From Pyrinomonadaceae bacterium (GTDB lineage Bacteria > Acidobacteriota > Blastocatellia > Pyrinomonadales > Pyrinomonadaceae): a stretch of DNA of 64,000 nucleotides. Positions 1 through 64,000 of this stretch are shown here, one piece after another. The notes under the pieces are model-generated. The model was not told the DNA's origin and did not search any database. It saw only the letters and a program-made list of their open reading frames with translations. The stretch spans positions 1-64,000 of the forward strand of contig JANWYH010000006.1 in NCBI GenBank assembly GCA_025054715.1, given 5' to 3'. Within the stretch, counting starts at the first letter, position 1. Each line of letters starts with the position of its first letter. A program made the position numbers and the translations under genes.

Positions 1-75
1 AAGGTAGAAGCCGCACAAATCTTAGGTATAGACCTTTCAACCTTGTACAGAAAACTAAAAAAATACAATCAATGA
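1..75 (+). CDS. C-terminal end of an NtrC-type regulator (Fis-like HTH), partial
   Basis: The window opens inside a reading frame that runs 24 codons to TGA at 73-75. The peptide contains AAQILGIDLSTLYRKLKKY, the second half of a Fis-type helix-turn-helix as found at the very C-terminus of sigma-54-dependent NtrC-family response regulators. It closely resembles the C-terminus of the regulator encoded at 32031-33407 (AAEILGISTSTLYRRL). The receiver and AAA+ domains would lie upstream of the window, so only the DNA-binding role can be inferred. It ends 90 bases before the convergent typA stop. Confidence 0.75.
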   Translation, partial: KVEAAQILGIDLSTLYRKLKKYNQ

Positions 76-165
76 AACTACGGCAAAAATCCTGGCAGAA
101 TACAAAGTTTGCCTCTTTCTTGCCACAAATCAAATAATAACCAGAGCTAATCATTTGCAAATGAC

Positions 166-1965
166 TTATCTTCTTCTTTCATTTGCCCGTAGTATTTTCT
201 TTCTTAATCGGATTGATTTCGGTGTAACCTCTACCAGCTCATCGTCCGCTATAAATTCAAGCGCTTGTTCAAGCGATAGCTCCTTGATAGGCACGAGACG
301 CATTGCTTCTTCTGCTGTCGAAGAACGAATATTTGTAAGCTTTCTCTCCTTTACGGCATTGACATCTAGATCAATTGCGCGTGCATTTTCGCCAATTATC
401 ATTCCTTCGTAAACTTTTGTTTGCGGACGGATAAATAATGTGCCACGTTCTTGTAAATTGTAGAGCGCATAGGCAGTCGCTTCACCCATTCTATCGGCAA
501 CAAGCGCGCCCGTTCTTCTGCCTTTCATCTCACCTTGCCATTTGTCATATCGAAGAAACATAGTATTCAGTAGCCCTGTTCCCTTGGTTTCTGTTAAAAA
601 CTCGTTGCGGAAACCTATGAGCCCTCTTGAAGGAACTTCGTACTCAAGACGAACACGTCCGAAACCGTTGTTTACCATTTTCTTCATTTGACCTTTACGC
701 CTTCCCAAAGCTTCGGTAACAACACCTATAAACTCCTCTGGAATATCTATTACAACTAGTTCAATCGGCTCGAGAAGTTGCCCGTTTTCATCGGTTTTAA
801 TAATAACTTCAGGTCTTGAAACTTGAAATTCGTAGCCTTCTCGACGCATCATCTCAATTAAAATAGCAAGTTGAAGCTCGCCCCGTCCGGAAACCTTGAA
901 CTCGTCAGGTGAGTCAGTATCTTCAACCCTTAGAGCAACATTTCCTAGAGCTTCCTTGTAAAGTCTTTCTCGCAACTGCTTCGAAGTTACAAATCTCCCT
1001 TCAGTTCCCGCAAAAGGTGAAGTGTTAACTGAAAAGATCATCGAAATAGTCGGCTCATCAACTGCAATTGCAGGCATTGGTTTCGGATTATCGGGCAAAG
1101 TAATCGTTTCACCTATCTGAATCTCATCAAAACCAGCCAAAGCCACTATTTCGCCAAATCCAGCCGTTTCAACTACCTGCTTTCCCAACCCTTCAAAAAC
1201 ATAAAGCTCACGAACCCGACCCTTTTCAACAGAACCATCTCGCTTACAAACCGCAACTTCTTGGTTTTTCCTAACTTCACCCGAAAAAACCCTCCCAATG
1301 GCTAACCTTCCGACAAATGGATTATAATCAATGTTTGCAACAAGAATCTGGAGCGTATCATCCCGCAAAGGTTTCGGAGCGGGAATAGTTTTTACAATCT
1401 CATCAAAAAGCGGTTTAAGATTCGTAGAAGCGTCATCAAGTGAACGCCTTGCTATGCCTTCACGGGCAATCGTGTAGAGAATAGGAAACTCTATCTGCTC
1501 ATCCGTAGCCCCAAGGTCAATGAAAAGATCATAGATTTCATTAACGACCTCTTGCGGACGAGCATCTTGCCTATCAATTTTATTAACCACAGCAATTGCA
1601 GGAAGATTTTGTTCAAGAGCCTTCCTTAAAACGAATCGTGTTTGAGGAAGACAGCCTTCAGCAGCATCTACCAATAACATGACGCCATCAACCATTTTAA
1701 GGACACGCTCAACCTCACCACCAAAGTCTGCATGCCCAGGCGTATCAACTATATTTATCTTATACTCGCCATAGCGCACCGAAGCATTCTTCGCCATTAT
1801 CGTGATGCCGCGTTCACGCTCAAGGTCCAAAAAATCAAGCACACGCTCCTGAACATCTTGATTTTCTCGAAAAATACCTGCCTGCTTGAGCATTGCATCA
1901 ACCAGCGTCGTTTTTCCATGATCAACGTGTGCTATTATGGCAATATTTCGTATCTTTTCCGACAT
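166..1965 (-). CDS. typA: Ribosome-associated GTPase TypA/BipA
   Basis: A translational GTPase of the EF-G superfamily that binds 70S ribosomes and helps 50S assembly and stress adaptation. From the chosen ATG at 1965 the product is 599 aa, the normal family length. The G1 loop [10 protein letters not shown] lies at about residues 12-21, followed by the G3 [15 protein letters not shown] and G4 NKID motifs, then domain II, the EF-G-like domains III and V and the TypA-specific C-terminus (GLIGFRNEF, then [17 protein letters not shown]). The frame is open a further 37 codons upstream, but that extension is not TypA-like and would occupy the divergent promoter region. A triple ATG (1965, 1968, 1971) makes the exact start uncertain by two codons. 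Divergent from the FHA-transglycosylase gene. Confidence 0.95.
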
Positions 1966-2064
1966 CATCATCTCTAGAAAAGTTCTATAATGAAGCACCG
2001 TTGAAAAAAAGGCAAATTCAATTTCAAATGCTGCCCCTCTTTCAAAAGCGTTGTCCAAATTGTA

Positions 2065-2070
2065 TAAAAT
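2065..2070 (+). promoter_or_regulatory. -10 box immediately upstream of the FHA-transglycosylase gene
   Basis: TAAAAT within TGTATAAAAT ends nine bases before the ATG at 2080. This predicts transcription starting about three bases before the start codon. No convincing -35 and no Shine-Dalgarno sequence are seen. The same spacing occurs before 10690. Confidence 0.5.
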
Positions 2071-2079
2071 TTTCAATAG

Positions 2080-3474
2080 ATGAAAGTAGGTCTAACATAT
2101 CCAACACCTGAAGGCTCTAAAACAATTTATCTCGAAGAAAGCTCACGTCTTACAATTGGTCGTTCATCTGAAGCTGATTTGCATTTTAATGAAGACGCTT
2201 TATCTCGTCTTCATGCTAGCATTTACCGAGAAAAAGATCGTGTCTGGATAGTTGATGAAAACTCAACAAACGGCACCTCTGTTAACGGGCAGCCTGTTTC
2301 AGCTTCAGGAAAACTACTAAAAAACGGAGATATCATAGAACTTGGCAAAAAAATTAAAATCACAGTTCAGGTAGAGCAAAACAGCAAAACCGAATTTTCG
2401 CTTCTACCGATAGTCATCATAGCATCTTCATTCTTCTTACTTGTTTTCGCCCTAAGTTTTATCGTAATAAAAACTCTTACATCTACAGAAAGAGAATCTT
2501 ATCCAACCCGAAAGCCAACTGAGATAGAAAAAACCGATAGTTTCAACTCATTTGACTCATCGCCTACTCCCGCAAGAGCTGAAAACGCTGAAAAAGTTGA
2601 AAAAGCTGAAAACAAGGAAAGCTATGAAACTACTAACACTGTCCAAACTACACCCATTCGCACTCAGGCAAGGAAAAAATTTTACGAAATGACTGATTCG
2701 GAAAAGGACGAATACATCAAAGAGAAAGCAGAGAAAATTTCCAGAATTATTGGCAATCAAGTAGCCGAACCGATTCCACCCGAAGCCGTAAAAAGCATAC
2801 GCGTTCATCTTCAAGGATACATAAACCGCATAAGACAAAACCGAATAGACGATTGCCGCCAAGGCTCGTTTACAAGAAGCGATACCGTAACCATACTTGA
2901 AAGAGCCAGTAGAAACGCCCCTTTCATTATTCGTTCGTTTTATGCGGAAGGATTAGATCCCCAAATAGGCATTTATGTAGCAATGATAGAATCTGAACAT
3001 TGTCCGTGTCTTCAAAGCCCCACTGGCGCACTCGGAATGTTTCAATTCGTTCGCTCTACAGGAAGAGAATTCGGACTTCAAATAAAACAAGATGCGTCAC
3101 CGACAAACCCGGATGAAAGATGCGATCCTGAAAAAGCAGCGAAAGCAGCAGCTCGCTACTTAAAATCTCTAATAAGCCGATTCGGCTCTGGACCAATAAG
3201 TTTTCCACTAGCAATTGCAAGCTACAATAGTGGTCAAGGAGGTCTCAGCCAGAATCTAGAAAAAGCACTTAAGAAAGCAGCAGATCAAGAACGATCATTC
3301 TGGACTTTAGTAGCAAATCAGCAAATCTTTGAGGGCAAAATCGGCGAGCAGTTCCGTAGAGAAAACGTAAAATACGTCCCTAAGTTTTTTGCTGCCGCAA
3401 TCATTGGCGAAAACCCACAAGATTTTGGAATAAATTTAGCACCGATATCAACTTACACGAAACCGAACTATTGA
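2080..3474 (+). CDS. FHA domain - transmembrane - lytic transglycosylase fusion
   Basis: 464 aa. Residues about 1-95 form a forkhead-associated phosphothreonine-recognition domain with GRSSEADL (27-34), SRLHA (42-46) and [10 protein letters not shown] (61-70). A single membrane helix follows at about 107-132. A Ser/Thr/Glu/Lys-rich linker leads to an SLT-type transglycosylase domain from about 270. The catalytic Glu is probably E304 in AMIESEH, with GALGMFQF at 316-323 and the substrate-groove ASYNSGQGG at 380-388. The layout predicts a cytoplasmic FHA domain and a periplasmic peptidoglycan-cleaving domain. The ATG is fixed because the FHA fold begins at once. No kinase gene is adjacent. Its 3' end overlaps the convergent 3468-4499 gene by 7 bases. 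Domain calls are firm; a phospho-regulated wall enzyme is inference. Confidence 0.85.
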
Positions 3475-4499
3475 AGAACAACCTTGAAAGTTTTCCCGTC
3501 ACCTCTCAAAGCCACAAGGTGAAAATAGAGTTCACGCTTTATTGAAAAGGGAAAATGAATTGTTCCGAACATAAAAAGCGTTCCATTCCAGAAGTCTTTT
3601 CTAAAAGTCAAAAGTTTTTTGCACTCGTTTGTCTGAGTGTTAATTCCCCATATCGAGGCAACATTTTCTTTCTGAGAAGGAGCATTCTCTGCCGTCGTTG
3701 TAAAAAATATCCATTCACCTAATCTTTTTGAGTAATAGACAGTTCCATCAACCTCACACAAAACTTCACGCTCGCCAGTGCTTCTTTCAACTTTGTATAT
3801 GTAGTTTTTGCGAAACTCGGCATCAGTGCCGTAGTAAAAGGCATCTTTGTCGAAAACGATACTTACGGCACGCCAAGTCTCGTCACCCTCACCAATAACA
3901 TCAAAGTCCCGAAAGTCTGAAGAAAAACTCAAAATCCTACACTCTTCAGCCTTATCTCCTGTTAAACAAAACATTCTTCCGCTGAAATCGTCAAAATAAA
4001 TTCCGTGAACGTGTCTTATTGAACCAGACGGAAAGTCATAAACGACTTCGATACTATCTTCACGAGGAGAATATCTATAGATTCGCACTGATTCTCGACT
4101 TGGGTTTGAGAGATACTCGCCAAAAAAGATATTTTCTTGCTCATCCAAAGCACAAGCTGAACGCAAAACTCTGCATGGGCGTTCAAGTGGTATCTCAAAA
4201 TAAGTCTCATTTCTTATAATTCCAACCGATTTATCAAATGTTACAAAAAAGTCGCCATTTTTAAGGCAAACCACGTTTGTAATCATGAAGCGCAGAAGTC
4301 TTTGAAAGATGCGAGTCCTGCTGAATAACTCTTTCCAAAGCGGAGCCTTTACCGAAACAATCTTTTTTATTTGACCGTTTGGAATAGAAAATTTGTAGAT
4401 TACATTTCGACGAGAAACTATAAGTTCATCGGAATTTGCCCATTCTACGGCATAGCCTCTTAAGTTCTTGACTTCCTCTATCTTAAAAGCCTGATCCAT
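3468..4499 (-). CDS. Beta-propeller-like protein of unknown function
   Basis: 343 aa, cytosolic by appearance: no signal peptide and no membrane helix. The sequence is a series of short beta-rich units with aromatic and acidic turns (IYRYSPREDSIEVVYDF, RILSFSSDFRDF, IYKVERSTGEREVLCEV, IWGINTQTNECKKLL), as in six- or seven-bladed propellers, but I cannot assign a family. The ATG at 4499 is preferred over the upstream GTG at 4505 because AAGGAAG lies about nine bases before the ATG. It overlaps the 3' end of the carbamoyltransferase gene by 17 bases, so the two are probably translated together and may act on the same glycan or metabolite. That functional link is inference. Confidence 0.6.
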   Translation of the reverse strand: MDQAFKIEEVKNLRGYAVEWANSDELIVSRRNVIYKFSIPNGQIKKIVSVKAPLWKELFSRTRIFQRLLRFMITNVVCLKNGDFFVTFDKSVGIIRNETYFEIPLERPCRVLRSACALDEQENIFFGEYLSNPSRESVRIYRYSPREDSIEVVYDFPSGSIRHVHGIYFDDFSGRMFCLTGDKAEECRILSFSSDFRDFDVIGEGDETWRAVSIVFDKDAFYYGTDAEFRKNYIYKVERSTGEREVLCEVDGTVYYSKRLGEWIFFTTTAENAPSQKENVASIWGINTQTNECKKLLTFRKDFWNGTLFMFGTIHFPFSIKRELYFHLVALRGDGKTFKVVLQ

Positions 4500-6240
4500 T
4501 GACACTATCTTCCTTACGGCAGAAGAAAGGCCCTATTACAAGAACATCCATTTTTGTTCTCAAGAAACATTCTATAGCTTCACTTGGACGGCAAACTATC
4601 GGCTCGTTTTCATTAAAGCTAGTGTTTAGAACAACAGGTAAGCCTGTCTTACGCTCAAAGGTTTTTATCAAATCATAATAAAGCGGATTTTCTTGGCGTG
4701 TAACAGTTTGAAGTCTTCCTGTATCATCAACATGGCTTACGGCAGAAAGACGACGACGCCACTTGGGCTTAATCTTGTAGACATGTAGCATAAAAGGCGA
4801 TGGATGAGTGTGCTCAAAAATCTCAGCTTGATACTCTTGAAGGACCGATGGAGCGAAAGGACGAAACCACTCGCGATGCTTTACTCTGGCATTTAGAACG
4901 TCTTTCATGTTCGGAAGTCCCGGATGTGCAAGTATTGAACGATTGCCAAGTGCTCGAGGTCCCCATTCCATTCTCCCTTGAAACCAGCCTACTACTTTTC
5001 CATTTTTTATCTCTTCAGCAGTTTTGTCTATAAGCTCCTCTCTTGAGTACTCAACAAACGAAACTTTGTATCTTTCAAGCTCAGTTCTTATTTGATAGTC
5101 AGAGTATTCATCGCCGAGATAAGCATCTTTCATTATCCATCGGTTGCCCTCTTTCAGAACAACGTTACTTACATAAAGCGCTGCACCTAAGGCTAGACCC
5201 TCATCACCTGCAGCTGGTTGTATGCAGGTTTGTCTAAAGGGTGTTTCATAGAAAATCTTTCCATTTGCCACACTATTCAGGGCACATCCGCCGGCAAGAA
5301 CTAGCTTTTCAGATGGCACGAAACGGTAAAGCACATTCAGCAAATGCATGTAGTACTTCTCAAAAACTTTTTGCAAAGCGTAGGCTATGTCCATGTCTCT
5401 TCTTGTAATTTCTGTGTAGGGTTTGCGAGGCTTACCAAAGCTTTTTGTGAAAATATCAGAATAAAGTCTTTGAACAATCATTTCTCCTTTTTCGTTGATT
5501 TCCACTCCTTGATTTGCTCCAAAGGGAATGAAAAATTCTGGATTTAACTCAAACCCGTCAGGTTTTTCCAAAAGACACCTTTCAAAAAAATCAACATAAG
5601 TATCCGTCCCTAAGGGAGCAAGTCCCATGACCTTTCCCTCATCACCATATTTCTCATACCCAATGAATTGACAAACGGCGGTGTAAAAAGTGCCAAGCGA
5701 ATGCGGAACGAAAATTTTATGAAGGACTTTTATTTCCGATCCTACGCACTCCGAAAACAAGCAGGAAACAAAATCTCCAGAACCATCAATTGTTATTCCG
5801 GCGGCATGCTCCCAAGGTGAAATAAAGTAGGCACTAGCTGTATGAGCAAGGTGATGCTCGACATTGTGTTGGGTAAACTTAAGCTCTTCGGGTGTTACTC
5901 CACATTCTTGGGCGATAAGGCTCTTTAAGTTATCAAATCTTTGCTTACTTTCTTTCCTCATCTTTGCAAAGTTTAGAAGTCGTGAAGGATTGCTAAGAGC
6001 AAATTTCAGTTTCTGTTTAAGGTTTGCTGAAGTGTCACGGCCTATAGCGACATGATCGATATCTGAAAATTTTAACCCCGCCACCTCCAGACATCTCAAA
6101 ATAGCTTGTCGCGGAAATCCTGCATAGTATTTAACACGATTCAGTCTTTCCTCAGCTATAGCTACAACCGGCTTACCATCAACAACTATTGCAGCAGCGG
6201 CTCCAGCGTGGAAAGCATTTATTCCTAAAATAACACTCAT
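4483..6240 (-). CDS. Carbamoyltransferase of the NodU/CmcH/TobZ family (copy 1)
   Basis: 585 aa. Family members use carbamoyl phosphate and ATP to form a carbamoyl-adenylate and transfer the carbamoyl group to a hydroxyl of a sugar, antibiotic or lipo-oligosaccharide. The N-terminal Kae1/HSP70-like domain is recognised by [40 protein letters not shown] and the phosphate loop [21 protein letters not shown] follows. The C-terminal YrdC-like domain carries [28 protein letters not shown] and [13 protein letters not shown]. The start overlaps the sucD stop by four bases (ATGA), so it sits in the proS-sucD transcription unit. The acceptor is unknown. A second homologue lies at 44135-45841, and the two differ enough to be old paralogues or separate acquisitions. 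Confidence 0.9.
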
Positions 6241-7115
6241 CCTAAAACTTCCCTCATCGCTAAACCTATTTCAGCTGGCGATTTTACAACATGAATACCA
6301 GCTTCTTCTAAAGCTTTCATCTTCTCGGCTGCAGTTCCTTTTCCGCCAGAGATTATAGCCCCGGCATGTCCCATTCTTCTGCCTGGAGGCGCCGTCTGAC
6401 CAGCAATAAAAGCAACGATTGGTTTTCGCTTTGTTAATCCATTTTGTTTAACCCATTCTGCAGCCTCTTCTTCGGCTGTTCCGCCTATCTCACCTATCAA
6501 AATAATCCCTTCCGTTTCATCGTCTTCTGCAAAAAGTTTCAATGCGTCAGTGTGAGTCGTTCCAACAATTGGATCACCGCCAATGCCAATTGCCGTGGAT
6601 TGTCCCAATCCAACAGCAACAGTTTGACCGACGGCTTCGTAAGTCAAAGTGCCAGAGCGGGAAACTATTCCAATCGTGCCTCTTTTGTGAATATGTCCCG
6701 GCATTATGCCGATTTTACACTCGCCCGGCGTAATGATTCCAGGACAATTCGGACCGATAAGGCGCACATCCTTGTCTCGTAAATACTCTTTGACTTTTAC
6801 CATATCGGCTACAGGTATTCCTTCGGTTATAGCAACAATCAGACGCACACCCGCGTCAGCGGCCTCCATTATGGCATCCGCCGCAAACGCAGGCGGCACA
6901 TAAACTACAGAAGCATCTGCACCTGTTTCTTTTACGGCTTCCGCAACCGTGTTAAATACAGGTACTCCCTCGTGAAATGTCCCACCTTTTCCAGGAGTTA
7001 CACCGGCCACAATTTGCGTGCCATATTCAATCATTTGCTTTGTGTGAAAAGTTCCTTCCTTTCCGGTAATTCCTTGAACAATAACGCGTGTGTTCTTATT
7101 TACGAGAATGCTCAA
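6237..7115 (-). CDS. sucD: Succinyl-CoA ligase (ADP/GDP-forming) alpha subunit
   Basis: 292 aa, normal size for SucD, which with SucC interconverts succinyl-CoA and succinate with substrate-level phosphorylation. CoA-binding Rossmann domain: [17 protein letters not shown] and [10 protein letters not shown] near the N-terminus. [20 protein letters not shown] and SRSGTLTYE follow, and the phosphorylated His lies in [17 protein letters not shown]. The start codon is TTG (7113-7115), preceded by AAGGAG about ten bases upstream. The beta-subunit gene sucC, which usually precedes sucD, is absent. Here proS is upstream and a carbamoyltransferase downstream, so SucC must be encoded elsewhere or a different partner is used. 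Confidence 0.93.
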
Positions 7116-7165
7116 TTTTCACCACTCCTTGCAGAAAATTCGCTAAAACAAAAGAGTATATCAGG

Positions 7166-8638
7166 CTAGTATGCACGGGCAAAAAGCACTCTTCTTTTCG
7201 AAGGCTTACCCGAATAAACGCATCTGCCTTCTTCTTGCTTTGCATCAAGCGGAATGCAACGAATTGTTGCTTTTGTTTCTTCCTTTATCTTCTCTTCAGT
7301 TTCGCTCGTTCCGTCCCAATGTGCCAGAATGAAACCACCCTTTTCTATTCTCTCCTTGAATTCATCCCAAGTGTCAACCAAAAAAGTGTTTTCTTCGCGA
7401 AACTTTAACGCTTTACGATAAATATTCTGTTGAATTTCATCCAGTAGATTCTCTACGTGATCAACTATACCTTCAATCGGAAGAGTTTGTTTTGTCAGCG
7501 TATCACGACGAGCAACTTCAATTGTGTTGTTTTGAACATCGCGCATTCCCATCGCCAATCTCACTGGCACTCCTTTTAGTTCGTATTCAGCAAATTTCCA
7601 GCCCGAACGTTGTTTATCATCATCATCATACTTTACGGTAATACCTCTTCGTTTTAAGTCCGCAATAATTGGCTCAACACGCTCAGAAACTTTGGCAAGC
7701 TCTTCTTCTCCTTTGTATATGGGAATTATAACAACCTGAAGCGGTGCTAAACGTGGCGGCAAAACCAATCCTTCATCGTCAGAATGTGCCATAATCAATG
7801 CTCCCATCAAACGAGTAGAGACGCCCCAAGAAGTTGCCCAAGCGTATTCGAGTTTTCCTTCTTTGTTCATAAATTGCACATCAAATGATTTTGCAAAATT
7901 CTGCCCCAGAAAATGCGATGTGCCAGCTTGAAGCGCTTTTCCATCTTGCATTAAAGCCTCAATACAATAGGTCTCTTCAGCTCCGGCAAAACGCTCATTC
8001 GGGGTTTTAACGCCCTTTACTACTGGCAAAGCCATCCATTTTTCGGCAAATTCAGCGTAAACATCTAGCATTTTCTGAGCCTCTTCTATAGCCTCCTCGC
8101 GTGTAGCATGAGCCGTGTGACCTTCCTGCCATAAAAATTCGGCTGTTCTCAGAAATATTCTGGTGCGCATTTCCCAACGAACAACATTTGCCCATTGATT
8201 TATCAATATAGGCAAATCCCGCCATGATTGAATCCAATTCCTGTATGTGTTCCAGATAATAGTTTCAGACGTAGGTCTTACAATCAATTCTTCTTCGAGC
8301 TTTGCCTCCGGATCAACTATCAAACCCTTTCCCTCTGGATTAGATTTCAAACGATAGTGCGTCACAACGGCACATTCCTTCGCAAAACCCGTCGCATGCT
8401 CTTCTTCCTTTTCTAGAAAACTTTTAGGCACGAAAAGCGGAAAGTAAGCGTTTACATGCCCTGTTGCCTTGAACATGTCGTCCAAAGCTCTTTGCATCTT
8501 TTCCCAAATCGCATATCCATAGGGCTTAATAACCATGCAACCACGAACAGCCGAATTTTCAGCAAGACCGGCCTTTTTTACAAGTTCGTTATACCACTCT
8601 GAGTAGTTTTCACTTCTTTTCGGTATCGCTTTACTCAT
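7166..8638 (-). CDS. proS: Prolyl-tRNA synthetase, archaeal/eukaryote-like type
   Basis: 490 aa class II synthetase charging tRNA-Pro. The length, the absence of the large editing insertion of the classical bacterial enzyme, and the C-terminal zinc-like domain ending in Tyr (VLFARAY) mark the ProS type 3 family. Visible motifs: [18 protein letters not shown] at the start of the catalytic core, [13 protein letters not shown] (motif 2 region), [32 protein letters not shown], and the anticodon-binding domain beginning [17 protein letters not shown]. It is the first gene of a probable proS-sucD-carbamoyltransferase-propeller unit on the minus strand and is divergent from the proline dehydrogenase gene. 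Confidence 0.95.
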
Positions 8639-8698
8639 AACACTAAAAATTCAAATGATAAATCAATTTTTAGCCAGAAACAATTTGCGTTTGTATGC

Positions 8699-8704
8699 TA
8701 TAAG
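8699..8704 (+). promoter_or_regulatory. Candidate -10 box for proline dehydrogenase
   Basis: TATAAG within TTTGTATGCTATAAG closely matches the sequence before the kinase gene at 10690 (TTGTATGCTAAAAT). It would start transcription near 8711, which excludes the ATGs at 8655 and 8709 and favours the one at 8727. Confidence 0.4.
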
Positions 8705-8726
8705 TTATATGGTAACTTTTAGAGAA

Positions 8727-9923
8727 ATGAACGACTTGATTACCAAATCAGCCCCTCTACTCAATTTTCAAGACACTGAAATTGCCTTCGCAGATAAAAG
8801 CGATGATGAACTTAAAGAAAAATATTGGCTATTTAGACTGATGAATTCTGAAGGTTTGGTTAACTTCCTAACCAGCCTCGCTCAAATCGCATTGAAACTT
8901 CACCTTCCGATAGAGCCTCTAATAAAAAGAACCATCTTCAGACATTTCTGCGGTGGAGAAACAATAGAAGAATGCGAAAAAGTTATAGAAAAGCTCGCAA
9001 ACTCAAACATTGGAACTATACTCGACTACTCGGTCGAAGGTAAATACGATGAAGAGGATTTTGGGCGCACAAAAGACGAAATTATAAGAACTATCAAAAG
9101 AGCTAAAGACGATCCAAGAATACCCTTTGCTGTTTTCAAAGTCTCCGGTATAGCTCCTTTGGGAACGTTGGAAAAAGTTTCTTCTGGAATACAGCTCACA
9201 GAAAAAGGAGAGCGAAAATGGAAAAGGATTCAAGAAAGAGTTGAGGAAATTTGTAGTCTTGCTTACTCCATCGGTCAGCCAGTTTTCATTGATGCAGAAG
9301 AGTCTTGGATTCAAGGAGCTATTGACCTTCTGGCAGAAACAATGATGAAAAAATACAACCGCGAAAGACCTCTCATCTATAACACGATTCAGCTTTACAG
9401 AAAAGATAGGCTAGATTTTTTAAAGAAATCTCATCACAAAGCCTTATCTGACGGCTATTTTCTTGCAGTAAAATTAGTTCGCGGTGCTTACATGGAAAAA
9501 GAACGTGAAAGAGCCGAACAGATGGGCTATCCCTCACCAATCCACGACGATAAAACTTCGACCGACAGAGACTACGACCAAGCCATTATGTATTGCTTAG
9601 AAAATTTGAAAACCATCTCATTTGTTGCCGGAACTCACAACGAAGCAAGCATTCAGCTACTAACTAGAAAAATGTATGAAAATCGAATAGAAGTAAATCA
9701 TCCCCACATTTTCTTTTCCCAGCTTTACGGCATGAGTGATAATCTTTCGTATGTTTTGGCAAAGAATGGCTACAATGTTACAAAGTATGTCCCCTATGGA
9801 CCTGTAAGAGATACTATCCCATATCTAATCAGACGCGCGCAAGAAAACACTGCCGTAATGGGACAGATGAGCCGTGAGCTTGAGCTAATAATTCGAGAAA
9901 TGAAACGAAGAGGAATTTATTGA
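8727..9923 (+). CDS. Proline dehydrogenase (FAD)
   Basis: 398 aa from the chosen ATG. The enzyme is an FAD-dependent beta/alpha barrel that oxidises proline to pyrroline-5-carboxylate, feeding electrons to quinones at the inner membrane. Diagnostic motifs: LAVKLVRGAYMEKERE (FAD/substrate), FVAGTHNEAS, and the C-terminal YGPVRDTIPYLIRRAQEN with the RRxxEN substrate-carboxylate motif. Length and the DKSDDELKEKYWLFRLMN N-terminus resemble the PRODH domain of PutA, but no aldehyde dehydrogenase domain is fused and no P5C dehydrogenase gene is adjacent. The frame is open to 8655, but 8655 is only 16 bases from the divergent proS start and a -10-like box overlaps codons 15-17 of the longer frame, so the ATG at 8727 is preferred (8709 is possible). 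Confidence 0.88.
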   Translation: MNDLITKSAPLLNFQDTEIAFADKSDDELKEKYWLFRLMNSEGLVNFLTSLAQIALKLHLPIEPLIKRTIFRHFCGGETIEECEKVIEKLANSNIGTILDYSVEGKYDEEDFGRTKDEIIRTIKRAKDDPRIPFAVFKVSGIAPLGTLEKVSSGIQLTEKGERKWKRIQERVEEICSLAYSIGQPVFIDAEESWIQGAIDLLAETMMKKYNRERPLIYNTIQLYRKDRLDFLKKSHHKALSDGYFLAVKLVRGAYMEKERERAEQMGYPSPIHDDKTSTDRDYDQAIMYCLENLKTISFVAGTHNEASIQLLTRKMYENRIEVNHPHIFFSQLYGMSDNLSYVLAKNGYNVTKYVPYGPVRDTIPYLIRRAQENTAVMGQMSRELELIIREMKRRGIY

Positions 9924-9956
9924 AACTTTTCTCAAACCCGAACGTGAGGAAGAAAC

Positions 9957-10577
9957 ATGAAAGCAGGCCTGATCATTTTTTTACTTGTCTTATCAGTTTC
10001 ATCAGTTCATGCACAAAATACAAGAAAATCCTCTGCATCGCAAATTACACAAACCGAACCAGAAATAGTCTCAACAACACCTGATTCTGTAGCAACAGAC
10101 AGCCTCGTAGAGAAAATTGAAAAACTTGACAAAAAAATATCACAACTCGCCGAAAGAATGAATTCCACCGAAGCCCTACGAAAAGACGAAGTAAGTGAAA
10201 CGCAACGCCGCTTAATGCTAAGCCTCGAAATCCTCTCACGCGCCGAAGAAAGAGCTGAAAACTTAAGAAAAAAGATTTTCGAGCTTACAGAAAAAGAAAA
10301 TGATCTTAAATTAAAGCTAGAGCAATTAGAATTTGAGTCAAGTGAGGAAATGATAAACCGAAGCGTGGCAATCGCTGGAGGTTTGCGCCCCGAAGTTCTT
10401 CGTGAGCAACGCCGACAAACTCTTCAAGCTCAAAAAAGTACAATCACAAACCTAATCAGCCAAATTCAACTTCACAAAGCAAAACTTGAGGAAAATCTCT
10501 TAAAAGCAGACGCTCTAGTAGAAAAGTTGCGCCTGAAGCTAGAAAAGGAAATCGAACAGTTAATAGAAGAAAAATAA
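9957..10577 (+). CDS. Secreted coiled-coil protein of unknown function
   Basis: 206 aa. A clear signal peptide (MKAGLIIFLLVLSVSSVHAQ, cleavage probably after HA-Q) is followed by a Ser/Thr-rich segment. From about residue 50 to the end there is nearly continuous heptad-rich helix dominated by Glu, Lys, Leu and Arg (LVEKIEKLDKKISQLAERMN, IFELTEKENDLKLKLEQLEF), broken near GGLRPEVLRE. The ATG is preceded by GAGGAAG at a good distance. It follows the proline dehydrogenase gene by 33 bases and may be cotranscribed. A periplasmic structural or adaptor role is plausible but not shown. Confidence 0.65.
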   Translation: MKAGLIIFLLVLSVSSVHAQNTRKSSASQITQTEPEIVSTTPDSVATDSLVEKIEKLDKKISQLAERMNSTEALRKDEVSETQRRLMLSLEILSRAEERAENLRKKIFELTEKENDLKLKLEQLEFESSEEMINRSVAIAGGLRPEVLREQRRQTLQAQKSTITNLISQIQLHKAKLEENLLKADALVEKLRLKLEKEIEQLIEEK

Positions 10578-10674
10578 ACTGCTATATCCTGGTGCTTCTG
10601 ATGACGCCCTAGTACTATTACCGTGCCACTCTTTTCAAACTTCTATTTAAGAAAGTCACGAACTTCTTGTATGC

Positions 10675-10680
10675 TAAAAT
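10675..10680 (+). promoter_or_regulatory. -10 box for the kinase operon
   Basis: TAAAAT in TTGTATGCTAAAAT ends nine bases before the ATG at 10690, so the predicted leader is about three bases. No clear -35 or Shine-Dalgarno sequence is visible. Confidence 0.45.
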
Positions 10681-10689
10681 TATAACCTG

Positions 10690-11562
10690 ATGAGGAGACG
10701 AAAAGCACTTATATTATCTGCCATTTTGGGCGCTAGTCTAATCACATTAGCTATTGCTCTCAACGTAGGCTGGATTCTAATAAGCTGGAGAGAATTTGCG
10801 CTCGTTGCACTTGGTATTATCCTCTTTGGACTGATAATAGCCGGACTTACTCTAAACACAACTTTTCTAATCAGAGAAATTCGTCGAAACGAATTGCAAG
10901 ACGCTTTTCTTAATGCAGTAACCCATGAGCTAAAAACGCCTGTTGCATCAATTAAGCTTTACCTTGAAACCCTGAAGAATCGAGATATCCCCGAAGAAAA
11001 ACGAAAAGAGTTTTATGAGATAATGCTCGCCGATAGCAACCGCTTGATGACAACTATCGAGCAAATCCTACAAGCTGCACGTTTGCGCGAGCAAAAGGTA
11101 GAGTCAAGAAAAGTAGAGCTGGTTGACTTGATAGAAGAATGTATAAAAACAACCCTTCTAAGACATAACCTCTCAGACTCAGCCATAAAATTTAGCTACT
11201 CGGAAAAGTTATTTACCGAAGGAAATAAAGAAGAGTTACAAACTGCATTTTTGAATCTGCTAGATAACGCGGTCAAATACTCATTGCCAGACCCTAAAAT
11301 CCAGATTCGCATTAAAAACTCAGGTAAACGAGCCGATATTTTGATAAAGGATAATGGTATTGGAATAAACTCATCCGAGCTAAAGCAAATTTTCAAGCGC
11401 TTTTACCGTGCGATGAATGTTCCTGAAAATAGAAAAGGCACCGGGCTAGGACTCTTTATAGTCAAAACAATAATAGAAAAACACGGTGGTAGCGTTTGGG
11501 CCGAAAGCCGCGGCAATGGTAAGGGAAGCACCTTTGTTGTAAGGTTACCAAAAAAATTATGA
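10690..11562 (+). CDS. Membrane sensor histidine kinase
   Basis: 290 aa. Two membrane helices (about 8-28 and 36-58) separated by only a few residues leave no real periplasmic sensor, so the input is likely intramembrane or through a partner. The HisKA domain has the phospho-acceptor H79 in VTHELKTPVASIKLYLETL. The HATPase domain shows the N box LLDNAVKYS (190-198), G1 DNGIGI (221-226) and G2 GTGLGLFIVK (250-259). No response regulator gene is adjacent. The stop codon overlaps the next gene by four bases (ATGA), coupling it to a deoxyhypusine-synthase-like protein, an unusual partner. The start lacks a Shine-Dalgarno sequence but sits close behind a -10 box. Confidence 0.88.
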   Translation: MRRRKALILSAILGASLITLAIALNVGWILISWREFALVALGIILFGLIIAGLTLNTTFLIREIRRNELQDAFLNAVTHELKTPVASIKLYLETLKNRDIPEEKRKEFYEIMLADSNRLMTTIEQILQAARLREQKVESRKVELVDLIEECIKTTLLRHNLSDSAIKFSYSEKLFTEGNKEELQTAFLNLLDNAVKYSLPDPKIQIRIKNSGKRADILIKDNGIGINSSELKQIFKRFYRAMNVPENRKGTGLGLFIVKTIIEKHGGSVWAESRGNGKGSTFVVRLPKKL

Positions 11563-12509
11563 CAAGATACGAAATTGAACCGATAAATCTTGATAAAATT
11601 AGAACCTACGAGCTCGCGTCTCGTCCGAGCAAAGTAACAGCAACTCAGTTCTCAAAAGCCATAAATCCAGAAGACCGTCTAAAAGATTTTCTGGAAAAGC
11701 TGCCTGATATTCTTGCCGTCAAGCAATTGCGAGAAATAGCAAAGCAGATAAAGCGCGCCAAGAGTTTAAATAAACCCATCATTTGGGGCATTGGCGGGCA
11801 TGTCATAAAAACCGGACTTTCACCTATTTTGATTGACCTAATCGAAAAAGGTTTTGTCTCTGCTATTGCGTCAAATGGCTCAGTAATCGTTCATGACACT
11901 GAAATAGCTTTAGTCGGATTTACTTCTGAGGATGTTGATTCAGCGATCGGAAAAGGCGACTTCGGAGCGGCAAAAGAAACAGGCGAAATTATAAACCTAG
12001 CTGCGAAATATGGATTAGAAAACCAAATCGGACTTGGCGAAGCGATAGGAAAAATACTATCGGAAACAAGTCCAAAAAATGCGGATATATCACTCATCTG
12101 TCAAGCTTACCAAAATAGGATACCTTTCACTGTCCATTTAACGATAGGTGCTGACATAGGACATTTTCACGCTTCAGCAGATGGAGCTGCTCTTGGAGCT
12201 ACTTCACACACGGACTTTCGGCTTTTTTGTTCGCTTGTCAAACAGATGAATGCCGGCGGAGTATATTTGAATGTAGGCTCAGCCGTGGTTTTACCAGAAG
12301 TTTTTCTAAAAGCAGTAACCGTGGTGAGAAACCTAGGGTTTCTCCTTGAAGATTTCACAACGGCTAACTTTGACTTTATTCAGCATTACCGCCCGAATAC
12401 AAACGTCGTAAAGCGTCCTACTGCAAATGGTGCTGGAAGAGGTTTTTCACTCACAGGTCATCATGAGATTATGATACCGCTTCTTGCTGCTCACCTCGTT
12501 ATTGAATAG
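11559..12509 (+). CDS. Deoxyhypusine-synthase-like NAD-fold protein, function unknown
   Basis: 316 aa, soluble. The central region (IIWGIGGHVIKTGLSPIL, then ASNGSVIVHDTEIALVG) resembles the NAD-binding core shared by deoxyhypusine synthase and the C-terminal domain of archaeal LOR/SDH-type proteins, where a GG/GP-H-x-G segment and an HD-x-E motif recur. HLTIGADIGHFHASADGAALG and NLGFLLEDFTTANFDF look conserved as well. Bacteria lack eIF5A, so a true deoxyhypusine role is unlikely; bacterial relatives include homospermidine synthases and many proteins of unknown role. The four-base overlap with the histidine kinase is notable. The family link is from memory of motifs and would need a profile search. 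Confidence 0.55.
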   Translation: MTRYEIEPINLDKIRTYELASRPSKVTATQFSKAINPEDRLKDFLEKLPDILAVKQLREIAKQIKRAKSLNKPIIWGIGGHVIKTGLSPILIDLIEKGFVSAIASNGSVIVHDTEIALVGFTSEDVDSAIGKGDFGAAKETGEIINLAAKYGLENQIGLGEAIGKILSETSPKNADISLICQAYQNRIPFTVHLTIGADIGHFHASADGAALGATSHTDFRLFCSLVKQMNAGGVYLNVGSAVVLPEVFLKAVTVVRNLGFLLEDFTTANFDFIQHYRPNTNVVKRPTANGAGRGFSLTGHHEIMIPLLAAHLVIE

Positions 12510-13572
12510 GCCTTGCAGGCTGAAGAGAGGGATTATCTTTTAATTTTCCACCTGCCACTCTGCCAGCCTTTGTAATGGCGATGCGCTTTTCTTTGTTAGG
12601 TCCGTCAGTAACTGTAACACCTATTCTAATAAACCTTCCGTCTTCTGTCCTATTAGTTGGATAGTATCCAACAACATACTGAGTTCTCAATTCCGCAGCT
12701 ATATCTTTTGCTATCAGATCGAGTTCTGAAATCGATTGCGGAAAGTAAGCCTTTCCACCAGTCTCTTCAGCAAGCCTCTTAAGAAGTGCCTCTGCCTTTT
12801 CTCTTGGGCTTTTTCTTATAAACCCTCCTTCCTTGCTTAAATCGCTCGTGAACCCAATCGTGTAAATCTGCACATCTGTCTCCTTCAAGAACTCAAACAA
12901 CTGCTTTTCAGTGTAATAACTGTTTCTATCCTCACCGTCAGAAATTAGAATCAAGGCACGGCGTTTACGTTCGTATGGGTCTTTAGCCTTTTCATATTCG
13001 TTGACCCTTTCAGCAGCCAAATAAACGGCATCAATTACAGCCGTTTGTCCGCCTTCGATGAACATTTTTTCAAGAGCTTCCTCTAAAAGAGCCTTATCGG
13101 TCGTGAAATCTTGTAAAATTTCAATTTTGTCGGAGCTTATGAATCTAATTATGCAAGTTTCGTCATCGGGTAAATTCGATCGAATCAAAATTCTTGTTGA
13201 CTCTATGACTTTTTCAAGCTGTCTTCTCATTGAACCCGAATTATCAACAACGATCGCATAATTAGTAGGCACTAGCTCTTTGCTGAAGTACTCTATCTGC
13301 TGAGGAACACCATCCTCGTAAACTTTTATGTCCTCTTTTCTCAAATTCGTTATAGGTCTTCCCATTCTATCAACAACTCTGATATTTAAGATCACCAAGT
13401 CTGTCTCTATCCTAATAGGCTCGTCCTCTTCCCGCTGCTCAGAAACCTTTGGCGTCGGTGTTGCCTTCGGAGTTACGGTCGCTTTCGGATTAGGCAGGGT
13501 AGTTTGAGATTGATAAATACCTACACAAGCCAAAATGATAAAAACAAAGCTACTTAATAGTCGGCGTTGCAT
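12499..13572 (-). CDS. Secreted VWFA-related protein (second of a tandem pair)
   Basis: 357 aa. An N-terminal signal peptide (MQRRLLSSFVFIILACVGIY) is followed by a Thr/Pro/Lys-rich linker. A short beta domain (VILNIRVVDRMGRPITNLRKE, then GVPQQIEYFS) and a von Willebrand A domain with MIDAS motif DNSGSM come next, with the later acidic element ISDGEDRNSYY and a C-terminal beta unit (QYVVGYYPTNRTEDGRF). This is the VWFA-related architecture especially common in Acidobacteriota; its function is unknown. The ATG at 13572 is chosen over the frame start at 13596 because AGAGAGGGG lies six bases upstream and the signal peptide begins there. It overlaps the upstream paralogue by 23 bases and the convergent gene at its 3' end by 11 bases. 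Confidence 0.85.
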   Translation of the reverse strand: MQRRLLSSFVFIILACVGIYQSQTTLPNPKATVTPKATPTPKVSEQREEDEPIRIETDLVILNIRVVDRMGRPITNLRKEDIKVYEDGVPQQIEYFSKELVPTNYAIVVDNSGSMRRQLEKVIESTRILIRSNLPDDETCIIRFISSDKIEILQDFTTDKALLEEALEKMFIEGGQTAVIDAVYLAAERVNEYEKAKDPYERKRRALILISDGEDRNSYYTEKQLFEFLKETDVQIYTIGFTSDLSKEGGFIRKSPREKAEALLKRLAEETGGKAYFPQSISELDLIAKDIAAELRTQYVVGYYPTNRTEDGRFIRIGVTVTDGPNKEKRIAITKAGRVAGGKLKDNPSLQPARPIQ

Positions 13573-14476
13573 AGTACCCCTCTCTTGTTCTGACAATTAG
13601 ACGCGGCATACCCTTAGGTGGTTTGACCTTAACTTTTATTCTCCTCCACTTACCGTCGGGCTTAAAGTTTTTAGGTATGTATCCAACGGAGTATTGATTG
13701 CGAAGCTCAATCGCTATACGCTCAAAAATTTCATCAAGTTCCACATTTGTTTTAGGATAGAATGACTTTCCTCCGCTTACCGCAGCTAATTCGTCCAAAA
13801 ATGCCTGCCCTTGAAGCCCGATAACATCTCTCATGTCATTACTATCCATTATTCCGACAGCATAGATTGTTACATCCGATTCTTTCAGAAGGTTTTTCAC
13901 TTCCTTGAATGTGTATCTTGAAGAGTTATCCTGCCCGTCACTTATTATCAAGATAGCTTTTCTTTGATGCGCTCCTCGCGTAACCTTTTCCACACCAAGA
14001 TAAACGGCATCGTAAAGAGCAGTATTGTCTTTTGGCCTTACAAGCGTTAGCTTCCTCAATAAAGCGTCACTATCTCTGGTTCTATCCAGCAGTAACTGAG
14101 CACGGCTATTAAACGCTATCAAAAAATACTCATCCATAGGATGGCTGATGCTGACAAATCTTTCTAAAGCTTTCCGCGCTCTTTGTATTTTCTCACCGCT
14201 CATCGAACCGGAAATATCAAAAAGAATACCTATCGAAACAGGAGCATCGGCATTACTGAAGAAGCTAATTTCCTGTTCCTCGCCTTCATCGTAAATAGTA
14301 AAAGCATGTTTTTTAAGCCCTGATACGTAACGTCCGTAAGGATCGGTAACCGTCAAAGTTATGGTTACAAGATCGGTGGTAACTCTTACGGGTCTTTCCT
14401 CATTTTGTGAATAAACTGCACTTACAAAAAATGCCGCGAGACATAGAACTAAAAAGCTTTTAATTCTGCTTAGCAT
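13550..14476 (-). CDS. Secreted VWFA-related protein (first of a tandem pair)
   Basis: 308 aa. Signal peptide MLSRIKSFLVLCLAAFFVSA, then a beta unit (VTITLTVTDPYGRYVSGLKK) and a VWA domain with MIDAS DISGSMSG and the distal ISDGQDNSS. The C-terminus has RNQYSVGYIPKNFKPDGKW, closely paralleling the downstream paralogue, so the pair arose by tandem duplication. The start is supported by GGGGG about ten bases upstream. Exported metal-dependent adhesion or protein-interaction role is inferred from the domain; no enzyme activity is expected. Confidence 0.85.
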   Translation of the reverse strand: MLSRIKSFLVLCLAAFFVSAVYSQNEERPVRVTTDLVTITLTVTDPYGRYVSGLKKHAFTIYDEGEEQEISFFSNADAPVSIGILFDISGSMSGEKIQRARKALERFVSISHPMDEYFLIAFNSRAQLLLDRTRDSDALLRKLTLVRPKDNTALYDAVYLGVEKVTRGAHQRKAILIISDGQDNSSRYTFKEVKNLLKESDVTIYAVGIMDSNDMRDVIGLQGQAFLDELAAVSGGKSFYPKTNVELDEIFERIAIELRNQYSVGYIPKNFKPDGKWRRIKVKVKPPKGMPRLIVRTREGYYATPTIK

Positions 14477-14572
14477 ACCGCGCCCCCATTTTTTAATATA
14501 AGCAACTTAACAAGACCAAAACAAGCCTTTTTGCTGCTTTCGCCCTATAAGATGAAAGACAAATCGAAAGGT

Positions 14573-14589
14573 GTTGCAAATTGTGCAAC
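14573..14589. repeat. Inverted repeat upstream of the secretion operon
   Basis: GTTGCA-aattg-TGCAAC, a 6-bp perfect dyad with a 5-base centre, lies 64 bases before the start of the first secretion gene, between it and the divergent VWA gene. It could be an operator. A short dyad of this size can also occur by chance. Confidence 0.3.
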
Positions 14590-14652
14590 TTTCCCCTAAT
14601 CACCGCGTTTGTAACTACAGACTTTGGAAAGAAAAAAGTAAAATCATTTGTT

Positions 14653-15888
14653 ATGGCTGAATTCATCTGTCGCTTAGGAACGCCTTCAGGAGAAATAATA
14701 ACGAAAAGCTTTGAAGCCGACAAAATAGAGGAACTAAAGCAAAAACTTGAACAAGAAGGCTATAAAATCTTCAGCATATCCGATCGTAGGGGAAGCATAG
14801 GAAAGATTGTTCCGCTGGAAAAAATTAAAAAGCCGCGAATAAAGCAAAAGGACTTCTTGCTTTTCAACCAACAATTCTCGGCTTTACTAAAAGCGGGTAT
14901 TCCCGTTCTCCAGGCAATAAATCTTTTAAGACGACGTTCTCCATCAGCAACACTAAGACAGATACTTGCAAACATAGAAGAGAAAATAAAAAGCGGCGCT
15001 TCGCTTTCGTCAGCTTTTGAAACGGAAGGCATTTTTCCGAAAATCTACACAGCTTCCCTTTTAGCCGGTGAAAGAAGCGGTGCTTTAGATGAAACTTTAA
15101 AAAGATACGTAAGTTACTTAAAACGAAGTGTCAATGTCGCTAGAAAAGTGCGAAGCGCCATTGCCTACCCGATATTTCTGATAATCGCTTCGATCGCAAT
15201 GATTAGCTTTCTTGTGCTTTACGTAGTCCCAAGAATGTCCCAGCTCTTTAAGGGTTTAAGCACAAATCGAGAGCTTCCTATGATAACGGTTGTGGTTTTA
15301 ACCGTCTCAACCACAATTGCTAAAAACCTGATATGGTTACTACCTCTCGGTTTGATTTTAGGTTTTGTTTTTTATCTCTGGATTAAAACAGAAAAGGGCA
15401 GATTATTCTTTGATTCATTGATACTTAAACTTCCGTTAATAGGAAATCTAATACGCCAAATAACAACGGCTCAGTTTACTCGCTCCATGGCAACACTTCT
15501 AGCCGGCGGGATTACTATTCCTGACTCATGGGAGATAGCAGCTGCAAGCATAACAAATACTGAATTAAGACGCCGATCCGAACAGGTTCTCCCGATGATA
15601 AGAGAAGGAAAATCCTTTTCTGAAGCGCTGGAACAAACAGGCTGGATTCCAGAGCTTGCCCTTGATATGATAAGCATCGGTGAAAGAAGCGGAAGCCTCA
15701 AAGAAATGCTAGACGAAGTAGCGAATTTCTATGATGCCGAATCCGAGGTTAGACTTGAACAGATAACGACACTGCTTGAGCCTGTGATTTTGGTCTTAAT
15801 GGCCATCGTTGTAGCTTCAATACTTCTAGCTGTTTACATGCCAATTATTCAAGCAATTTCATCTGGACCCTTTGCAGGTAGGAGATAA
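14653..15888 (+). CDS. Type II secretion/type IV pilus inner-membrane platform protein (GspF/PilC family)
   Basis: 411 aa. The polytopic platform protein couples the cytoplasmic ATPase to pseudopilus assembly. Two T2SSF repeats are visible: the first around FNQQFSALLKAGIPVLQAI and ASLLAGERSGALDETLKRY, the second around FTRSMATLLAGGITIPDSWE and MISIGERSGSLKEMLDEV. Three membrane helices lie near FLIIASIAMISFLVLYVV, NLIWLLPLGLILGFVFYLWI and the C-terminal LEPVILVLMAIVVASILLAV. The upstream 24 codons of the open frame do not look like protein, and TAAAAT (14639-14644) lies eight bases before the ATG at 14653, so this start is preferred. First gene of a six-gene operon. A paralogue serving the pilus lies at 56739-57980. 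Confidence 0.9.
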   Translation: MAEFICRLGTPSGEIITKSFEADKIEELKQKLEQEGYKIFSISDRRGSIGKIVPLEKIKKPRIKQKDFLLFNQQFSALLKAGIPVLQAINLLRRRSPSATLRQILANIEEKIKSGASLSSAFETEGIFPKIYTASLLAGERSGALDETLKRYVSYLKRSVNVARKVRSAIAYPIFLIIASIAMISFLVLYVVPRMSQLFKGLSTNRELPMITVVVLTVSTTIAKNLIWLLPLGLILGFVFYLWIKTEKGRLFFDSLILKLPLIGNLIRQITTAQFTRSMATLLAGGITIPDSWEIAAASITNTELRRRSEQVLPMIREGKSFSEALEQTGWIPELALDMISIGERSGSLKEMLDEVANFYDAESEVRLEQITTLLEPVILVLMAIVVASILLAVYMPIIQAISSGPFAGRR

Positions 15889-15892
15889 ACTT

Positions 15893-17545
15893 ATGAGCGA
15901 AACGAAATTATTAAACACCGAAGAAATAGTTGAAAATGAACCTCCTGAAGTTAAGGCAGCAAAAGAGCTTGCAAAACGTTACCGATTGCCTTATGTAGAG
16001 CTTTTGCCACCGAATAGAAAATCGCCCATTGACTATGAAGCTTTAGCAAACATTCCAGTTGATCTAATGCTTCGCCATCACTTCGTTCCACTGAAAAAAG
16101 AAGGGAACATGCTTCATGTGGCAATGGCTGATCCGACAAACTTTGAGCAAATCGAAGAAATCGAAAGCCTGCTAAAAATGCGTCTTGTTCTTTATGTTGC
16201 ACCTCAAGGTGCTATTGACGCAGTTTTGAAAAAGGGAGAGGCAACACAAAGGGTTTTACAGGAAGCCGCTTCTGGTTTTAGAATCTCACTCGTAAAAGAA
16301 ACAGATCAAGGCGAAGAAGTCCTTGATCTCGATCGGCTAGCCACCGATTCCGAAATGTCTCCAATTATCAAATTGGTTGATACGATAATTTACAACGCTA
16401 TGGAAAGTCGTGCGTCTGACATTCACATTGAAACCACAGACAGAGATGTCCGAGTCAAATTCCGAATTGATGGCGCATTGTATCAAAAGGTTGATCCAAT
16501 TGATGTTGCACATCACCAGACTCTCATTTCTAGAATAAAAGTAATGTCCGAATTAGACATAGCCGAACGAAGAATACCACAAGACGGAAGATTCCGAGTC
16601 AAATACAAGGGAAGAACCGTAGATTTTCGTGTTTCCATAATACCTACAATTTACGGCGAAAATTGCGTTATTCGTATCCTTGACAAGGAACAAATATCCG
16701 AAGAATTCAAAAACTTAACTCTTGACGTTGTAGGTTTTGACCCAGAAGATTTGAGAAGATTCCGTATCTACATAAAAGAACCTTACGGAATGGTTCTTGT
16801 AACTGGTCCAACAGGCTCAGGTAAAACCACAACTCTGTATGCAGCACTAAACGAAATTCGCAATGACGAGGACAAAATCATAACAATCGAAGACCCAGTC
16901 GAATACCAACTACAAGGAATCATGCAAATACCTGTAAATGAGAAGAAGGGCTTGACTTTCGCCCGCGGTCTGCGCTCAATACTTCGTCATGACCCAGATA
17001 AGATAATGGTCGGCGAAATACGAGATGAAGAAACCGCTCAGATTGCTATAAATTCAGCCCTTACAGGACATCTCGTCTTTACAACAGTTCACGCAAATAA
17101 TGTAATTGACGTCATAGGACGCTTTCTGAATATGAACGTAGATCTTTACAACTTTGTTTCAGCACTTAACTGTGTATTAGCTCAAAGGCTAATACGCAAA
17201 CTCTGTCCAGTTTGCAAACGGCGATATGTTCCAAGCGATCAAGAGCTCATAGAATCAGGATTAGATATTTCGGTTCGCGATCAGCACGTCTTTTATCAAA
17301 ACGTTGGCTGCGACGCCTGTAACCATACAGGCTACCGTGGAAGAACGGCTATTCACGAATTACTAGATATGAGCGACACAATTCGAGAAATGATTCTGGC
17401 AAGACGCCCTGGCTCAGAAATAAGACGCCAAGCTGAAAAAGAAGGACTAACGAGTCTAAGAAAAGCAGCTCTTAAGAAAGTATTCGCAGGAATAACAACT
17501 TTGCATGAAATAAACCGCGTAACTTTCGTAGAGGAATTGCGTTGA
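15893..17545 (+). CDS. Type II secretion/type IV pilus assembly ATPase (GspE/PilB family)
   Basis: 550 aa hexameric cytoplasmic ATPase driving pseudopilus extension. The N-terminal N1E-type domain has VDLMLRHHFVPLKKEG and LHVAMADPTNFE. The catalytic core has ASDIHIETTDRDVRVKFRID, Walker A GPTGSGKTTTLY, Walker B-like RHDPDKIMVGEIRDEETAQ, the Asp/His boxes (IEDPVEYQ, TGHLVFTTVHANN) and a four-Cys zinc-binding insertion CPVCKRRY...CDACNHTGYRGR. The ATG at 15893 is preceded by TAGGAGAT and lies four bases after the upstream stop; the frame start at 15872 would overlap that gene. Confidence 0.93.
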   Translation: MSETKLLNTEEIVENEPPEVKAAKELAKRYRLPYVELLPPNRKSPIDYEALANIPVDLMLRHHFVPLKKEGNMLHVAMADPTNFEQIEEIESLLKMRLVLYVAPQGAIDAVLKKGEATQRVLQEAASGFRISLVKETDQGEEVLDLDRLATDSEMSPIIKLVDTIIYNAMESRASDIHIETTDRDVRVKFRIDGALYQKVDPIDVAHHQTLISRIKVMSELDIAERRIPQDGRFRVKYKGRTVDFRVSIIPTIYGENCVIRILDKEQISEEFKNLTLDVVGFDPEDLRRFRIYIKEPYGMVLVTGPTGSGKTTTLYAALNEIRNDEDKIITIEDPVEYQLQGIMQIPVNEKKGLTFARGLRSILRHDPDKIMVGEIRDEETAQIAINSALTGHLVFTTVHANNVIDVIGRFLNMNVDLYNFVSALNCVLAQRLIRKLCPVCKRRYVPSDQELIESGLDISVRDQHVFYQNVGCDACNHTGYRGRTAIHELLDMSDTIREMILARRPGSEIRRQAEKEGLTSLRKAALKKVFAGITTLHEINRVTFVEELR

Positions 17546-17617
17546 AAGTAATTTTTATCTTTGAAAAGCAGAAAAAATTGTCTAAACTTTGAGCATAAGA
17601 GAAAGGAGAGATTGAAA

Positions 17618-19984
17618 ATGAAAATATCAGTTCGTTTGATGAGCCTTTTGCTTATCTTTTCACTTCTTTCGCCAATCGTTGCATTAGCAGGCGATGGCAA
17701 AAAGCATTTCAAGGAAGGACTAAAAGCAGAAATAGCAGAAGATTGGGATAAGGCCGTAGAAAAATTCGCACTGGCGGTTGCCGAAAATCCTAAAAATGCT
17801 GAATACAGGCTTCATTACATCCGTGCCCTCTTCAACGCCTCACAAATGTATATGAAACGTGGCAATGCTCTTGCCGAACAAAAGGACTACGCAGGAGCTT
17901 ATAACGCTTACCGGAAGGCATATGCTTATGATCCGGTAAATCAGCTTGCAAAAGCCCAAATGGAAAAAATGCTACGTTTAATTGAAGAAAAGGAAAATGC
18001 ACAGGTTGAAAGACCCGAAAACTACCTTCCAACAAGCTACAAACCGCAGTTACCGCCAAAGCTCGAAAAACTCCGTGACTTGCCCTTTACAAGTCCTGTT
18101 GAGCTTACATGGCTCATCAAAGAACTAGCAAAAGACTTGGAACTAAACGTAATCTTTGACAGTCAATCACGTTTAGAAGGAAGACGTATTAAGATCGAGC
18201 TCAAAAATGTAACCGCAGCACGCGCCCTTGATTACATCTTTCTGCAAGAAAATCTTTTCTTCCAAAAGGTAGGACCAAAAACCATTCTTGTCGCTGATAA
18301 TAGTCGCCGCCAATTTTTTCAACAGCTAGTTCTTCGCACATTCTATCTTTCAAATGCAGACCCGCAAGAAATTGCTAAAATCGTTCAAGCAGCAATCCCT
18401 GTGCAACCCGGAAGAACACAGCCAATCCCCTTGATTGACAAGGCAACAAATAGCATCACCATACGCGATACAGAAGAAAATATCAAAATCATTGGCAAAC
18501 TCATAAAATCACTAGACAAGGATCGCGCCGAGGTAGTAATGGATGTTAACATTTATGAAGTTTCCCGGCAAGACTTGTTAAAACTTGGTAATCAGATAGG
18601 TGACGAAACCCAGCTGACTAACTTGGGCGTAACCACTCCAGGTCTTGTTTTAGGTGGTGGCACTTTAACCTCAATTCCACAAAACATCCGCAATAACTAC
18701 CCAACGGCAATGGCGTCAGCTATACTAGTTCCGTCCTCCACTTTTTCAGCTTTTCAAAGAAAAGGAACGACAAGACTTCTAGCTTCGACTCAAGTTCACG
18801 CATTCAACGGCGAAAAATCAACTGCTAAAATCGGACAAAGAGTCCCCGTAAGAAGCGCGCAAATCACCACCGGTGGTATAACAACACCCGGAGCAACCAG
18901 TTTCGTAAGCGATGTCATTACTTATGAGCAAACCGGTCTTACGCTGGAATTCGAACCTATAATCTTTCCAAATCAAGACGTGCAAGTAAAAATGTCCATC
19001 ACTTCGCGTGATCTAGCAGGCGTAGGAGTAAACAATAACCCAATTTTTGGAGAACGAGAAATTAAGGGCTCAGCAAGAATCCAAAACAATCGTACGCTTC
19101 TTCTTGCAAGCGTAGCTCAAAATCGTGAAGAACGTGGAAAATCTGGAATTCCACTTCTCGGTTTAATTCCCGTTCTCGGTAGGTTATTCACAACTCCTAC
19201 GAAAAATGACAACCAAACTGACATAGTTATCGCCGTAACTCCAAGAGTTTTAAGAGCTCCTGTTATATTGCCAGAAGACGAAGTCGAAAGACCTACAGGA
19301 AGCATCTCGACACCGACAAACAGCTCGCTTGAAGCCTTGCTGATAGAAGAAGAAATAGAAGAACAGCTAGCAAATGCTAGAAAACTCGGCAACACAGCAA
19401 CCGTTCAACTCCCAGATAGAAAGCTCGAGGAAATACCAGAATATACCCGCGCACAAAATAATCAAAATCCACAAGAACCTCCGATAGCTTTTCAAAATAC
19501 ATTAAAGCCAATCGAAACCAATGTCAAAGACTTGCAGGTTAGAACAGTTTCGCAAAATCTAAACAGCAATGATCAAACGGCAGTCAAGCCAAATGCAGAA
19601 TTAGCGATCATCTCACCATCTTTTGAAATGAAACCTGGTGAAAAAGCAAAAATCGGTGTTCTCATAAAAACATCCTCCGCTTTCCGCTCTGCGGTTCTGG
19701 GATTAAAGTTCGATCCATCGAAAATTGCCGTTCGTTCTATTCAATTTGGCGATGTGTTCGGTGCAGAAATAGCCAAAACGGAAGCAATGCCGTTTCTGAA
19801 TCTAAACGGAAAAACCTTTGTCGCACTTTCACCAAACAAAAATATTTTGATTTCAGATTCAGGCATTCTGGCATACATAGAAATAGAAGCCCTGTCGCAG
19901 TGCAAGCCTGAAGTTGATTTCGATCGCGATATTTTGAATGTATTTGCAACAAACGGCGAAACTTTTGAGTTAAGGATAAAATGA
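17618..19984 (+). CDS. Secretin (GspD/PilQ family) with C-terminal cohesin-like domain
   Basis: 788 aa outer-membrane secretin. Signal peptide MKISVRLMSLLLIFSLLSPI is followed by a TPR-like segment (KHFKEGLKAEIAEDWDKAVE), an STN/N0 domain (LIKELAKDLELNVIFDSQ), an N1-type repeat (LRTFYLSNADPQEIAKIVQ) and the secretin core (STQVHAFNGEKSTAKIGQR, YEQTGLTLEFEPII, GKSGIPLLGLIPVLGRLF). After a low-complexity linker the last ~140 residues (AELAIISPSFEMKPGEKAKI, SAVLGLKFDPSKIAVRSI) look like a type I cohesin-like beta-sandwich. The start at 17618 has AAGGAG nine bases upstream; the longer frame from 17561 lacks protein-like character. The four-base overlap with the next gene shows coupling. Confidence 0.88.
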   Translation: MKISVRLMSLLLIFSLLSPIVALAGDGKKHFKEGLKAEIAEDWDKAVEKFALAVAENPKNAEYRLHYIRALFNASQMYMKRGNALAEQKDYAGAYNAYRKAYAYDPVNQLAKAQMEKMLRLIEEKENAQVERPENYLPTSYKPQLPPKLEKLRDLPFTSPVELTWLIKELAKDLELNVIFDSQSRLEGRRIKIELKNVTAARALDYIFLQENLFFQKVGPKTILVADNSRRQFFQQLVLRTFYLSNADPQEIAKIVQAAIPVQPGRTQPIPLIDKATNSITIRDTEENIKIIGKLIKSLDKDRAEVVMDVNIYEVSRQDLLKLGNQIGDETQLTNLGVTTPGLVLGGGTLTSIPQNIRNNYPTAMASAILVPSSTFSAFQRKGTTRLLASTQVHAFNGEKSTAKIGQRVPVRSAQITTGGITTPGATSFVSDVITYEQTGLTLEFEPIIFPNQDVQVKMSITSRDLAGVGVNNNPIFGEREIKGSARIQNNRTLLLASVAQNREERGKSGIPLLGLIPVLGRLFTTPTKNDNQTDIVIAVTPRVLRAPVILPEDEVERPTGSISTPTNSSLEALLIEEEIEEQLANARKLGNTATVQLPDRKLEEIPEYTRAQNNQNPQEPPIAFQNTLKPIETNVKDLQVRTVSQNLNSNDQTAVKPNAELAIISPSFEMKPGEKAKIGVLIKTSSAFRSAVLGLKFDPSKIAVRSIQFGDVFGAEIAKTEAMPFLNLNGKTFVALSPNKNILISDSGILAYIEIEALSQCKPEVDFDRDILNVFATNGETFELRIK

Positions 19985-20634
19985 AGAAAAAATTTTTTCA
20001 AAACATCAATCATAGAAAAGCTCAAGAAGCTTACACACTTCTTGAGCTTATTATAACACTCACGGTCATATCTATAATGGTCCTAATAGCCCTTCCCTTA
20101 GCAGAAAACGCTGTTAGAAGGCAAAAGGAGATGCAGCTTCGCGAGTCATTAAGACAAATACGCTCTGCTATTGATGAATTCAAACGAGACGCCATAGGTG
20201 CTTGCCCACAGGGTGCCATAACGACTATTAATCCAGCTAAAGCACAAGAACAACTCTATGTTCCTGCCGATCCAAGAAGTCGTGTTGTGATAGACGATTG
20301 CACAATCTTTAGTCCCGATAATTTAGATCGCTATCCACCGTCTCTAGAAATACTTGTCGAAGGTGTGCGTGTAAAACCTAGAGGTTTGAATGTCACTGCT
20401 CCGAATATTTTCTCAGATGAAACAAAGGTTTTTAAGGACAACCAATCACAAGAAATAAAGAAAGTTTATCTAAGAGAAATACCAATTGACCCTTTTACTG
20501 GCAAAAGAGACTGGATTCTTCGCTCATCGTATCAATCAAAAGATTCTGATGTTTGGGATGGAATAAACGTTTTCGATGTTAGATCGGCTTCCAATGAAAC
20601 AGCTCTCAATGGGGAGAAATATCGTGACTGGTAA
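19981..20634 (+). CDS. Type II secretion pseudopilin-like protein (GspG-type, first copy)
   Basis: 217 aa. A short basic leader (MKKKFFQNINHRKAQEA) precedes YTLLELIITLTVISIMVLIA, a class III prepilin-peptidase site with Glu at mature position +5; cleavage probably falls at Ala-Tyr, where Gly-Phe is more usual. The amphipathic helix LRESLRQIRSAIDEFKRDA follows, then a C-terminal beta domain with IPIDPFTGKRDWILRSSYQS, the typical GspG-like calcium-loop region. Longer than the usual ~140 residues owing to an insertion around residues 70-130. The ATG overlaps the secretin stop (ATGA). Confidence 0.85.
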   Translation: MKKKFFQNINHRKAQEAYTLLELIITLTVISIMVLIALPLAENAVRRQKEMQLRESLRQIRSAIDEFKRDAIGACPQGAITTINPAKAQEQLYVPADPRSRVVIDDCTIFSPDNLDRYPPSLEILVEGVRVKPRGLNVTAPNIFSDETKVFKDNQSQEIKKVYLREIPIDPFTGKRDWILRSSYQSKDSDVWDGINVFDVRSASNETALNGEKYRDW

Positions 20635-21019
20635 GCGACAAAAAAATCAAGGCTTTTCTCTACTAGAGCTTTCAATTGCGATGTTTATACTTATCTTGCT
20701 GATCGCAGTAGCAGTGCCAACATATCAATACACCGTCCAGAAAGCAAGAGAAACGGTTTTGAAAGAAAACCTTTTTCAAATGAGAAAAGCCATAGACCAG
20801 TTCGTAGCTGATAAAGGCAGACTACCGCAATCTTTGGACGAGCTGGTTGAAAAAAGATATTTGCGAGAGAAACCCATTGACCCAATGACAGAAAAGGCTG
20901 AATGGGAAGAAATCTTTGGCACTGACCCAAATTCTCCTGATGGACAACAAGGATTGGTTGATGTTAGAAGCCTTGCAGAAGGCGAAGATGAAACAGGTAA
21001 AAAGTATAAAGAATACTAA
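20624..21019 (+). CDS. Type II secretion major pseudopilin-like protein (GspG-type, second copy)
   Basis: 131 aa. Class III leader TGKRQKNQG with cleavage Gly-Phe, then FSLLELSIAMFILILLIAVA with Glu5 and a pilin helix (RETVLKENLFQMRKAIDQF). The C-terminus has REKPIDPMTEKAEWEEIF and DVRSLAEGEDETGKKYKEY, the compact GspG fold. The start is most likely the GTG at 20624, with GGGGAG seven bases upstream; the frame extends to an ATG at 20576 inside the preceding gene, but the Shine-Dalgarno position and short leader favour GTG. It overlaps the first pseudopilin gene by 11 bases. Confidence 0.85.
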   Translation: MTGKRQKNQGFSLLELSIAMFILILLIAVAVPTYQYTVQKARETVLKENLFQMRKAIDQFVADKGRLPQSLDELVEKRYLREKPIDPMTEKAEWEEIFGTDPNSPDGQQGLVDVRSLAEGEDETGKKYKEY

Positions 21020-21021
21020 GT

Positions 21022-21939
21022 ATGCTCTTTAGACCTTCTTTTCCAAAAAATGTATTTGAGTTCAGCGAAACGTATCTATCGGCAATTGCGCTTGAAAAAG
21101 TAGGCAATCAATACCAAATAGGTCGCGCATCCGTAGTCTCTTTACCTAAAAACCTGATTAGACCTAGCTTCTACGAAAAAAACCTGATGAATCCTGATGA
21201 GTTAGTTTATCTGATAAGAGAAACAACTGAATACGCAGACCTGAAAAGACGTAAACGTTGGTCTGTTGTTCTTCCAAATGAAACTGCAAGAACAGCGATA
21301 GTAACGATCGAAGGCGAACCGAGTTCAAAAAAGGAGTTATACGAAATCCTAGATTGGAAAGCTGAAAAAGCTTTTGGAGTCGAAGCTAATCAGATTCGAA
21401 TATCCGAGGAGAAAATAGCCTCTGATACAGCCGGAAAAAGCCGATACATAATCACCGCCGTAAAACTTTCAATACTAGAAGAATACGAAACCATCTTCAA
21501 AATGCTAAATTGGAAAGTAGGCTTGATTCTTCCGCGCCTGCTAGGCGAAATGAAATGGCTTCTCAACTTTTCAATAGGAGATTCCATACTAATAAGCTTT
21601 CAAACAGAAGGATTTTCAGCCATTATCTTGCGAAATTCCTCACCAATCATCCTAAGGTCCATAAATTGCCAGTCTGAAGAAGCCGAAGACGAAATTTACA
21701 GATTACTCATGTTTTACAAAGACAAAATAGCTGAAAATCCTGAAAACCCAGATAGAATCCTTGTAATTGGCAATCAAGATCAGAAAGAAAAAATGGTAAA
21801 CGTATTAAATGAGGCTTTAGGAACAATACCAAAAATTTTGTCTTCAGAAGATTTGAATTTTCAAATGACAGCTACAAAAAATCTGAATTTTGACGTAATA
21901 GCTGCATCAGCCGGAGTAGCAACCTTAGCTTGGGGTTGA
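21022..21939 (+). CDS. PilM-like actin-fold protein of the secretion operon
   Basis: 305 aa, cytosolic. N-terminal VFEFSETYLSAIALEKVGNQ corresponds to the first strand pair of an actin/FtsA-like fold as in PilM and GspL cytoplasmic domains; WSVVLPNETARTAIVTIEG and LDWKAEKAFGVEANQIRISE match the PilM-type second segment. ILISFQTEGFSAIILRNSSP and GVATLAWG at the end fit the second phosphate loop and adenosine motifs. It is the last gene of the operon, two bases after the second pseudopilin. No PilN/PilO-like gene follows. Family call is from fold-like motifs and position, not strong identity. Confidence 0.6.
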   Translation: MLFRPSFPKNVFEFSETYLSAIALEKVGNQYQIGRASVVSLPKNLIRPSFYEKNLMNPDELVYLIRETTEYADLKRRKRWSVVLPNETARTAIVTIEGEPSSKKELYEILDWKAEKAFGVEANQIRISEEKIASDTAGKSRYIITAVKLSILEEYETIFKMLNWKVGLILPRLLGEMKWLLNFSIGDSILISFQTEGFSAIILRNSSPIILRSINCQSEEAEDEIYRLLMFYKDKIAENPENPDRILVIGNQDQKEKMVNVLNEALGTIPKILSSEDLNFQMTATKNLNFDVIAASAGVATLAWG

Positions 21940-22000
21940 AACTGAAACCTTTATTTTCCCAATGATCAGAGACTTGATGATGAAACTTTGCAGCGAAATA

Positions 22001-22561
22001 TTAACCTATGAAAAGCTCTTCGTCAGAATACACCTTGTCAACTCTTTTTGGCGAAGGAGCTAAAAGAACTTCCAAAGCTCTTCTTACTCCTGCCATTATA
22101 GCTGCGAGCTCCCTTGCAGGTTCTACTACTTTCCTCTGAACAAAATCAGCTGTTAAAACGATCTGTGAATGTGTTTTGTCAATTGTTTCGCTAACTAGCT
22201 CTACCTTTTCCTTAGCAACGACCGCAGTTTGACTAACAAGTTGCTTAAGTTCTGCGATTTCATCTTTTATAAGCTCCGTTGACTCCGAAAAGTTTTTCGT
22301 AGCCGAAGAAAGATGTCTTGACATTTCGGCAAACTGTTCAGATATGACCTTTCCTTGTTTGCCGATATCATTTACCTTCTCTATCAAAGGCTCAGCCTTA
22401 ACAATCAAAGGATTCAACTTTTCCTCTAAACGACGAACAGTTACAATCACCCGACGAACAACTATGGCAATAAAAACCAAGGCTATAGCCATAAAAACAA
22501 AACAAACTGCTATGATAATCGAAGCAATCATCATCCAGAACTGCGGATCTGACATGCTCAT
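22001..22561 (-). CDS. DUF948-like membrane-anchored coiled-coil protein
   Basis: 186 aa. One N-terminal membrane helix (about residues 8-36, MIASIIIAVCFVFMAIALVF) followed by long amphipathic helices with methyl-accepting-protein-like heptads (LIVKAEPLIEKVNDIGKQ, LKQLVSQTAVVAKEKVELV). This is the look of DUF948-family proteins, often found beside YtxH-family genes, as here. Function is unknown; an envelope stress or scaffold role is suggested by the company. The start follows TTGAGGT. The stop lies 61 bases from the convergent PilM-like gene. Confidence 0.65.
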   Translation of the reverse strand: MSMSDPQFWMMIASIIIAVCFVFMAIALVFIAIVVRRVIVTVRRLEEKLNPLIVKAEPLIEKVNDIGKQGKVISEQFAEMSRHLSSATKNFSESTELIKDEIAELKQLVSQTAVVAKEKVELVSETIDKTHSQIVLTADFVQRKVVEPARELAAIMAGVRRALEVLLAPSPKRVDKVYSDEELFIG

Positions 22562-22575
22562 ACCTCAACCTCAAA

Positions 22576-22614
22576 AGGCTAATCTTCTGTTGTTCTGCAA
22601 CGGAAGACTAGCCT
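22576..22614 (-). terminator. Long hairpin with T-run between the YtxH and DUF948-like genes
   Basis: On the minus strand AGGCTA-g-TCTTC-c-GTTG, loop CAGAA, CAAC-a-GAAGA-t-TAGCCT gives 15 Watson-Crick pairs with one G-T pair and one mismatch, followed directly by TTTT. This is an intrinsic-terminator or attenuator structure lying between two genes on the same strand. The Shine-Dalgarno sequence of the downstream gene comes straight after the T-run, so part of the transcripts may stop here. Confidence 0.65.
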
Positions 22615-22621
22615 GCTAAGT

Positions 22622-23053
22622 TCAGCTTTGTTTTGACTTGCTTGACTTTTGGGAACTTAGATGACCTTCAGCTACTATGGAAGATTCAGTTTTTCGTTTC
22701 TCCTCTAAATAAGCTTGTTTCCCAGCTTCGATAGCTGCAGTTAGAGGATTGGTAGCTTTCGTAGCAACTTCTTTGGCTTTTTCTGTCAGTTCTTCTGCTT
22801 TTTCTTGCGCGGTCACATAAAGTTCACCCGCTTTTTCCTTGGTTATTTCGTAATACTCAGTTGCTTTCTCCTGCAAATGAGCAGCTGCTTCTTTACCTTT
22901 CTCAAGTCCTTTACGTGTAGCATCTGCAATATCGCTGCGAAGTTCTTGACCAGATTTTGGTGCTAAAAGCAATGCTACTATTGCTCCGATACCCGCTCCA
23001 ATCAAAAGATATGTTAATTTTGTAGATAAATTCACGTCTTCTCTTTCGCTCAT
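22622..23053 (-). CDS. YtxH-family envelope/stress protein
   Basis: 143 aa. Membrane-proximal helix TYLLIGAGIGAIVALLLAPK followed by SGQELRSDI matches the YtxH (gas-vesicle-like) signature GAxxGxxxALLxAPxSGxexR. The rest is Ala/Glu/Lys-rich amphipathic helix with repeated KAxEL/TEKA units (EKATEYYEITKEKAGELYVT) resembling LEA-type proteins. Start: the ATG at 23053 has GGGAGG about ten bases upstream; the frame start at 23071 would place that sequence inside the gene. Probably cotranscribed with the DUF948-like gene, subject to the hairpin between them. Confidence 0.8.
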   Translation of the reverse strand: MSEREDVNLSTKLTYLLIGAGIGAIVALLLAPKSGQELRSDIADATRKGLEKGKEAAAHLQEKATEYYEITKEKAGELYVTAQEKAEELTEKAKEVATKATNPLTAAIEAGKQAYLEEKRKTESSIVAEGHLSSQKSSKSKQS

Positions 23054-23119
23054 AAAATAAAAACCTCCCAAAAATCTACATATTTGAAGTATATCAGAAA
23101 AAGAAAACCAAAAACAAAA

Positions 23120-23974
23120 CTATTTAAATGCCTTCTCTGCAATGAGGACCCGTTTTATTCCTTGTAAATCAGTCAGAAACCAAAAGTCTTGCCATCTATC
23201 ATCCATCATTGCTGAAACCTGATCGGCTTGACCGAATCCTATCTCCATAACTAAACGCCCTTTACTTTTTAAGTATTCGGCTGAATCGGCAATTATCCTG
23301 CGAATTATAGAAAGCCCATCACTTCCCCCAATAAGAGCAACTTTAGGTTCATAATCACGAACATCTCTTTGAAGCAACTCAAATTCGCTTTCAGAAACAT
23401 AAGGCGGATTTGAAACTATCAAATCAAATTTTTCACGAGAATCAATAGCATCAAAAAGGTTTGAATGTCTCAATTCAAGCCTTCCCATTACTTTGTGCTT
23501 TAAGGCATTCATCTTTGCTACATTTAGAGCACTTTCCGACACATCAACTCCAACCGCCTCAACATGTTCCAGATTATGAAGAATTGAGATTGCAATGCAC
23601 CCCGAACCGATGCCGACATCTAGAATTTTGGCATTCTGCATGCTCCTGAGAAATTCTATAGAAGTTTCGACGATGAGCTCTGTTTCTGGTCTCGGTATTA
23701 GCACATCTTTTGACAGTGTAAACTCAAGACCGTAAAACTCTTGACTTTCTCGAATATACTGAATTGGCTCACCTCGAGCGCGTCTTTTCACATAAGATAA
23801 AAAAAGCTTGTATTCAACGTCAGAAAGAACATATTCGGAATGAGCGATCAAGAAGGCTCTATCGCGCTTTAGAGCCAAACTCATAAGTAAGCTAGCATCG
23901 CGCACTGGCTCGAGAATCCCACTTTCTGACAAAATTTTAGAACCAAGAGCTAGGCTTTCCCGAATTCTCTTCAT
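23120..23974 (-). CDS. prmC: Release factor glutamine methyltransferase PrmC/HemK
   Basis: 284 aa. It methylates the Gln of the GGQ motif in RF1/RF2, using S-adenosylmethionine. The N-terminal helical substrate domain (SLALGSKILSESGILEP) precedes the Rossmann methyltransferase with motif I ILDVGIGSGCIAISIL, motif II VGVDVSESALNVAK and the catalytic SNPPYVSESE (NPPY). KVALIGGSDGLSIIRRII is also typical. No prfA is adjacent; the upstream neighbour is the divergent tRNA-Arg gene, whose promoter lies between the two. Confidence 0.93.
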   Translation of the reverse strand: MKRIRESLALGSKILSESGILEPVRDASLLMSLALKRDRAFLIAHSEYVLSDVEYKLFLSYVKRRARGEPIQYIRESQEFYGLEFTLSKDVLIPRPETELIVETSIEFLRSMQNAKILDVGIGSGCIAISILHNLEHVEAVGVDVSESALNVAKMNALKHKVMGRLELRHSNLFDAIDSREKFDLIVSNPPYVSESEFELLQRDVRDYEPKVALIGGSDGLSIIRRIIADSAEYLKSKGRLVMEIGFGQADQVSAMMDDRWQDFWFLTDLQGIKRVLIAEKAFK

Positions 23975-23989
23975 ACAAGCTTTTTTAAC

Positions 23990-24018
23990 TAGACAAATTT
24001 CAGATGCAAGTCTAAAAT
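23990..24018 (+). promoter_or_regulatory. tRNA-Arg promoter
   Basis: TAGACA (23990-23995), 17-bp spacer, TAAAAT (24013-24018). The predicted start near 24025 is a few bases before the mature tRNA 5' end. This site serves as an internal calibration of promoter consensus in this genome. Confidence 0.75.
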
Positions 24019-24028
24019 TTCAATTTGT

Positions 24029-24101
24029 GCTCCCGTAGCTCAGAGGATAGAGCGACCGCCTCCTAAGCGGTAGGTCATTGGTTCGAGTCCAATCGGGAGC
24101 A
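24029..24101 (+). tRNA. tRNA-Arg (anticodon CCT)
   Basis: Full cloverleaf by eye: acceptor GCTCCCG (24029-24035) with CGGGAGC (24094-24100) and discriminator A; D arm GCTC...GAGC; anticodon stem ACCGC/GCGGT enclosing loop CTCCTAA, so the anticodon is CCT reading AGG; T arm ATTGG-TTCGAGT-CCAAT. CCA is not encoded. A T-rich run follows at 24102-24117. Confidence 0.97.
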
Positions 24102-24180
24102 TTTTTAAAATTTTTTTGGAAACTTCTTCTGAATAATACTTTTTTATGTTTTGAAGAGGTCAAGCCAAGCGCAGTGGCAA

Positions 24181-24921
24181 TCAAATTATAAAAGCCCTTG
24201 CTACAGCTAAAACATAAACCTTCAGAGCGCCTTTTTCTTTGAGAGCAATTGCGCAATTCGATGCAGTAGCTCCAGAAGTAAAAACGTCATCAATTAGCAA
24301 TATATTTCTACCCTTTACTTTTTCCGGGGAAGCTACTGAAAAAGCTTGTTTTACAGACATCTGACGAGCTTTTTTATCCATTCCTGGGCTATGCCGTTTC
24401 GTATGAATATGCCTGATAAGAGCCGTTTCATCCAGTTTTATTTTTGTCATCTTTGACAATGGCTTTGCTAAGAGTGAAGCTTGATTAAAACCCCTTTCAG
24501 AAAGTCTGACTTTAGAAATCGGAACTGGCACTATCAAATCAACTTTTTCAAAAGGAGCCAACTGAAAAGTTTTAACAATTAGCTCTTGAAGGTATTTTGG
24601 GACAAACGGAACGTTTTTTAGATGAAGCACTGTCTTCATTAAAGCTTTTTCGTAAAGTCCAACGCACCGAACTAAATCAAAAGTATCTTCCGAACAAAAG
24701 GAGCAATAAAACTGCCTTTTCGATTCTCCTCCCTCACCAAAGAAATATGAGCACTTGTAACAACTTGTTAAGGTCCCTGAATCAAAAAGGCGTGTCTCAG
24801 CCCAGCAATTACTACATGACACACCATACGACAACCCGTCGACTTCTCCACCGCAAACATGGCAAGGTTGAGGAAAGGCAAGACAGAGTACCGAATCTAG
24901 AACCTTCTGAAGAGAAATCAT
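24181..24921 (-). CDS. comF: ComF-family phosphoribosyltransferase-like protein
   Basis: 246 aa. An N-terminal zinc-binding region with CHVCGGEVDG, CSNCWAE, CYKC and CSFC pairs precedes a type I phosphoribosyltransferase fold with the PRPP loop NILLIDDVFTSGATASNC. ERGFNQASLLAKPLSK and RHSPGMDKKARQMSVKQAF are hallmark ComF/GntX segments. In naturally competent bacteria ComF aids single-stranded DNA uptake; in others (GntX/YhgH) the role is unclear. Last gene of the GT2-rlmH-traR-comF unit; its start overlaps the preceding stop by four bases. The pilus genes in the window make competence conceivable, but this is inference. Confidence 0.9.
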   Translation of the reverse strand: MISLQKVLDSVLCLAFPQPCHVCGGEVDGLSYGVSCSNCWAETRLFDSGTLTSCYKCSYFFGEGGESKRQFYCSFCSEDTFDLVRCVGLYEKALMKTVLHLKNVPFVPKYLQELIVKTFQLAPFEKVDLIVPVPISKVRLSERGFNQASLLAKPLSKMTKIKLDETALIRHIHTKRHSPGMDKKARQMSVKQAFSVASPEKVKGRNILLIDDVFTSGATASNCAIALKEKGALKVYVLAVARAFII

Positions 24922-25274
24922 CTCTCCTCTTCAATCAAACCTTGTTCAACTAATTCTTGACAGCTCAAACAATAACGTGCCCAAGGTATGACCTCTAATC
25001 TTTTCGGCTGAATAGGTTTTTTACAATTCAGGCATAAGCCGTATTTCTCATCGTCTATGCGCTGAAGTGCCTCTTCAATTAAGCGTAGTTGACGACTTTC
25101 ATTTTCAGAAACAGCAAGAGTTACATTCTTTGAGTAGTTTCTTGCTGCAAGATCAACCGGATCGGGAGTTTCAGTGTCATCAACCGAAAGGTCGTTACTA
25201 GATAGCTTCGTTAGAAGAAGACTCTTTTCGGTAAGTAACCTTTGCTTGATTTTTTCCGTATCTATTTCTTTCAC
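24918..25274 (-). CDS. DksA/TraR-family zinc-finger protein
   Basis: 118 aa. N-terminal helical coiled coil (IKQRLLTEKSLLLTKLSS) with the acidic DxxD-like tip region (ETPDPVDLAARN), a second helix ESRQLRLIEEALQRIDD, and a C4 zinc finger CLNCKKPI...YCLSCQELVE. DksA relatives bind the RNA polymerase secondary channel and modulate rRNA and amino-acid promoters together with ppGpp. The size and DPVD segment fit the short bacterial DksA/TraR group also annotated YocK/TraR; which subgroup it belongs to is not certain. It overlaps both neighbours by four bases. Confidence 0.9.
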   Translation of the reverse strand: MKEIDTEKIKQRLLTEKSLLLTKLSSNDLSVDDTETPDPVDLAARNYSKNVTLAVSENESRQLRLIEEALQRIDDEKYGLCLNCKKPIQPKRLEVIPWARYCLSCQELVEQGLIEEER

Positions 25275-25714
25275 TTTTGATATGGATAACCTCTCATTAT
25301 GGTATAAGCACGATATAATTGCTCAATCAAGATGACCCTAGCCATCTCGTGAGTAAATGTCAGAACTGATAAGGATAAACTAAAATTGACTCTTTCGGCA
25401 ACTTCAGAAGTCACACCCTCAGCCCCGCCGACGACGAAAGTAACTTCTTTTATGCCCAAACTTTGCCATTTCTCAATCTCTTGCGCTAATTCTAGCGAAC
25501 TAAGCTGCTTACCTTTCTCAGTTAATAAAACTACGAATTTTTTTTGATTCAAAACTCTTAAAATTTGTTTGCTTTCTTCAAATTTATCTTTGCTTTCCTT
25601 TAGTTCAGTTATCTCAAACCTTACAAAACGTGAAAGCCTGTTCAAATACTCTTCTTGTAACGCTAGCAGATGCTCATTTTTTGTCTTTCCTACCCAAAGA
25701 AAATGAAACTTCAT
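25271..25714 (-). CDS. rlmH: 23S rRNA pseudouridine-1915 N3-methyltransferase RlmH
   Basis: 147 aa, a small SPOUT-fold methyltransferase acting on helix 69 of 23S rRNA in assembled ribosomes. Typical landmarks are KFHFLWVGKTKNEHLL at the N-terminus, VVLLTEKGKQLSSLELAQ, the knot VTFVVGGAEGVTSEVAERVN and the C-terminal LSVLTFTHEMARVILIEQLY ending RGYPYQK (the family usually ends GxPYHK). Start and stop both overlap the neighbouring genes by four bases. Confidence 0.95.
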   Translation of the reverse strand: MKFHFLWVGKTKNEHLLALQEEYLNRLSRFVRFEITELKESKDKFEESKQILRVLNQKKFVVLLTEKGKQLSSLELAQEIEKWQSLGIKEVTFVVGGAEGVTSEVAERVNFSLSLSVLTFTHEMARVILIEQLYRAYTIMRGYPYQK

Positions 25715-26706
25715 CTAAAAAAATCCTTAGCCGCACTAAGAACTCCCTTTGAAAACTTATTGTAGCGACCGCTTAAAAACTCGATAAAAATCGGCGCTAT
25801 ACGCTTAACTCTTTCATCTGGCAAGTTCATTCGATTCTTTAGATGCAATATATTTTCTCTATTTCTCTCAACGAGAGGAACCAAAGCAGCATCTATTTTG
25901 CCGCAAAATTCTTTAAGCTTCGGATATTCCTTCAAAACGTCTGTCAAAATCTGTAACCTTTCTATATCTTTTTCTAGAAATTCTATTGCCTTACTGAAAG
26001 CTACTTTGTGATTGCTGTTATTACTATTTGAAAACCCGATACCTATCTGCTGCCCTTCGTGGATTCTATACTTAATTAGAGGCTTTTCTAGAAAACACAC
26101 ATCTGCAAGCAAAGAAGCACAAAGTGCTATCCAGCCATCGTGTATCAAGTTTGGTAGATTTTGCGGAAAAGGTAGCAAAAATTTTTTCAGCTCCGCTCGA
26201 AAAGCCATAGTAGCTCCAGTAACTACGTTTCCTCTAAGTAAAACACTAAGTATTCCATTCTTTCTAGCATCTTTTTGCTTCTTCCTAGGAAAATAAAAGT
26301 CCCATAAGCGCTTGTTAAGCGGCTTTGAAGCTTCGTCAATAAGCTCCGCATCGGTAAAAACCATTCCAAGCGACCTGGAAGAGGTGAACTTCGACTCTAT
26401 TATTTCGATCTTTGTCGGATTCCAAATATCGTCTTGGTCAGAAAGGAAAATAATATCTCCTCGGCAAAGCCCGATAGCTTTCTCAAAATTCAGATGCGAG
26501 CCTAGATTCCTTTCATTTCTGTATAAACGCACCTCAAAAGGCGCTCTACTAGAAAACTTCTCGATGATTTCCAGCGTTGAGTCCGTAGAGGCGTCATCAC
26601 AGACAATTAACTCATCAGGCAATCGAGTTTGATTAAGAAAGCTATCGAGCTGCTCTAGCAAAAATTTCTCACCATTATAGGTGCAAAGAGCAATCGAAAC
26701 TTTCAT
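25711..26706 (-). CDS. Family 2 glycosyltransferase
   Basis: 331 aa GT-A-fold enzyme. SIALCTYNGEKFLLEQLDSF, ELIVCDDASTDSTLEII and ELY-like YRNERNLGSHLNFEKAI define the nucleotide-sugar pocket, and DIIFLSDQDDIW holds the DxD-like metal motif. HDGWIALCASLLADVCFLE and IKYRIHEGQQIG complete the rhamnosyltransferase-like (RfbF/WsaE-type) pattern. No membrane helices. It would transfer a sugar in surface polysaccharide assembly, but it heads an operon with rlmH, dksA/traR-like and comF, not with polysaccharide genes. Confidence 0.88.
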   Translation of the reverse strand: MKVSIALCTYNGEKFLLEQLDSFLNQTRLPDELIVCDDASTDSTLEIIEKFSSRAPFEVRLYRNERNLGSHLNFEKAIGLCRGDIIFLSDQDDIWNPTKIEIIESKFTSSRSLGMVFTDAELIDEASKPLNKRLWDFYFPRKKQKDARKNGILSVLLRGNVVTGATMAFRAELKKFLLPFPQNLPNLIHDGWIALCASLLADVCFLEKPLIKYRIHEGQQIGIGFSNSNNSNHKVAFSKAIEFLEKDIERLQILTDVLKEYPKLKEFCGKIDAALVPLVERNRENILHLKNRMNLPDERVKRIAPIFIEFLSGRYNKFSKGVLSAAKDFFR

Positions 26707-26719
26707 AAACGCTTGCCTT

Positions 26720-28834
26720 TTAATCTATCTTCATCTTTAGGTTTTTAATCAAAAAGGCATAAACGTCTGCTTGCTCTTCGATCTGCTTTGACGTAGGCTT
26801 ACCTGCACCGTGTCCTGCTCTCGTTTCAATCCGGATAAGTATCGGAGCTTCGCCAGCTTGGGCTTCTTGAAGCGTTGCAGCATATTTGAAGCTATGAGCA
26901 GGAACTACACGATCATCATGATCGGCAGTTGTAATCAAAACAGCCGGATATTTTGTTCCTTTACGAATGTTGTGAAGAGGCGAATAGGCATACAAAGCCT
27001 TAAACTCTTCAGGGTTTTCTGGCGAACCATAATCGGATATCCAAGCCCAGCCAATTGTAAACTTATGAAATCTGAGCATATCCATAACCCCAACGGCCGG
27101 TAACGCGGCGGCAAAAAGGTCAGGCCTTTGATTCAAAACCGCACCGACTAATAATCCTCCATTCGACGCTCCGGAAATCGCTAGCTTGCTTGGCGACGTA
27201 TATTTGTTTTGAATAAGCCACTCGGCAGCAGCTATGAAATCATCGAATACATTTTGTTTCTTTAATTTCGTGCCTGCCTTGTGCCATTCTTCACCGTATT
27301 CGCCGCCACCTCGCAAGTTTGGCATCGCAAATACTCCACCCATTTCAAGCCAAACGATTCTCGACACCGAAAATGAAGGTGTAAGTGAAACATTAAACCC
27401 ACCATAGCCATAAAGCAATGTCGGATTGTTACCGTTTAGCTTTATGCCTTTTTTGTGGACAATAAACATTGGAACACGCGTTCCATCTTTGGAGTTATAG
27501 AAAACTTGCTTTACTTCAATCTCATTAGCGTTGAATTTTACCGAAGGCTGGCGAAAAATTTTCGATTCGCCGGTTTCAAGATTGTAACGGTAAATAGTAG
27601 GTGGAAAAGCAAAACTTGTAAAAACATAAAAGGTTTCCTTATCCTCACGACGACCTCCAAAACCACTCGCCATTCCAATCGTCGGGTATTTTACATGACG
27701 CACAAATTTGCCGCTAAGATCAAAAATCTTCGTCTGGACGTAAGCGTCTTTTAGATAAGAAACAATCAGATAATTCCCCACAATACTCGCACTAGAAATA
27801 GTTTCACTTTGCTGCGAAACTATCTCTCTCCAGTTTTCGGGTTCAGGCTTTTCAATATCAATAGCAATTATTCGTCGGCGCGGAGCTTTATTGTCCGTCT
27901 GAAAATAAAAAATCTTTCCATCATTTCCAAGAAACGTATAATCGTTTTCAAATTCGCTAATTAGTTCAACAACCTTTGAGCCTTCCCTTGTCAGGTCTTT
28001 GTAAAAAATCAAGTTTCTGGGGTCAGTCCCACGCCAGACATTTATTATTAGATAACGACCATCTTCGGTGACTGTTCCTCCGAATCCCCACTCTTTATGA
28101 TCGGAACGCTCGTAAACTAATATATCTTCGGATTGATCGGTTCCAATCTTGTGGTAATAAAGCTTGTGGTAGAAGTTTTGCCCTGCAAGCTTTGTTTTTT
28201 CATCCGGCTCGGGATAACGAGAGTAGAAAAATCCTTTACCATCTTTTGTCCATGAAACGCTTGAAAATTTTACCCATCTGATTACGTCGCTCAGATCGCG
28301 ACCTGTCTCCACTTCACGAATGCGCCACTCCTGCCAATCCGAACCACCTGAAGAAATTCCATAAGCAAGGAGTTTGCCGTCTTCATCAACCGAAAAACCA
28401 GAAAGTGCAACCGTTCCATCAGCAGAAAGCTTGTTCGGGTCAAGAAGCACTCTACCTTCGCTCTCCAGAGAATCAGCAACGTAAAGAACCGACTGATTCT
28501 GTAAACCATCATTCTTCAAATAAAAATACTTGTTACCTCTCTTAAGAGGCAATGAATAACGCTCGTAATCCCAAAGCTCAGTCAAACGCCGCTTTACTTT
28601 CTCTCTTTCTGGTATCGAATCAAGATAAGCGCGCGTAATTTTATTTTGTGCTTCAATCCACGCCTTCGTTTCTGGAGAATTAGCATCTTCCAGCCAGCGA
28701 TAAGGGTCTGCAACCTTAATACCGTGATATTCATCGACTTGATCGACCTTTTTAGTCCTTGGATATTCAATTCTTTGAGCCGCAACACTCATCGCTAAAA
28801 TACAAACCATTGACAAAAAGGCAAGCTTTTTCAT
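26720..28834 (-). CDS. Prolyl oligopeptidase, exported (peptidase family S9A)
   Basis: 704 aa after start correction. Signal peptide MKKLAFLSMVCILAMSVAAQ, then the seven-bladed propeller beginning YPRTKKVDQVDEYHGIKVAD and PYRWLEDANSPETKAWIEAQ, the standard POP opening. The C-terminal hydrolase has the nucleophile in GASNGGLLVGAVLNQRPDLF, the Asp in TTADHDDRVVPAHSFKY and the His in RAGHGAGKP. It cleaves short peptides after proline. The ATG at 28834 has AGGAGGG upstream; the longer frame to 28933 runs into the pabB 3' region and is not signal-like. It is 58 bases downstream of pabB and may be read with it. Confidence 0.93.
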   Translation of the reverse strand: MKKLAFLSMVCILAMSVAAQRIEYPRTKKVDQVDEYHGIKVADPYRWLEDANSPETKAWIEAQNKITRAYLDSIPEREKVKRRLTELWDYERYSLPLKRGNKYFYLKNDGLQNQSVLYVADSLESEGRVLLDPNKLSADGTVALSGFSVDEDGKLLAYGISSGGSDWQEWRIREVETGRDLSDVIRWVKFSSVSWTKDGKGFFYSRYPEPDEKTKLAGQNFYHKLYYHKIGTDQSEDILVYERSDHKEWGFGGTVTEDGRYLIINVWRGTDPRNLIFYKDLTREGSKVVELISEFENDYTFLGNDGKIFYFQTDNKAPRRRIIAIDIEKPEPENWREIVSQQSETISSASIVGNYLIVSYLKDAYVQTKIFDLSGKFVRHVKYPTIGMASGFGGRREDKETFYVFTSFAFPPTIYRYNLETGESKIFRQPSVKFNANEIEVKQVFYNSKDGTRVPMFIVHKKGIKLNGNNPTLLYGYGGFNVSLTPSFSVSRIVWLEMGGVFAMPNLRGGGEYGEEWHKAGTKLKKQNVFDDFIAAAEWLIQNKYTSPSKLAISGASNGGLLVGAVLNQRPDLFAAALPAVGVMDMLRFHKFTIGWAWISDYGSPENPEEFKALYAYSPLHNIRKGTKYPAVLITTADHDDRVVPAHSFKYAATLQEAQAGEAPILIRIETRAGHGAGKPTSKQIEEQADVYAFLIKNLKMKID

Positions 28835-28892
28835 TATCCCTCCTATGCGTTTGTTTTTCTTAGCACGAATGCGAAATACTGCAAAATAAAGT

Positions 28893-30212
28893 TTAACAAT
28901 TTTCAGAAAAGTAATGAAACCCAATCGCATCAATCAAGGCTTTTGACTTCGTAACGGTTTCCTCATACTCAACCGCAGGCTCGCTATCAATCACGATTCC
29001 ACCTCCTACCTTGAAAGTTGCAATCTTTCCTATTACATTCATTGTTCTAATCGCTACCGAAAAATCAAGGACCGTTTCGTTACCAAAAAGACCCTCTGCG
29101 AATTCTGGATTTACATGATACCCGATTGCGCCCATAGAAACTCCTCGATTCGATTTCTCTAGAAGGTCTATTATTTGCATAGTGCGCACTTTCGGAGCGC
29201 CCGTGATTGAACCACATGGAAAAACAGCTCGCAACACATCTGAAAAACTTACGTCTTCTCTCAACTTACCAGATACGGTCGAAACCATCTGAAAAAGCGT
29301 ATTATATTCTTCTACCTCACAAAGTCTTTCGACCTTAACTGAACCAAACTCACAGATTCTACCGAGATCATTTCTTATCAGGTCAACTATCATCACATTT
29401 TCAGCTCGATCCTTATCCGAGTTCAATAGCTCAGCCTTAAGTTGTCTATCCTCGCTTTCGCTATTTCCACGCCTTCTTGTGCCCTTTATGGGAGAAGAAA
29501 ATATATGCCTTCCTTGAATTCTAAAAAATCTCTCCGGAGAAGCTGACACGATTTCATCCTTTCGCCTTCGCAAAAGGCAAGCAAATGGAACAGGATGCTT
29601 TTGTCGGATGTTCCAAAAAATCCGTTCGCTCGAAAGGTTTTCGTTTGCCTTAACAACAACGCTTCTCGTAAGATTTACTTGATAAGTTTCTCCCTGACAA
29701 ATAAACTCTTTTACTTGCTCGACTGCATTTTCGTATTCTGCTCTTTCAAAATCAGAATAGACACGGACATTCGTAGGCTCTGGAAAATCTCTCGGTGCCA
29801 CTGATTCAAGCTCTTTCTCGACTAAATCGTAAACTTTCCTATTTCCAATTAAAAACGTCTCTTGGCTTAAGTAATCATGAACTATAAGAAAATCAAAAAT
29901 AGCCACAGACAAATCTGGCTCTAAACGAGACGACACGGGTTTTATTCTTTGAGAGATTCGGTTAAGTTTCAAACCAAATTCGTAGGAAACAGTAACGACA
30001 AAAGCAAAACTACTTATTCTCAAAAGCTTTTCCATTTGACTAAGCACTCTCTTTGCGGATTGTGATCTTATGTCCAGCAACGAAACAGGATTAAAGCTAG
30101 CAATAAGATACCTTCCCTTATTGCAACTATCAAGAAGGTAAAGATTCCTCTCTTTAGAAATTGCAAGAAGTCTTCTAACTAATTCATCAGAGGTGAAACT
30201 AAGCAGTTTCAT
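28893..30212 (-). CDS. pabB: Aminodeoxychorismate synthase component I-like (PabB)
   Basis: 439 aa chorismate-utilising enzyme. The divergent N-terminus is followed by the chorismate-binding domain: ICQGETYQVNLTRSVVVK, IVSASPERFFRIQGRHIFSS, PIKGTRRRGN (the PxKGT motif of PabB-type enzymes with catalytic Lys), NVMIVDLIRNDLGRICEFG, VFPCGSITGAPKVRTMQII and ATFKVGGGIVIDSEPAVEYE. PIKGT and the overall size favour PabB over TrpE. It makes 4-amino-4-deoxychorismate for folate with a PabA amidotransferase, and neither pabA nor pabC is adjacent. The ATG at 30212 lies six bases behind a TAAAAT box on the minus strand. Confidence 0.9.
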   Translation of the reverse strand: MKLLSFTSDELVRRLLAISKERNLYLLDSCNKGRYLIASFNPVSLLDIRSQSAKRVLSQMEKLLRISSFAFVVTVSYEFGLKLNRISQRIKPVSSRLEPDLSVAIFDFLIVHDYLSQETFLIGNRKVYDLVEKELESVAPRDFPEPTNVRVYSDFERAEYENAVEQVKEFICQGETYQVNLTRSVVVKANENLSSERIFWNIRQKHPVPFACLLRRRKDEIVSASPERFFRIQGRHIFSSPIKGTRRRGNSESEDRQLKAELLNSDKDRAENVMIVDLIRNDLGRICEFGSVKVERLCEVEEYNTLFQMVSTVSGKLREDVSFSDVLRAVFPCGSITGAPKVRTMQIIDLLEKSNRGVSMGAIGYHVNPEFAEGLFGNETVLDFSVAIRTMNVIGKIATFKVGGGIVIDSEPAVEYEETVTKSKALIDAIGFHYFSENC

Positions 30213-30214
30213 GC

Positions 30215-30224
30215 TAAAATTTTA
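30215..30224. promoter_or_regulatory. Palindromic shared -10 region between pabB and the permease
   Basis: TAAAATTTTA contains TAAAAT on each strand (plus 30215-30220, minus 30224-30219). On the minus strand it ends six bases before the pabB ATG. On the plus strand it precedes the permease by 38 bases. Polymerases could not occupy both sites at once. No strong -35 is seen on either side. Confidence 0.4.
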
Positions 30225-30258
30225 TGAGTTCTGTTATTAAAACGAAAACCTTGAAAAT

Positions 30259-31689
30259 ATGAGTCAAAAATCCTTAATCAGAGGTATAGGAACAGTAGCC
30301 GCTATATCAATCATCATCGGAAATGTTATTGGAACAGGTGTATTCCTTAAAGCTCGTGTGATGACTTGCAATGTAGGCTCACCGGATTGGGTCTTGATAG
30401 CGTGGTTTGTGGCAGGCTTATTATCGCTTACCGGGGCACTCACCTACGCTGAACTATCGGCAATGAAGCCTTTTGCTGGTGGCGAATATGTATTTTTAAG
30501 AGATGCTTACGGTAACTTATGGAGCTTTCTTTACGGCTGGATGCAGATGTTTATTGCAAAAACTGGCTCTCAAGCGGCAGTAGCTGTGACTTTCGCTATC
30601 GGACTAAATGACTTTCTAGATGGTCAGCTAAAGCAATCCGTTCTCGAAACAAGCCTTTTAGGGTTTAGATATGAAGTTACATCCTTACAACTCATAGCCG
30701 TCGGTGCAATCGCTTTTTTTACCGTGCTTAATCTTGCTTCCGTATCTCTTAGCGGTCAAATTGCTACGATTTTAACCTTTATAAAAATTGGATTGATATT
30801 TTTTGTTGCCTTTGGTGCTTTTGTCTGGGCTTCAGGCTCTTTCTCGAATTTTTTTATGGCTGCATCTTCTGGCACTTGTGAAGGCGTAAACGATACAGTT
30901 AGATACGGCTCGGCGAGCTATTCATTCATCTCAGGTTTTGGCGCTGCGGTTCTGGGAGCTCTCTGGGGTTATGACGGCTGGAATAATTTAACCTTAGTTG
31001 CTGGTGAGGTAAAAAAGCCCGAAAAAAACATACCGCTAGCTTTAATAGGTGGCACTTTAGCTATCATTCTACTTTACTTACTAGCAAACTTTGCATACTT
31101 TTATGTCCTAAGTCCAGCAGAAATCGCTTCTGTATCGAAGGACTCATCAGTTGCAAAGGAAGTGGTCTCCAGATTTTCTGGCGGGTTATTCGCCGGACTT
31201 TCTGTTTCAATATTCACTATTGGACTAATGCTCTCATCTATAGGAACGCTGCATACTTCCATTCTGACAGGTGCTAGAGTACCTTTCGCTATGGCTCAAG
31301 ATGGACTAATGTTTAGCTCGCTTGGAAAATTAACTGAAAAAACGAGAGTGCCTTATATTTCAATACTCTTTCAGGGCTTCTGGGCAAGCATTCTAGCCTT
31401 GTCAGGCTCTTTTGATAAATTAACAGATTACGTAATCTTCGGCTCTTGGATTTTCTATGCTCTCGTAACCTCATCGGTTTTTGTGTTTCGTAGAAGACTG
31501 CCACAGGCAAACCGTCCTTATAAGGTCTTCGGCTATCCTTTTGTGCCTCTTATCTTTCTTATTGGCGCATCTTTACTCCTGATAAACACACTAATCAGCA
31601 CGCCTTTTCAAGCTTTGGCAGGAATCTTTCTAATTTTGCTAGGACTTCCTGTTTACTATTACCTGGCGAAATCAGAAAATCGTATTTAG
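30259..31689 (+). CDS. APC-superfamily amino-acid permease
   Basis: 476 aa, about 12 membrane helices. The first helix has SIIIGNVIGTGVFLKARVMT, the unwound GxG substrate-binding turn of the APC fold (LAT/AdiC-like group). AWFVAGLLSLTGALTYAELS and MKPFAGGEYVFLRDAYG form helices 2-3, and the helix 6 region has ALWGYDGWNNLTLVAGEVKKPEKN, which is typical of LAT-type exchangers. The substrate is probably neutral or basic amino acids; this cannot be read from sequence alone. No Shine-Dalgarno sequence is visible, and a 12-codon open frame (30224-30262) ends with its TGA overlapping this ATG. Confidence 0.9.
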   Translation: MSQKSLIRGIGTVAAISIIIGNVIGTGVFLKARVMTCNVGSPDWVLIAWFVAGLLSLTGALTYAELSAMKPFAGGEYVFLRDAYGNLWSFLYGWMQMFIAKTGSQAAVAVTFAIGLNDFLDGQLKQSVLETSLLGFRYEVTSLQLIAVGAIAFFTVLNLASVSLSGQIATILTFIKIGLIFFVAFGAFVWASGSFSNFFMAASSGTCEGVNDTVRYGSASYSFISGFGAAVLGALWGYDGWNNLTLVAGEVKKPEKNIPLALIGGTLAIILLYLLANFAYFYVLSPAEIASVSKDSSVAKEVVSRFSGGLFAGLSVSIFTIGLMLSSIGTLHTSILTGARVPFAMAQDGLMFSSLGKLTEKTRVPYISILFQGFWASILALSGSFDKLTDYVIFGSWIFYALVTSSVFVFRRRLPQANRPYKVFGYPFVPLIFLIGASLLLINTLISTPFQALAGIFLILLGLPVYYYLAKSENRI

Positions 31690-31701
31690 AGGATTGAAGC
31701 T

Positions 31702-32034
31702 ATGACGAGAGATAGAAGAAGTGGTAGCGATCGAAGAAAAGATGAACGATTTGAAACAAATATTGAAATAGAATGGGAGGGTCTCGTTGGACGAAGAAAA
31801 GGAGTTATAACGGACATAAGTGTTAGCGGCTGTTTTGTTTTGTGTTCAGGTGAAGTTGAAGATGGTGAAAGCGTAAAAATATTTTTTCCACTCAGCGATG
31901 GACGCAAAGTCGAATTTTGGGGCGAAGTAGTAAATCATACCTACGAAATAGGCTTTGGAATGCGATTTATTGAGCTTACCGAGGCTCAGAAAGAATTTTT
32001 AGAAAGATTTGTTGACACACTACGAAATGATTAA
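31702..32034 (+). CDS. PilZ-domain protein (copy 1)
   Basis: 110 aa. RRKDERFETNIEIEWEG contains the RxxxR c-di-GMP-binding arm and DISVSGCFVLC the second D/NxSxxG motif, followed by GRKVEFWGEVVNH and IGFGMRFIELT of the six-stranded barrel. Both ligand motifs look intact, so c-di-GMP binding is expected. The gene starts 12 bases after the permease stop with AGAGGATT upstream, and its 3' end overlaps the convergent regulator by four bases. A role in motility or secretion is plausible given the pilus genes elsewhere in the window. Confidence 0.88.
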   Translation: MTRDRRSGSDRRKDERFETNIEIEWEGLVGRRKGVITDISVSGCFVLCSGEVEDGESVKIFFPLSDGRKVEFWGEVVNHTYEIGFGMRFIELTEAQKEFLERFVDTLRND

Positions 32035-33407
32035 GACTTGTTAATGCGTTTTTTCTCAAAACCGTACTCACGCAATCTCCTATAAAGAGTTGACGTAGAA
32101 ATACCTAAAATTTCAGCTGCTTTGCCACGATGCCAGCCTGTTTTCTCAAGGGCTTGAAGGATTTGAAGCCGCTCAACGTCTCGAAGTGCAAATGAAGAGG
32201 TGGCGTTCTGATAAAGGGTTTCCTTATTTGTCTTAAGCGAGTAATTAACAATTTCTGGCGGAAGTTCTCTGATTGTAATCACACCTTCATCAGCCAAAAG
32301 AGCTGCTCTCTCTAGGCAGTTTCTTAACTGACGGACATTTCCAGGCCAGTGGTAGGCTTTCAGGGCTTCCATTGCTTCATCAGCAACCTTCGGCGGATTC
32401 ACACCCGCTATTCTCTTCAGTAGGTGGTTAGCCAAAGGTTCAATATCCTCAACCCTTTCGCGAAGCGGTGGTATGTGAATCTCAAAGCTATTTATTCGAT
32501 AAAGTAAATCAGGTCGAAAAGTTCCTTCAGCAACTGCCTTCTGCGGGTCTCGATTTGTTGCTGCAATTAAACGAACATTCACTTCCACTTTTCTTATACC
32601 ACCTACACGGAAAAAGGAACGTGTTTCCAAGGCACGCAAAAGCTTTGACTGCAAAGTCAAGGGCATTTCCATTATCTCGTCCAAAAAAAGTGTCCCTCCA
32701 TCAGCAATCTCAAACAGTCCTAACTTACGACCTCTAGCTCCTGAAAAGGCTCCTGCCTCATAACCAAAAAGTTCTGATTCAAGAAGGCTATCTTGGAGAG
32801 CCGCACAATTAAGATCAACAAAAGCATTTGACGAGCGAGAGCTTAACCGATGAATAGCCTGAGCTATGAGTTCCTTTCCTGTCCCGCTCTCTCCCGTAAT
32901 CAAAACATTGGTATCGCTTGTAGCAACCCGCTGAACAAGCCTTATAACCTCTTTCATTTGAATAGACTCAGCTACTATTTCAGGCACTTTCGGAGATTTT
33001 CTTTCAAGCTGAGCACGTAAGCGTTGATTATCAATCTTTAGTTTGAATTTCTCTGCTGCTTGATCGACTAAAACAGCAAGCTCCGCTATTCTGTAAGGTT
33101 TTGTAAGATAATCGTAAGCTCCAAGCTTCATTGACTCAATGGCGCTTTCTATTGTTGCATATCCCGTAATCATTATAACTTCCGGCGGATTCTGTCTTTT
33201 CTCTCTCAAACGTTTTAACAAGTCAATTCCATTCAAGCGAGGCATGTTTATATCCATCAAGATCACTTCAAAATCTTTCTCTTCCATAATCTGCCAAGCT
33301 TCCTCACCGTCGGAAGCTGTTTCAACACAATGTCCCATTCGACTCAACTCCTTTTTCACAACGAGTCGCAGATTGCTTTCGTCATCAACAACTAGAACTT
33401 TTGCCAT
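32031..33407 (-). CDS. NtrC-family sigma-54-dependent response regulator
   Basis: 458 aa. Receiver domain with D8/D9, phospho-acceptor D52 in VILMDINMP, T81 and K103 in LTKPY. The AAA+ domain has Walker A GESGTGKE (172-179), the sigma-54-contact loop GAFSGA (219-224, normally GAFTGA, a conservative Thr-to-Ser change), Walker B LFLDEI (240-245) and the R-finger region. A C-terminal Fis-type HTH is GWHRGKAAEILGISTSTLYR. It lies three bases after its cognate kinase gene and is probably activated by it. The two-component pair likely drives sigma-54 promoters for surface functions; no convincing -24/-12 site was found in this window. Confidence 0.95.
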   Translation of the reverse strand: MAKVLVVDDESNLRLVVKKELSRMGHCVETASDGEEAWQIMEEKDFEVILMDINMPRLNGIDLLKRLREKRQNPPEVIMITGYATIESAIESMKLGAYDYLTKPYRIAELAVLVDQAAEKFKLKIDNQRLRAQLERKSPKVPEIVAESIQMKEVIRLVQRVATSDTNVLITGESGTGKELIAQAIHRLSSRSSNAFVDLNCAALQDSLLESELFGYEAGAFSGARGRKLGLFEIADGGTLFLDEIMEMPLTLQSKLLRALETRSFFRVGGIRKVEVNVRLIAATNRDPQKAVAEGTFRPDLLYRINSFEIHIPPLRERVEDIEPLANHLLKRIAGVNPPKVADEAMEALKAYHWPGNVRQLRNCLERAALLADEGVITIRELPPEIVNYSLKTNKETLYQNATSSFALRDVERLQILQALEKTGWHRGKAAEILGISTSTLYRRLREYGFEKKRINKS

Positions 33408-33410
33408 ATT

Positions 33411-35048
33411 TTATTCGTCTGCCAAATTTTTGTAAGCAGGAAAAGACATTGTAAAGGAACTTCCCTCTCCTGGCTTGGAACGAACCGTGAGTCGCCCTTG
33501 ATGTTCTGTAACAATGCCATAACAAACAGCAAGCCCCAAACCTGTTCCCTTTCCAACTTCTTTGGTAGTAAAGAAAGGCTCAAAAATTTTCGGCAAATCA
33601 TCAGGAGGAATTCCACAACCAGTATCTCGAACTTCTATCTCAACCCGATCCGAATCAGAAAAGGTGCGAAAAGTAAGTGTCCCGCCTTTTGGCATTGCAT
33701 CTATTGCATTTGTCGCTAAGGCGATCACAGCTTGCTGTATTTGCCCTTCATCAGCATTGATCAAAGGAAGCTCATCTTGAAGGTCTAAAATTATAGAAAT
33801 CTTTTCACTCCTTTTTTGATGCTCAAGAAGACGAGCTGAAGCTCTAACGACCAGATTTACGTCAATAGGCATTCTATTTGCCGGTTTTACTCGGCTAAAA
33901 TCGAGCAGATTGTTGGTTATTACTTTACAGCGAAAAGCTTCACTACGAATCAAACTCAAATATTCACATAAATCTTCGGCTTCGGTTGGATCTCGAAAAG
34001 CGCCTTCCTTAAGTCTATTTTCCAAAGACTCAGCACAAGCTGCAATCGTAGCCAGGGGATTATTTATCTCATGAACAACGCCGGCAGCCAACCTTCCGAC
34101 AGCAGCGAGCTTCTCAGCACGAGCAATAGCATGAATAGCTTCTATCCGAGCCGTTACATCCTCGCCTATCGTAATAACATGAGTTATCTCACCCGTCTTT
34201 TGGTCCCTCATCGGAACCTTGCTTATTAGCCAGTACTTTGTATTTCCTTCAGCATCAACAGTTTTCTGTTCTCTTCTTTGAATCTTACCCGTCCGAAAAA
34301 CCCGCTCCAATTCAAGCCAAAGTTCCCTTTCCGGATAACGATTCAAAACCTCAAAGATCTTTCGCCCGATCACTTCTTCTTTCGGTACTCCCTGCAGACC
34401 CATTTCACGATTTTTATTCCAAGCAACTATCCTATAATCACGATCAACTACATAAAGCGAAACCGGCAAAGCGTCTAGAATTGACTCAATAAAGTTTCGA
34501 CTCTCTTCTTTCACCTGGCTTAAAGAAAAGTCAATAGCATTTACATAATGAGCAGAAAGATTTAGGGAGACGGTGGTTATCTGAACAGTGGTATCAATCA
34601 GAATTGCCTTTATTTCGGTAAAATCTTCTTTACTTTCAAAGCCTACTATCAGAGCACCCTTGACTTCAGAATTGATATGGATAGGCGAGACATACTCTAG
34701 TTCATAGTCACTTGCAGAAAGTAAGAATTCATCTTTTTCCACCGTCCAAAATGAAACTTGAGGCGGTAAGGGCTTGATCCAATGCCTAAACCTTTCCTTC
34801 CTCAAAAATTCGTCTATCCTATTACCTCGCCTGTCAACAGCACTGCTTACAAGACCCAAATTGTCCAGCTCTACGACCAAAGCACAAACCTTTGCCTGCA
34901 ATTTTTGACATAATGCCTCAACAACCTGTCCGGCCACCTTCTTGGGATGAACCTTATCAACTAGACTCCGACTTAGTTCAGACAGAAACTTTAAGTCATC
35001 AATCTCAGGCAGGCTGACCTGCTTTCTTGAAAACCCTGACGCTAGCAT
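33411..35048 (-). CDS. PAS-containing sensor histidine kinase, NtrB-like
   Basis: 545 aa, soluble, no membrane helix. Residues about 25-175 look GAF-like ([38 protein letters not shown]). A PAS domain follows ([40 protein letters not shown]). HisKA has [20 protein letters not shown] with the phospho-His, and the ATPase domain has [20 protein letters not shown] and [14 protein letters not shown]. It pairs with the NtrC-type regulator three bases downstream. The open frame begins with a TTG at 35138 that lies within the promoter; the ATG at 35048 with AAGGA just upstream is preferred. Cytoplasmic signals or a ligand bound by GAF/PAS would be the input. Confidence 0.93.
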
Positions 35049-35117
35049 TTTCCTTCTACTGGAAGTTTCTGAGACTGTCCTACCGCCTAGCGAAAAGGAA
35101 GAAAACTTCCTTTTAAA

Positions 35118-35146
35118 ATTGAAAAAAATTTTTAACAATTTGTCAA
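35118..35146 (-). promoter_or_regulatory. Promoter for the two-component pair
   Basis: On the minus strand TTGACA (35146-35141), 17-bp spacer, TTCAAT (35123-35118). The predicted start near 35111 gives a leader of about 60 bases before the ATG at 35048. Confidence 0.55.
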
Positions 35147-35307
35147 GAGATTATTTATCTGAACTATCGCCCTTGTAGTACTTGACAAAATCTTCTCAAG
35201 CATGTTCAAACAAACATTTAAATTCGAGTCTAAAGTTAATCACCTCGCCCGAATAGTGTACGGCTTTTCCGGTAAAATTTTGTCGGTATCACGTAGGTAA
35301 ATAAAAG

Positions 35308-35336
35308 TTGACTGAAAGTCGAAATCTTACTACAAT
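35308..35336 (+). promoter_or_regulatory. Promoter for the MerR-type regulator
   Basis: TTGACT (35308-35313), exactly 17 bp, TACAAT (35331-35336): a near-consensus sigma-70 site. The predicted start near 35343 is about six bases before the ATG at 35349. It shows directly that a strong promoter can sit too close to the gene to leave room for a Shine-Dalgarno sequence. Confidence 0.8.
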
Positions 35337-35348
35337 TTGGATAGAAAT

Positions 35349-35879
35349 ATGGGTTATCCAGCAAGCGTTATTCCAGAAAAGCTCTTCTTTAAAATTGGCG
35401 AAGTATGTGAGATAGTAGGCGTTCAACCTCATGTCTTACGTTATTGGGAAACTGAATTCCCTATGCTATCGCCACAAAAGAATCGCTCTGGACAACGCAC
35501 CTATCGTAGAAGAGACGTTGAGATAGCGTTGAGAATCAAAGAACTGCTCTACGAAGAACTCTACACTATTGCCGGAGCAAAGAAAAAGCTACAGGCAGAA
35601 TTAAGAGAGTCAAACAAATTGAAAGTCTTACCCCCAACTACCGATGAAAAAGATGAGAAAAAAGAAATAGTCGATTTTAGAAAATCTGAAGTAAATGAAG
35701 AAAAAATAAAAACATACAAGAACTGGCAAGAAGAGGAAGAAGACCTAACAGGCAAGCTTTATCTTAGCCAAGAGCGCCGCGAAGCTCTGCTAAAGATTGC
35801 TTCAGAATTACTTGAGTTAAGAGAAATGTTGAAAAAAAGCAGCATTGAAGACGAAACCATCCCTAAAAGATTTACATAA
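35349..35879 (+). CDS. MerR-family transcriptional regulator
   Basis: 176 aa. The N-terminal winged HTH is [31 protein letters not shown] with [20 protein letters not shown], the short MerR form frequently found next to stress or ribosome genes (CarH-unlike, no ligand domain). The C-terminal half is Lys/Glu-rich and coiled ([12 protein letters not shown]) without a recognised effector domain. An upstream in-frame TTG at 35337 lies inside the -10 box, so the ATG at 35349 is chosen. It converges with, and overlaps by eight bases, the MoxR-like ATPase gene. Confidence 0.85.
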
Positions 35880-36675
35880 TCGTGGTAATAATCTCCTTTA
35901 TGCTTCTTTGAAGCTCTTTATCATCGGTTATCGGTGAACAAAGTGCTACTTCCGCAGCTTGAACGGGTGGAATACCTTTCGCAATTAGCTGAGCAGCATA
36001 AATCAAAAGTCTAGTTGAAACTCCTTCTTCAAGTCCATGGCCACGTAAATTACGAACCTTTTGCCCAATTCTAACCAGTTCATATGCAATTTCTTTACTA
36101 ACACCTCCTTCATGAGCCACTATTGCAGTCTCAGCTTCGACGTCCGGATAATCAAATTCCATAGCGACAAATCTTTGGCGTGTTGATTGCTTCAAATCCT
36201 TCAGAATTGACTGATAGCCCGGATTATAGGAAACGACAAGCATGAATTCTGGAGGTGCTTCCAAAATTACGCCGAGTTTTTCTATCGGCAACCTTCTTCG
36301 ATCATCCGTTAGAGGATGGATTATAACGATAGTATCCTTTCTAGCTTCGACTACTTCATCAAGGTAACAAATAGCACCACTTCTGACAGCTCTTGTCAGC
36401 GGACCATCGTGCCAAACAGTTTCTTCACCTTCAAGAAGAAAACGCCCAACTAAATCGGTGGCGGAGAGGTCTTCGTGGCATGCAACCGTTATGAGAGGAC
36501 GTCCAAGTCGCCACGCCATGTACTCTATAAAACGCGTTTTTCCGCACCCAGTTGGGCCTTTTAGCATTACGGGGAGGCGCGCTTTGTAAGCAGCTTCAAA
36601 AATTTCAATCTCATGCTTTACTGGCAGATAATAGGGTTCATTTTCGACCTTGTATTTCTCAACCGCAAACTCCAT
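35872..36675 (-). CDS. MoxR-type AAA+ ATPase (CbbQ/NorQ/NirQ subfamily)
   Basis: 267 aa. Begins [20 protein letters not shown], then Walker [30 protein letters not shown], Walker B-like [12 protein letters not shown], sensor [23 protein letters not shown], and the [17 protein letters not shown]-terminus with the CbbQ/NorQ C-terminal fold. Such ATPases act with a VWA-domain partner (CbbO/NorD) to remodel Rubisco or metalloenzyme complexes. No such partner is adjacent. The two VWA genes at 12-14 kb are exported and therefore not the usual partner. The ATG at 36675 is preferred over the TTG at 36702. Confidence 0.88.
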
Positions 36676-36708
36676 ATCTATTTTGATGATAGCATCTAGC
36701 AAGTATCA

Positions 36709-36741
36709 AAAGAAAAAGCGGTAGCCAGCAAAGCTACCACT
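36709..36741 (-). terminator. Intrinsic terminator after the amine-oxidase-like gene
   Basis: Minus strand: AGTGGTAGC, loop TTTGCTG, GCTACCGCT followed by TTTTTCTTTT. The nine-pair stem (one T-G) ends about 25 bases after the stop at 36765. It separates that gene from the ATPase gene downstream. Confidence 0.8.
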
Positions 36742-36764
36742 TCTTAGACATTTCGATTTGTAAA

Positions 36765-38486
36765 TTACCAACGAACAGGCTTTAGTGTTGGTCCTACGAC
36801 GTGAACCCCAGAAATAACTTCACCTCTGTTATTTCTTACGCTTGTATCGTCAACCCGATACTGATGAGCGCTATACCAAACAACTATATCCTGTCCATCA
36901 AGTGATTCACCACTTACCCAAGGAGCGAGATTAGCTGCAGCACTTGTGTTAGGATCATCTAGCTCACCTGGATTATCCGGTGTTCCTTGAAATCTCAATA
37001 ACCAGAAGTCTCCAGCTCCAAAGGTATCAACCAGATTTCCGAATGCATCAGTTACACTTCCATCATTCATTCCTGGTGTGATTATATAAGCTTCATCACC
37101 ATTTGCATTCTGAATCAAGAAACTACGGTTAAACTGATAATCCCGAAAGATAGCTGCTTCAGTCAGGATTTGTCTTATAAATTTTCTTCCTCGCTCAACC
37201 TGATAAATCTTGTTATTAGGCTGAACAATGTCGAAGTCAAAGCGCCAGTAAACATGATGAGTTCTAGGATTACACACGCAGGAGTTAGCAGTAGAAGCAA
37301 ATCCATATCGAGGACGAATCGTGCCATCAGGAGCAAATCTCCATTCCATTATGTAACGATACCAGCCTGCATTCATCTCGGTAACCAGGACAACCTCTTC
37401 CCCGAACCCAACGTCTTGGCGATAGATCGCCACTCCTTGAAAGTTTCCTGTGTCATTTCTAGTTTCGATGGCCGTGGTTGCAACCGTCCCAGGAGGAAGG
37501 ATTGCTATACCACCGTTTACACCATTTGGAAAGGTAACCCCGGAACTTGGTATCTGAAAAAATCCTTCAGCATACTGCCAATCTCGATAAGGGCCGCAAG
37601 TATTGTTTACATACTGCACAGTCAATATAGGAGCATGCCCACGCTTTAAGACGGACTTACCCTTGTACTTAACATCCCTAATCTCTAGACCTGAACGTTC
37701 GCTAGGTCTTCCCGAAGAAGCCGAAGGTCTAATAACGAGCATTTCCCAAAGAGGCATACCGCCTTGAGTAACAGTAAGCTGATACTGTCCCGGAATTCCC
37801 GCTCCTGTAGCACCTTGCCCAGAATTAGGTATCCCGCAGGACTCCGGTCCTGCTTTTGATGTAGGAGGAGCTTTTTCTGCATAGCGTATAACTTTTTCAT
37901 TCTTAAAGCTTACGCTTACTATTTCTTGAGAACCGGTCTTACTGTATTGCAACCCTACATTCACTAGTCTTTCACCATTTATGTAAGTCGTAGGTGGCAT
38001 TGGTTCAAAGAATTCAATTTCATTTCTGTTAAAAGAGTCCGCAAAATCAGGTGATTTGCTAACAATTTCATAAGCAGCCGAAAGTTCTTCGTAACCTACA
38101 CCCGGATCAAAAATCTCACGTCTTACGGAAACGTTTCTATCCGTTTTTATGTCACTTTCGACTATAATGCACTCATCATTTGTGTAGTCGTAAATAGTTA
38201 ATCTAAAGCGTGTAGGTGGCTTGCTAGGCTGTGATTTATCCACGACAGAGCTATCATCGATCAACTCAGTCGCAACGATACGATACTTAATTCCCTCAAG
38301 CTCCCGTCGAACCGCTGCATCCTGCAAAACTCTTTGACGTGCCAGATCTAATTCAGCCTGTGTCGGTCCCCATGGAACGACTTTTATTTCTAGCTCTGCC
38401 CGCTTCCTACGAGTGTTTTTCGCTTCTTCTGAAGCGAAAACTGAAAAAGAAAGCACTAAAGAAAGAAAAACAGCAAGCTTTTTCAT
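36765..38486 (-). CDS. Exported copper-amine-oxidase-like protein with altered cofactor site
   Basis: 573 aa. Signal peptide MKKLAVFLSLVLSFSVFAS. The C-terminal half follows the copper amine oxidase catalytic domain: HAPILTVQYVNNTCGPYRD, IETRNDTGNFQGVAIYRQD, YIMEWRFAPDGTIRPRYGF, the strand THHVYWRFDFDI and the closing DIVVWYSAHQYRVDD...GPTLKPVRW (family: DIVVWY..HH....LKP). In real enzymes the topaquinone tyrosine lies in N-Y-D/E-Y; here the equivalent is W-Y-R-Y (W375-R377), so Tyr376 is kept but both flanks differ. The copper ligands would be H410/H411 and H541, with shortened spacing. The catalytic Asp motif (DxG) is not obvious. It may be a non-enzymatic relative or use a different chemistry. 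A terminator follows. Confidence 0.65.
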   Translation of the reverse strand: MKKLAVFLSLVLSFSVFASEEAKNTRRKRAELEIKVVPWGPTQAELDLARQRVLQDAAVRRELEGIKYRIVATELIDDSSVVDKSQPSKPPTRFRLTIYDYTNDECIIVESDIKTDRNVSVRREIFDPGVGYEELSAAYEIVSKSPDFADSFNRNEIEFFEPMPPTTYINGERLVNVGLQYSKTGSQEIVSVSFKNEKVIRYAEKAPPTSKAGPESCGIPNSGQGATGAGIPGQYQLTVTQGGMPLWEMLVIRPSASSGRPSERSGLEIRDVKYKGKSVLKRGHAPILTVQYVNNTCGPYRDWQYAEGFFQIPSSGVTFPNGVNGGIAILPPGTVATTAIETRNDTGNFQGVAIYRQDVGFGEEVVLVTEMNAGWYRYIMEWRFAPDGTIRPRYGFASTANSCVCNPRTHHVYWRFDFDIVQPNNKIYQVERGRKFIRQILTEAAIFRDYQFNRSFLIQNANGDEAYIITPGMNDGSVTDAFGNLVDTFGAGDFWLLRFQGTPDNPGELDDPNTSAAANLAPWVSGESLDGQDIVVWYSAHQYRVDDTSVRNNRGEVISGVHVVGPTLKPVRW

Positions 38487-38501
38487 AATTCTCTCTCCTA
38501 A

Positions 38502-39284
38502 CTATCGGCCTTTGAACACAGGTTTTCTTTTTTCAAGAAACGCCTTTACGCCTTCTTCCTTATCTTCGGTTGAAAAGCATATTGAAAACAGATCAATTTC
38601 TCGACGCAAGCCCTCATCAAGATTCGAGCGAGATGCAATTTTAACAGCTTCTTTTGCCATCTGCAAGGCTATGGGTGGTTTTTCAGCGATTCTTGAGGCT
38701 AGCTCTAAAGTTTTTTCTCGGAGCTGGTCGTGAGGAAAAACATGATTGACAAGTCCAATTGAAAGAGCGGTTTCAGCATCAATCATTTCTCCCGTCAAAA
38801 TTAGCTCCATTGCTTTGCCTTCACCAACAAGCCTAGTAAGCCGCTGAGTTCCGCCGCCACCAGGAATGATGCCAAGATTTATCTCAGGCTGACCCAGTCT
38901 CGCTCTATCACTCGCTATACGTATGTCACATGAAAGCGCAACCTCACAACCTCCACCAAGGCAATAACCGTTTATCATTGCAATAACAGGCTTAGGAAAG
39001 CTATCAATCGAGTTAAATAGGGTTCTTTCCTGAAAAATTTTACGCTGCTCAACTGTTGTTTTACCTGCAAATTCGGATACATCAGCCCCAGCTATAAAAG
39101 CTTTATCGCCTGCTCCGGTAATCACCAGAACCCTTGTCGAATCATCGCGTTTTAGCTCGTCTAGCGCTGCAATTCCTTCAACATGAACCCTATAATTGAG
39201 AGCATTTAACTTATCCGGACGATTTACGGTTAAAATCGCAATTTTGTCCAACTTTTCAATCAAAATAGTCTCGTAACCACTCAT
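38502..39284 (-). CDS. Enoyl-CoA hydratase/isomerase (crotonase family)
   Basis: 260 aa. Crotonase fold with VNRPDKLNALNYRVHVEGIA at the start, the oxyanion-hole AFIAGADVSEFAGK, the second catalytic segment MINGYCLGGGCEVALSCDIR-IASDRARLGQPEINLGIIPGG-GGTQRLTRLVGEGKAMELIL. The two catalytic acids of hydratases correspond to the Glu of GQPEINLG and the Glu of EGKA region; both are present. The ATG at 39284 has GAGGTC upstream; the longer frame overlaps the PilZ gene. It could hydrate crotonyl-CoA-type intermediates of fatty acid degradation; the exact substrate is not readable. Ten bases after the PilZ stop. Confidence 0.9.
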   Translation of the reverse strand: MSGYETILIEKLDKIAILTVNRPDKLNALNYRVHVEGIAALDELKRDDSTRVLVITGAGDKAFIAGADVSEFAGKTTVEQRKIFQERTLFNSIDSFPKPVIAMINGYCLGGGCEVALSCDIRIASDRARLGQPEINLGIIPGGGGTQRLTRLVGEGKAMELILTGEMIDAETALSIGLVNHVFPHDQLREKTLELASRIAEKPPIALQMAKEAVKIASRSNLDEGLRREIDLFSICFSTEDKEEGVKAFLEKRKPVFKGR

Positions 39285-39294
39285 TTCGACCTCT

Positions 39295-39669
39295 TTAATC
39301 CTGTTCTGAAGTTTGCTCTTCTGCAACCCAAGATACAAAAAGTCTTAACCAATTCTCTTTTGGCTCTAAAATAGCAACACCTACTCTGATTGTGCCATAG
39401 CTCGATGGAGCTGTCCGAACCACACGTGCTCTTACCTCGACTGGAACGCCATCAGGCCTATGCGAACGTATGTAAAGCACTTCTTCTACTTCAACCTTTT
39501 GGTTCAAATGAAACAACACACCATTAGTCGAAATATCATCGGTTTCAGTTGGTTCACTCCAAGCAGAGCCATCATCAGAACGTCCTGAAACAACTATTGG
39601 AAGGCGTAATGCCATGCGAAGAGCAAAGCGCCTCTCTTCAAAATGTGGTTGAGAATTTGTTACCATCAT
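39295..39669 (-). CDS. PilZ-domain protein (copy 2)
   Basis: 124 aa. RRFALRMALRLPIVVSG carries the RxxxR arm and DDISTNGVLFHL the D-x-S-x-x-G motif, with later barrel strands YIRSHRPDGVPVEVRARVVR and IRVGVAILEPKENW. The motifs are intact, so c-di-GMP binding is expected. The frame begins with TTG at 39693; the double ATG at 39669/39666 is a better start. Divergent from trxB by about 108 bases. It is upstream of a crotonase gene, an uninformative neighbour. Different from copy 1 in length and in the loop after the second motif. Confidence 0.83.
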   Translation of the reverse strand: MMVTNSQPHFEERRFALRMALRLPIVVSGRSDDGSAWSEPTETDDISTNGVLFHLNQKVEVEEVLYIRSHRPDGVPVEVRARVVRTAPSSYGTIRVGVAILEPKENWLRLFVSWVAEEQTSEQD

Positions 39670-39777
39670 TGAATTTAGATTTTCCGATATCAAGTAAGTC
39701 AGAGTTTAACATAAAATCCTATCAAAACGTAATTCACAGGCTTGGTTTATAACGAAAATTTTGAAAAAATTTAGTTT

Positions 39778-40794
39778 ATGAGTAATCTAGAAATAAAAAG
39801 ATATAAGGTAGTGATCTTGGGTTCTGGTCCTGCAGGTCTTACAGCCGCTATTTACGCATCTAGAGCCCAGCTAAACCCGCTAGTGATTGAAGGTCCTCAG
39901 CCCGGCGGTCAACTTATGATAACAACTGACGTAGAAAATTATCCGGGATTTTCAAAAGGAATTTTAGGTCCTGAACTAATGAAAGAGTTTCGATTGCAAG
40001 CAGAGCGCTTTGGAACAGAATTCAGCGATATTTGGATAGATAAAGTTGACTTAAGCCGAAGACCGTTTAAGCTTTACGGCAAACCTGGTCCCATCAGCAA
40101 CGAAATAACCCATCTAATCAAAGCCGACTCTCTAATCATCTCAACCGGGGCTTCGGCAAAATGGCTAGGAATACCGGGAGAAGCTCCCGTGCCTGAAGGC
40201 TTTGGTGGAAATGGGGTTTCAGCCTGTGCAACCTGCGACGGCTTCTTCTTTCGCGGCAAAGAAGTTGTTGTTGTAGGTGGCGGAGATACAGCAATGGAAG
40301 AAGCACTCTTTTTAACGCGTTTTGCTACCAAAGTTACAATAATTCATCGTCGGGACCAATTCCGTGCCTCAAAAATAATGCAGGAAAGAGTCTTTGCAAA
40401 TCCTAAAATTCAAGTCTTGTGGAACACAGAGGTCAAGGAAATTCTTGGCGACCAAAAGGAAGGAGTAAACCGCATTAAAATCATAAACAACAAAACCGGC
40501 GAAGAAAGTATTTTTCCTTGTCAAGGAGTATTCATAGCGATTGGACATAAGCCAAATACGGAGCTATTTCGAGGTATTCTCGAAATGGACGAGTTAGGCT
40601 ACATAAAAACAGAAGGACGAACGATGAAAACCAGCGTTCCTGGAGTTTTCGCATGTGGAGACGTTCAAGACAACTATTACAGGCAAGCTGTAACTGCTGC
40701 TGGAACTGGTTGCATGGCTGCTATTGATGCAGAAAGGTTCCTCGCCGAACACGGAGAAGCGGAAGATCAGGAAGTTGAAAAGTCAGCAGCATGA
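39778..40794 (+). CDS. trxB: Thioredoxin reductase
   Basis: 338 aa NADPH-dependent flavoenzyme reducing thioredoxin. FAD-binding GSGPAGLTAAIYASRAQL (15-32) and GGQLMITTDVENYPGF; redox disulfide C150-A-T-C153 in the CATCDG motif; NADPH-binding VVGGGDTAMEEALFLTRFA; and C-terminal GVFACGDVQDNYYRQAVTAA-GTGC. The extra C-terminal tail HGEAEDQEVEKSAA is unusual but short. No thioredoxin gene is adjacent. The start lacks a Shine-Dalgarno sequence, but the ATG at 39778 immediately precedes the conserved fold. Confidence 0.97.
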   Translation: MSNLEIKRYKVVILGSGPAGLTAAIYASRAQLNPLVIEGPQPGGQLMITTDVENYPGFSKGILGPELMKEFRLQAERFGTEFSDIWIDKVDLSRRPFKLYGKPGPISNEITHLIKADSLIISTGASAKWLGIPGEAPVPEGFGGNGVSACATCDGFFFRGKEVVVVGGGDTAMEEALFLTRFATKVTIIHRRDQFRASKIMQERVFANPKIQVLWNTEVKEILGDQKEGVNRIKIINNKTGEESIFPCQGVFIAIGHKPNTELFRGILEMDELGYIKTEGRTMKTSVPGVFACGDVQDNYYRQAVTAAGTGCMAAIDAERFLAEHGEAEDQEVEKSAA

Positions 40795-40868
40795 TGCAGT
40801 CTGGGCTATAAAAAGTGTTGTAGCTTTTCGCAAATTTACGAAACTTTTAAATCAAGCCTTACCTTCGT

Positions 40869-42752
40869 CTAATCAATAAATCGCTGAAACCATAATTCAA
40901 GCATCAATAAGGTCCATAACTGAAAGGCGTGATCACGTTTTCCTTCCGTATGTTCCGTTAAAAGCTGAGTGACGGCTTCGGGTTTGAATATACCGCGTTT
41001 TAGAGCCTTTTCTGAAAGCAGAATTTCTCTTATAAAACCTTTCATCTCATTGCGAAACCATTTCCCAATAGGAACGCCAAAACCCATTTTACGACGATAA
41101 ACAGCTTGACGGGGCACTAGTCTTGCCGCTATTTTCTTTAGAAACGACTTCGTCTGAAAACCGTTTGTTTTTATATCTTCAGGCAAACTTGCGGCAAATT
41201 CTATCACTTTGTGATCTAAAAATGGCGAACGAGCTTCTAGACTAACAGCCATCGAAGCAATATCTACCTTAACTAACAAATCATTAGGAAGATATGTCAT
41301 TTGATCGGTAAGCAAACATTTATCAATAACTCCAAGACCATCAGAACAGGAAAACCATCTCTTTACTAAATCACATGCTTTGTGGTTTGCTACAATCTGA
41401 GCAAACTCATTAGTGTAGATTTCTGCTTTTTTCTCAGAATCAAAAACCGATACCCATCTGAAATACCTCTCTTCTGTAGGCAAATCCGCTGCTTTCAAGA
41501 ATCTTTTTAAGTCTCTTAACCGCGAACGCCTTGTTTCTGATGTAGGGATCAGGTTTACAAGTTTTTCAATAAAACTCTTCCTTAGAAACTTAGGAACGCA
41601 GTTGTAAATCTCAGCAATCTTCATTGCAATATATCTTTCGTAACCAACGAAGCTTTCATCTCCTCCATCGCCGTTCAAGGCAACGGTTACATGCTTTCTG
41701 GTTTCACGCGAAACATAGTAGGTAGGAACAGCGCTAGAGTCAGCATAAGGCTCTCCATAGTGGTCAACTAGCTTCGGCAGAATTTCTAGAGCATCAGGTT
41801 TCACTATGAACTCATGATGAACCGAGCCAACATGATTTGCAACAATTCGAGCATACTTTAGTTCGCTGAAATCCTGTTCTTCAAATCCTATTGAAAAAGT
41901 TTTCACAGGTGTATCGCTTTCTTGAGCCATCAGCGCAACAACGGTCGAAGAATCTACCCCACCAGAAAGAAAAGCTCCCAGCGGAACTTCTGATATTAGC
42001 CTTAATCGAGTGGCCTCTCTTAATAAGCGTATCGTTTCTTCTATAGCTTCTTCCTCAGATATCCTGATTTTCTTTGAAAAATCCGGTTTCCAATACCTTT
42101 CAGTCTTTATCTTCCCATCTTTCCAGATAAGCCAATGTCCTGGCTCTAGTTTGCGAATTTGCTTGAAGGCCGTTTGCGGCGCCGGCACGCAAAGATAAGA
42201 CATGTAAGCATCTATGGCTTCGTAATCAACTTCACGCGATGCTTCCGGATGCGATAATATCGCTCGAAACTCAGAGCCAAATATAAGGTTGCCATTATCT
42301 TGATAAGAATAAAGAAGTGGCTTTTTACCTACACGATCCCGAGCCAAAAACAAGCTTTTTTGCTCATCATCCCAGATTGCAAAGGCGAACATACCTCGCA
42401 ATCTCTGCAAACAATCAACTCCGTAAAGCTGATAAAGATTAACTATAACCTCCGTATCAGAATTTGTGTATAACTCAAATCCTTTATCTAACAAATGCTT
42501 GCGTAGGTCACGATAGTTGTATATTTCGCCATTAAAAACTATCCATTTTTTTTTATCGTAGCTATGAATAGGCTGTTTTCCTCCGGCAAGATCAATTATT
42601 GAAAGCCTTCTCATTGCGAGCCCGACATTTTCTTTAACAAAGAAACCTTCATCATCAGGACCTCGATGCACTATCGTATTATTCATTCTCTGCAAAATCC
42701 CCAAATCTGCTGCTTTTCCATCTGCATTTACATAACCAGCTATACCACACAT
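40869..42752 (-). CDS. asnB: Asparagine-synthase-type amidotransferase
   Basis: 627 aa. N-terminal class II glutaminase with nucleophile Cys2 (MCGIAGYVN) and PIHSYDKKKWIVFNGEIYNY, RGMFAFAIWD, LFLARDRVGKKPL. The synthetase domain has LSGGVDSSTVVALMA, GDGGDESFVGYERYI and SPFLDHKVIEFAASLPED. The sequence is close in style to the amidotransferases associated with exopolysaccharide or XrtA systems rather than plain cellular AsnB, and the neighbours (GT-C-like protein, carbamoyltransferase) fit that. It may amidate a uronic acid in a glycan; asparagine synthesis cannot be excluded. Start six bases after the membrane protein stop. Confidence 0.88.
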   Translation of the reverse strand: MCGIAGYVNADGKAADLGILQRMNNTIVHRGPDDEGFFVKENVGLAMRRLSIIDLAGGKQPIHSYDKKKWIVFNGEIYNYRDLRKHLLDKGFELYTNSDTEVIVNLYQLYGVDCLQRLRGMFAFAIWDDEQKSLFLARDRVGKKPLLYSYQDNGNLIFGSEFRAILSHPEASREVDYEAIDAYMSYLCVPAPQTAFKQIRKLEPGHWLIWKDGKIKTERYWKPDFSKKIRISEEEAIEETIRLLREATRLRLISEVPLGAFLSGGVDSSTVVALMAQESDTPVKTFSIGFEEQDFSELKYARIVANHVGSVHHEFIVKPDALEILPKLVDHYGEPYADSSAVPTYYVSRETRKHVTVALNGDGGDESFVGYERYIAMKIAEIYNCVPKFLRKSFIEKLVNLIPTSETRRSRLRDLKRFLKAADLPTEERYFRWVSVFDSEKKAEIYTNEFAQIVANHKACDLVKRWFSCSDGLGVIDKCLLTDQMTYLPNDLLVKVDIASMAVSLEARSPFLDHKVIEFAASLPEDIKTNGFQTKSFLKKIAARLVPRQAVYRRKMGFGVPIGKWFRNEMKGFIREILLSEKALKRGIFKPEAVTQLLTEHTEGKRDHAFQLWTLLMLELWFQRFID

Positions 42753-42758
42753 CCCTTT

Positions 42759-44138
42759 TTAATTCTCCCTGCCACGTATCATTCCCATCGTCTGAATTTC
42801 TCTCAGCCTTCTAACAAGAGCTTCATTCTCTCTTTTTTCCCTCGTAACAACCCATCCAACAGCAACAAAAATAAAAAGGAAAACTTGGATTTGAGTTCGT
42901 TGGCGATATGCAGTTCCTATATTTCCCTGAAAAATCGAATAGCTAATAGTAAGCATTAAGCTAAAAATTAAAATTGCCAGAGTTTCCCTGAGTTTTCTTT
43001 TGATCGAATAGGAAATCCCTCTGATTAAAAAGGGGATCATCATCCACCAAACAAGCATTTCAGGTTGAGTAAGCGCAGCTCTCAAGCTAGTCACCTGCCA
43101 TGGAAAGGGTGCAAACATCAAATTCACAAATCCTGCTGGCAAAACAGCAACGGCACCTTCTACAGTCGAAACATCTGCTTCTTCTTGAAACCCAGAAGCT
43201 GCACTTCTTGCCAGATCAAGACGCGAAATGTTTACCCTTTCTAAGGTGGCATATTTTTGCAAATCCTCGCTTACACTTCGCAAAGCTCCTATATAGGTCA
43301 GCGCTGTTCCAAGCACAACGAGAGCAAAAACACGACGAAATACTGAAACGGCTGTGTCATCTGTTCTAACGCCGACTATAAAGCTTGCTAAAATGGCTAC
43401 AGCTAGCATCGGGAAGATGTAAAATCTCAGTGAGATGATTCCAACGAGACTGACAAGCAGCAAGACAACGTACAGTAGCTTAAACTCCTTCTGCAACCTT
43501 ATAACTAAAAGAATGGAAAGCGCAAGAAAAAACATTATCATTCCATCCTTAAGCATGAAGCTTGACCAGTTAATAAACCCCGGCATGAAACCCACTAGAA
43601 GGCTTGAAATCAAAGCAACACGACGGTTACTGTAAATTTCCCTAGCAAGCATGTAAACAATTGGAACAGCTCCAGAAGAAATTGAAGCACAAAAGAAATT
43701 ACCAGCGACCGGATTTTGATCTGTAAATAGATACAGGAAAGCTATCAGATGATACATCCCCCAACCAGGTCCGCTGAAGCTGAAAAAACGATGATAAAGC
43801 AAAGGATCATTTTCTTTTGTTATGTTTATTAAGCCGCTATAGTGATCTGCCAAAATCTTCCCGAATTCATTATAGGCTCTTGCATCCGAAGCAAAATAAG
43901 TCCAAAAGTCAGCATAGTAAGCTATCGAACCGAAAATCGTGCGAGCTGCCAGTGCAAGAATGAAAAGTGTCCAAAGAGTCTCTTTTTCTCTCGAGTCACC
44001 TTCTGATAGATTGACTATCAGTGCACCAAATGGAAGAGAAAAGAAAGCGCAAACTAGAGTCACCATTAGCCCATCAGGGAAGTTGATGGTAACAGTCATA
44101 ATCACAGCTAGAAAAAGAACAGGTAAAGCTTTTCTCAT
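42759..44138 (-). CDS. Polytopic membrane protein, probable GT-C-type glycosyltransferase
   Basis: 459 aa with about 10-11 membrane helices. After two N-terminal helices the loop contains FWTYFASDARAYNEFGKILA, with an Asp pair resembling the acidic first-loop motif of dolichyl/undecaprenyl-phosphate-sugar-dependent PMT/ArnT-type enzymes. GMYHLIAFLYLFTDQNPVAG, YMLAREIYSNRRVALISSLL and GFMPGFINWSSFMLKDGMIM follow the PMT_2 helix order. It ends in a charged, Arg-rich cytoplasmic tail. The start overlaps the carbamoyltransferase stop by four bases. It is probably a lipid-linked-sugar transferase or glycan polymerase; wzy-like polymerases look similar, so the assignment is tentative. Confidence 0.55.
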   Translation of the reverse strand: MRKALPVLFLAVIMTVTINFPDGLMVTLVCAFFSLPFGALIVNLSEGDSREKETLWTLFILALAARTIFGSIAYYADFWTYFASDARAYNEFGKILADHYSGLINITKENDPLLYHRFFSFSGPGWGMYHLIAFLYLFTDQNPVAGNFFCASISSGAVPIVYMLAREIYSNRRVALISSLLVGFMPGFINWSSFMLKDGMIMFFLALSILLVIRLQKEFKLLYVVLLLVSLVGIISLRFYIFPMLAVAILASFIVGVRTDDTAVSVFRRVFALVVLGTALTYIGALRSVSEDLQKYATLERVNISRLDLARSAASGFQEEADVSTVEGAVAVLPAGFVNLMFAPFPWQVTSLRAALTQPEMLVWWMMIPFLIRGISYSIKRKLRETLAILIFSLMLTISYSIFQGNIGTAYRQRTQIQVFLFIFVAVGWVVTREKRENEALVRRLREIQTMGMIRGREN

Positions 44139-45841
44139 TTTCTTAAAACTAGATTATTTTCCAAAACCAAAGCATCAAAGCTAGCACTTTGGAAAGTTTT
44201 TATAGCATCTTGCGGTGTGCAAACAATCGGCTCCTGGATATTAAATGATGTATTCAAAAGAACAGGAATTCCAGTCAACTTTCTAAATTCATTGATAAGA
44301 TTCCAGTATCTCGGATTCGTTTCTTTGCTTACCATCTGTGGACGCGCTGTTCCGTCAACATGAACAACGGCGGGTATTTTCTTTTTCCACTGTTCGGCTA
44401 CTTCAATGACAGTAATCATAAACGGATCGTAGTGATCTTTTCCAAAAATTTCACACCCATATTCTTCGAGAATTGAAGGAGCAAGTGGGCGGAACCATTC
44501 ACGCAGTTTGACCTTATGATTTAGAATTTCCCTCATGTCAGCACGTCTTGGATCAGCAAGGAAACTACGAGCCCCGAGGGCACGCGGTCCCCATTCCATT
44601 CTTCCTTGAAACCATCCAATTATAGCCCCTTCGGAAAGCATCTTTGCAAGCCTCGGCAAAAGCACCTCATCTGGCAACATCTCATATTTCAGACCTGCTT
44701 CATCTAAGGCTTTCTGACATTCTTCATTTGTAAAAGAAGGCCCCCAATAAGCATGTTTCATCACGAATTTTCTAGGTTTATTGAGAATCTGATGCCAAAC
44801 GTAATATGCAGCACCGAGAGCACAACCAGCATCGCCTGCGGCAGGTTGAATAAAGAAGCCATTAAAAGGAGTTTCGTGAAAAATTCGTCCGTTCATCACT
44901 GAGTTAAAGGCTACGCCGCCAGCCATGCAAAGATTATCCTCACCCGTCATTTCTTTGATTTTTCTAACCAGATGAAGCCCTGTCTCTTCCAAAACTTTCT
45001 GAGCCGAAGCTGCAATATCCCAGTGTCTTTCGTTGAGCTCTTCTCCAGGTTTTCTGGGACTTCCTAACTCTCTAATGATAGGCTCAGGAAATTGGTAATG
45101 CTTTGCAAGATGATGATCTAAAACCTTTATGTTAAATCTAAAATCACCATCACCATTTTTTATGAGCACTTTCTCAGCAAAAAAATCGTAAAATCTCGGT
45201 TTCCCATAAGCGGCAAGTCCCATTACCTTCCATTCATCGCCTTCAAACATATCAAATCCAAGAAAATTAGTCACGGCTGAATAGAATTGTCCGAGACTAT
45301 GTGGCAACTTTATTCTTTTGAGAACCTTTATTTTATTCCCTTTACCATGGCAAAAAAGCGTCGTTGTATCTTCGCCGGTTCCATCCCATGTCAGAATAGC
45401 TGCTGATTCAAAAGGTGAGACAAAAAATGCCGAAGCCGCATGGCTTTGATGATGCTCAATGTAGTGAAACTTGAAGTCACTAGGACCAAAACGTTCTCTA
45501 AGACGCCTCGGATGAAGAAACATTCCGAGGTAGCTATCGCTTACTTGAGTAACACCGCGATCTACCCTAGCCTTAAACATGTCACGCGAAATAAAGGCAG
45601 CCTTCAAGGCTTGCATAGCCTTATGTCGCAGAATCCAAGGCTTCCAATAATGACCGACATGTTCAACATCCTTTAATTTTATGCCTGCGTAGTCGAGGCA
45701 AAATTGAACCGCGTTATAAGGAAAACCGCTATGATGTTTGCGTCTTGAAAATCTTTCCTCTTCAGCTGCAGCTATTAACTCACCATCTCTTATCAAAGCC
45801 GCTGCTGCGTCACCCAAAGTTGTCAAACCTAAGATATACAT
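44135..45841 (-). CDS. Carbamoyltransferase of the NodU/CmcH/TobZ family (copy 2)
   Basis: 568 aa. N-terminal ILGLTTLGDAAAALIRDGEL and AAAEEERFSRRKHHSGFP, then YIEHHQSHAASAFFVSPFE, the loop TWDGTGEDT, CMAGGVAFNSVMNGR and the C-terminal [33 protein letters not shown] and LLNTSFNIQEPIVC. Same architecture as the 4483-6240 copy but clearly divergent, and it leads a unit with a GT-C-like protein and an amidotransferase. A carbamoylated surface sugar or lipid is a reasonable product. The ATG lies seven bases behind a TATAAT box. Confidence 0.92.
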   Translation of the reverse strand: MYILGLTTLGDAAAALIRDGELIAAAEEERFSRRKHHSGFPYNAVQFCLDYAGIKLKDVEHVGHYWKPWILRHKAMQALKAAFISRDMFKARVDRGVTQVSDSYLGMFLHPRRLRERFGPSDFKFHYIEHHQSHAASAFFVSPFESAAILTWDGTGEDTTTLFCHGKGNKIKVLKRIKLPHSLGQFYSAVTNFLGFDMFEGDEWKVMGLAAYGKPRFYDFFAEKVLIKNGDGDFRFNIKVLDHHLAKHYQFPEPIIRELGSPRKPGEELNERHWDIAASAQKVLEETGLHLVRKIKEMTGEDNLCMAGGVAFNSVMNGRIFHETPFNGFFIQPAAGDAGCALGAAYYVWHQILNKPRKFVMKHAYWGPSFTNEECQKALDEAGLKYEMLPDEVLLPRLAKMLSEGAIIGWFQGRMEWGPRALGARSFLADPRRADMREILNHKVKLREWFRPLAPSILEEYGCEIFGKDHYDPFMITVIEVAEQWKKKIPAVVHVDGTARPQMVSKETNPRYWNLINEFRKLTGIPVLLNTSFNIQEPIVCTPQDAIKTFQSASFDALVLENNLVLRK

Positions 45842-45848
45842 AGCTTAA

Positions 45849-45854
45849 ATTATA
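45849..45854 (-). promoter_or_regulatory. -10 box of the carbamoyltransferase/GT-C/amidotransferase unit
   Basis: Perfect TATAAT on the minus strand ends seven bases before the ATG at 45841, so the transcript would begin at or next to the start codon. The -35 region at 17 bp (TTTATC) is weak. Confidence 0.5.
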
Positions 45855-45897
45855 TTCACAAAGCTTTACCCGATAAAAGCCTTCATCAAAAAACAAG

Positions 45898-48273
45898 TTA
45901 TCTTAATCTTTCATCGTAGAGCATTTGGTAGATGCGATAATTCGACATTACCTTAAAAACATAATCCTTCGATTGTGCAAATAGTATTTCTGGAACATAG
46001 CGATCCGGCTCATTTGATCTTGAACGCACGAGCCAACGCAACATATTCTTTTCACCGCCATTGTAAGAAGCAACGACAGCTTGAGGCTGCCCGGGGAAAA
46101 GCTTAAAAAGCTTCGATAAATACTCCGCACCGAAAGCTATTGAAATTTCCGGATCATATAAATCTTCCACAGAGAAATTCTTCCGTCCCATTTCAGTAGC
46201 TATTTGACTAGCAGTTGATGGAATAAACTGCATCAATCCTCTAGCTGCAGCCGATGATTTTGCAGACGGCTCAAAACTGGACTCTTGCCTTATAATCGCA
46301 AGAATTAAACGTGAATCTATCCCTTTCTGTTCGGCATATTTCAAAATCAGATCGGAGTAAGCTTTCGGGTAAAGAATCTTTAGTTGTTCTTTAGGTATCA
46401 GCCTGATTTCAAAATCAGCAGGCAAGCCGCTCCATAAACTCTCCATCCATGCGATCGAGCGCCTTGGCATTTCTCCCTTCACGTAAAAAAGTGCAAGAGT
46501 ATATGCAACATCAGAAGGAAATACCGAAAGCCCATTGTCCTTCTTCGCAAGTCTTTCCCTTAAAGAAGCTTCTAACTCAACGGCACCTTCGTCGTAAAGG
46601 TGCAACGAAAGTAGCTTCCTCGCCAGACGGCTATGATAGGAGCTACTTTTAGAAAGGATTTCATCAAATCCAAGCAGTCGCAATTTCGGGAGTTTTTGAT
46701 ATGACGGAATCAGCGAATAGGTTTTCTTAAGTAGCTCAAGCGTTTCTTTTTTCTCGGCGTCAATTCTAATGCAGTTCTGTAACGTTTTGCGAACCTGTTC
46801 GGCATTTACTTTGTTTAAGCTCCTCATTTGCTTACCTTCGCACTCTTCTAGCCTTCTCTTTATAAACGTAGCAGCTTCCGGTTGCTGAGCCAGCCCTTTC
46901 AACCTTTCATTTGCACGCCATCCATAATAACTTTTGCGACCGTCCGAAATCGAAAAATAAAGCTCTATTGATTCAGAATACTGCTTTAATTGCTCGAGAC
47001 AATACGCTTTCAAAAACACAACTTCATCTTCGTTAGTTCCACCAAAAGCACCTCTCCCGCGTAAAACACTCACATCCTTCTGGAGTGCTTCTAGCACTCC
47101 CAAAGCGTTGACCCAGTTACCTTGAGCTATCAAAATCCTCGCCTTTACAAAATTAGCTAAAACAGCTGGGCTTTTATCCGGAAATTTTTCTTTGGTTTTT
47201 TCTACCCAATTCAGGGCGTCACCTTCTTCTCCCATATCTCGGAACGCATCTATTATGTTTAGATAAACCCGATCCAGTCTTTCATCTTCAGGATAAAGAT
47301 CAATATAACGCCTGTAACGGGATATAGCTTCGCGTGGCTTGTTTACTCTTGAAAATGCTGAAGCTGACTGAATCAAAGCATCACTAGCAAATTCACTATT
47401 TGGAAACTCTACTAGAACACGCTCGAACCATTTTATCGCTTCATGATAATCTTCTTCAGCAAAGAAGCTTCTTCCTATAAGATACATAGCTTCTGACAGC
47501 AGAGAGGATTGAGGGAAACTTTCTACAACTGCTAAAAAATGCGAGCGAGCATCTCGAAATTCACGATTGAAGAAATAAACCTTACCGCGCTTGAGATGTT
47601 CGAGATCTGTCAAAGCCTGTTTCTTATCTAGTTCGTCAAGCCCCTTTACAGCTATTAGATCGAAATCATCTGGTCTGGATGGATCCTCGCTCTGTTGGAG
47701 AATTTTCGTAAATAGTGCTTTTGCTTCTTCCGTTCTTCCACTTTTCAGAAATGAAAGACCTAAAAGAGTTTGCATCTCGCGATCGGGGCTATAGTCCTGC
47801 TCTGAAAAATTTATAAAAACTGCGTTTTCTACTTGAGCAAAATCTTCACTTTCAAAATAACTCCTTGCTAATCTCCTAATCGTCGCTTCTTTGAGCAAAC
47901 TCTTCGGCGATACGGTCAAAAGCTCATAAAGAAAAATTCTTTCAATAACTTGATTCCCTGCATCTTTACTTATACCTGCCATATGCCACAAAGCATATTC
48001 TTTCAAAACAGAAGAACGTTTGATAACCGACAGGTAATTTGCCGACGCAAGAGCAAAATCTCCCACCTTTTCGGCAACTCTTGCCAGTAAATAGTCATAC
48101 TCACCCGCATAAAAAGCCTTTCTATTAGCCTTTCTTAAGTTCTCGAGGATTTGAATAACCGACTCGTAATCCTTAGCTTCAAGCCTTTCTTGAATTCTCG
48201 AAATTTCCTGACCCATTGAACCCCAAAAAAAGCAAAAAAGAACGGCAAAAAGTCGAAAAGCTCGTCTAATCAT
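45898..48273 (-). CDS. Soluble lytic murein transglycosylase with TPR repeats (Slt70-like)
   Basis: 791 aa. Signal peptide MIRRAFRLFAVLFCFFWGSM, then a long superhelix of TPR-like repeats (ALASANYLSVIKRSSVLKEY, EAIKWFERVLVEFPNSEFAS, EAISRYRRYIDLYPEDERLD). The C-terminal catalytic SLT domain has the Glu in LILAIIRQESSFEPSAKSSA, then ARGLMQFIPSTASQIA and VVASYNGGEKNMLRWL. It cleaves glycan strands between MurNAc and GlcNAc with anhydro product formation. The start at 48273 has AAGGGCG upstream; the longer frame is not signal-like. Divergent from paoA-like gene. Confidence 0.92.
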   Translation of the reverse strand: MIRRAFRLFAVLFCFFWGSMGQEISRIQERLEAKDYESVIQILENLRKANRKAFYAGEYDYLLARVAEKVGDFALASANYLSVIKRSSVLKEYALWHMAGISKDAGNQVIERIFLYELLTVSPKSLLKEATIRRLARSYFESEDFAQVENAVFINFSEQDYSPDREMQTLLGLSFLKSGRTEEAKALFTKILQQSEDPSRPDDFDLIAVKGLDELDKKQALTDLEHLKRGKVYFFNREFRDARSHFLAVVESFPQSSLLSEAMYLIGRSFFAEEDYHEAIKWFERVLVEFPNSEFASDALIQSASAFSRVNKPREAISRYRRYIDLYPEDERLDRVYLNIIDAFRDMGEEGDALNWVEKTKEKFPDKSPAVLANFVKARILIAQGNWVNALGVLEALQKDVSVLRGRGAFGGTNEDEVVFLKAYCLEQLKQYSESIELYFSISDGRKSYYGWRANERLKGLAQQPEAATFIKRRLEECEGKQMRSLNKVNAEQVRKTLQNCIRIDAEKKETLELLKKTYSLIPSYQKLPKLRLLGFDEILSKSSSYHSRLARKLLSLHLYDEGAVELEASLRERLAKKDNGLSVFPSDVAYTLALFYVKGEMPRRSIAWMESLWSGLPADFEIRLIPKEQLKILYPKAYSDLILKYAEQKGIDSRLILAIIRQESSFEPSAKSSAAARGLMQFIPSTASQIATEMGRKNFSVEDLYDPEISIAFGAEYLSKLFKLFPGQPQAVVASYNGGEKNMLRWLVRSRSNEPDRYVPEILFAQSKDYVFKVMSNYRIYQMLYDERLR

Positions 48274-48389
48274 TTCGCCCTTATGGATGATTTTAATCTT
48301 TTCTTGCAAATGAACGAAAAGAACAAAACTCAATTTCCAAAAACTTCAAATTTATGTCAACATGTAGAAAGATAGGGAGATTGTGGAAA

Positions 48390-49085
48390 ATGAAAGAAGA
48401 AGGTTTAACCGAAATAGGTGCTTCGAGAAGAAGTTTTATAGGAAAGGTTTCTGCCACAACGTTTGTCTTACTAACAGCTAACATTTTAACGGAAGAGCAA
48501 GTAAAACGAATAGAAGAGATTATAGACGAAAGCATAATCCAAACTTCGGCTTCAGACCAAAATCCCGTAACCGTTAATGTGAAAATCAACGGAAAAGCTA
48601 TAAAGTTAACCGTTGACTCTAGAACTACACTTCTTGACGCCCTAAGAGAAAGACTTGGTTTAACGGGAACGAAAAAAGGCTGCGATCATGGTCAGTGCGG
48701 CGCTTGCACGGTTCTAGTGGATAATAGACGCATCCTATCGTGCCTAACGTTGATGGCAATGTGTGATGGACACGAAATCATAACAATCGAAGGATTAGCA
48801 AAAGGTAATAATCTACACCCAATGCAAGAAGCCTTCATAAAACACGATGCCTTTCAGTGCGGATATTGCACGCCTGGACAGATTTGCTCAGCTGTTGCAT
48901 TACTTGAAGAAGCCAAAAATGGTGAAGTTAGTTACATAACCCCCAATCTGCAAACAATAGCAAGAAACTTAAAACTTTCGGACGATGAAATAAGAGAAAG
49001 AATGAGCGGAAATCTCTGTCGATGCGGTGCTTATCCTAATATAGTCAAAGCAATCCAGGAAGTTCAAAACAATAAAATAATATAA
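48390..49085 (+). CDS. Xanthine-oxidase-family 2Fe-2S subunit (PaoA/YagT-like)
   Basis: 231 aa. A Tat signal (GASRRSFIGKVSATTFVLLT, RR in SRRSF) predicts export with folded cofactors. The plant-type [2Fe-2S] domain has CDHGQCGACTVLVDNRRIL plus C in LSCLTL, and the helical [2Fe-2S] domain has CGYCTPGQ and LCRCGAYPNIV. It transfers electrons from a molybdenum subunit to the FAD subunit in PaoABC-type periplasmic aldehyde oxidoreductases. The ATG at 48390 follows AGGGAG; the longer frame (48354) is unlikely. The partner FAD subunit lies 18 bases downstream, but the expected PaoC/YagR Mo-subunit is absent. Confidence 0.9.
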   Translation: MKEEGLTEIGASRRSFIGKVSATTFVLLTANILTEEQVKRIEEIIDESIIQTSASDQNPVTVNVKINGKAIKLTVDSRTTLLDALRERLGLTGTKKGCDHGQCGACTVLVDNRRILSCLTLMAMCDGHEIITIEGLAKGNNLHPMQEAFIKHDAFQCGYCTPGQICSAVALLEEAKNGEVSYITPNLQTIARNLKLSDDEIRERMSGNLCRCGAYPNIVKAIQEVQNNKII

Positions 49086-49103
49086 ATTGGAGATTGAAAA
49101 ATT

Positions 49104-50105
49104 ATGAGACCTTTTAAATTCTCAAGAGCTGAAGAAGCAGAAAGAGCTATTAGGGCTGTTAAAGAAAATCCACAAGCAAAATTTATAGCCGGTGGAACAA
49201 ATTTGCTGGACTTGATGAAAGAAGGGGTCGAACTGCCAAATGAATTGATTGACATCACCAAACTTCCATTCACTCAGATAAAAACTCTCCCTAACGGAAA
49301 CCTGTCCATCGGCGCTTTGGCTAGAAACAGTGACACAGCAAATCATCCGCTTGTAAGGCAGAAATATCCAATTTTAACTCAAGCTATTTTATCAGGAGCC
49401 TCACCGCAAATACGCAATATGGCAACAAATGGCGGTAATCTAATGCAAAGAACTAGATGCCCATACTTCTACGACCTTTCGATGCCTTGTAACAAACGTA
49501 ATCCCGGAAGTGGCTGTGCCGCTATGGAAGGATTAAACAGAACACATGCAATCCTTGGCTGGTCGGAAAAATGTGTTGCCGTCTATCCAGGAGATATGGC
49601 TGTTGCTCTAACAGCTCTCGATGCCTCAATAAAAGTCCTATCAGCAAGTGGTAAAGAAAAAAGTGTAAAAATAGAAGATTTCTACCGCTTACCTGAACAA
49701 AATCCAGAAAAAGATAATAATCTCGATCACGGCGACCTCATAACATCAATTGAAATCCCTAAAAACAACTTCTCCAACCGTTCTTTCTACCTAAAATTGC
49801 GTGATCGCGCAAGCTATGCATTTGCACTGGTTTCGGTAGCCGCCGCAATTGAGATAAATAATGAGAAAATAACCGATGTCAGAATAGCACTAGGCGGAGT
49901 TGCTCATAAACCATGGAGAGCCAAAACTGCCGAACAGTTTCTTATCGGGAAAAAGCCAACGGAAGAAAATTTTAGGCTCGCCAGCGAAGCAGAACTCAAA
50001 AATGCGAAGCCTCTTAAACACAACAAGTTCAAGATCGAAATGGCCAAACGTGCAATAGTCCGCACGCTTGTTCTATCCCTAAACTCCAAACAGGCTCAAA
50101 TCTGA
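49104..50105 (+). CDS. FAD- and 4Fe-4S-binding subunit of PaoB/YagS type
   Basis: 333 aa. CO dehydrogenase flavoprotein-like FAD domain with FIAGGTNLLDLMKEGVELPN and IRNMATNGGNLMQRTRCPYF. The insertion RCPYFYDLSMPCNKRNPGS-GC, with C in WSEKCVAVYPGDMA, matches the extra [4Fe-4S] cluster of E. coli PaoB. FYLKLRDRASYAFALVSVAA and ALGGVAHKPWRA complete the family. Length is full. The next gene is murA at 50225, so no molybdenum-cofactor subunit follows: the complex is incomplete here. Either the large subunit is encoded elsewhere, or the pair serves another partner. Confidence 0.92.
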   Translation: MRPFKFSRAEEAERAIRAVKENPQAKFIAGGTNLLDLMKEGVELPNELIDITKLPFTQIKTLPNGNLSIGALARNSDTANHPLVRQKYPILTQAILSGASPQIRNMATNGGNLMQRTRCPYFYDLSMPCNKRNPGSGCAAMEGLNRTHAILGWSEKCVAVYPGDMAVALTALDASIKVLSASGKEKSVKIEDFYRLPEQNPEKDNNLDHGDLITSIEIPKNNFSNRSFYLKLRDRASYAFALVSVAAAIEINNEKITDVRIALGGVAHKPWRAKTAEQFLIGKKPTEENFRLASEAELKNAKPLKHNKFKIEMAKRAIVRTLVLSLNSKQAQI

Positions 50106-50180
50106 AAAGTGTAGTCACCTAATGCAAGTCAAAAAATGTGTAAATGTTATCTCGCGCTAGTTTTGGAAATACTGAACACT

Positions 50181-50210
50181 TTGATAAGATTTTCTTGTAA
50201 ATCTCATAAG
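50181..50210 (+). promoter_or_regulatory. Candidate murA promoter
   Basis: TTGATA (50181-50186), 18-bp spacer, CATAAG (50205-50210). The start near 50217 would give a leader of about eight bases before the ATG at 50225. No Shine-Dalgarno sequence is visible. Confidence 0.45.
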
Positions 50211-50224
50211 TAAAGATTGTAAAT

Positions 50225-51520
50225 ATGGATAAGTTTCTAATTCGAGGTGGAAAACCACTAAAAGGGAAGGTTTCAATAAGTGGAGCTAAAAACTCGGCTC
50301 TGCCATGTCTTGCTGCCACTCTTCTTACTGCTGATACAGTTGTGCTTCATAACGTTCCTTATGTAAGAGACTTGATAACAATGCGCAGACTACTTGAAGA
50401 CATCGGCGCGACCGTTCTAACTCCAGAACTAAACACCTACAAAGTCAAAGCTTCAAGCATTGAGACTCTTGAAGCACCCTATCATCTTGTAAAAACCATG
50501 AGAGCAAGCGTTTTAGTTTTAGGACCTCTACTTGCTCGGTTCGGTCAAGCTAGAGTCTCACTGCCCGGCGGATGTGCAATCGGAACGAGACCTATCGATC
50601 TTCACCTGAAGGCATTTGAGGCACTCGGAGCACAAATTTCACTTGAATCTGGTAACGTAGTGGCTTACGCCTCAAAGGGAAGATTACATTCGGCAGAAAT
50701 AAGCTTTCCAAAGGTCACGGTAACGGGAACTGAAAACGTGATGATGGCAGCTTCCTTAGCAAAAGGGAAAACCATTTTGCGAAACGCAGCATGCGAGCCA
50801 GAAGTAGCTGACTTAGCCGATCTTCTAAATAAGATGGGAGCTAGAATAAAAGGAGCAGGAACGGATACGATCGAAATAGAAGGTGTTGAATATCTTTCTG
50901 GTGCCGAACATACAATTATTCCCGATAGAATCGAGACTGGGACTTACATAATAGCCGCTGCTATTACCGATGGAGAGCTAGAAATTACAAATTGTCAACC
51001 ATCACATCTGGAAGCGGTAATAAAAAAACTTCGTGAATCCGGTGTTGAAATTGAAGAACTAAATCCAAACGTTCTTCTTGCAAGACGCAGTAAAAAAGGC
51101 TTAAATTCAACGGATGTAACCACAAAACCGTATCCGGGTTTTCCAACCGATATGCAAGCGCAATTTATGGCCTTGATGACACAGGCAGAGGGTGTTTCTC
51201 GCATAACTGAAACAATCTTTGAAAACCGCTTTATACATGCAGCAGAGCTTGTCAGATTAGGAGCAAAAATTGAGATTTCTGGTAACACGGCTCTTGTTTA
51301 TGGCAAAACAAAATTATCAGGTGCTCCCGTTCTAGCTTCGGACCTCAGAGCTTCGGCATCTTTAGTGCTTGCAGCTCTTTGCGCCTCAGGCGAAACTTTG
51401 ATCGACAGAGTCTATCACATTGATAGAGGCTATGAAAACATAGTTAAAAAACTTCGCTCAGTAGGTGCTGACATCCAAAGAATAGGAGCCCACAAAACAG
51501 AAGAAGTGAAAACAGCTTGA
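50225..51520 (+). CDS. murA: UDP-N-acetylglucosamine 1-carboxyvinyltransferase
   Basis: 431 aa EPSP-synthase-fold enzyme catalysing the first committed step of peptidoglycan synthesis, transfer of enolpyruvate from PEP to UDP-GlcNAc. K22 and N23 in ISGAKNSALP, and the fosfomycin-target C117 in LPGGCAIGTRPIDLHL, are intact. PDRIETGTYIIAAAITDGEL and ASDLRASASLVLAALCASGE complete the two domains. Cytosolic. It is separate from the preceding PaoB-like gene by 119 bases. Confidence 0.97.
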   Translation: MDKFLIRGGKPLKGKVSISGAKNSALPCLAATLLTADTVVLHNVPYVRDLITMRRLLEDIGATVLTPELNTYKVKASSIETLEAPYHLVKTMRASVLVLGPLLARFGQARVSLPGGCAIGTRPIDLHLKAFEALGAQISLESGNVVAYASKGRLHSAEISFPKVTVTGTENVMMAASLAKGKTILRNAACEPEVADLADLLNKMGARIKGAGTDTIEIEGVEYLSGAEHTIIPDRIETGTYIIAAAITDGELEITNCQPSHLEAVIKKLRESGVEIEELNPNVLLARRSKKGLNSTDVTTKPYPGFPTDMQAQFMALMTQAEGVSRITETIFENRFIHAAELVRLGAKIEISGNTALVYGKTKLSGAPVLASDLRASASLVLAALCASGETLIDRVYHIDRGYENIVKKLRSVGADIQRIGAHKTEEVKTA

Positions 51521-51545
51521 GCACAACATAAATTTCCCGTAAAAT
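51517..51545 (+). promoter_or_regulatory. Promoter for the HIT-family gene
   Basis: TTGAGC (51517-51522, overlapping the murA stop), 17-bp spacer, TAAAAT (51540-51545). Predicted start near 51552, about six bases before the ATG at 51558. Confidence 0.7.
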
Positions 51546-51557
51546 AACAGAACTAAT

Positions 51558-51905
51558 ATGAGTCAAACTTGCATTTTCTGCAAAATAATCGCTGGTGAGT
51601 TACCTTCAACTAAAGTATTCGAAGATGAAGTTTGTGTAGCTTTTAATGATATAAACCCACAGGCTCCAACGCATATACTAATAGTGCCAAGGGAGCACTT
51701 TGAGTCATTAGATAAGGCTGAACCAAGGCACAGAGAAATATTAGGGCACATTCTATTAACTGCGGCAGAAATTGCTCGGCAAAAGGGCTTCAGTGGAAAA
51801 GGCTATAGAGTAGTAATTAACACTAACGCTGACGGCGGACAAACTGTCTTTCATTTACACGTTCATCTTTTAGGTGGTCGAGTTTTCACCTTTCCGCCAG
51901 GATAG
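51558..51905 (+). CDS. HIT-family nucleotide hydrolase (HinT-like)
   Basis: 115 aa. CIFCKIIAGELPSTKVFEDE at the start and the histidine triad FHLHVHLLGGR (HxHxH) near the C-terminus identify the HinT branch, purine nucleoside phosphoramidate hydrolases active on AMP-lysine-type substrates. DINPQAPTHILIVPREHFES is the family's central segment. Cytosolic, single domain, full length. The promoter region precedes it with only about six bases of leader. Confidence 0.95.
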   Translation: MSQTCIFCKIIAGELPSTKVFEDEVCVAFNDINPQAPTHILIVPREHFESLDKAEPRHREILGHILLTAAEIARQKGFSGKGYRVVINTNADGGQTVFHLHVHLLGGRVFTFPPG

Positions 51906-51914
51906 TGCTATAAT
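51885..51914 (+). promoter_or_regulatory. Candidate promoter for the TPR lipoprotein
   Basis: TTCACC (51885-51890), 18-bp spacer, perfect TATAAT (51909-51914). Start near 51921 gives a ~36-base leader containing CGGAG (51946-51950), six bases before the ATG at 51957. Confidence 0.6.
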
Positions 51915-51930
51915 TTGCCTTGCAACCACC

Positions 51931-51945
51931 GATAAATCAGTAATT
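51931..51945 (+). repeat. 15-bp direct repeat, copy in the 5' leader
   Basis: GATAAATCAGTAATT lies in the leader just before the ribosome binding site. An identical copy at 52011-52025, exactly 80 bp downstream, is inside the coding region. Confidence 0.7.
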
Positions 51946-51956
51946 CGGAGATATAA

Positions 51957-52757
51957 ATGAGAAAATTGTTTCTTATCTTTTTTCTTGCCATTTTGCCCTT
52001 AAGCTGTAGCGATAAATCAGTAATTGAAAACACTATTTCAAACCAGGCAAAAAACGCTTCTCCTATAATCTTCAGCAACGCGGACGAAGCTCTCGCTGCA
52101 GGCAAGAATTATCTAGACGAAAACAAAATAGAAGAAGCCATCGAAGCCTTGAAACAGGCAATAAAACTTAATCCCGAATCAGCAGATGCTTATTTTCACC
52201 TTGGAATAGCCCTTTCCATAAAAGAAATGGAAGAAGAAAAACAACCTGAAAGCAATACCAACATAAAAAGTGGTAAGCCTGTCATCCTAAGTGAATCCGA
52301 CAAAGCTTTTAACCTAGCTGCTAAACTTTACAAGAAGATAACCGAAAGAGAGCCCAATAACGCAGAAGCTTTCTTCAATCTTGGTAGAGCATACAGCAAA
52401 GTTCAGATGGACGAAGAAGCCGAAAAAGCTCTACGTCAAGCTGTAAAATTAAGACCCGATGAAACAGAGTATTATACCGAACTTGGGGTGATACTAATAA
52501 AACTTGCGAAATACGAAGAAGCCATTCGAGTACTAAGAAAAGCTCAAGAGCTAGACGAAAACAATTTGCGAGCCTTAGACCTTTTAGAACAAGCACAAGC
52601 AGGAAAACAAAGAGTCAGTTTTACAATGAAGCCGAAAACACCGAAACCAAAACAAGAAGAACTAGAAGAAGAGCCAACACCAACGGAGGAAACTATATCA
52701 CCAGAAAAAACTCCCGAATCTGAGACCGTAAAGAACGAAGTGAAAGAAAAACCGTAG
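51957..52757 (+). CDS. TPR-containing lipoprotein
   Basis: 266 aa. A lipobox signal peptide MRKLFLIFFLAILPLSCSDK predicts acylation at Cys17. At least three TPR-like units follow (EALAAGKNYLDENKIEEAIE, AFFNLGRAYSKVQMDEEAEK, YTELGVILIKLAKYEEAIRV), then a Pro/Glu/Lys/Thr-rich tail (KPKQEELEEEPTPTEETISP). It is probably an envelope scaffold for protein assembly. The start has CGGAG at a good distance. A coding-like stretch continues in frame after the TAG stop at 52755-52757. Confidence 0.8.
   Translation: MRKLFLIFFLAILPLSCSDKSVIENTISNQAKNASPIIFSNADEALAAGKNYLDENKIEEAIEALKQAIKLNPESADAYFHLGIALSIKEMEEEKQPESNTNIKSGKPVILSESDKAFNLAAKLYKKITEREPNNAEAFFNLGRAYSKVQMDEEAEKALRQAVKLRPDETEYYTELGVILIKLAKYEEAIRVLRKAQELDENNLRALDLLEQAQAGKQRVSFTMKPKTPKPKQEELEEEPTPTEETISPEKTPESETVKNEVKEKP
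52011..52025 (+). repeat. 15-bp direct repeat, copy inside the lipoprotein gene
   Basis: GATAAATCAGTAATT identical to 51931-51945. It encodes part of the segment DKSVIE right after the lipobox. May reflect a local duplication or chance. Confidence 0.7.
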
Positions 52758-52880
52758 AACCAAAAGATTGACAAAACGAAAGCAGTCCTTAATTTTGCTA
52801 CATTTTTGGCGCATCTACCCAAGGATAAATCTGAGTCTTACGAACTTGAAATTGCTCAAACTGTTTTTGAAAAAGAATAA
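52758..52880 (+). other. In-frame, coding-like stretch after the lipoprotein stop
   Basis: Directly after the TAG at 52755-52757 the same frame stays open for 40 codons to TAA at 52878-52880. It reads NQKIDKTKAVLNFATFLAHL-PKDKSESYELEIAQTVFEKE, which has helix-like composition. It has no ATG and no ribosome site of its own. It could be a former C-terminus cut off by the stop, a relic of another gene, or chance. Confidence 0.3.
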
Positions 52881-52905
52881 ATAGCTTTGTTAAAGTAATT
52901 GGCTT

Positions 52906-52934
52906 TTGGAACAATCTCTCTTTGCTAATATAGA
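52906..52934 (+). promoter_or_regulatory. Candidate promoter of the B12-binding protein gene
   Basis: TTGGAA (52906-52911), 17-bp spacer, TATAGA (52929-52934), with TAATAT at 52926-52931 as an overlapping alternative. Transcription would begin close to the ATG at 52938. Confidence 0.45.
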
Positions 52935-52937
52935 ATT

Positions 52938-53351
52938 ATGAGCGAAAGAAAAATCCGCGTCTTAATTGCAAAACCGGGCCTAGATGGACACGACAGAGGT
53001 GCAAAAGTTATAGCTAGAGCATTGCGAGATGCCGGAATGGAAGTAATTTACACAGGCTTAAGACAAACCCCTGAAATGATAGCTGCCGCGGCCTTACAAG
53101 AAGACGTTGACGCTGTGGGCATCTCCATACTTTCTGGCGCTCATAATACACTTTGTCCTAGAATTGTCGATTTGATCCGCAAAAACGGAATGCACGACTG
53201 CCTGATTTTCGTAGGTGGCATAATACCACAAGAAGATATTCCTTTTCTTAAATCCAAAGGTGTTGACGAAGTTTTTTTGCCTGGCACTTCAACAGAAGAA
53301 GTCATTAGAATTCTGCGCGAAAGAGTAAATAAAAAAATTCAACAAAAATAG
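52938..53351 (+). CDS. Stand-alone cobalamin-binding protein (methylmalonyl-CoA mutase C-terminal type)
   Basis: 137 aa. [20 protein letters not shown] has the DxHxxG motif (DGHDRG) whose His coordinates cobalt; [14 protein letters not shown] has the SxL motif and [12 protein letters not shown] the GG motif. This is the small B12-binding subunit of two-subunit acyl-CoA mutases (the other subunit carries the TIM barrel). No mutase large-subunit gene is adjacent, so the partner is elsewhere or absent. The ATG lies six bases or fewer behind a -10-like box. Confidence 0.93.
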
Positions 53352-53401
53352 TTTATAAGAACTTAAGATTTTCTGTTTGGCAGCGTGAACGTCCGATCTG
53401 A

Positions 53402-53423
53402 TAAAATCTAGTTAGATGAGGAG
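53402..53423 (+). promoter_or_regulatory. -10 box and Shine-Dalgarno before ispH
   Basis: TAAAAT (53402-53407) followed by GAGGAG (53418-53423), eight bases before the ATG at 53432. An upstream TTGGCA (53377-53382) is a possible -35 with a 19-bp spacer. Here, unlike the very-short-leader cases, a proper ribosome site is present. Confidence 0.5.
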
Positions 53424-53431
53424 AAACTTGT

Positions 53432-54286
53432 ATGGAGATAATATTGGCTGAAGAATATGGTTTTTGCTTTGGAGTTGAAAGAGCTATAAACATGGTGGAA
53501 AAAGCCCTTGAAGAAGGCAATACAGTAAGAACTCTCGGACCCTTAATCCACAATCAAGAAGAAATAAAAAGGCTTGAAGATAAAGGCGTTAGGACTATCG
53601 GCTCGCCTTTCGATATTAAGGATGGAGAAACAGCTGTTATTCGCGCGCATGGAGTCCCTCCTGACGTCGAAGCTCAGCTTAAAGAAAGAGCATCAAAGGT
53701 AGTTGATGCTACCTGTCCCTTTGTAACACGTGTGCAACGACTTGCAGCAAGAGCTGCAGCACAAGATCGCCACGTAGTGGTAGTCGGAAATCCTGAACAC
53801 CCAGAAATGATCGGTGTCAAAGGTTATGCGCCTAACCATGCCTTCATTGTAAGAGATGTCTCAGAAATTGAAAATCTTCCGAAACTTAAAAAACCTCTAG
53901 TAGTCTCACAAACCACTATAAAATCTCAAACATTTTACGAAGTAGCAGAAGCGGTTAAAACAAAAACAGATGATGAAGTAGAGGTTGTAAATACCATTTG
54001 CTCAGCGACAAGAGATCGGCAGGATGCGGCAAGAGAGCTGGCAGAAAAGGTAGAAGTGGTTTATGTAATCGGTGCCCGACACTCTTCTAACAGTCAAAAA
54101 CTGCTTGTAGTTTCTAAAGAAAAATGCGAAAAGAGCTTCCTGATTGAAAAGGAGGATGAAATAAACCCGGAAGACTTAAAAGGCGTTAAAAAAGTTGGCG
54201 TAACTGCTAGCGCATCTACTCCTAACTGGCTTATTGAGAAAGTAATAAGAAGACTTGAAGAAATCGGTAAAACCTTAGAAGACTAA
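53432..54286 (+). CDS. ispH: 4-hydroxy-3-methylbut-2-enyl diphosphate reductase
   Basis: 284 aa. Last enzyme of the MEP isoprenoid pathway, converting HMBPP to IPP and DMAPP with a [4Fe-4S] cluster bound by three cysteines. These are C12 (EYGFCFGVERAI), the Cys of VDATCPFVTRVQ and the Cys of VNTICSATRDRQ. IRAHGVPPDVEAQL, VVGNPEHPEMIGVKGYA and GVTASASTPNWLIEKVI are conserved. Cytosolic and full length. Confidence 0.97.
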   Translation: MEIILAEEYGFCFGVERAINMVEKALEEGNTVRTLGPLIHNQEEIKRLEDKGVRTIGSPFDIKDGETAVIRAHGVPPDVEAQLKERASKVVDATCPFVTRVQRLAARAAAQDRHVVVVGNPEHPEMIGVKGYAPNHAFIVRDVSEIENLPKLKKPLVVSQTTIKSQTFYEVAEAVKTKTDDEVEVVNTICSATRDRQDAARELAEKVEVVYVIGARHSSNSQKLLVVSKEKCEKSFLIEKEDEINPEDLKGVKKVGVTASASTPNWLIEKVIRRLEEIGKTLED

Positions 54287-54371
54287 TCTCCAAGCCTTCT
54301 ACAAAATGCCATGCACGGTCAAGTAGTATAAACCACAAGAGTTTCTTTTTTAGAAAAGCTTAAGTTTAAAA

Positions 54372-56669
54372 TCATCTTCCAACTGCCACGAAGTCTAAAT
54401 CCGTTAAATCTTCTTGTGCGATTAAAGTGTACTCGGAAGGCTTAAAAACATGCCGCTTTGAAAAGGCAGAAATAATGTAAGCTTCTCCTGCTGTAACCTG
54501 AAGAGAATAATATCCGAAAGTGTTAGTTCTAACTTTCAATGGCGAAGACAACCTACCACCGCTTACCGTAATTATAACGTTTCTTATACCATTGCCCTTT
54601 TCATCAACTACCCTACCCGATAAAACAACATCAGACGAACTAGGAGCTAAAAGTTTTATTTCAGCTATTTGGTATCTAGCATTCTTAGTGGCATTCGGAG
54701 AAGAAAACGGTAACACGTTATCAGGTATTACAGGATGAGTATTGCTGTTACCGTCAAAGCTAAAAATAGCAGTTCCATAAAGCACCCCTGAAAGAGCTGA
54801 AATTGTCATAGGATTGCAGCTTATGTAGTTATTCGAATTGTCAACAAAGTCATCAGTAATGAGTGAACCATACGGTGGATAAAACCACGTATTTAGGTTA
54901 TTAAGAACAAAACCAGGTGGTCCCCATGCTCCGTTGTTGTAGGTTTGAAGCTGATATGTGTTGTTACAAGTAGGCGAAAAGATAGCACCAGCAGTTATTG
55001 TAGTAATAGGATTATTAAGTGCATCGAGAATTTCTACGGCTCCGAACCATTGCTGAACAATTTTAGTCCAAGGATGTGTCCCTATTGAGTTTGTAATGTT
55101 TAGTTGCTGCGGCGATTGAACATCATCTGCCTCGTTATCAACTCCAAATATCCCAACAAGTCCGTTATCACTAATAGAATTGTTTCTAATAGAAGCTACG
55201 GAGTTAACATCGTCAGCATAATTAAGATAGCTTGTATTATTTCCGTAGTGTGCCTCAACACGGATACCACTTTGCCCGTTGAATGCTATGGTATTAGGTA
55301 AAGGAGTAGATGCATCATCCTCGCCTATGTAAGCAGAAGCACCAACCAATAAAATACCATTTATGCCGTTACCCCTTATCGTATTCTTGCCTATGATCAT
55401 ATTTGTTGAAAGAATTGCATGAATACCGTGGTATGTCCCTTCTTCAATTGTGTTATTTACAATCACAGTGTCGCTAGGTCCTGCTGGTATCGGACTCGAT
55501 GTTGAAACAGTAGGAAATCCAGAGTTGTTATAATCATTCGTAACCAAAACTACAGCATCGCTCTTCCTTATAGTTGAGATATGACTTCCTGCTACGCTAG
55601 TAAAGTTAGAACCGTCATGATCTATTACTCCATTCTTGTCAGTTCCTGTTCCGACAATTTGAACACCGTTATAACGATGACATTCGATTCGATTTGTTCT
55701 TACAACATTTCCTTTTGCTCCCTGCGAAATAACAACACCATTGTTTGGCGGCAGCGACTGAGACGCACAAAAGTCTGAGTATATATGATTGAAAGATATT
55801 TCATTTTGCTGAGTATTCTGATTTCTAACCAAAACATTTTCATAGCGATTATAAGCTATCCTATTACGTGTTATAACATTATTATTTGACTGACCCGAGG
55901 CTGTAGAAACTATAGCCACTCCTGAATTCTGATTGGGAAGTATCTGAACTGGAGTATCTGTTGTCGGTCCTGTAGAAGAATTATTAGTTCCTATGTAGTT
56001 ATACCAAACCGTAATAAAGCTTGAGTCTTCTATAACTACCCCTTCCTGCCCATTACTGTAGATTTGGTTCGGCGCCGGTACAAGCCCTACAAGACCTCCA
56101 ACCTCGCTACCTAAGGAATTTTGAAACTTAATTCCTGAAAATCCGTTATTTCTAATTATGCTGTTACGAATATTAGCATTTATGACGCTATCAAGATAAA
56201 TGCCACCACCTTGAGGATTATTCTCCACCACAAGATTCTCTAAAATAGAATCTTGAGTTGACTGAATGAATATCAAAGCTTGACCAAGAGCTGTGCTACC
56301 AAATACTCTGAGGTTTTGAATAGTTACATTATCCGCATAAACACAAAACGCAGATGCGCCATTAGTTTGAATGTTAATTTGAGATCCCCCATTGATTGTC
56401 AAATTGTTATTAGAAGCCAATATATCAATACAACCTAAATTTAAAGAGTCTAGCGCAATAGTTCCGCTTACGCTAAACACTATATTATCAGCCACTGGGC
56501 TGCTATCAGCTGCTGAGATCGCATCTCTAAGTGAACAGTTGGAAGAATCGCATACTCCGTCAAAAGAATCAACTAAGGTGTTGACCGTAAAAGTAGTAGC
56601 TTTCGCAGATAAAACATGGTAGAAAAATAGACAAACAACGAGAAGAGAAAAAAGTCTTTTCCCATCCAT
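54372..56669 (-). CDS. Exported parallel beta-helix protein with CSLREA-type N-terminus
   Basis: 765 aa. Signal peptide MDGKRLFSLLVVCLFFYHVL, then FTVNTLVDSFDGVCDSSNCS-LRDAISAADSSP, the CSLREA-type motif (here CSLRDA) common in large secreted bacterial proteins. The middle is a right-handed beta-helix with many N-x-I/V-x-x-N turns (IIRNNGFSGIKFQNSLGSEV, NNNVITRNRIAYNRYENVLV, NTIRGNGINGILLVGAS), similar to pectate lyase-type folds. The C-terminus is a carboxypeptidase-regulatory-like beta-sandwich (VVLSGRVVDEKGNGIRNVII). The ATG at 56669 with GGAGAG upstream is preferred over the TTG at 56681. Surface adhesin or glycan-binding role is inference. Confidence 0.75.
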   Translation of the reverse strand: MDGKRLFSLLVVCLFFYHVLSAKATTFTVNTLVDSFDGVCDSSNCSLRDAISAADSSPVADNIVFSVSGTIALDSLNLGCIDILASNNNLTINGGSQINIQTNGASAFCVYADNVTIQNLRVFGSTALGQALIFIQSTQDSILENLVVENNPQGGGIYLDSVINANIRNSIIRNNGFSGIKFQNSLGSEVGGLVGLVPAPNQIYSNGQEGVVIEDSSFITVWYNYIGTNNSSTGPTTDTPVQILPNQNSGVAIVSTASGQSNNNVITRNRIAYNRYENVLVRNQNTQQNEISFNHIYSDFCASQSLPPNNGVVISQGAKGNVVRTNRIECHRYNGVQIVGTGTDKNGVIDHDGSNFTSVAGSHISTIRKSDAVVLVTNDYNNSGFPTVSTSSPIPAGPSDTVIVNNTIEEGTYHGIHAILSTNMIIGKNTIRGNGINGILLVGASAYIGEDDASTPLPNTIAFNGQSGIRVEAHYGNNTSYLNYADDVNSVASIRNNSISDNGLVGIFGVDNEADDVQSPQQLNITNSIGTHPWTKIVQQWFGAVEILDALNNPITTITAGAIFSPTCNNTYQLQTYNNGAWGPPGFVLNNLNTWFYPPYGSLITDDFVDNSNNYISCNPMTISALSGVLYGTAIFSFDGNSNTHPVIPDNVLPFSSPNATKNARYQIAEIKLLAPSSSDVVLSGRVVDEKGNGIRNVIITVSGGRLSSPLKVRTNTFGYYSLQVTAGEAYIISAFSKRHVFKPSEYTLIAQEDLTDLDFVAVGR

Positions 56670-56703
56670 GTTTCTCTCCAACTCTACGCTCGAGTAATAA
56701 CAA

Positions 56704-56731
56704 AAAGGCTAGCTCTTAAAGGCTAGCCTTT
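56704..56731 (-). terminator. Intrinsic terminator of the pil operon
   Basis: Minus strand AAAGGCTAGC, loop CTTTAAGA, GCTAGCCTTT followed by TTG. A ten-pair stem with a T-run; the hairpin begins about eight bases after the pilC stop at 56739. Confidence 0.85.
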
Positions 56732-56738
56732 ATAAAAC

Positions 56739-57980
56739 TTACCTGCCCCCGCTTATACCGCTTGCCAATTTTCCTATGAGTGTAAATAACGGTAGATACA
56801 TCGCTATAACGATGCTGCCTATCGTTACACCCAAGAAAGCTATTAGCATTGGCTCGATCAAAGAAAGCAGGTCAGCAACCGCGGCATCTACTTCTTCTTC
56901 GTAGAAATCTGCAACCTTTGAAAGCATAGCATCCAAAGCACCTGTTTTTTCACCTACTTCGGTCATCTGAATAACCATGTGAGGAAATACGTTGCTGTCT
57001 TTCATAGGCTGGACAAAACTTTCGCCGCGTTCAACTCCTGCCCGAATCTTCATTATCGCATCTTCAATTATGGCGTTTCCTGCTGTTTTCGCTGTAATCT
57101 CAAGCGATTGCAACAGTGGAACGCCTGCGCTAACCAAGGTAGAAAGCACACGAGAAAATCTTGCTACTGCTATTTTCAATAATATCTCGCCTATTATCGG
57201 AATTTTTAACAATAACAAATCAATGTTCCATCTGCCTTTTGGAGTTTTATAATAGCTCCGCAAAGCAATTGCCGCAGAAATTGTAAATATTAAAATTGCC
57301 ACTCCGCCCCAACCAGCAACAAAAGAACTTATTGCCATAACAATTCTGGTTGGAAGTGGCAGGGTTTCACCCGGTCCTAAAAGCCCTAAGAATATCTGCT
57401 CAAACTGCGGAATAACAAAAACCATGATTATAGCTACGGCAATCACTGCTATTACGACGACCGCAGCCGGATAAACTGAAGCTGATATAAGACTTCTTTT
57501 CAGCTTAACAACCTTTTCAATCAAGTTGGCAAGACGCTGCAAGATCACATCCAACACACCAGCCGTTTCACCGGCCTTTACCATTGATGTGTAAAGCTCA
57601 TCAAATACCTTCGGATGTTTCTCCATTGCAACGTAAAGAGCTGAGCCTTCTTCAACGCTTTGACGAACTTGATTGATTACATCTTTAAAAAATGGATTTT
57701 TCTGTTGGGCAGCTAGCGTATCTAAACACTGAATCAAAGGAAGTCCTGCATCAATCATCACGGCAAATTGCCTTGTGAAAACAGCTAACTCTTTACCCTT
57801 GACCTTCTTTTTAGCTCCTAGTTTTGGAATGCTGAATTCACTCCCCTTTTCAGAAGCCTGAACAAGGGTAATTTGCTCACGCCGAAGAATAGCTCTCAGT
57901 TCGCTAGTATCGCGAGCCTCTCTTTCTCCTGTAACAACCTGATTTAGACGATTTCGACCTTTATAGACAAACGTAGGCAT
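56739..57980 (-). CDS. pilC: Type IV pilus inner-membrane platform protein
   Basis: 413 aa. N-terminal FVYKGRNRLNQVVTGEREAR opening typical of PilC, two T2SSF repeats (FTRQFAVMIDAGLPLIQCLD and FSRVLSTLVSAGVPLLQSLE) with TSMVKAGETAGVLDVILQRL and IQMTEVGEKTGALDAMLSKV, and three membrane helices (SVYPAAVVVIAVIAVAIIMV, GWGGVAILIFTISAAIALRS, IEPMLIAFLGVTIGSIVIAM). It anchors PilB and PilT. Last gene of the operon, 29 bases after pilT, followed by a terminator. The paralogue at 14653-15888 belongs to the other secretion operon. Confidence 0.95.
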   Translation of the reverse strand: MPTFVYKGRNRLNQVVTGEREARDTSELRAILRREQITLVQASEKGSEFSIPKLGAKKKVKGKELAVFTRQFAVMIDAGLPLIQCLDTLAAQQKNPFFKDVINQVRQSVEEGSALYVAMEKHPKVFDELYTSMVKAGETAGVLDVILQRLANLIEKVVKLKRSLISASVYPAAVVVIAVIAVAIIMVFVIPQFEQIFLGLLGPGETLPLPTRIVMAISSFVAGWGGVAILIFTISAAIALRSYYKTPKGRWNIDLLLLKIPIIGEILLKIAVARFSRVLSTLVSAGVPLLQSLEITAKTAGNAIIEDAIMKIRAGVERGESFVQPMKDSNVFPHMVIQMTEVGEKTGALDAMLSKVADFYEEEVDAAVADLLSLIEPMLIAFLGVTIGSIVIAMYLPLFTLIGKLASGISGGR

Positions 57981-58009
57981 CTTGACTTCTCCCGATTTGC
58001 GCTAAAATT

Positions 58010-59191
58010 TTAACGAATTGGTGGTCTTGTCCCTATGGGACGCCCTTGCATGTAAGGCGAAGGATGTTCTTGTGTTTTATAGGTGTTTATCCCTGCACCT
58101 CTTTCAATCAATTCTTTAAGCTCGTCTGGATTTGACGAACGTTGCATTGCTGTTTCTAAAGTGATGAGCCTTCTATGATAAAGTGAAGCAAGTGATTGAT
58201 TAAGCGTTTGCATTCCGTACTTATCTTGTCCCGTTTGCATCATCGAGTAAATCTGATGAATTTTATCTTCACGAATCAGATTTCTTATTGCCGGATTAGG
58301 AACAAGAATTTCTAAAGCTAGAACACGACCGTCACCAGAAGCCTTTGGTAGCAATGCTTGGCAAAGTATTCCTTCAAGAACCATCGAAAGTTGAACACGG
58401 ACTTGAGCTTGTTGCTCGGCTGGGAAAACGTCAATTATGCGGTTAATTGTTGAAGCTGCCGAATTGGTGTGAAGGGTTGCGAAAGTAAGATGTCCGGTCT
58501 CAGCTATTCTCAATGCTAGTTCAATCGTTTCGAGATCACGCATTTCACCCACTAAAACAACGTCAGGGTCTTCACGAAGTGCTGATCTTAAGGCGTTTGC
58601 GAAACTATGCGTGTCTGAACCAACCTCTCTTTGATTCACAAGGCAATTCTTATGGTGATGTAAGAACTCTATCGGGTCTTCAATTGTTAGAATATGTTCG
58701 TGACGATCTCGGTTTATTCGATCTATCATGGCGGCTAGAGTGGTTGATTTTCCCGAACCAGTAGGACCTGTAACCAAAATAAGACCTCGAGGCTTTTTAC
58801 AAAGATCTGCAACCACGGGTGGAAGACCTAAAGCCTCAAAGGATTTTATTTCATAAGGAATAGCCCTAAAAACAGCAGCAACAGCCCCTCTCTGATTGAA
58901 AATATTTGCACGAAAACGTGACATCCCTTTCAGACCAAATGAAAAATCAAGCTCGAGATTTTCTTCAAACTTGTGCTTTTGTGCATCAGTTAGAACGGAG
59001 TAAGCAAGCTGTTTCGTTTGAGCTGCTGTTAAAGGTGGATACCCTGGTATAGGCTGTAAAAAACCATGAATTCTGACTTGTGGCGGACTGTTAGTAGTAA
59101 TATGTAAGTCGGAGGCTCCCATTTCGAGCATTTTACGTAAAAGATCAGGAAGTGTTATCTGCACTTCAGACTGAACATTTTGTAGATTCAT
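58010..59191 (-). CDS. pilT: Twitching motility retraction ATPase
   Basis: 393 aa. MLEMGASDLHITTNSPPQVR (ASDLH box), Walker A GPTGSGKSTTLA, Asp box TIEDPIEFLH, Walker B LREDPDVVLVGEMRDLETIE, His box TGHLTFATLHTNSA and the PilT-specific retraction motif AIRNLIRED, here intact. It powers pilus retraction and twitching motility. The C-terminus is about 35 residues longer than short PilTs. It lies between the Lys-rich exported protein and pilC. Confidence 0.96.
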   Translation of the reverse strand: MNLQNVQSEVQITLPDLLRKMLEMGASDLHITTNSPPQVRIHGFLQPIPGYPPLTAAQTKQLAYSVLTDAQKHKFEENLELDFSFGLKGMSRFRANIFNQRGAVAAVFRAIPYEIKSFEALGLPPVVADLCKKPRGLILVTGPTGSGKSTTLAAMIDRINRDRHEHILTIEDPIEFLHHHKNCLVNQREVGSDTHSFANALRSALREDPDVVLVGEMRDLETIELALRIAETGHLTFATLHTNSAASTINRIIDVFPAEQQAQVRVQLSMVLEGILCQALLPKASGDGRVLALEILVPNPAIRNLIREDKIHQIYSMMQTGQDKYGMQTLNQSLASLYHRRLITLETAMQRSSNPDELKELIERGAGINTYKTQEHPSPYMQGRPIGTRPPIR

Positions 59192-59212
59192 AACTTTTTT
59201 ACCTATTTTTTG

Positions 59213-60004
59213 TTATCTCAATTCAGCTCTTTCGTTCGAGCGAAATCCCCTTCCAAAGGAAGCTAGAACTTTTTCCGTCTGCTCGGCTATTTTATCAGCT
59301 GTTTCAGACGAAGCATTGGTAGCCAAGCTATATATCTTCCCATCAACTTCAGTAAAGTAGAATAAACGTTGAAGAGTTTTCCCATCTGGACCCGGAGATT
59401 GAGCTACCACGACAAACACTCTTCTTCCGCCTACTTCCTTCTGATAATCGTTCACGACCCAACCTTGTTCACGCATCATTTTATCAATCACCACTCTTCT
59501 TAGAGCGCTTAAGGAAACACCGGAAAGACTTTTATTTTTCCCCCACATGTTTTCATTTTGCGGAGCGGCGGGTCCTATCAAAGAAATAGAAGCTAATCCT
59601 AAGAACTTTCCTCCCTCATCGTCAACAAAAAACTGAACTTCCTTGCTATTCGAGCCTGCAGGCCGCCAACCCCTCGGGATAGGATCTCCCGTCGGCAAGT
59701 AAGCAAAAGTCAGTTGCGCCTTTGTCTCAACTGGCTTGCCCGGTCTATATGAATTCTTCAATCTAGCCAGCCTTGCCTGCCTTGCCTTCAATGCCTTTTT
59801 TCGAGCTGCTAAAATCTGTTGTCTTTTTAGTTTCGCACGATACCATTTCCACCAGGCTTTCGAGTATTTCCTCAATTTCTTTTTCTTCTTTTTTTTCTTC
59901 TGATAAACTTTAGGACCTGCCTCTGAATAATCCGTAGAAAACTGAATCAGAGTTCCCATCGAAAGAATCAACGCCAAGCTTAAAGCGACTGACCTTAACA
60001 ACAT
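59213..60004 (-). CDS. Exported Lys-rich protein of the pil operon, function unknown
   Basis: 263 aa. Signal peptide MLLRSVALSLALILSMGTLI is followed by a strongly basic stretch (about residues 35-90) with an eight-Lys run and WWKWYRAKLKRQQILAARKK, ideal for binding acidic polymers. A folded domain follows (LTFAYLPTGDPIPRGW, KFLGLASISLIGPA, QRLFYFTEVDGKIYSLATNA) that loosely resembles PsbP-like or lipoprotein folds. It sits between pilB and pilT with spacings of 16 and 21 bases, so it probably serves the pilus. The run of A/T-rich codons for Lys is a slippage-prone site. Family not recognised. Confidence 0.7.
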   Translation of the reverse strand: MLLRSVALSLALILSMGTLIQFSTDYSEAGPKVYQKKKKKKKKLRKYSKAWWKWYRAKLKRQQILAARKKALKARQARLARLKNSYRPGKPVETKAQLTFAYLPTGDPIPRGWRPAGSNSKEVQFFVDDEGGKFLGLASISLIGPAAPQNENMWGKNKSLSGVSLSALRRVVIDKMMREQGWVVNDYQKEVGGRRVFVVVAQSPGPDGKTLQRLFYFTEVDGKIYSLATNASSETADKIAEQTEKVLASFGRGFRSNERAELR

Positions 60005-60020
60005 ATTCTACTCCTCCCAA

Positions 60021-61844
60021 TTACAAAACCGTTTCTTTTACAACTTCATCTACAGTCGTTATACCATCCCTTATCTTGCAAAGACCTGACTCTCGTAAAG
60101 TAATCATCCCCATCTCGATAGCTTTCCTTCTTAGTTCCATAGCAGTTGCGCCTATTGTTATAAGTTCTCTTATATCGTCAGTTATTTCCATAACTTCGTA
60201 AAGACCTATTCTTCCCTTATATCCCGTATTGTTACAAACATTACAACCACGTCCGCGATAAGTTTTTACTTTGTGTGCTTCTTCTTCTGAAAACCCTATT
60301 TGAACCAAAAAATCAGGCGGCGTATGAACTTCTTCCTTGCAATTTTGACAAATTCTTCTAACAAGCCTTTGAGCCTGAATCAAATTAACAGATGTTGCGA
60401 CTAGGTAAGGCTCTACACCCATATTAACAAGCCTTGAGACGGCTGAAGGAGCATCATTCGTGTGCAGCGTGGACAAGACTAAATGACCCGTAAGAGCAGC
60501 CTTTATTGCAATTTCTGCAGTCTCAAAATCACGAATTTCACCAACTAAGATTATGTTAGGGTCCTGTCGCAAAAAGGCACGAAGAGCAGCCGCAAAGTTT
60601 AATCCAATCTGATCCTTCATCTGAACCTGGTTTATCCCAGGAAGATTAAATTCAACCGGGTCTTCTGCCGTCATTATATTAATATCGGGCTTATTCAAGG
60701 CCATAAGGGCTGAATAAAGCGTATTTGTCTTACCTGACCCAGTCGGTCCCGTGACCAAAACCATTCCGTAAGGCTTTTCAATGTTTCTTTTAAAAACTTC
60801 CAAACTCTTCGGCTCAAATCCTAGTTTCGTCATGTCAAGCATCAGCTTTTCTTTATCCAAAAGCCTTAGAACCACTTTTTCTCCGAAGAGAGTCGGAACA
60901 GTAGAAACACGAAAATCCAATTCTTTTGAACGATTGTCAACTTTTATCCTTATCTTAATTCTTCCGTCTTGGGGGAGGCGTTTTTCGGATATGTCTAGCT
61001 TTGACATTATTTTTATTCGCGAGATTATTCCATCACGAAAACTGATAGGAGGCTTCATCACTTCATAAAGAACCCCGTCTACACGAAACCTTACCCTTAA
61101 CTCTTTCTCATAAGGCTCAATATGAATATCTGATGCACCTCTCCTCAAAGCATCTACCAAAAGAGCATTTACAAGTCTTACAACCGGAGCATCTTCGCTT
61201 TCCTTTGATAACCTCTTTACGTCTATTTCTTCGCTTTCTTCTATCTGTTGGATACTTTCTATCTGCTCTGACGAAGTGTCTAAATTGATAGTATCCAAGG
61301 AAAAATTCAACTCCTCTGTTTTTATTGTTGTTGCTATGATTCCATTTGTTGAACTACTTGGAACTTTTGTTGGAGAGAATTCTAACTCTTTAACTGTCTC
61401 AACAAGTTCGATAGACTTTGGAAGAGAGTAATACTTTGCTATAGCTTCTAAAATGGAATTTTCCGAAGCTATTACTGGCTCTATATTTAATCCTGTGTGA
61501 AATTTAGCATCATCTAGTGCAAAAACATTCGTCGGATCAGACATCGCTAACGTCAAAGTCGCACCTGTCCGAGCAACAGGCAGAATTGCATACTTTACCG
61601 CCATGTCTCTCGGAATCAGCTTTATAACATCCTCCTCAATCTCGTAAACCTCTAGATTTATTGAAGGAACTCCATACTGCCTCGATAAAATCTCAGTTAT
61701 AACCTCATCCGATACAAAACCTAACTTTACCAAACTAGATCCCAACCTTCCACCATTACGACGTTGATAATCCATGGCTTCAGCGAGCTGCTGTTGCGTA
61801 ATGAGGCCTTCCTTAACTAAAATCTCACCAAGCTTTAACGACAT
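60021..61844 (-). CDS. pilB: Type IV pilus extension ATPase
   Basis: 607 aa. An N-terminal MshEN-type region (LKLGEILVKEGLITQQQLAE, GFVSDEVITEILSRQYGVPS, ILPVARTGATLTLAMSDPTN), which in related ATPases binds c-di-GMP, then a Ser/Thr/Glu-rich linker and the ATPase core: Walker A GPTGSGKTNTLYS, TAEDPVEFNL, FLRQDPNIILVGEIRDFETA, TGHLVLSTLHTNDAPSA and the four-Cys unit CQNCKEEV...CNVCNNTGYKGR. First gene of the operon, preceded by AGGGAGAT. The N-domain links extension to c-di-GMP, in keeping with the PilZ genes in the window. Confidence 0.95.
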   Translation of the reverse strand: MSLKLGEILVKEGLITQQQLAEAMDYQRRNGGRLGSSLVKLGFVSDEVITEILSRQYGVPSINLEVYEIEEDVIKLIPRDMAVKYAILPVARTGATLTLAMSDPTNVFALDDAKFHTGLNIEPVIASENSILEAIAKYYSLPKSIELVETVKELEFSPTKVPSSSTNGIIATTIKTEELNFSLDTINLDTSSEQIESIQQIEESEEIDVKRLSKESEDAPVVRLVNALLVDALRRGASDIHIEPYEKELRVRFRVDGVLYEVMKPPISFRDGIISRIKIMSKLDISEKRLPQDGRIKIRIKVDNRSKELDFRVSTVPTLFGEKVVLRLLDKEKLMLDMTKLGFEPKSLEVFKRNIEKPYGMVLVTGPTGSGKTNTLYSALMALNKPDINIMTAEDPVEFNLPGINQVQMKDQIGLNFAAALRAFLRQDPNIILVGEIRDFETAEIAIKAALTGHLVLSTLHTNDAPSAVSRLVNMGVEPYLVATSVNLIQAQRLVRRICQNCKEEVHTPPDFLVQIGFSEEEAHKVKTYRGRGCNVCNNTGYKGRIGLYEVMEITDDIRELITIGATAMELRRKAIEMGMITLRESGLCKIRDGITTVDEVVKETVL

Positions 61845-61900
61845 CTCTTATCTCCCTAGAATAATCTTTTCAGGTTTGAGCGAGCCTTTGAAGAGACTTA

Positions 61901-61919
61901 AACGATGTCAAACATCGTT
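61901..61919. promoter_or_regulatory. Inverted repeat at the predicted pil operon start
   Basis: AACGATGT-CAA-ACATCGTT, a perfect 8-bp dyad with a 3-base centre. It covers the predicted transcription start (about 61913-61919) of the pilB promoter. It may be an operator for a regulator or fold as a hairpin at the 5' end of the message. Confidence 0.5.
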
Positions 61920-61954
61920 GTTATAAATATAAAATCAAAGAATGTCAAAGTCAA
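61920..61954 (-). promoter_or_regulatory. Overlapping double sigma-70-like promoter of the pil operon
   Basis: Minus strand: TTGACT (61954-61949), 17 bp, TATATT (61931-61926); and TTGACA (61948-61943), 17 bp, TATAAC (61925-61920), offset by exactly six bases. Both are good matches. The 5' leader to the ATG at 61844 is about 70 bases. Confidence 0.75.
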
Positions 61955-62381
61955 GGAAAATTTTTCAAAGTGAAATTTTGAGAAAAAGTAAATCAAAATG
62001 AGATATTCCAAACCGCATTGATTCACATAAGTAAACTTCTCCCCTACTCAAAAGGCGGTTATCTCTTGCCCTTGGATGACAGAGTCTTATTGCTTGAGTT
62101 CAGTAAAAATGAATTTTTCCTGAATTTAATTTCTTTGATACTCTTTATTTAGCTAAACTCCAACTCTAAACAGCAAGATGATCGTAGTTTTCGCCATTTC
62201 GATTCTTTCCTTAAGGTGATCACATTGACAAATAATGATTTTCAAAAAAAGAAGGAAAATGATAAATTACGGGACATTGCCTAAACCATTGATCGGTGGT
62301 CAAGTTGGCTAAGTTATAGCTGAATATCTCAATCCCAAATGATGCAAGAAGCTTCAACTCTCTATCAGGTAGTCCACCAAA
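61955..62381. other. Gene-poor region between the pil promoter and the TPR-gene terminator
   Basis: No gene-sized frame is present on either strand. It holds an 8-bp palindrome GTGATCAC (62216-62223), a TTGACA without a -10 (62225-62230), a 17-codon plus-strand frame after GAAGGA (62259-62312) and a minus-strand open stretch of 53 codons without start (62381-62220) with protein-like composition (FGGLPDRELKLLASFGIEIF). None has enough support to call a gene; the last might be a decayed coding remnant. Confidence 0.4.
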
Positions 62382-62410
62382 TTAAAAAGCCCCATGCTTC
62401 GGCATGAGGC
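62382..62410 (-). terminator. Intrinsic terminator after the TPR gene
   Basis: Minus strand GCCTCATGC, tetraloop CGAA, GCATGGGGC followed by TTTTTAAT; eight pairs with one mismatch. Located about 60 bases after the stop at 62471. Confidence 0.8.
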
Positions 62411-62470
62411 GACATTCAGAAAAACTTATATTAATCAAGCCCATTTAGTCCCAGAATCAAACGAGAAAAA

Positions 62471-63784
62471 TCATTGACCTCTTCTCCTTTGAGTTGGTCT
62501 TGTCTTCTGAGGTGTTAGTTTTTCCTCCATTTTGAGATACTCAACTGCGTCTTTGACACTCGATTTAAGAGGATGAGTATCTGGAGCAGAATCTGCAAAC
62601 CTTTGCATTATGTCAAGTCCTTCTTGCATTTGTTCTTTGTTCTGAGCTGCAACACCGACACTAAACAAACACAGCCCCAATCCTGCCATTGCGTCGTAAT
62701 TTTCAGGTGATCCCTCTAGAACTTTTCTGTAAATTGGAATGGCGGATTCAGCATCTCCGGCTTCTCTGAGAGCATCTGCAAGACCAAGTCTTGCTTTTTC
62801 TACCTGAGCCTTATCCTTTTCCAAAGCTTCATACTCGGCTAGTGTTTTTAGTGCTTCACTTACCTTGGTAGTATCTGATGTTGTGCGGAAAAGGAGTCTG
62901 TAGGAATCCAGCTTGATGGAAATTGCTCTGTATTTCTGTTCTTCGTATTGAGCTGCCTGCGCTGCTTGATTCCCCGTAGCAGAAGCACTTTCTAAAACTT
63001 GGAGAGCTCTTTCCGTAGCTGCAATAGCATTAAGAAGATCGCTTTTTATTGACGAAATGGCTTCGTTCTTTACGGCTTGATTTTTTTCTCTAACTACTTG
63101 ATTGTATTTGTCGACTGCTTTTCTATTTAGCGCCACAGCTTTGTTAGTCTGAAGAACGGGAACTGAGCCAACGAACTCAGGATCAGCATTTATTCCTTCG
63201 TCAAATTTAGCTATAGCTAGTTCGTAATTTTTCGCGTTCAGCGCATCTATGCCTTCTTGCAATGCTCTTCTGATAGTTGCGTTAGTTTGCTCGATCTTTC
63301 TTTTCTTTTCTTCAAATTCAGCTCGTCGTTTTTCTTCCTCTTCTATTGCTCTTTTCTGTTCTTCGCTAAGTCCTGGTTGGGGAGCTTGAGGTGTGGCAGC
63401 ACCTTGCAACAAACGACGGACTTCTTCTTCGGTTAATACCTTACCATCACCTTCGAAAACAGTTATTGTTATATCTTCCATTCCAGCTCTAACATTAGGG
63501 TAAATTTCAGGTCTTATTCCCGGAGCGCTAACCACAATGGCAAAAACTTGTCCAAGCGGAAATCCTGCGAAACTAAAGTTTCCCTTTTTATCTGTCTTGG
63601 CAGAAGGCATCTTTCCTCTTGAAACATCCGTTCTATAAGCCTCAACCAAAGCATCTGCTACTGGAGTTGTAGTCCCGTCACTCTTTCTAAGAACCACTTT
63701 TCCGCGAACAGGAAAAGTTTGAGAAAATCCCAAAGAAACACTTATCAACAAAATCAATACAGAAAACAAAAACCTAACTTTCAT
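62471..63784 (-). CDS. Exported carboxypeptidase-regulatory-like/TPR protein
   Basis: 437 aa. Signal peptide MKVRFLFSVLILLISVSLGF, then a regulatory-like beta-sandwich (FPVRGKVVLRKSDGTTTPVA, KTDKKGNFSFAGFPLGQVF) and an acidic helix-rich linker (LSEEQKRAIEEEEKRRAEFE). TPR-like units follow (GIDALNAKNYELAIAKFDEG, AIPIYRKVLEGSPENYDAMA), ending in a basic tail KTRPTQRRRGQ. The start at 63784 has GGAGGG upstream. Likely a periplasmic or surface scaffold; exact role unknown. A terminator follows. Confidence 0.75.
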   Translation of the reverse strand: MKVRFLFSVLILLISVSLGFSQTFPVRGKVVLRKSDGTTTPVADALVEAYRTDVSRGKMPSAKTDKKGNFSFAGFPLGQVFAIVVSAPGIRPEIYPNVRAGMEDITITVFEGDGKVLTEEEVRRLLQGAATPQAPQPGLSEEQKRAIEEEEKRRAEFEEKKRKIEQTNATIRRALQEGIDALNAKNYELAIAKFDEGINADPEFVGSVPVLQTNKAVALNRKAVDKYNQVVREKNQAVKNEAISSIKSDLLNAIAATERALQVLESASATGNQAAQAAQYEEQKYRAISIKLDSYRLLFRTTSDTTKVSEALKTLAEYEALEKDKAQVEKARLGLADALREAGDAESAIPIYRKVLEGSPENYDAMAGLGLCLFSVGVAAQNKEQMQEGLDIMQRFADSAPDTHPLKSSVKDAVEYLKMEEKLTPQKTRPTQRRRGQ

Positions 63785-63913
63785 TTTTCCCTCCGCCAAT
63801 TTGAGAAGCCTAAAAATTTTAATTAGCTGCTAGGAAAATTTTAGCTAACTTTTTTCAGGAAAACAATTAGGACAAAAAGAAAGACTCATGATATTATGAA
63901 AAAACTGTCCCGT

Positions 63914-64000
63914 ATGTTGAAGTTTACAGTTCTGGGAAGTGGTTCTAGTGGCAACTCAGTCTTAATCTCAAACGATAAAACCAATGTTTTAATTGATGCG
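63914..64000 (+). CDS. Metallo-beta-lactamase-fold hydrolase (YycJ/WalJ-like), 5' end
   Basis: Only the first 29 codons lie in the window. LKFTVLGSGSSGNSVLIS is the N-terminal strand-loop of YycJ-type metallo-beta-lactamase fold proteins (usually exonuclease-like, involved in cell-wall or DNA coordination). An in-frame ATG at 63896 overlaps the TATTAT -10-like box (63892-63897), so the ATG at 63914 is preferred. The zinc-ligand motif HxHxDH would lie beyond the window, so activity cannot be judged. Confidence 0.75.
   Translation, partial: MLKFTVLGSGSSGNSVLISNDKTNVLIDA

Follow-up and report, generated by a model that had tools for sequence, protein, structure and literature searches.

The window, a 64,000-nucleotide stretch from a Pyrinomonadaceae bacterium, carries on its reverse strand a copper amine oxidase (CuAO)-like gene with an intact open reading frame, an ATG start and no internal stop (Table 1). 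The gene is present as a single copy in the 2.45 Mb genome of this soil bacterium, and a six-frame search of the genome with the Cu_amine_oxid family model found no second CuAO, although fragments of the gene itself scored below the family cut-off in that search. Its product, hereafter the window protein, begins with a probable Sec signal peptide (MKKLAVFLSLVLSFSVFAS), and leader-like N-termini are present in relatives from the same class, Blastocatellia, while missing in many other members of the family described below. Judging from the sequence, export of the window protein is likely.

Upstream lie an enoyl-CoA hydratase gene and a PilZ gene, the first of which is probably in the same operon as the CuAO-like gene. 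As the crotonase and PilZ genes are conserved at this position in the closest relative (L001) only, we rejected a functional operon partner here. Ribonucleotide reductase, S13 peptidase and Hsp33 genes are found as neighbours in other Blastocatellia and recur in some, but ribonucleotide reductase and the peptidase are housekeeping genes and were likewise rejected as functional partners.

Table 1. Features of the CuAO-like gene and its upstream neighbour, in window coordinates.
Feature	Coordinates	Strand	Basis
CuAO-like gene, 573 aa, W-Y-R-Y / Arg-Arg variant	36765..38486	-	ORF; PF01179, 32.2 bits; fold Z 26.6 to CuAO 1avk
Probable Sec signal peptide, residues 1-19	38430..38486	-	Read by eye from sequence
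N-terminal D2/D3-like domains, residues 32-201	37884..38393	-	hhalign to canonical CuAOs spans region; structural match from residue 38
CuAO catalytic (D4) domain, residues 243-573	36768..37760	-	Pfam, hhalign, Foldseek, structural alignment
Tyr292, equivalent of strictly conserved CuAO Tyr (HPAO-1 Tyr305)	37611..37613	-	hhalign to canonical V-P-Y; invariant in 86/86
D302..E307, catalytic-base Asp region; Asp position itself is Ala306	37566..37583	-	hhalign
W375-Y376-R377-Y378, replacing N-Y-D/E-Y	37353..37364	-	hhalign and family alignments
C403-V-C405, Cys pair just ahead of His motif	37272..37280	-	C405 invariant in full-length set
R408-T-H410-H411, Arg in place of first Cu-ligand His, second His retained	37254..37265	-	Alignments; codons AGA ACT CAT CAT
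H541-Q-Y-R544, Arg in place of third Cu-ligand His (AGAO His592)	36855..36866	-	Alignments; codons CAT CAG TAT CGG
Enoyl-CoA hydratase gene	38502..39338	-	15 bp upstream of CuAO-like gene; order kept only in L001

Fold and active-site register

The preliminary description, made from the sequence alone, had assigned a CuAO-type catalytic domain to the C-terminal half of the protein, and both profile and structure bear this out. The window protein scores 32.2 bits against Pfam Cu_amine_oxid (PF01179), above the cut-off of 27, while a single-sequence search of PDB structures returned chance matches only, so the relationship to CuAOs is real but distant. An AlphaFold2 model built with 47 family sequences reached a mean pLDDT of 85.7 and a pTM of 0.87. 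When this model was compared with the PDB using Foldseek, the top matches were all CuAOs (best E 1.3e-21), and VIA-align placed model residues 38-573 on residues 12-616 of the Arthrobacter AGAO chain (1avk) with a Z of 26.6 over 424 aligned residues. Since the match takes in both the N-terminal domains and the catalytic domain, we consider the question of fold settled: as modelled, the protein has the complete CuAO fold, N-terminal domains included, as seen in E. coli TynA/ECAO, AGAO and Hansenula HPAO-1, at 13-20% identity in structural alignment. The DGTI motif and the DIVVWY...LKP ending are sited where the preliminary description had put them.

To place the active site we aligned the family to which the window protein belongs with ten canonical Acidobacteriota CuAOs using hhalign (probability 99.3, E 1.3e-20, 452 columns). 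Tyr376 falls on the Tyr that becomes topaquinone (TPQ) in the canonical G-N-Y-E-Y (Tyr412 in the canonical protein L085), R408 and H410 fall on the two His of the HxH motif, and R544 falls on the distal His. An independent profile search against PDB chains aligned the family's W-Y-A-A-H-F-x-H strand with AGAO V-V-W-H-T-F-G-L-T-H-F-P-R, which makes the second His of the strand (position 544) the ligand position. The family's third His thus falls on the AGAO T-H-F-P-R His (His592), and PDB titles link AGAO His433 and His592 to copper binding.

With this register the precursor Tyr is present, but the window protein reads A-G-W-Y-R-Y in place of the TPQ consensus T-x-x-N-Y-D/E, with Trp375 and Arg377 flanking the Tyr as the preliminary description had proposed. 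Its spacing from Tyr to His motif of about 34 was also correct (34 from Y376 to H410, versus 54-56 from Tyr412 to HxH in L085, or a stretch approximately 22 residues shorter). A misplaced TPQ motif was considered but can be rejected, since the protein has no N-Y-D/E elsewhere and the register is backed by hhalign, the PDB profile alignment and the fold. All 47 aligned full-length members have W-Y-R-Y, and none of the 86 aligned sequences lacks Tyr376, not even the short distant members that read I-G-x-Y, which is conservation far beyond chance.

Besides the TPQ-position Tyr, the window protein shares with CuAOs Tyr292, the second His of HxH (H410) and the C-terminal D-I-V-V-W strand. It differs from them in the Trp and Arg flanking the Tyr, in having Arg as copper ligands 1 and 3, and in having no catalytic-base Asp at the aligned position, where the family alignment shows an invariant D302 and a nearly invariant E307 beside a variable position 306. 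The HxH-like strand of the preliminary description was rightly located, but it actually reads R408-T-H410-H411. Where that description had proposed to check for three His around a metal, the alignment gives R408, H410 and R544, a His-to-Arg swap at two of three positions that it had not seen. Two other His are of note. His411 (37254-37256) is invariant throughout the family, members with a broken copper triad included. His541 (36864-36866) is nearly so among full-length members, and in these columns the canonical CuAOs carry Phe/Tyr and Gly, respectively (hhalign).

The W-Y-R-Y family and its Arg-Arg clade

A scan of one genome per species identified 109 relatives (80 loci retained) in Acidobacteriota, Bacillota, Actinomycetota, Bacteroidota, Pseudomonadota, Nitrospira and others; phages gave no match. 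The family is sparse, occurring in 36 of 162 genomes of the window's class (with a few of the matches weak and in possibly canonical CuAO open reading frames), 4 of 261 of a Bacillus-group order and 1 of 296 of a Flavobacterium order. Members match no named family except Pfam Cu_amine_oxid, and that weakly, score far below the NCBI primary-amine-oxidase cut-off, and in the case of a Variovorax member (WP_162487223.1) are annotated as "hypothetical protein". No paper on the family was found in the literature searched, which is not proof that none exists. By sequence, then, W-Y-R-Y defines a sparse and otherwise unnamed bacterial family and is not a local oddity; what had been described as a single odd protein belongs to a whole family, within which it is part of a derived sub-clade. 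Plant CuAO zeta / clade I proteins are also reported to lack the T/S-X-X-N-Y-D motif (PMC12058724), but they form a separate plant lineage, and the available text of that source does not report copper-ligand loss.

Among 70 W-Y-R-Y sequences, 57 have H408/H410/H544 and nine, including the window protein, have R408/R544; one (L002) has H408/R544, and three are truncated or frameshifted. Every complete member outside the Arg-Arg clade (57/57) keeps His at 408, 410 and 544, and counting each position separately outside the clade, His is found at 408 in 60/60 and at 544 in 57/58. The ten Arg544 sequences form one clade with support of 100/99, or 100/98 when the swapped columns are masked, and in the tree this clade of at least ten genomes lies within the three-His Blastocatellia. 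Canonical CuAOs have the same three His, which gives the direction of change as His to Arg. A few bases separate the codon for 408 in L002 from a 20-N assembly gap.

Positions 408 and 544 stand out among the few family-conserved positions that the clade has lost. Gln542 was fixed together with the Arg swap, and Q542, R544 and D547 are clade-specific fixed polar changes, while W375, Y376, R377, Y292, D302, E307, H410, H411 and H541 are all invariant in the clade. Close Arg-Arg pairs have dN/dS values of 0.055 and 0.044. Between the window protein and L001 synonymous sites are saturated, yet the catalytic domain has a pN of 0.10; identity is 85% in this domain and 59% in the N-terminal part. The Arg-Arg clade is under purifying selection, and the gene is not decaying. 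A neighbourhood scan found no copper-oxidase partner near the genes of the clade.

Possible functions of the Arg-Arg proteins

TPQ formation is a self-processing reaction dependent on O2 and on copper, which three strictly conserved His coordinate (PMC3382800). Less weight falls on the flanking residues: HPAO-1 N404A still makes 5-10% TPQ, and in E406Q TPQ formation is approximately tenfold slower (PMC3382800). W-Y-R-Y alone would thus be no proof of TPQ loss. R408 and R544, on the other hand, make copper at the canonical site very unlikely in the window protein.

Of the functions offered in the preliminary description, a pseudo-enzyme fits the window protein best given that two of its three ligands are Arg, while a copper-binding structural protein or an oxidase with a different cofactor fits it poorly, though both are live for the three-His relatives, where all ligands and the Tyr are kept. 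We consider it fairly probable that the window protein is a secondarily copper-free and TPQ-free pseudo-amine-oxidase with a binding function outside the cytoplasm. In the Blastocatellia sub-clade, ligands 1 and 3 would have become Arg408 and Arg544 along with Gln542, leaving only His410; without copper the protein would be unable to form TPQ at Tyr376 and hence would be no amine oxidase. Where the metal was once held there is now probably a remodelled, charged Arg/Arg/His pocket, a geometry suggested by the alignment and strand order, and the protein would then act by binding an anionic small molecule (or carboxylate) or a partner, with the anionic ligand being speculative. From its sequence the window protein most likely has no metal and no oxidase activity and is exported, and it is probably a binding or structural protein, a former enzyme still conserved. 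Counting against this reading, the active site in the Arg-Arg clade is better conserved than a solely structural role would require, a metal could be bound at a shifted site made up of H410, H411 and H541, and L002 combines H408 with R544, albeit beside its assembly gap.

There is some chance, if a low one, that the W-Y-R-Y family as a whole is an unrecognised class on the CuAO fold, in which three-His members would use copper for chemistry alongside a Trp/Arg-flanked Tyr that is either unmodified or modified in another way, and the Arg-Arg clade would have a metal-free or metal-relocated site with a new activity. A metal-independent enzyme, in which the remodelled Arg/Arg/His pocket and D302/E307 would together carry out some other reaction, is improbable; it would account for the catalytic domain being so much better conserved than the N-terminal part and for the fixed polar changes Q542, R544 and D547, but no genomic partner or substrate clue is at hand, the neighbours being unrelated housekeeping genes. 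Rather improbable too is a relocated site, where a metal would be bound by H410, H411 and H541, perhaps helped by Cys or acidic residues close by, in a metalloenzyme with an unmodified Tyr376. These His are invariant in the Arg-Arg clade, and H411 and H541 are specific to the family. However, strand geometry suggests that H410 and H411 should point to opposite faces of their strand, which makes a shared site less than obvious, and the three-His members conserve H411 and H541 too, so these two were not recruited to replace lost ligands.

An active amine oxidase with a non-consensus TPQ at Tyr376, for which the flanking N and D/E would be dispensable, is very unlikely in the window protein. The invariance of Tyr376 and Tyr292 and the residual TPQ formation in the two HPAO-1 mutants are in its favour, and it is plausible for the three-His members, but here Arg stands at two of three copper-ligand positions, and in place of the catalytic-base Asp there is an Ala (Ala306), at a position that varies in the family. 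Lastly, a decaying gene without function, as the loss of cofactor motif and ligands might suggest, can practically be dismissed, contradicted as it is by the selection data (dN/dS 0.04-0.06 in close Arg-Arg pairs; the low catalytic-domain pN at saturated synonymous change), the intact open reading frame and its retention across the clade.

Relatives with three His and distant members

The three-His members share approximately 30-55% full-length identity with the window protein and have in common with it W-Y-R-Y, Y292, D302, E307, H410, H411 and usually H541; unlike it, they keep H408 and H544 and thus the whole copper triad. With three His ligands and the Tyr retained in their sequences, they probably bind copper, and their Tyr may be turned into a quinone or serve some other purpose. 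CuAOs serve as the model for quinone cofactors that proteins make themselves, and a natural family with the Tyr and copper triad but without the flanking N and D/E tests whether the consensus is needed for TPQ. The series from canonical enzyme to consensus-less three-His protein to Arg-Arg protein bears on how metalloenzyme pockets get lost or reused. Database scans will go on labelling W-Y-R-Y proteins "Cu amine oxidase" by fold alone.

Many three-His members outside Blastocatellia seem to be without a signal peptide, and a few adjoin galactose-oxidase-like, tyrosinase or lysyl-oxidase genes. In Variovorax sp. WDL1 (L139:3727-11785) a tyrosinase/FG-GAP protein, the three-His W-Y-R-Y protein and a galactose-oxidase-like protein adjoin one another, which brings three different copper oxidase folds together, and the same cluster is found on a second plasmid (L140). 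In Flavobacterium enshiense (L021:5956-11507) the three-His gene is immediately followed by a gene for a large protein with a galactose-oxidase-like domain, in the same order as in Variovorax, and in an Acidobacteriota MAG (L016:4358-7602) a lysyl-oxidase-domain gene lies shortly upstream. Copper-enzyme neighbours in these three lineages fit a copper role for three-His members, but as a sign of such a role they are only suggestive. A general copper-enzyme neighbourhood was rejected, being absent from the scanned neighbours of approximately ten other lineages.

More distant relatives occur in Streptomyces, Nocardia and Nitrospira (L066-L080, e.g. L069:5911-6840 and L075:5827-6852); they keep HxHH and HxxH, with the TPQ position mostly reading I-G-x-Y, and several are short and without the N-terminal domains. 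Members from Xanthomonadales/Dokdonella (L057-L064), often in tandem pairs, keep HxHH and W-Y but no longer have the distal His (VRDA-type strand); here a copper ligand has been lost a second time, separately. Brevibacillus dissolubilis (L025:4031-7674) carries two three-His W-Y-R-Y genes in tandem.

Follow-up and report, generated by a model that had tools for sequence, protein, structure and literature searches.

We suggest, with a probability of about two in three, that three adjacent genes in the window (the whole 64,000-nucleotide stretch analysed) form a module that decorates the product of a surface polysaccharide pathway of Wzx/Wzy type. That the trio works on a glycan appears well supported by genomics. 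The genes and their immediate surroundings are as follows.

44135..45841, minus strand: Carb, a carbamoyltransferase of the NodU/TobZ/GdmN family, from a clade that lacks the histidine of loop 1, 568 aa (ORF call, family match and alignments)
42759..44138, minus strand: GTC, a polytopic glycosyltransferase of GT-C fold, 459 aa (ORF call, family match and predicted fold)
40869..42752, minus strand: Asn, an AsnB-type glutamine amidotransferase, 627 aa (ORF call and family match)
45849..45854, minus strand: TATAAT, a putative promoter element, 7 bases before the Carb ATG
45898..48333, minus strand: a lytic transglycosylase gene with TPRs, upstream of Carb on the same strand (ORF call and family match)

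Read from the letters, Carb and GTC overlap by an ATGA (44135-44138) and six bases (42753-42758) separate GTC from Asn; the sequence-only reading had described this order, strand, overlap and gap correctly. Because the family matches are strong (Pfam-type models: Asn_synthase, 9e-101; Carbam_trans_C, 3.6e-70; Carbam_trans_N, 9.6e-57; PMT, 2.3e-11) and the same arrangement occurs in other genera, the trio goes beyond chance. G+C content is 0.41-0.42 in its genes and alike, 0.38-0.44, in the remaining window.

The TATAAT that had been pointed out seven bases ahead of the first ATG is indeed there, and it is a weak candidate for a promoter. A sigma-70 scan of 40500-46200 gave 8 sites, fewer than the mean of 11.3 for shuffled sequence, and no two-hexamer site at the TATAAT. 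Use of this element as a leaderless promoter was considered and is without support: in 87 ATG ORFs from stretches of the same genome, TANNNT is not enriched six or seven bases before the ATG (5 and 4 cases, compared with 7 at distance 0 and 6 each at 14 and 15). Shine-Dalgarno-like tetramers peak 6-10 bases before the ATG in these ORFs. The lytic transglycosylase gene is on the same strand and stops 56 bases before the Carb ATG, and the scan found no terminator-like site between them. Hence, read-through into Carb is equally possible. In the sister genome G001, the 18-kb region around Carb-GTC (L055) holds no match to the lytic transglycosylase gene.

Our genome is that of an acidobacterium close to Pyrinomonadaceae. 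All three orthologues occur in at least 26 of 89 Pyrinomonadaceae genomes, our own included. Among the matches listed, at least 15 of these 26 keep Carb-GTC-Asn together as a single run in which no gap exceeds 300 bp, GTC and Asn lie within 300 bp of each other in 53 of 69 family genomes, and 24 of 27 have Carb and Asn no more than 6 kb apart; for GTC and Carb the spacing is 2 kb or less in 25 of 27. The sequence-only reading had proposed looking for the trio across genomes, with random neighbours in relatives as the outcome that would speak against a unit. The trio recurs in one order in many family genomes, and such random neighbours were not seen. What does count against a module is that Carb is below threshold or absent in 43 of the 69 family genomes that hold both GTC and Asn (among the matches listed; several are incomplete). 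These synteny counts leave aside matches from other families, the second GTC match of a genome, Carb matches below 72% identity (28 were kept, three of them partial; the next family match is at 51%) and Asn matches below 61%. The Carb and Asn genome searches used an E limit of 1e-100, and the Asn set may lack short or weak fragments; the 77 GTC rows take in short fragments and matches at 24-30% identity. A scan of genome contigs with the GTC sequence alone gave no relative, and a scan with the Carb alignment as query retrieved relatives. In a 21.7-kb Laspinema locus, the order is Carb-MT-Asn with no GTC match, and Asn there matches the nearest query at only 41% identity. Carb, GTC and Asn are therefore not an obligate unit.

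The loci around the trio in relatives contain a polyprenyl-phosphate sugar transferase (PF00953), GT4 and GT2 glycosyltransferases, an RmlA-like nucleotidyltransferase and an epimerase. Ten locus proteins were scanned, and the three of about 500 aa, from three loci, are Polysacc_synt flippases (PF01943/PF13440). A Wzy_C match in relative locus L116 reaches 26.9 bits, below the cut-off, in a protein clipped by the locus end. A sugar transferase, a flippase and a Wzy match are thus found with the trio in relatives. In our genome, parts of the glycan locus lie in three or more separate places: the trio on contig C20; GT4a, GT4b and an epimerase on C2; and GT4c, a WecA-like transferase, a TPR protein and Wzy_C (78.8 bits) on C21. 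The remaining pathway genes lie away from the trio because the ancestral locus was split. The operon was taken apart, but its enzymes are still intact. Scanning the locus parts of our genome revealed no neighbouring flippase, which counts against the module. Three UDP-sugar dehydrogenase matches in the genome could supply uronates. Linkage of the trio to an XrtA/PEP-CTERM (exosortase) system was considered and rejected: the trio locus has no exosortase, and the single genome match is on a different contig (C11). The proposed product, "a surface glycan or lipid", can thus be kept as to its glycan setting and narrowed by locus content to a Wzx/Wzy-type glycan.

We infer the following substrates, order of steps and sharing of one glycan by all three enzymes. 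Asn would pass ammonia from glutamine to the carboxylate of a uronic-acid sugar, giving a uronamide. Carb would activate carbamoyl phosphate with ATP and place the carbamoyl group onto a sugar in the shared glycan. GTC, in the membrane and probably on its periplasmic side, would take a sugar or glycan from a donor linked to polyprenyl phosphate and attach it to the unit, which may still be growing or be already finished. The other steps might be carried out by the proteins encoded on C2 and C21.

The predicted GTC model (pLDDT 85.1, pTM 0.88) has the GT-C membrane fold: comparison with AglB, STT3, PglB and ArnT gives Z 20-22 over about 300-350 residues (AglB: Z 22.2, rmsd 4.1, 303 aligned; ArnT: Z 20.5, rmsd 4.2, 306 aligned). 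In Foldseek, its five matches at E <0.001 are all oligosaccharyltransferase chains. The earlier description of this protein as GT-C-like is therefore borne out by the predicted model. With these enzymes GTC also shares an acidic residue at position 85 (D in 28 and E in 6 of 34 aligned rows), which would lie in the first periplasmic loop and may be catalytic. It differs from them in that a PDB sequence search gave no match at E 10 and no soluble domain follows the long helix at the end of its predicted model.

Asn begins with MCGI (residue 1; Cys2 is the glutaminase cysteine) and has the synthetase PP-loop SGGVDSS at 263. Its best NCBIfam model is TIGR03108 (eps_aminotran_1), at 672.7 bits against a curated cut-off of 816.9. 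Two members of TIGR03108, WbpS and WbqG, are needed for uronamides according to the part of PMC7468200 consulted. Asn shares AsnB architecture, the N-terminal Cys, the PP-loop and a glycan-locus setting with WbpS, WbqG and PGN_1234, but it scores under the cut-off that defines their family, and its uronamide role is a prediction. Of the supposed amidation, then, the nearest curated family speaks in favour and the score speaks against. In moenomycin, one sugar unit bears both a carbamoyl and a uronamide (carboxamide) group, the pairing envisaged for the trio. Moenomycin, however, is a Streptomyces secondary metabolite and not a Wzx/Wzy locus product. The portion of PMC8778134 consulted covers the moenomycin amidotransferase MoeH5, and the word carbamoyl is absent from the paper. 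Our genome encodes three further relatives of Asn.

Carb aligns over most of its length with GdmN (9.8e-96) and TobZ, and matches both domains (Carbam_trans_N, 193.4 bits; Carbam_trans_C, 235.4 bits; cut-offs 24 and 27). Three sites in it need to be distinguished.

45440..45454, minus strand: iron-ligand motif H130-x3-H134, aligned with GdmN H133/H137
45809..45814, minus strand: codons G10-D11, where most sampled outside relatives read H-D or H-G-D
45110..45115, minus strand: H243-H244, candidate replacement base, aligned with the end of GdmN substrate loop 4'

Its H130, H134, D153 and D337 align with the GdmN iron ligands H133, H137, D156 and D333 (PMC9633730, in part), and these HHDD ligands are in all 48 clade rows and all 37 outside rows. 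Carb thus shares both domains and four ligands with GdmN, TobZ and NodU, but stops where the extra C-terminal part of GdmN starts and has no equivalent of GdmN H27, the catalytic-base histidine of loop 1. This histidine is missing in 48 of 48 rows of the Carb clade (47 genes, since L149 and L203 are one gene; one branch); among the 37 sampled outside rows, 36 have it and L187 does not. The outside rows are a chosen sample: 10 plasmid records (of the best 40 of 326), 15 rows from relatives' genomes and the rest from fetched loci. In the part of PMC9633730 consulted, the histidine is called universal within the GdmN subclade, and H27N kills GdmN. Hence, family and iron ligands favour carbamoylation as originally suggested, and with the base missing more than one kind of group could be the one carbamoylated. 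No literature on the trio or the missing histidine was found among the matches listed (titles and abstract openings, with subscription journals mostly outside scope). The window holds a second carbamoyltransferase; viral contigs scanned with it gave no match.

Either the base is replaced by another residue, or the acceptor is a different one; an amine, for instance, would give a ureido sugar. A tentative scenario, which we hold to be possible but somewhat doubtful, is that deletion of one residue cost the clade its base and activity was retained, either because the acceptor is the amine of an amino sugar, which needs no base, or because H243/H244 of loop 4 took over. H243 at first appeared clade-specific (0 of 22 outside rows), an idea abandoned when, in a larger sample of 37 outside rows, the nearest group (10 rows) also had HH; it is therefore claimed as a candidate only. 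The TsaD of our genome has the same glycine-to-aspartate spacing, LG-x5-D, as Carb. TsaD transfers to an amine, and the likeness is suggestive only. StdF, a NodU-like enzyme, is reported to carbamoylate a lysine amine (PMC13174530, in part).

Could Carb instead be an inactive relative that serves in structure or binding? Complete loss of a residue essential in GdmN would fit, but all 48 rows retain the HHDD ligands and a Tyr that aligns with GdmN Y82, and among the three proteins Carb shows the strongest conservation (92-93% to the sister-genome orthologue; Asn 76%, GTC 58%), so that we consider a dead enzyme quite unlikely. About as improbable is that Asn is an ordinary asparagine synthetase placed beside glycan genes by chance. 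It passes TIGR01536 (asn_synth_AEB; 495.6 bits, cut-off 267.1) and does not pass TIGR03108; still, TIGR03108 scores higher, the AsnB model NF006949 scores lower (321.6 bits), and Asn adjoins GTC in most family genomes, as counted above.

The role of GTC has two other explanations, both unlikely to a similar, lesser degree. It might be the repeat-unit polymerase, with the Wzy_C protein beside the TPR gene as ligase. GTC diverges fast, and 6 of the 34 aligned rows are a form less than 30% identical to it, five of them in the same place adjoining Carb. Such divergence and replacement are often seen for polymerases. Yet GTC shares its fold with ArnT, STT3 and other GT-C enzymes, a fold with no polymerase activity known to us, and Wzy_C is a separate gene. 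Alternatively, the trio might serve a glycolipid or a protein-linked glycan, GTC moving a finished lipid-linked, amidated and carbamoylated oligosaccharide to protein or lipid. The top structural scores, with AglB, STT3 and PglB, agree with this, but ArnT scores nearly as high and GTC lacks the terminal soluble domain. For a protein-linked glycan one may add that the genome encodes an exosortase and that TIGR03108 proteins accompany such systems (PMC7468200, in part); however, the Asn paralogue that lies about 14 kb from that exosortase is a different one. Returning to the decoration module, several observations count against it: the Asn score under the TIGR03108 cut-off, the other Asn relatives, a Carb without the GdmN base, and the separate Wzy_C gene, which leaves more than one possible step for GTC.

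If correct, the module would place three genes with loose annotations in a single conserved glycan pathway of acidobacteria, and it would predict concrete chemical groups. The missing histidine raises the question of how a carbamoyltransferase may function without the base thought to start its reaction, and it could be a marker of a switch from O- to N-carbamoylation. Should the scenario of an active clade be true, Carb and Asn together would give a sugar bearing a ureido or carbamoyl group and a uronamide, in a glycan of many Pyrinomonadaceae.

A sequence-only reading proposed that three neighbouring genes contribute to a carbamoylated and amidated surface glycan or lipid. In a Pfam-type family scan their products have the following domains:

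44135-45841, minus strand: carbamoyltransferase (Carb), Carbam_trans_N/C
42759-44138, minus strand: GT-C-fold protein (GTC), PMT-like
40869-42752, minus strand: AsnB-type amidotransferase (Asn), Asn_synthase and GATase domains

The window sequence confirms these coordinates, and the overlap of Carb with GTC and the gap between GTC and Asn are exactly as described. The TATAAT proposed as a promoter is also present, but the case for that role is weak, because the sigma-70 scan lists no two-hexamer site at this spot and the preceding gene, on the same strand, ends 56 bases before Carb, with no terminator-like site listed between the two in the site scan.

GTC has matches in 96 of 145 genomes, our own included (E 0.001), and in 41 of 297 genomes drawn across the phylum. 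Distances were counted in 89 family genomes (G000 to G088), taking a single GTC match from each (77 genomes), Carb orthologues at 72% identity or more (28 genomes, three partial) and Asn orthologues at 61% or more (at least 71 genomes); counts based on Asn are lower bounds. GTC and Asn lie within 300 bp in at least 53 of 69 genomes and within 6 kb in at least 62. GTC and Carb are within 300 bp in 17 of 27 and within 2 kb in 25, while Carb and Asn are within 6 kb in at least 24 of 27. The trio recurs: at least 26 family genomes have all three orthologues and at least 15 of these have them in one run, in the order Carb, GTC, Asn in 15 of 15. However, at least 43 of the 69 genomes with GTC and Asn, several of them incomplete, have no Carb orthologue at the threshold, which counts against a strict unit. 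A search with the Carb alignment gave 55 loci, 41 labelled acidobacterial (Pyrinomonas methylaliphatogenes among them) and 14 labelled otherwise. Four loci labelled Acidimicrobiales or Actinomycetota (L127, L135, L146, the last partial only, and L148) have a Carb that shares 67-77% identity with the acidobacterial protein; misbinning or transfer is possible.

Neighbours were clustered in 40 chosen regions around GTC matches and representatives were then named. Besides glycosyltransferases (three GT4 groups and GT2), the recurrent neighbours comprise methyltransferases and an acetyltransferase, epimerase/dehydratases, an RmlA-like nucleotidyltransferase and a dTDP-sugar isomerase-like protein; a further one is 600 aa long, and one of its halves is of the WecA type. 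These groups were then marked in the 55 loci around Carb. Ten further proteins were scanned: three, each near 500 aa in length and encoded upstream of the locus, are flippases (Polysacc_synt), and one behind a TPR gene in L116, cut by the locus end, matches Wzy_C at 26.9 bits, below the cut-off of 31.7. A locus of the cyanobacterium Laspinema (L144) maintains the order GT4b-Carb-MT-Asn-GT4c-WecA-like (GT4b, GT4c and MT being recurrent neighbours), with 62% identity to the nearest query for Carb and 41% for Asn; it has no GTC match. A GTC form less than 30% identical, with a GDED motif, adjoins Carb in L105, L107, L111, L116 and L128 and lies upstream of it in L130. GTC copies form a tandem pair in L119 and L129.

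In our genome, contig C2 holds GT4a (another recurrent neighbour), GT4b and an epimerase, and C21 holds GT4c, a WecA-like protein with a CoA_binding_3 half, a TPR protein and a protein matching Wzy_C (78.8 bits), all as full reading frames well inside the contigs. In the sister genome G001 the Carb-GTC pair lies together with an epimerase, GT4b and GT4a, and Asn is on a different contig, adjoining RNase PH and an Asp/Glu racemase-family gene. Therefore the locus is dispersed in both genomes seen of the genus. The scattered glycan operon (L164 on C2, L163 on C21 and L174 on G001 contig C1) has open genes and is a single piece in many relatives. A third carbamoyltransferase lies on C2, two reading frames from GT4a. 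Further genes in the window are:

3468-4505, minus strand: 345-aa gene, no Pfam match at E 1e-4
4483-6240, minus strand: distant second carbamoyltransferase (identity about 41%), which overlaps the 345-aa gene
36765-38486, minus strand: 573-aa protein, weakly matching a copper amine oxidase domain (32.2 bits against a cut-off of 27)

The AlphaFold2 model of GTC (pLDDT 85.1, pTM 0.88) scores Z 22.2 against AglB and 20.5 against ArnT in VIA-align; down to Z 9.5 nearly every row is a GT-C enzyme or a GPI-transamidase subunit, before the scores drop to 7.2 and 6.7. These matches of a predicted structure place GTC among the GT-C enzymes, many of which use polyprenyl-linked donors. R66, K197, R238, Y240, R306, N406 and R412 are invariant in 34 aligned proteins, and residue 85 is D or E in all 34.

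The top NCBIfam model for Asn is TIGR03108 (eps_aminotran_1) at 672.7 bits, below its cut-off of 816.9; Asn exceeds the cut-off of the general asparagine synthase model (495.6 bits) and scores 321.6 bits with the AsnB model. WbpS and WbqG are reported as members of the TIGR03108 family, and deletion of PGN_1234 (WbpS) as abolishing the uronamide (PMC7468200). Since our genome encodes four TIGR03108-like proteins above 560 bits, none above the cut-off, Asn paralogues could share function. A further Asn-Carb pairing, outside acidobacteria, is seen on Streptomyces plasmid NZ_CP109497.1 (L183), where an annotated asnB and a carbamoyltransferase gene share one base.

Carb can be aligned to GdmN and TobZ over most of its length. 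The reported iron ligands of GdmN, H133, H137, D156 and D333 (PMC9633730), correspond to H130, H134, D153 and D337 of Carb. The same report describes GdmN H27 as the general base, universal in its subclade, and H27N as inactive; in this region Carb reads TLGDAAA and the histidine is missing. It was absent from all 43 rows of the Carb clade in a first sample, with H-D in 19 and H-H in one of 22 outside carbamoyltransferases; in another outside row, window_Carb2, it is shifted two residues earlier, and the remaining one, L187, has none at this place. In an enlarged sample it is absent from 48 of 48 clade rows (47 genes) and present in 36 of 37 outside rows. The exception, L187 (Streptomyces plasmid NZ_CP108815.1), lacks a histidine directly ahead of the loop-1 aspartate; a long insertion at this place carries a distant one. 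Clade rows are at least 60% identical to the window Carb and outside rows less than 50%; loop 1 reads LTTLGD in the clade versus INAYHGD in the nearest outside group. In a quick maximum-likelihood tree made without the loop-1 columns, a single branch with SH-aLRT 100 separates the 48 rows from all others, hence a single deletion is enough to explain the loss. Clade members are also seen away from the glycan locus, one adjoining ribosomal protein S2, EF-Ts and peptidase S13 genes (L212) and one a peptidase S13 gene (L213).

All 48 clade rows retain the iron ligands, as well as the tyrosine that matches Y82 of GdmN in the alignment; 47 retain the loop-4 pair H243-H244, common to 10 of 37 outside rows. 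Because conservation is strong and all metal ligands are present, the alignment argues for an active enzyme without the loop-1 histidine. Two readings fit such an enzyme: either another residue serves as base, or the acceptor requires none. TsaD, which acts on an amine, has LGIETSCDET in our genome, with no histidine at the loop-1 position, and a preprint reports a NodU-like enzyme that carbamoylates the amine of lysine (PMC13174530). Neither analogy proves that the acceptor needs no base. Overall, the system is of an ordinary kind, probably for a decorated glycan of the Wzx/Wzy type; what sets it apart is the enzyme variant and the split layout, both unusual.
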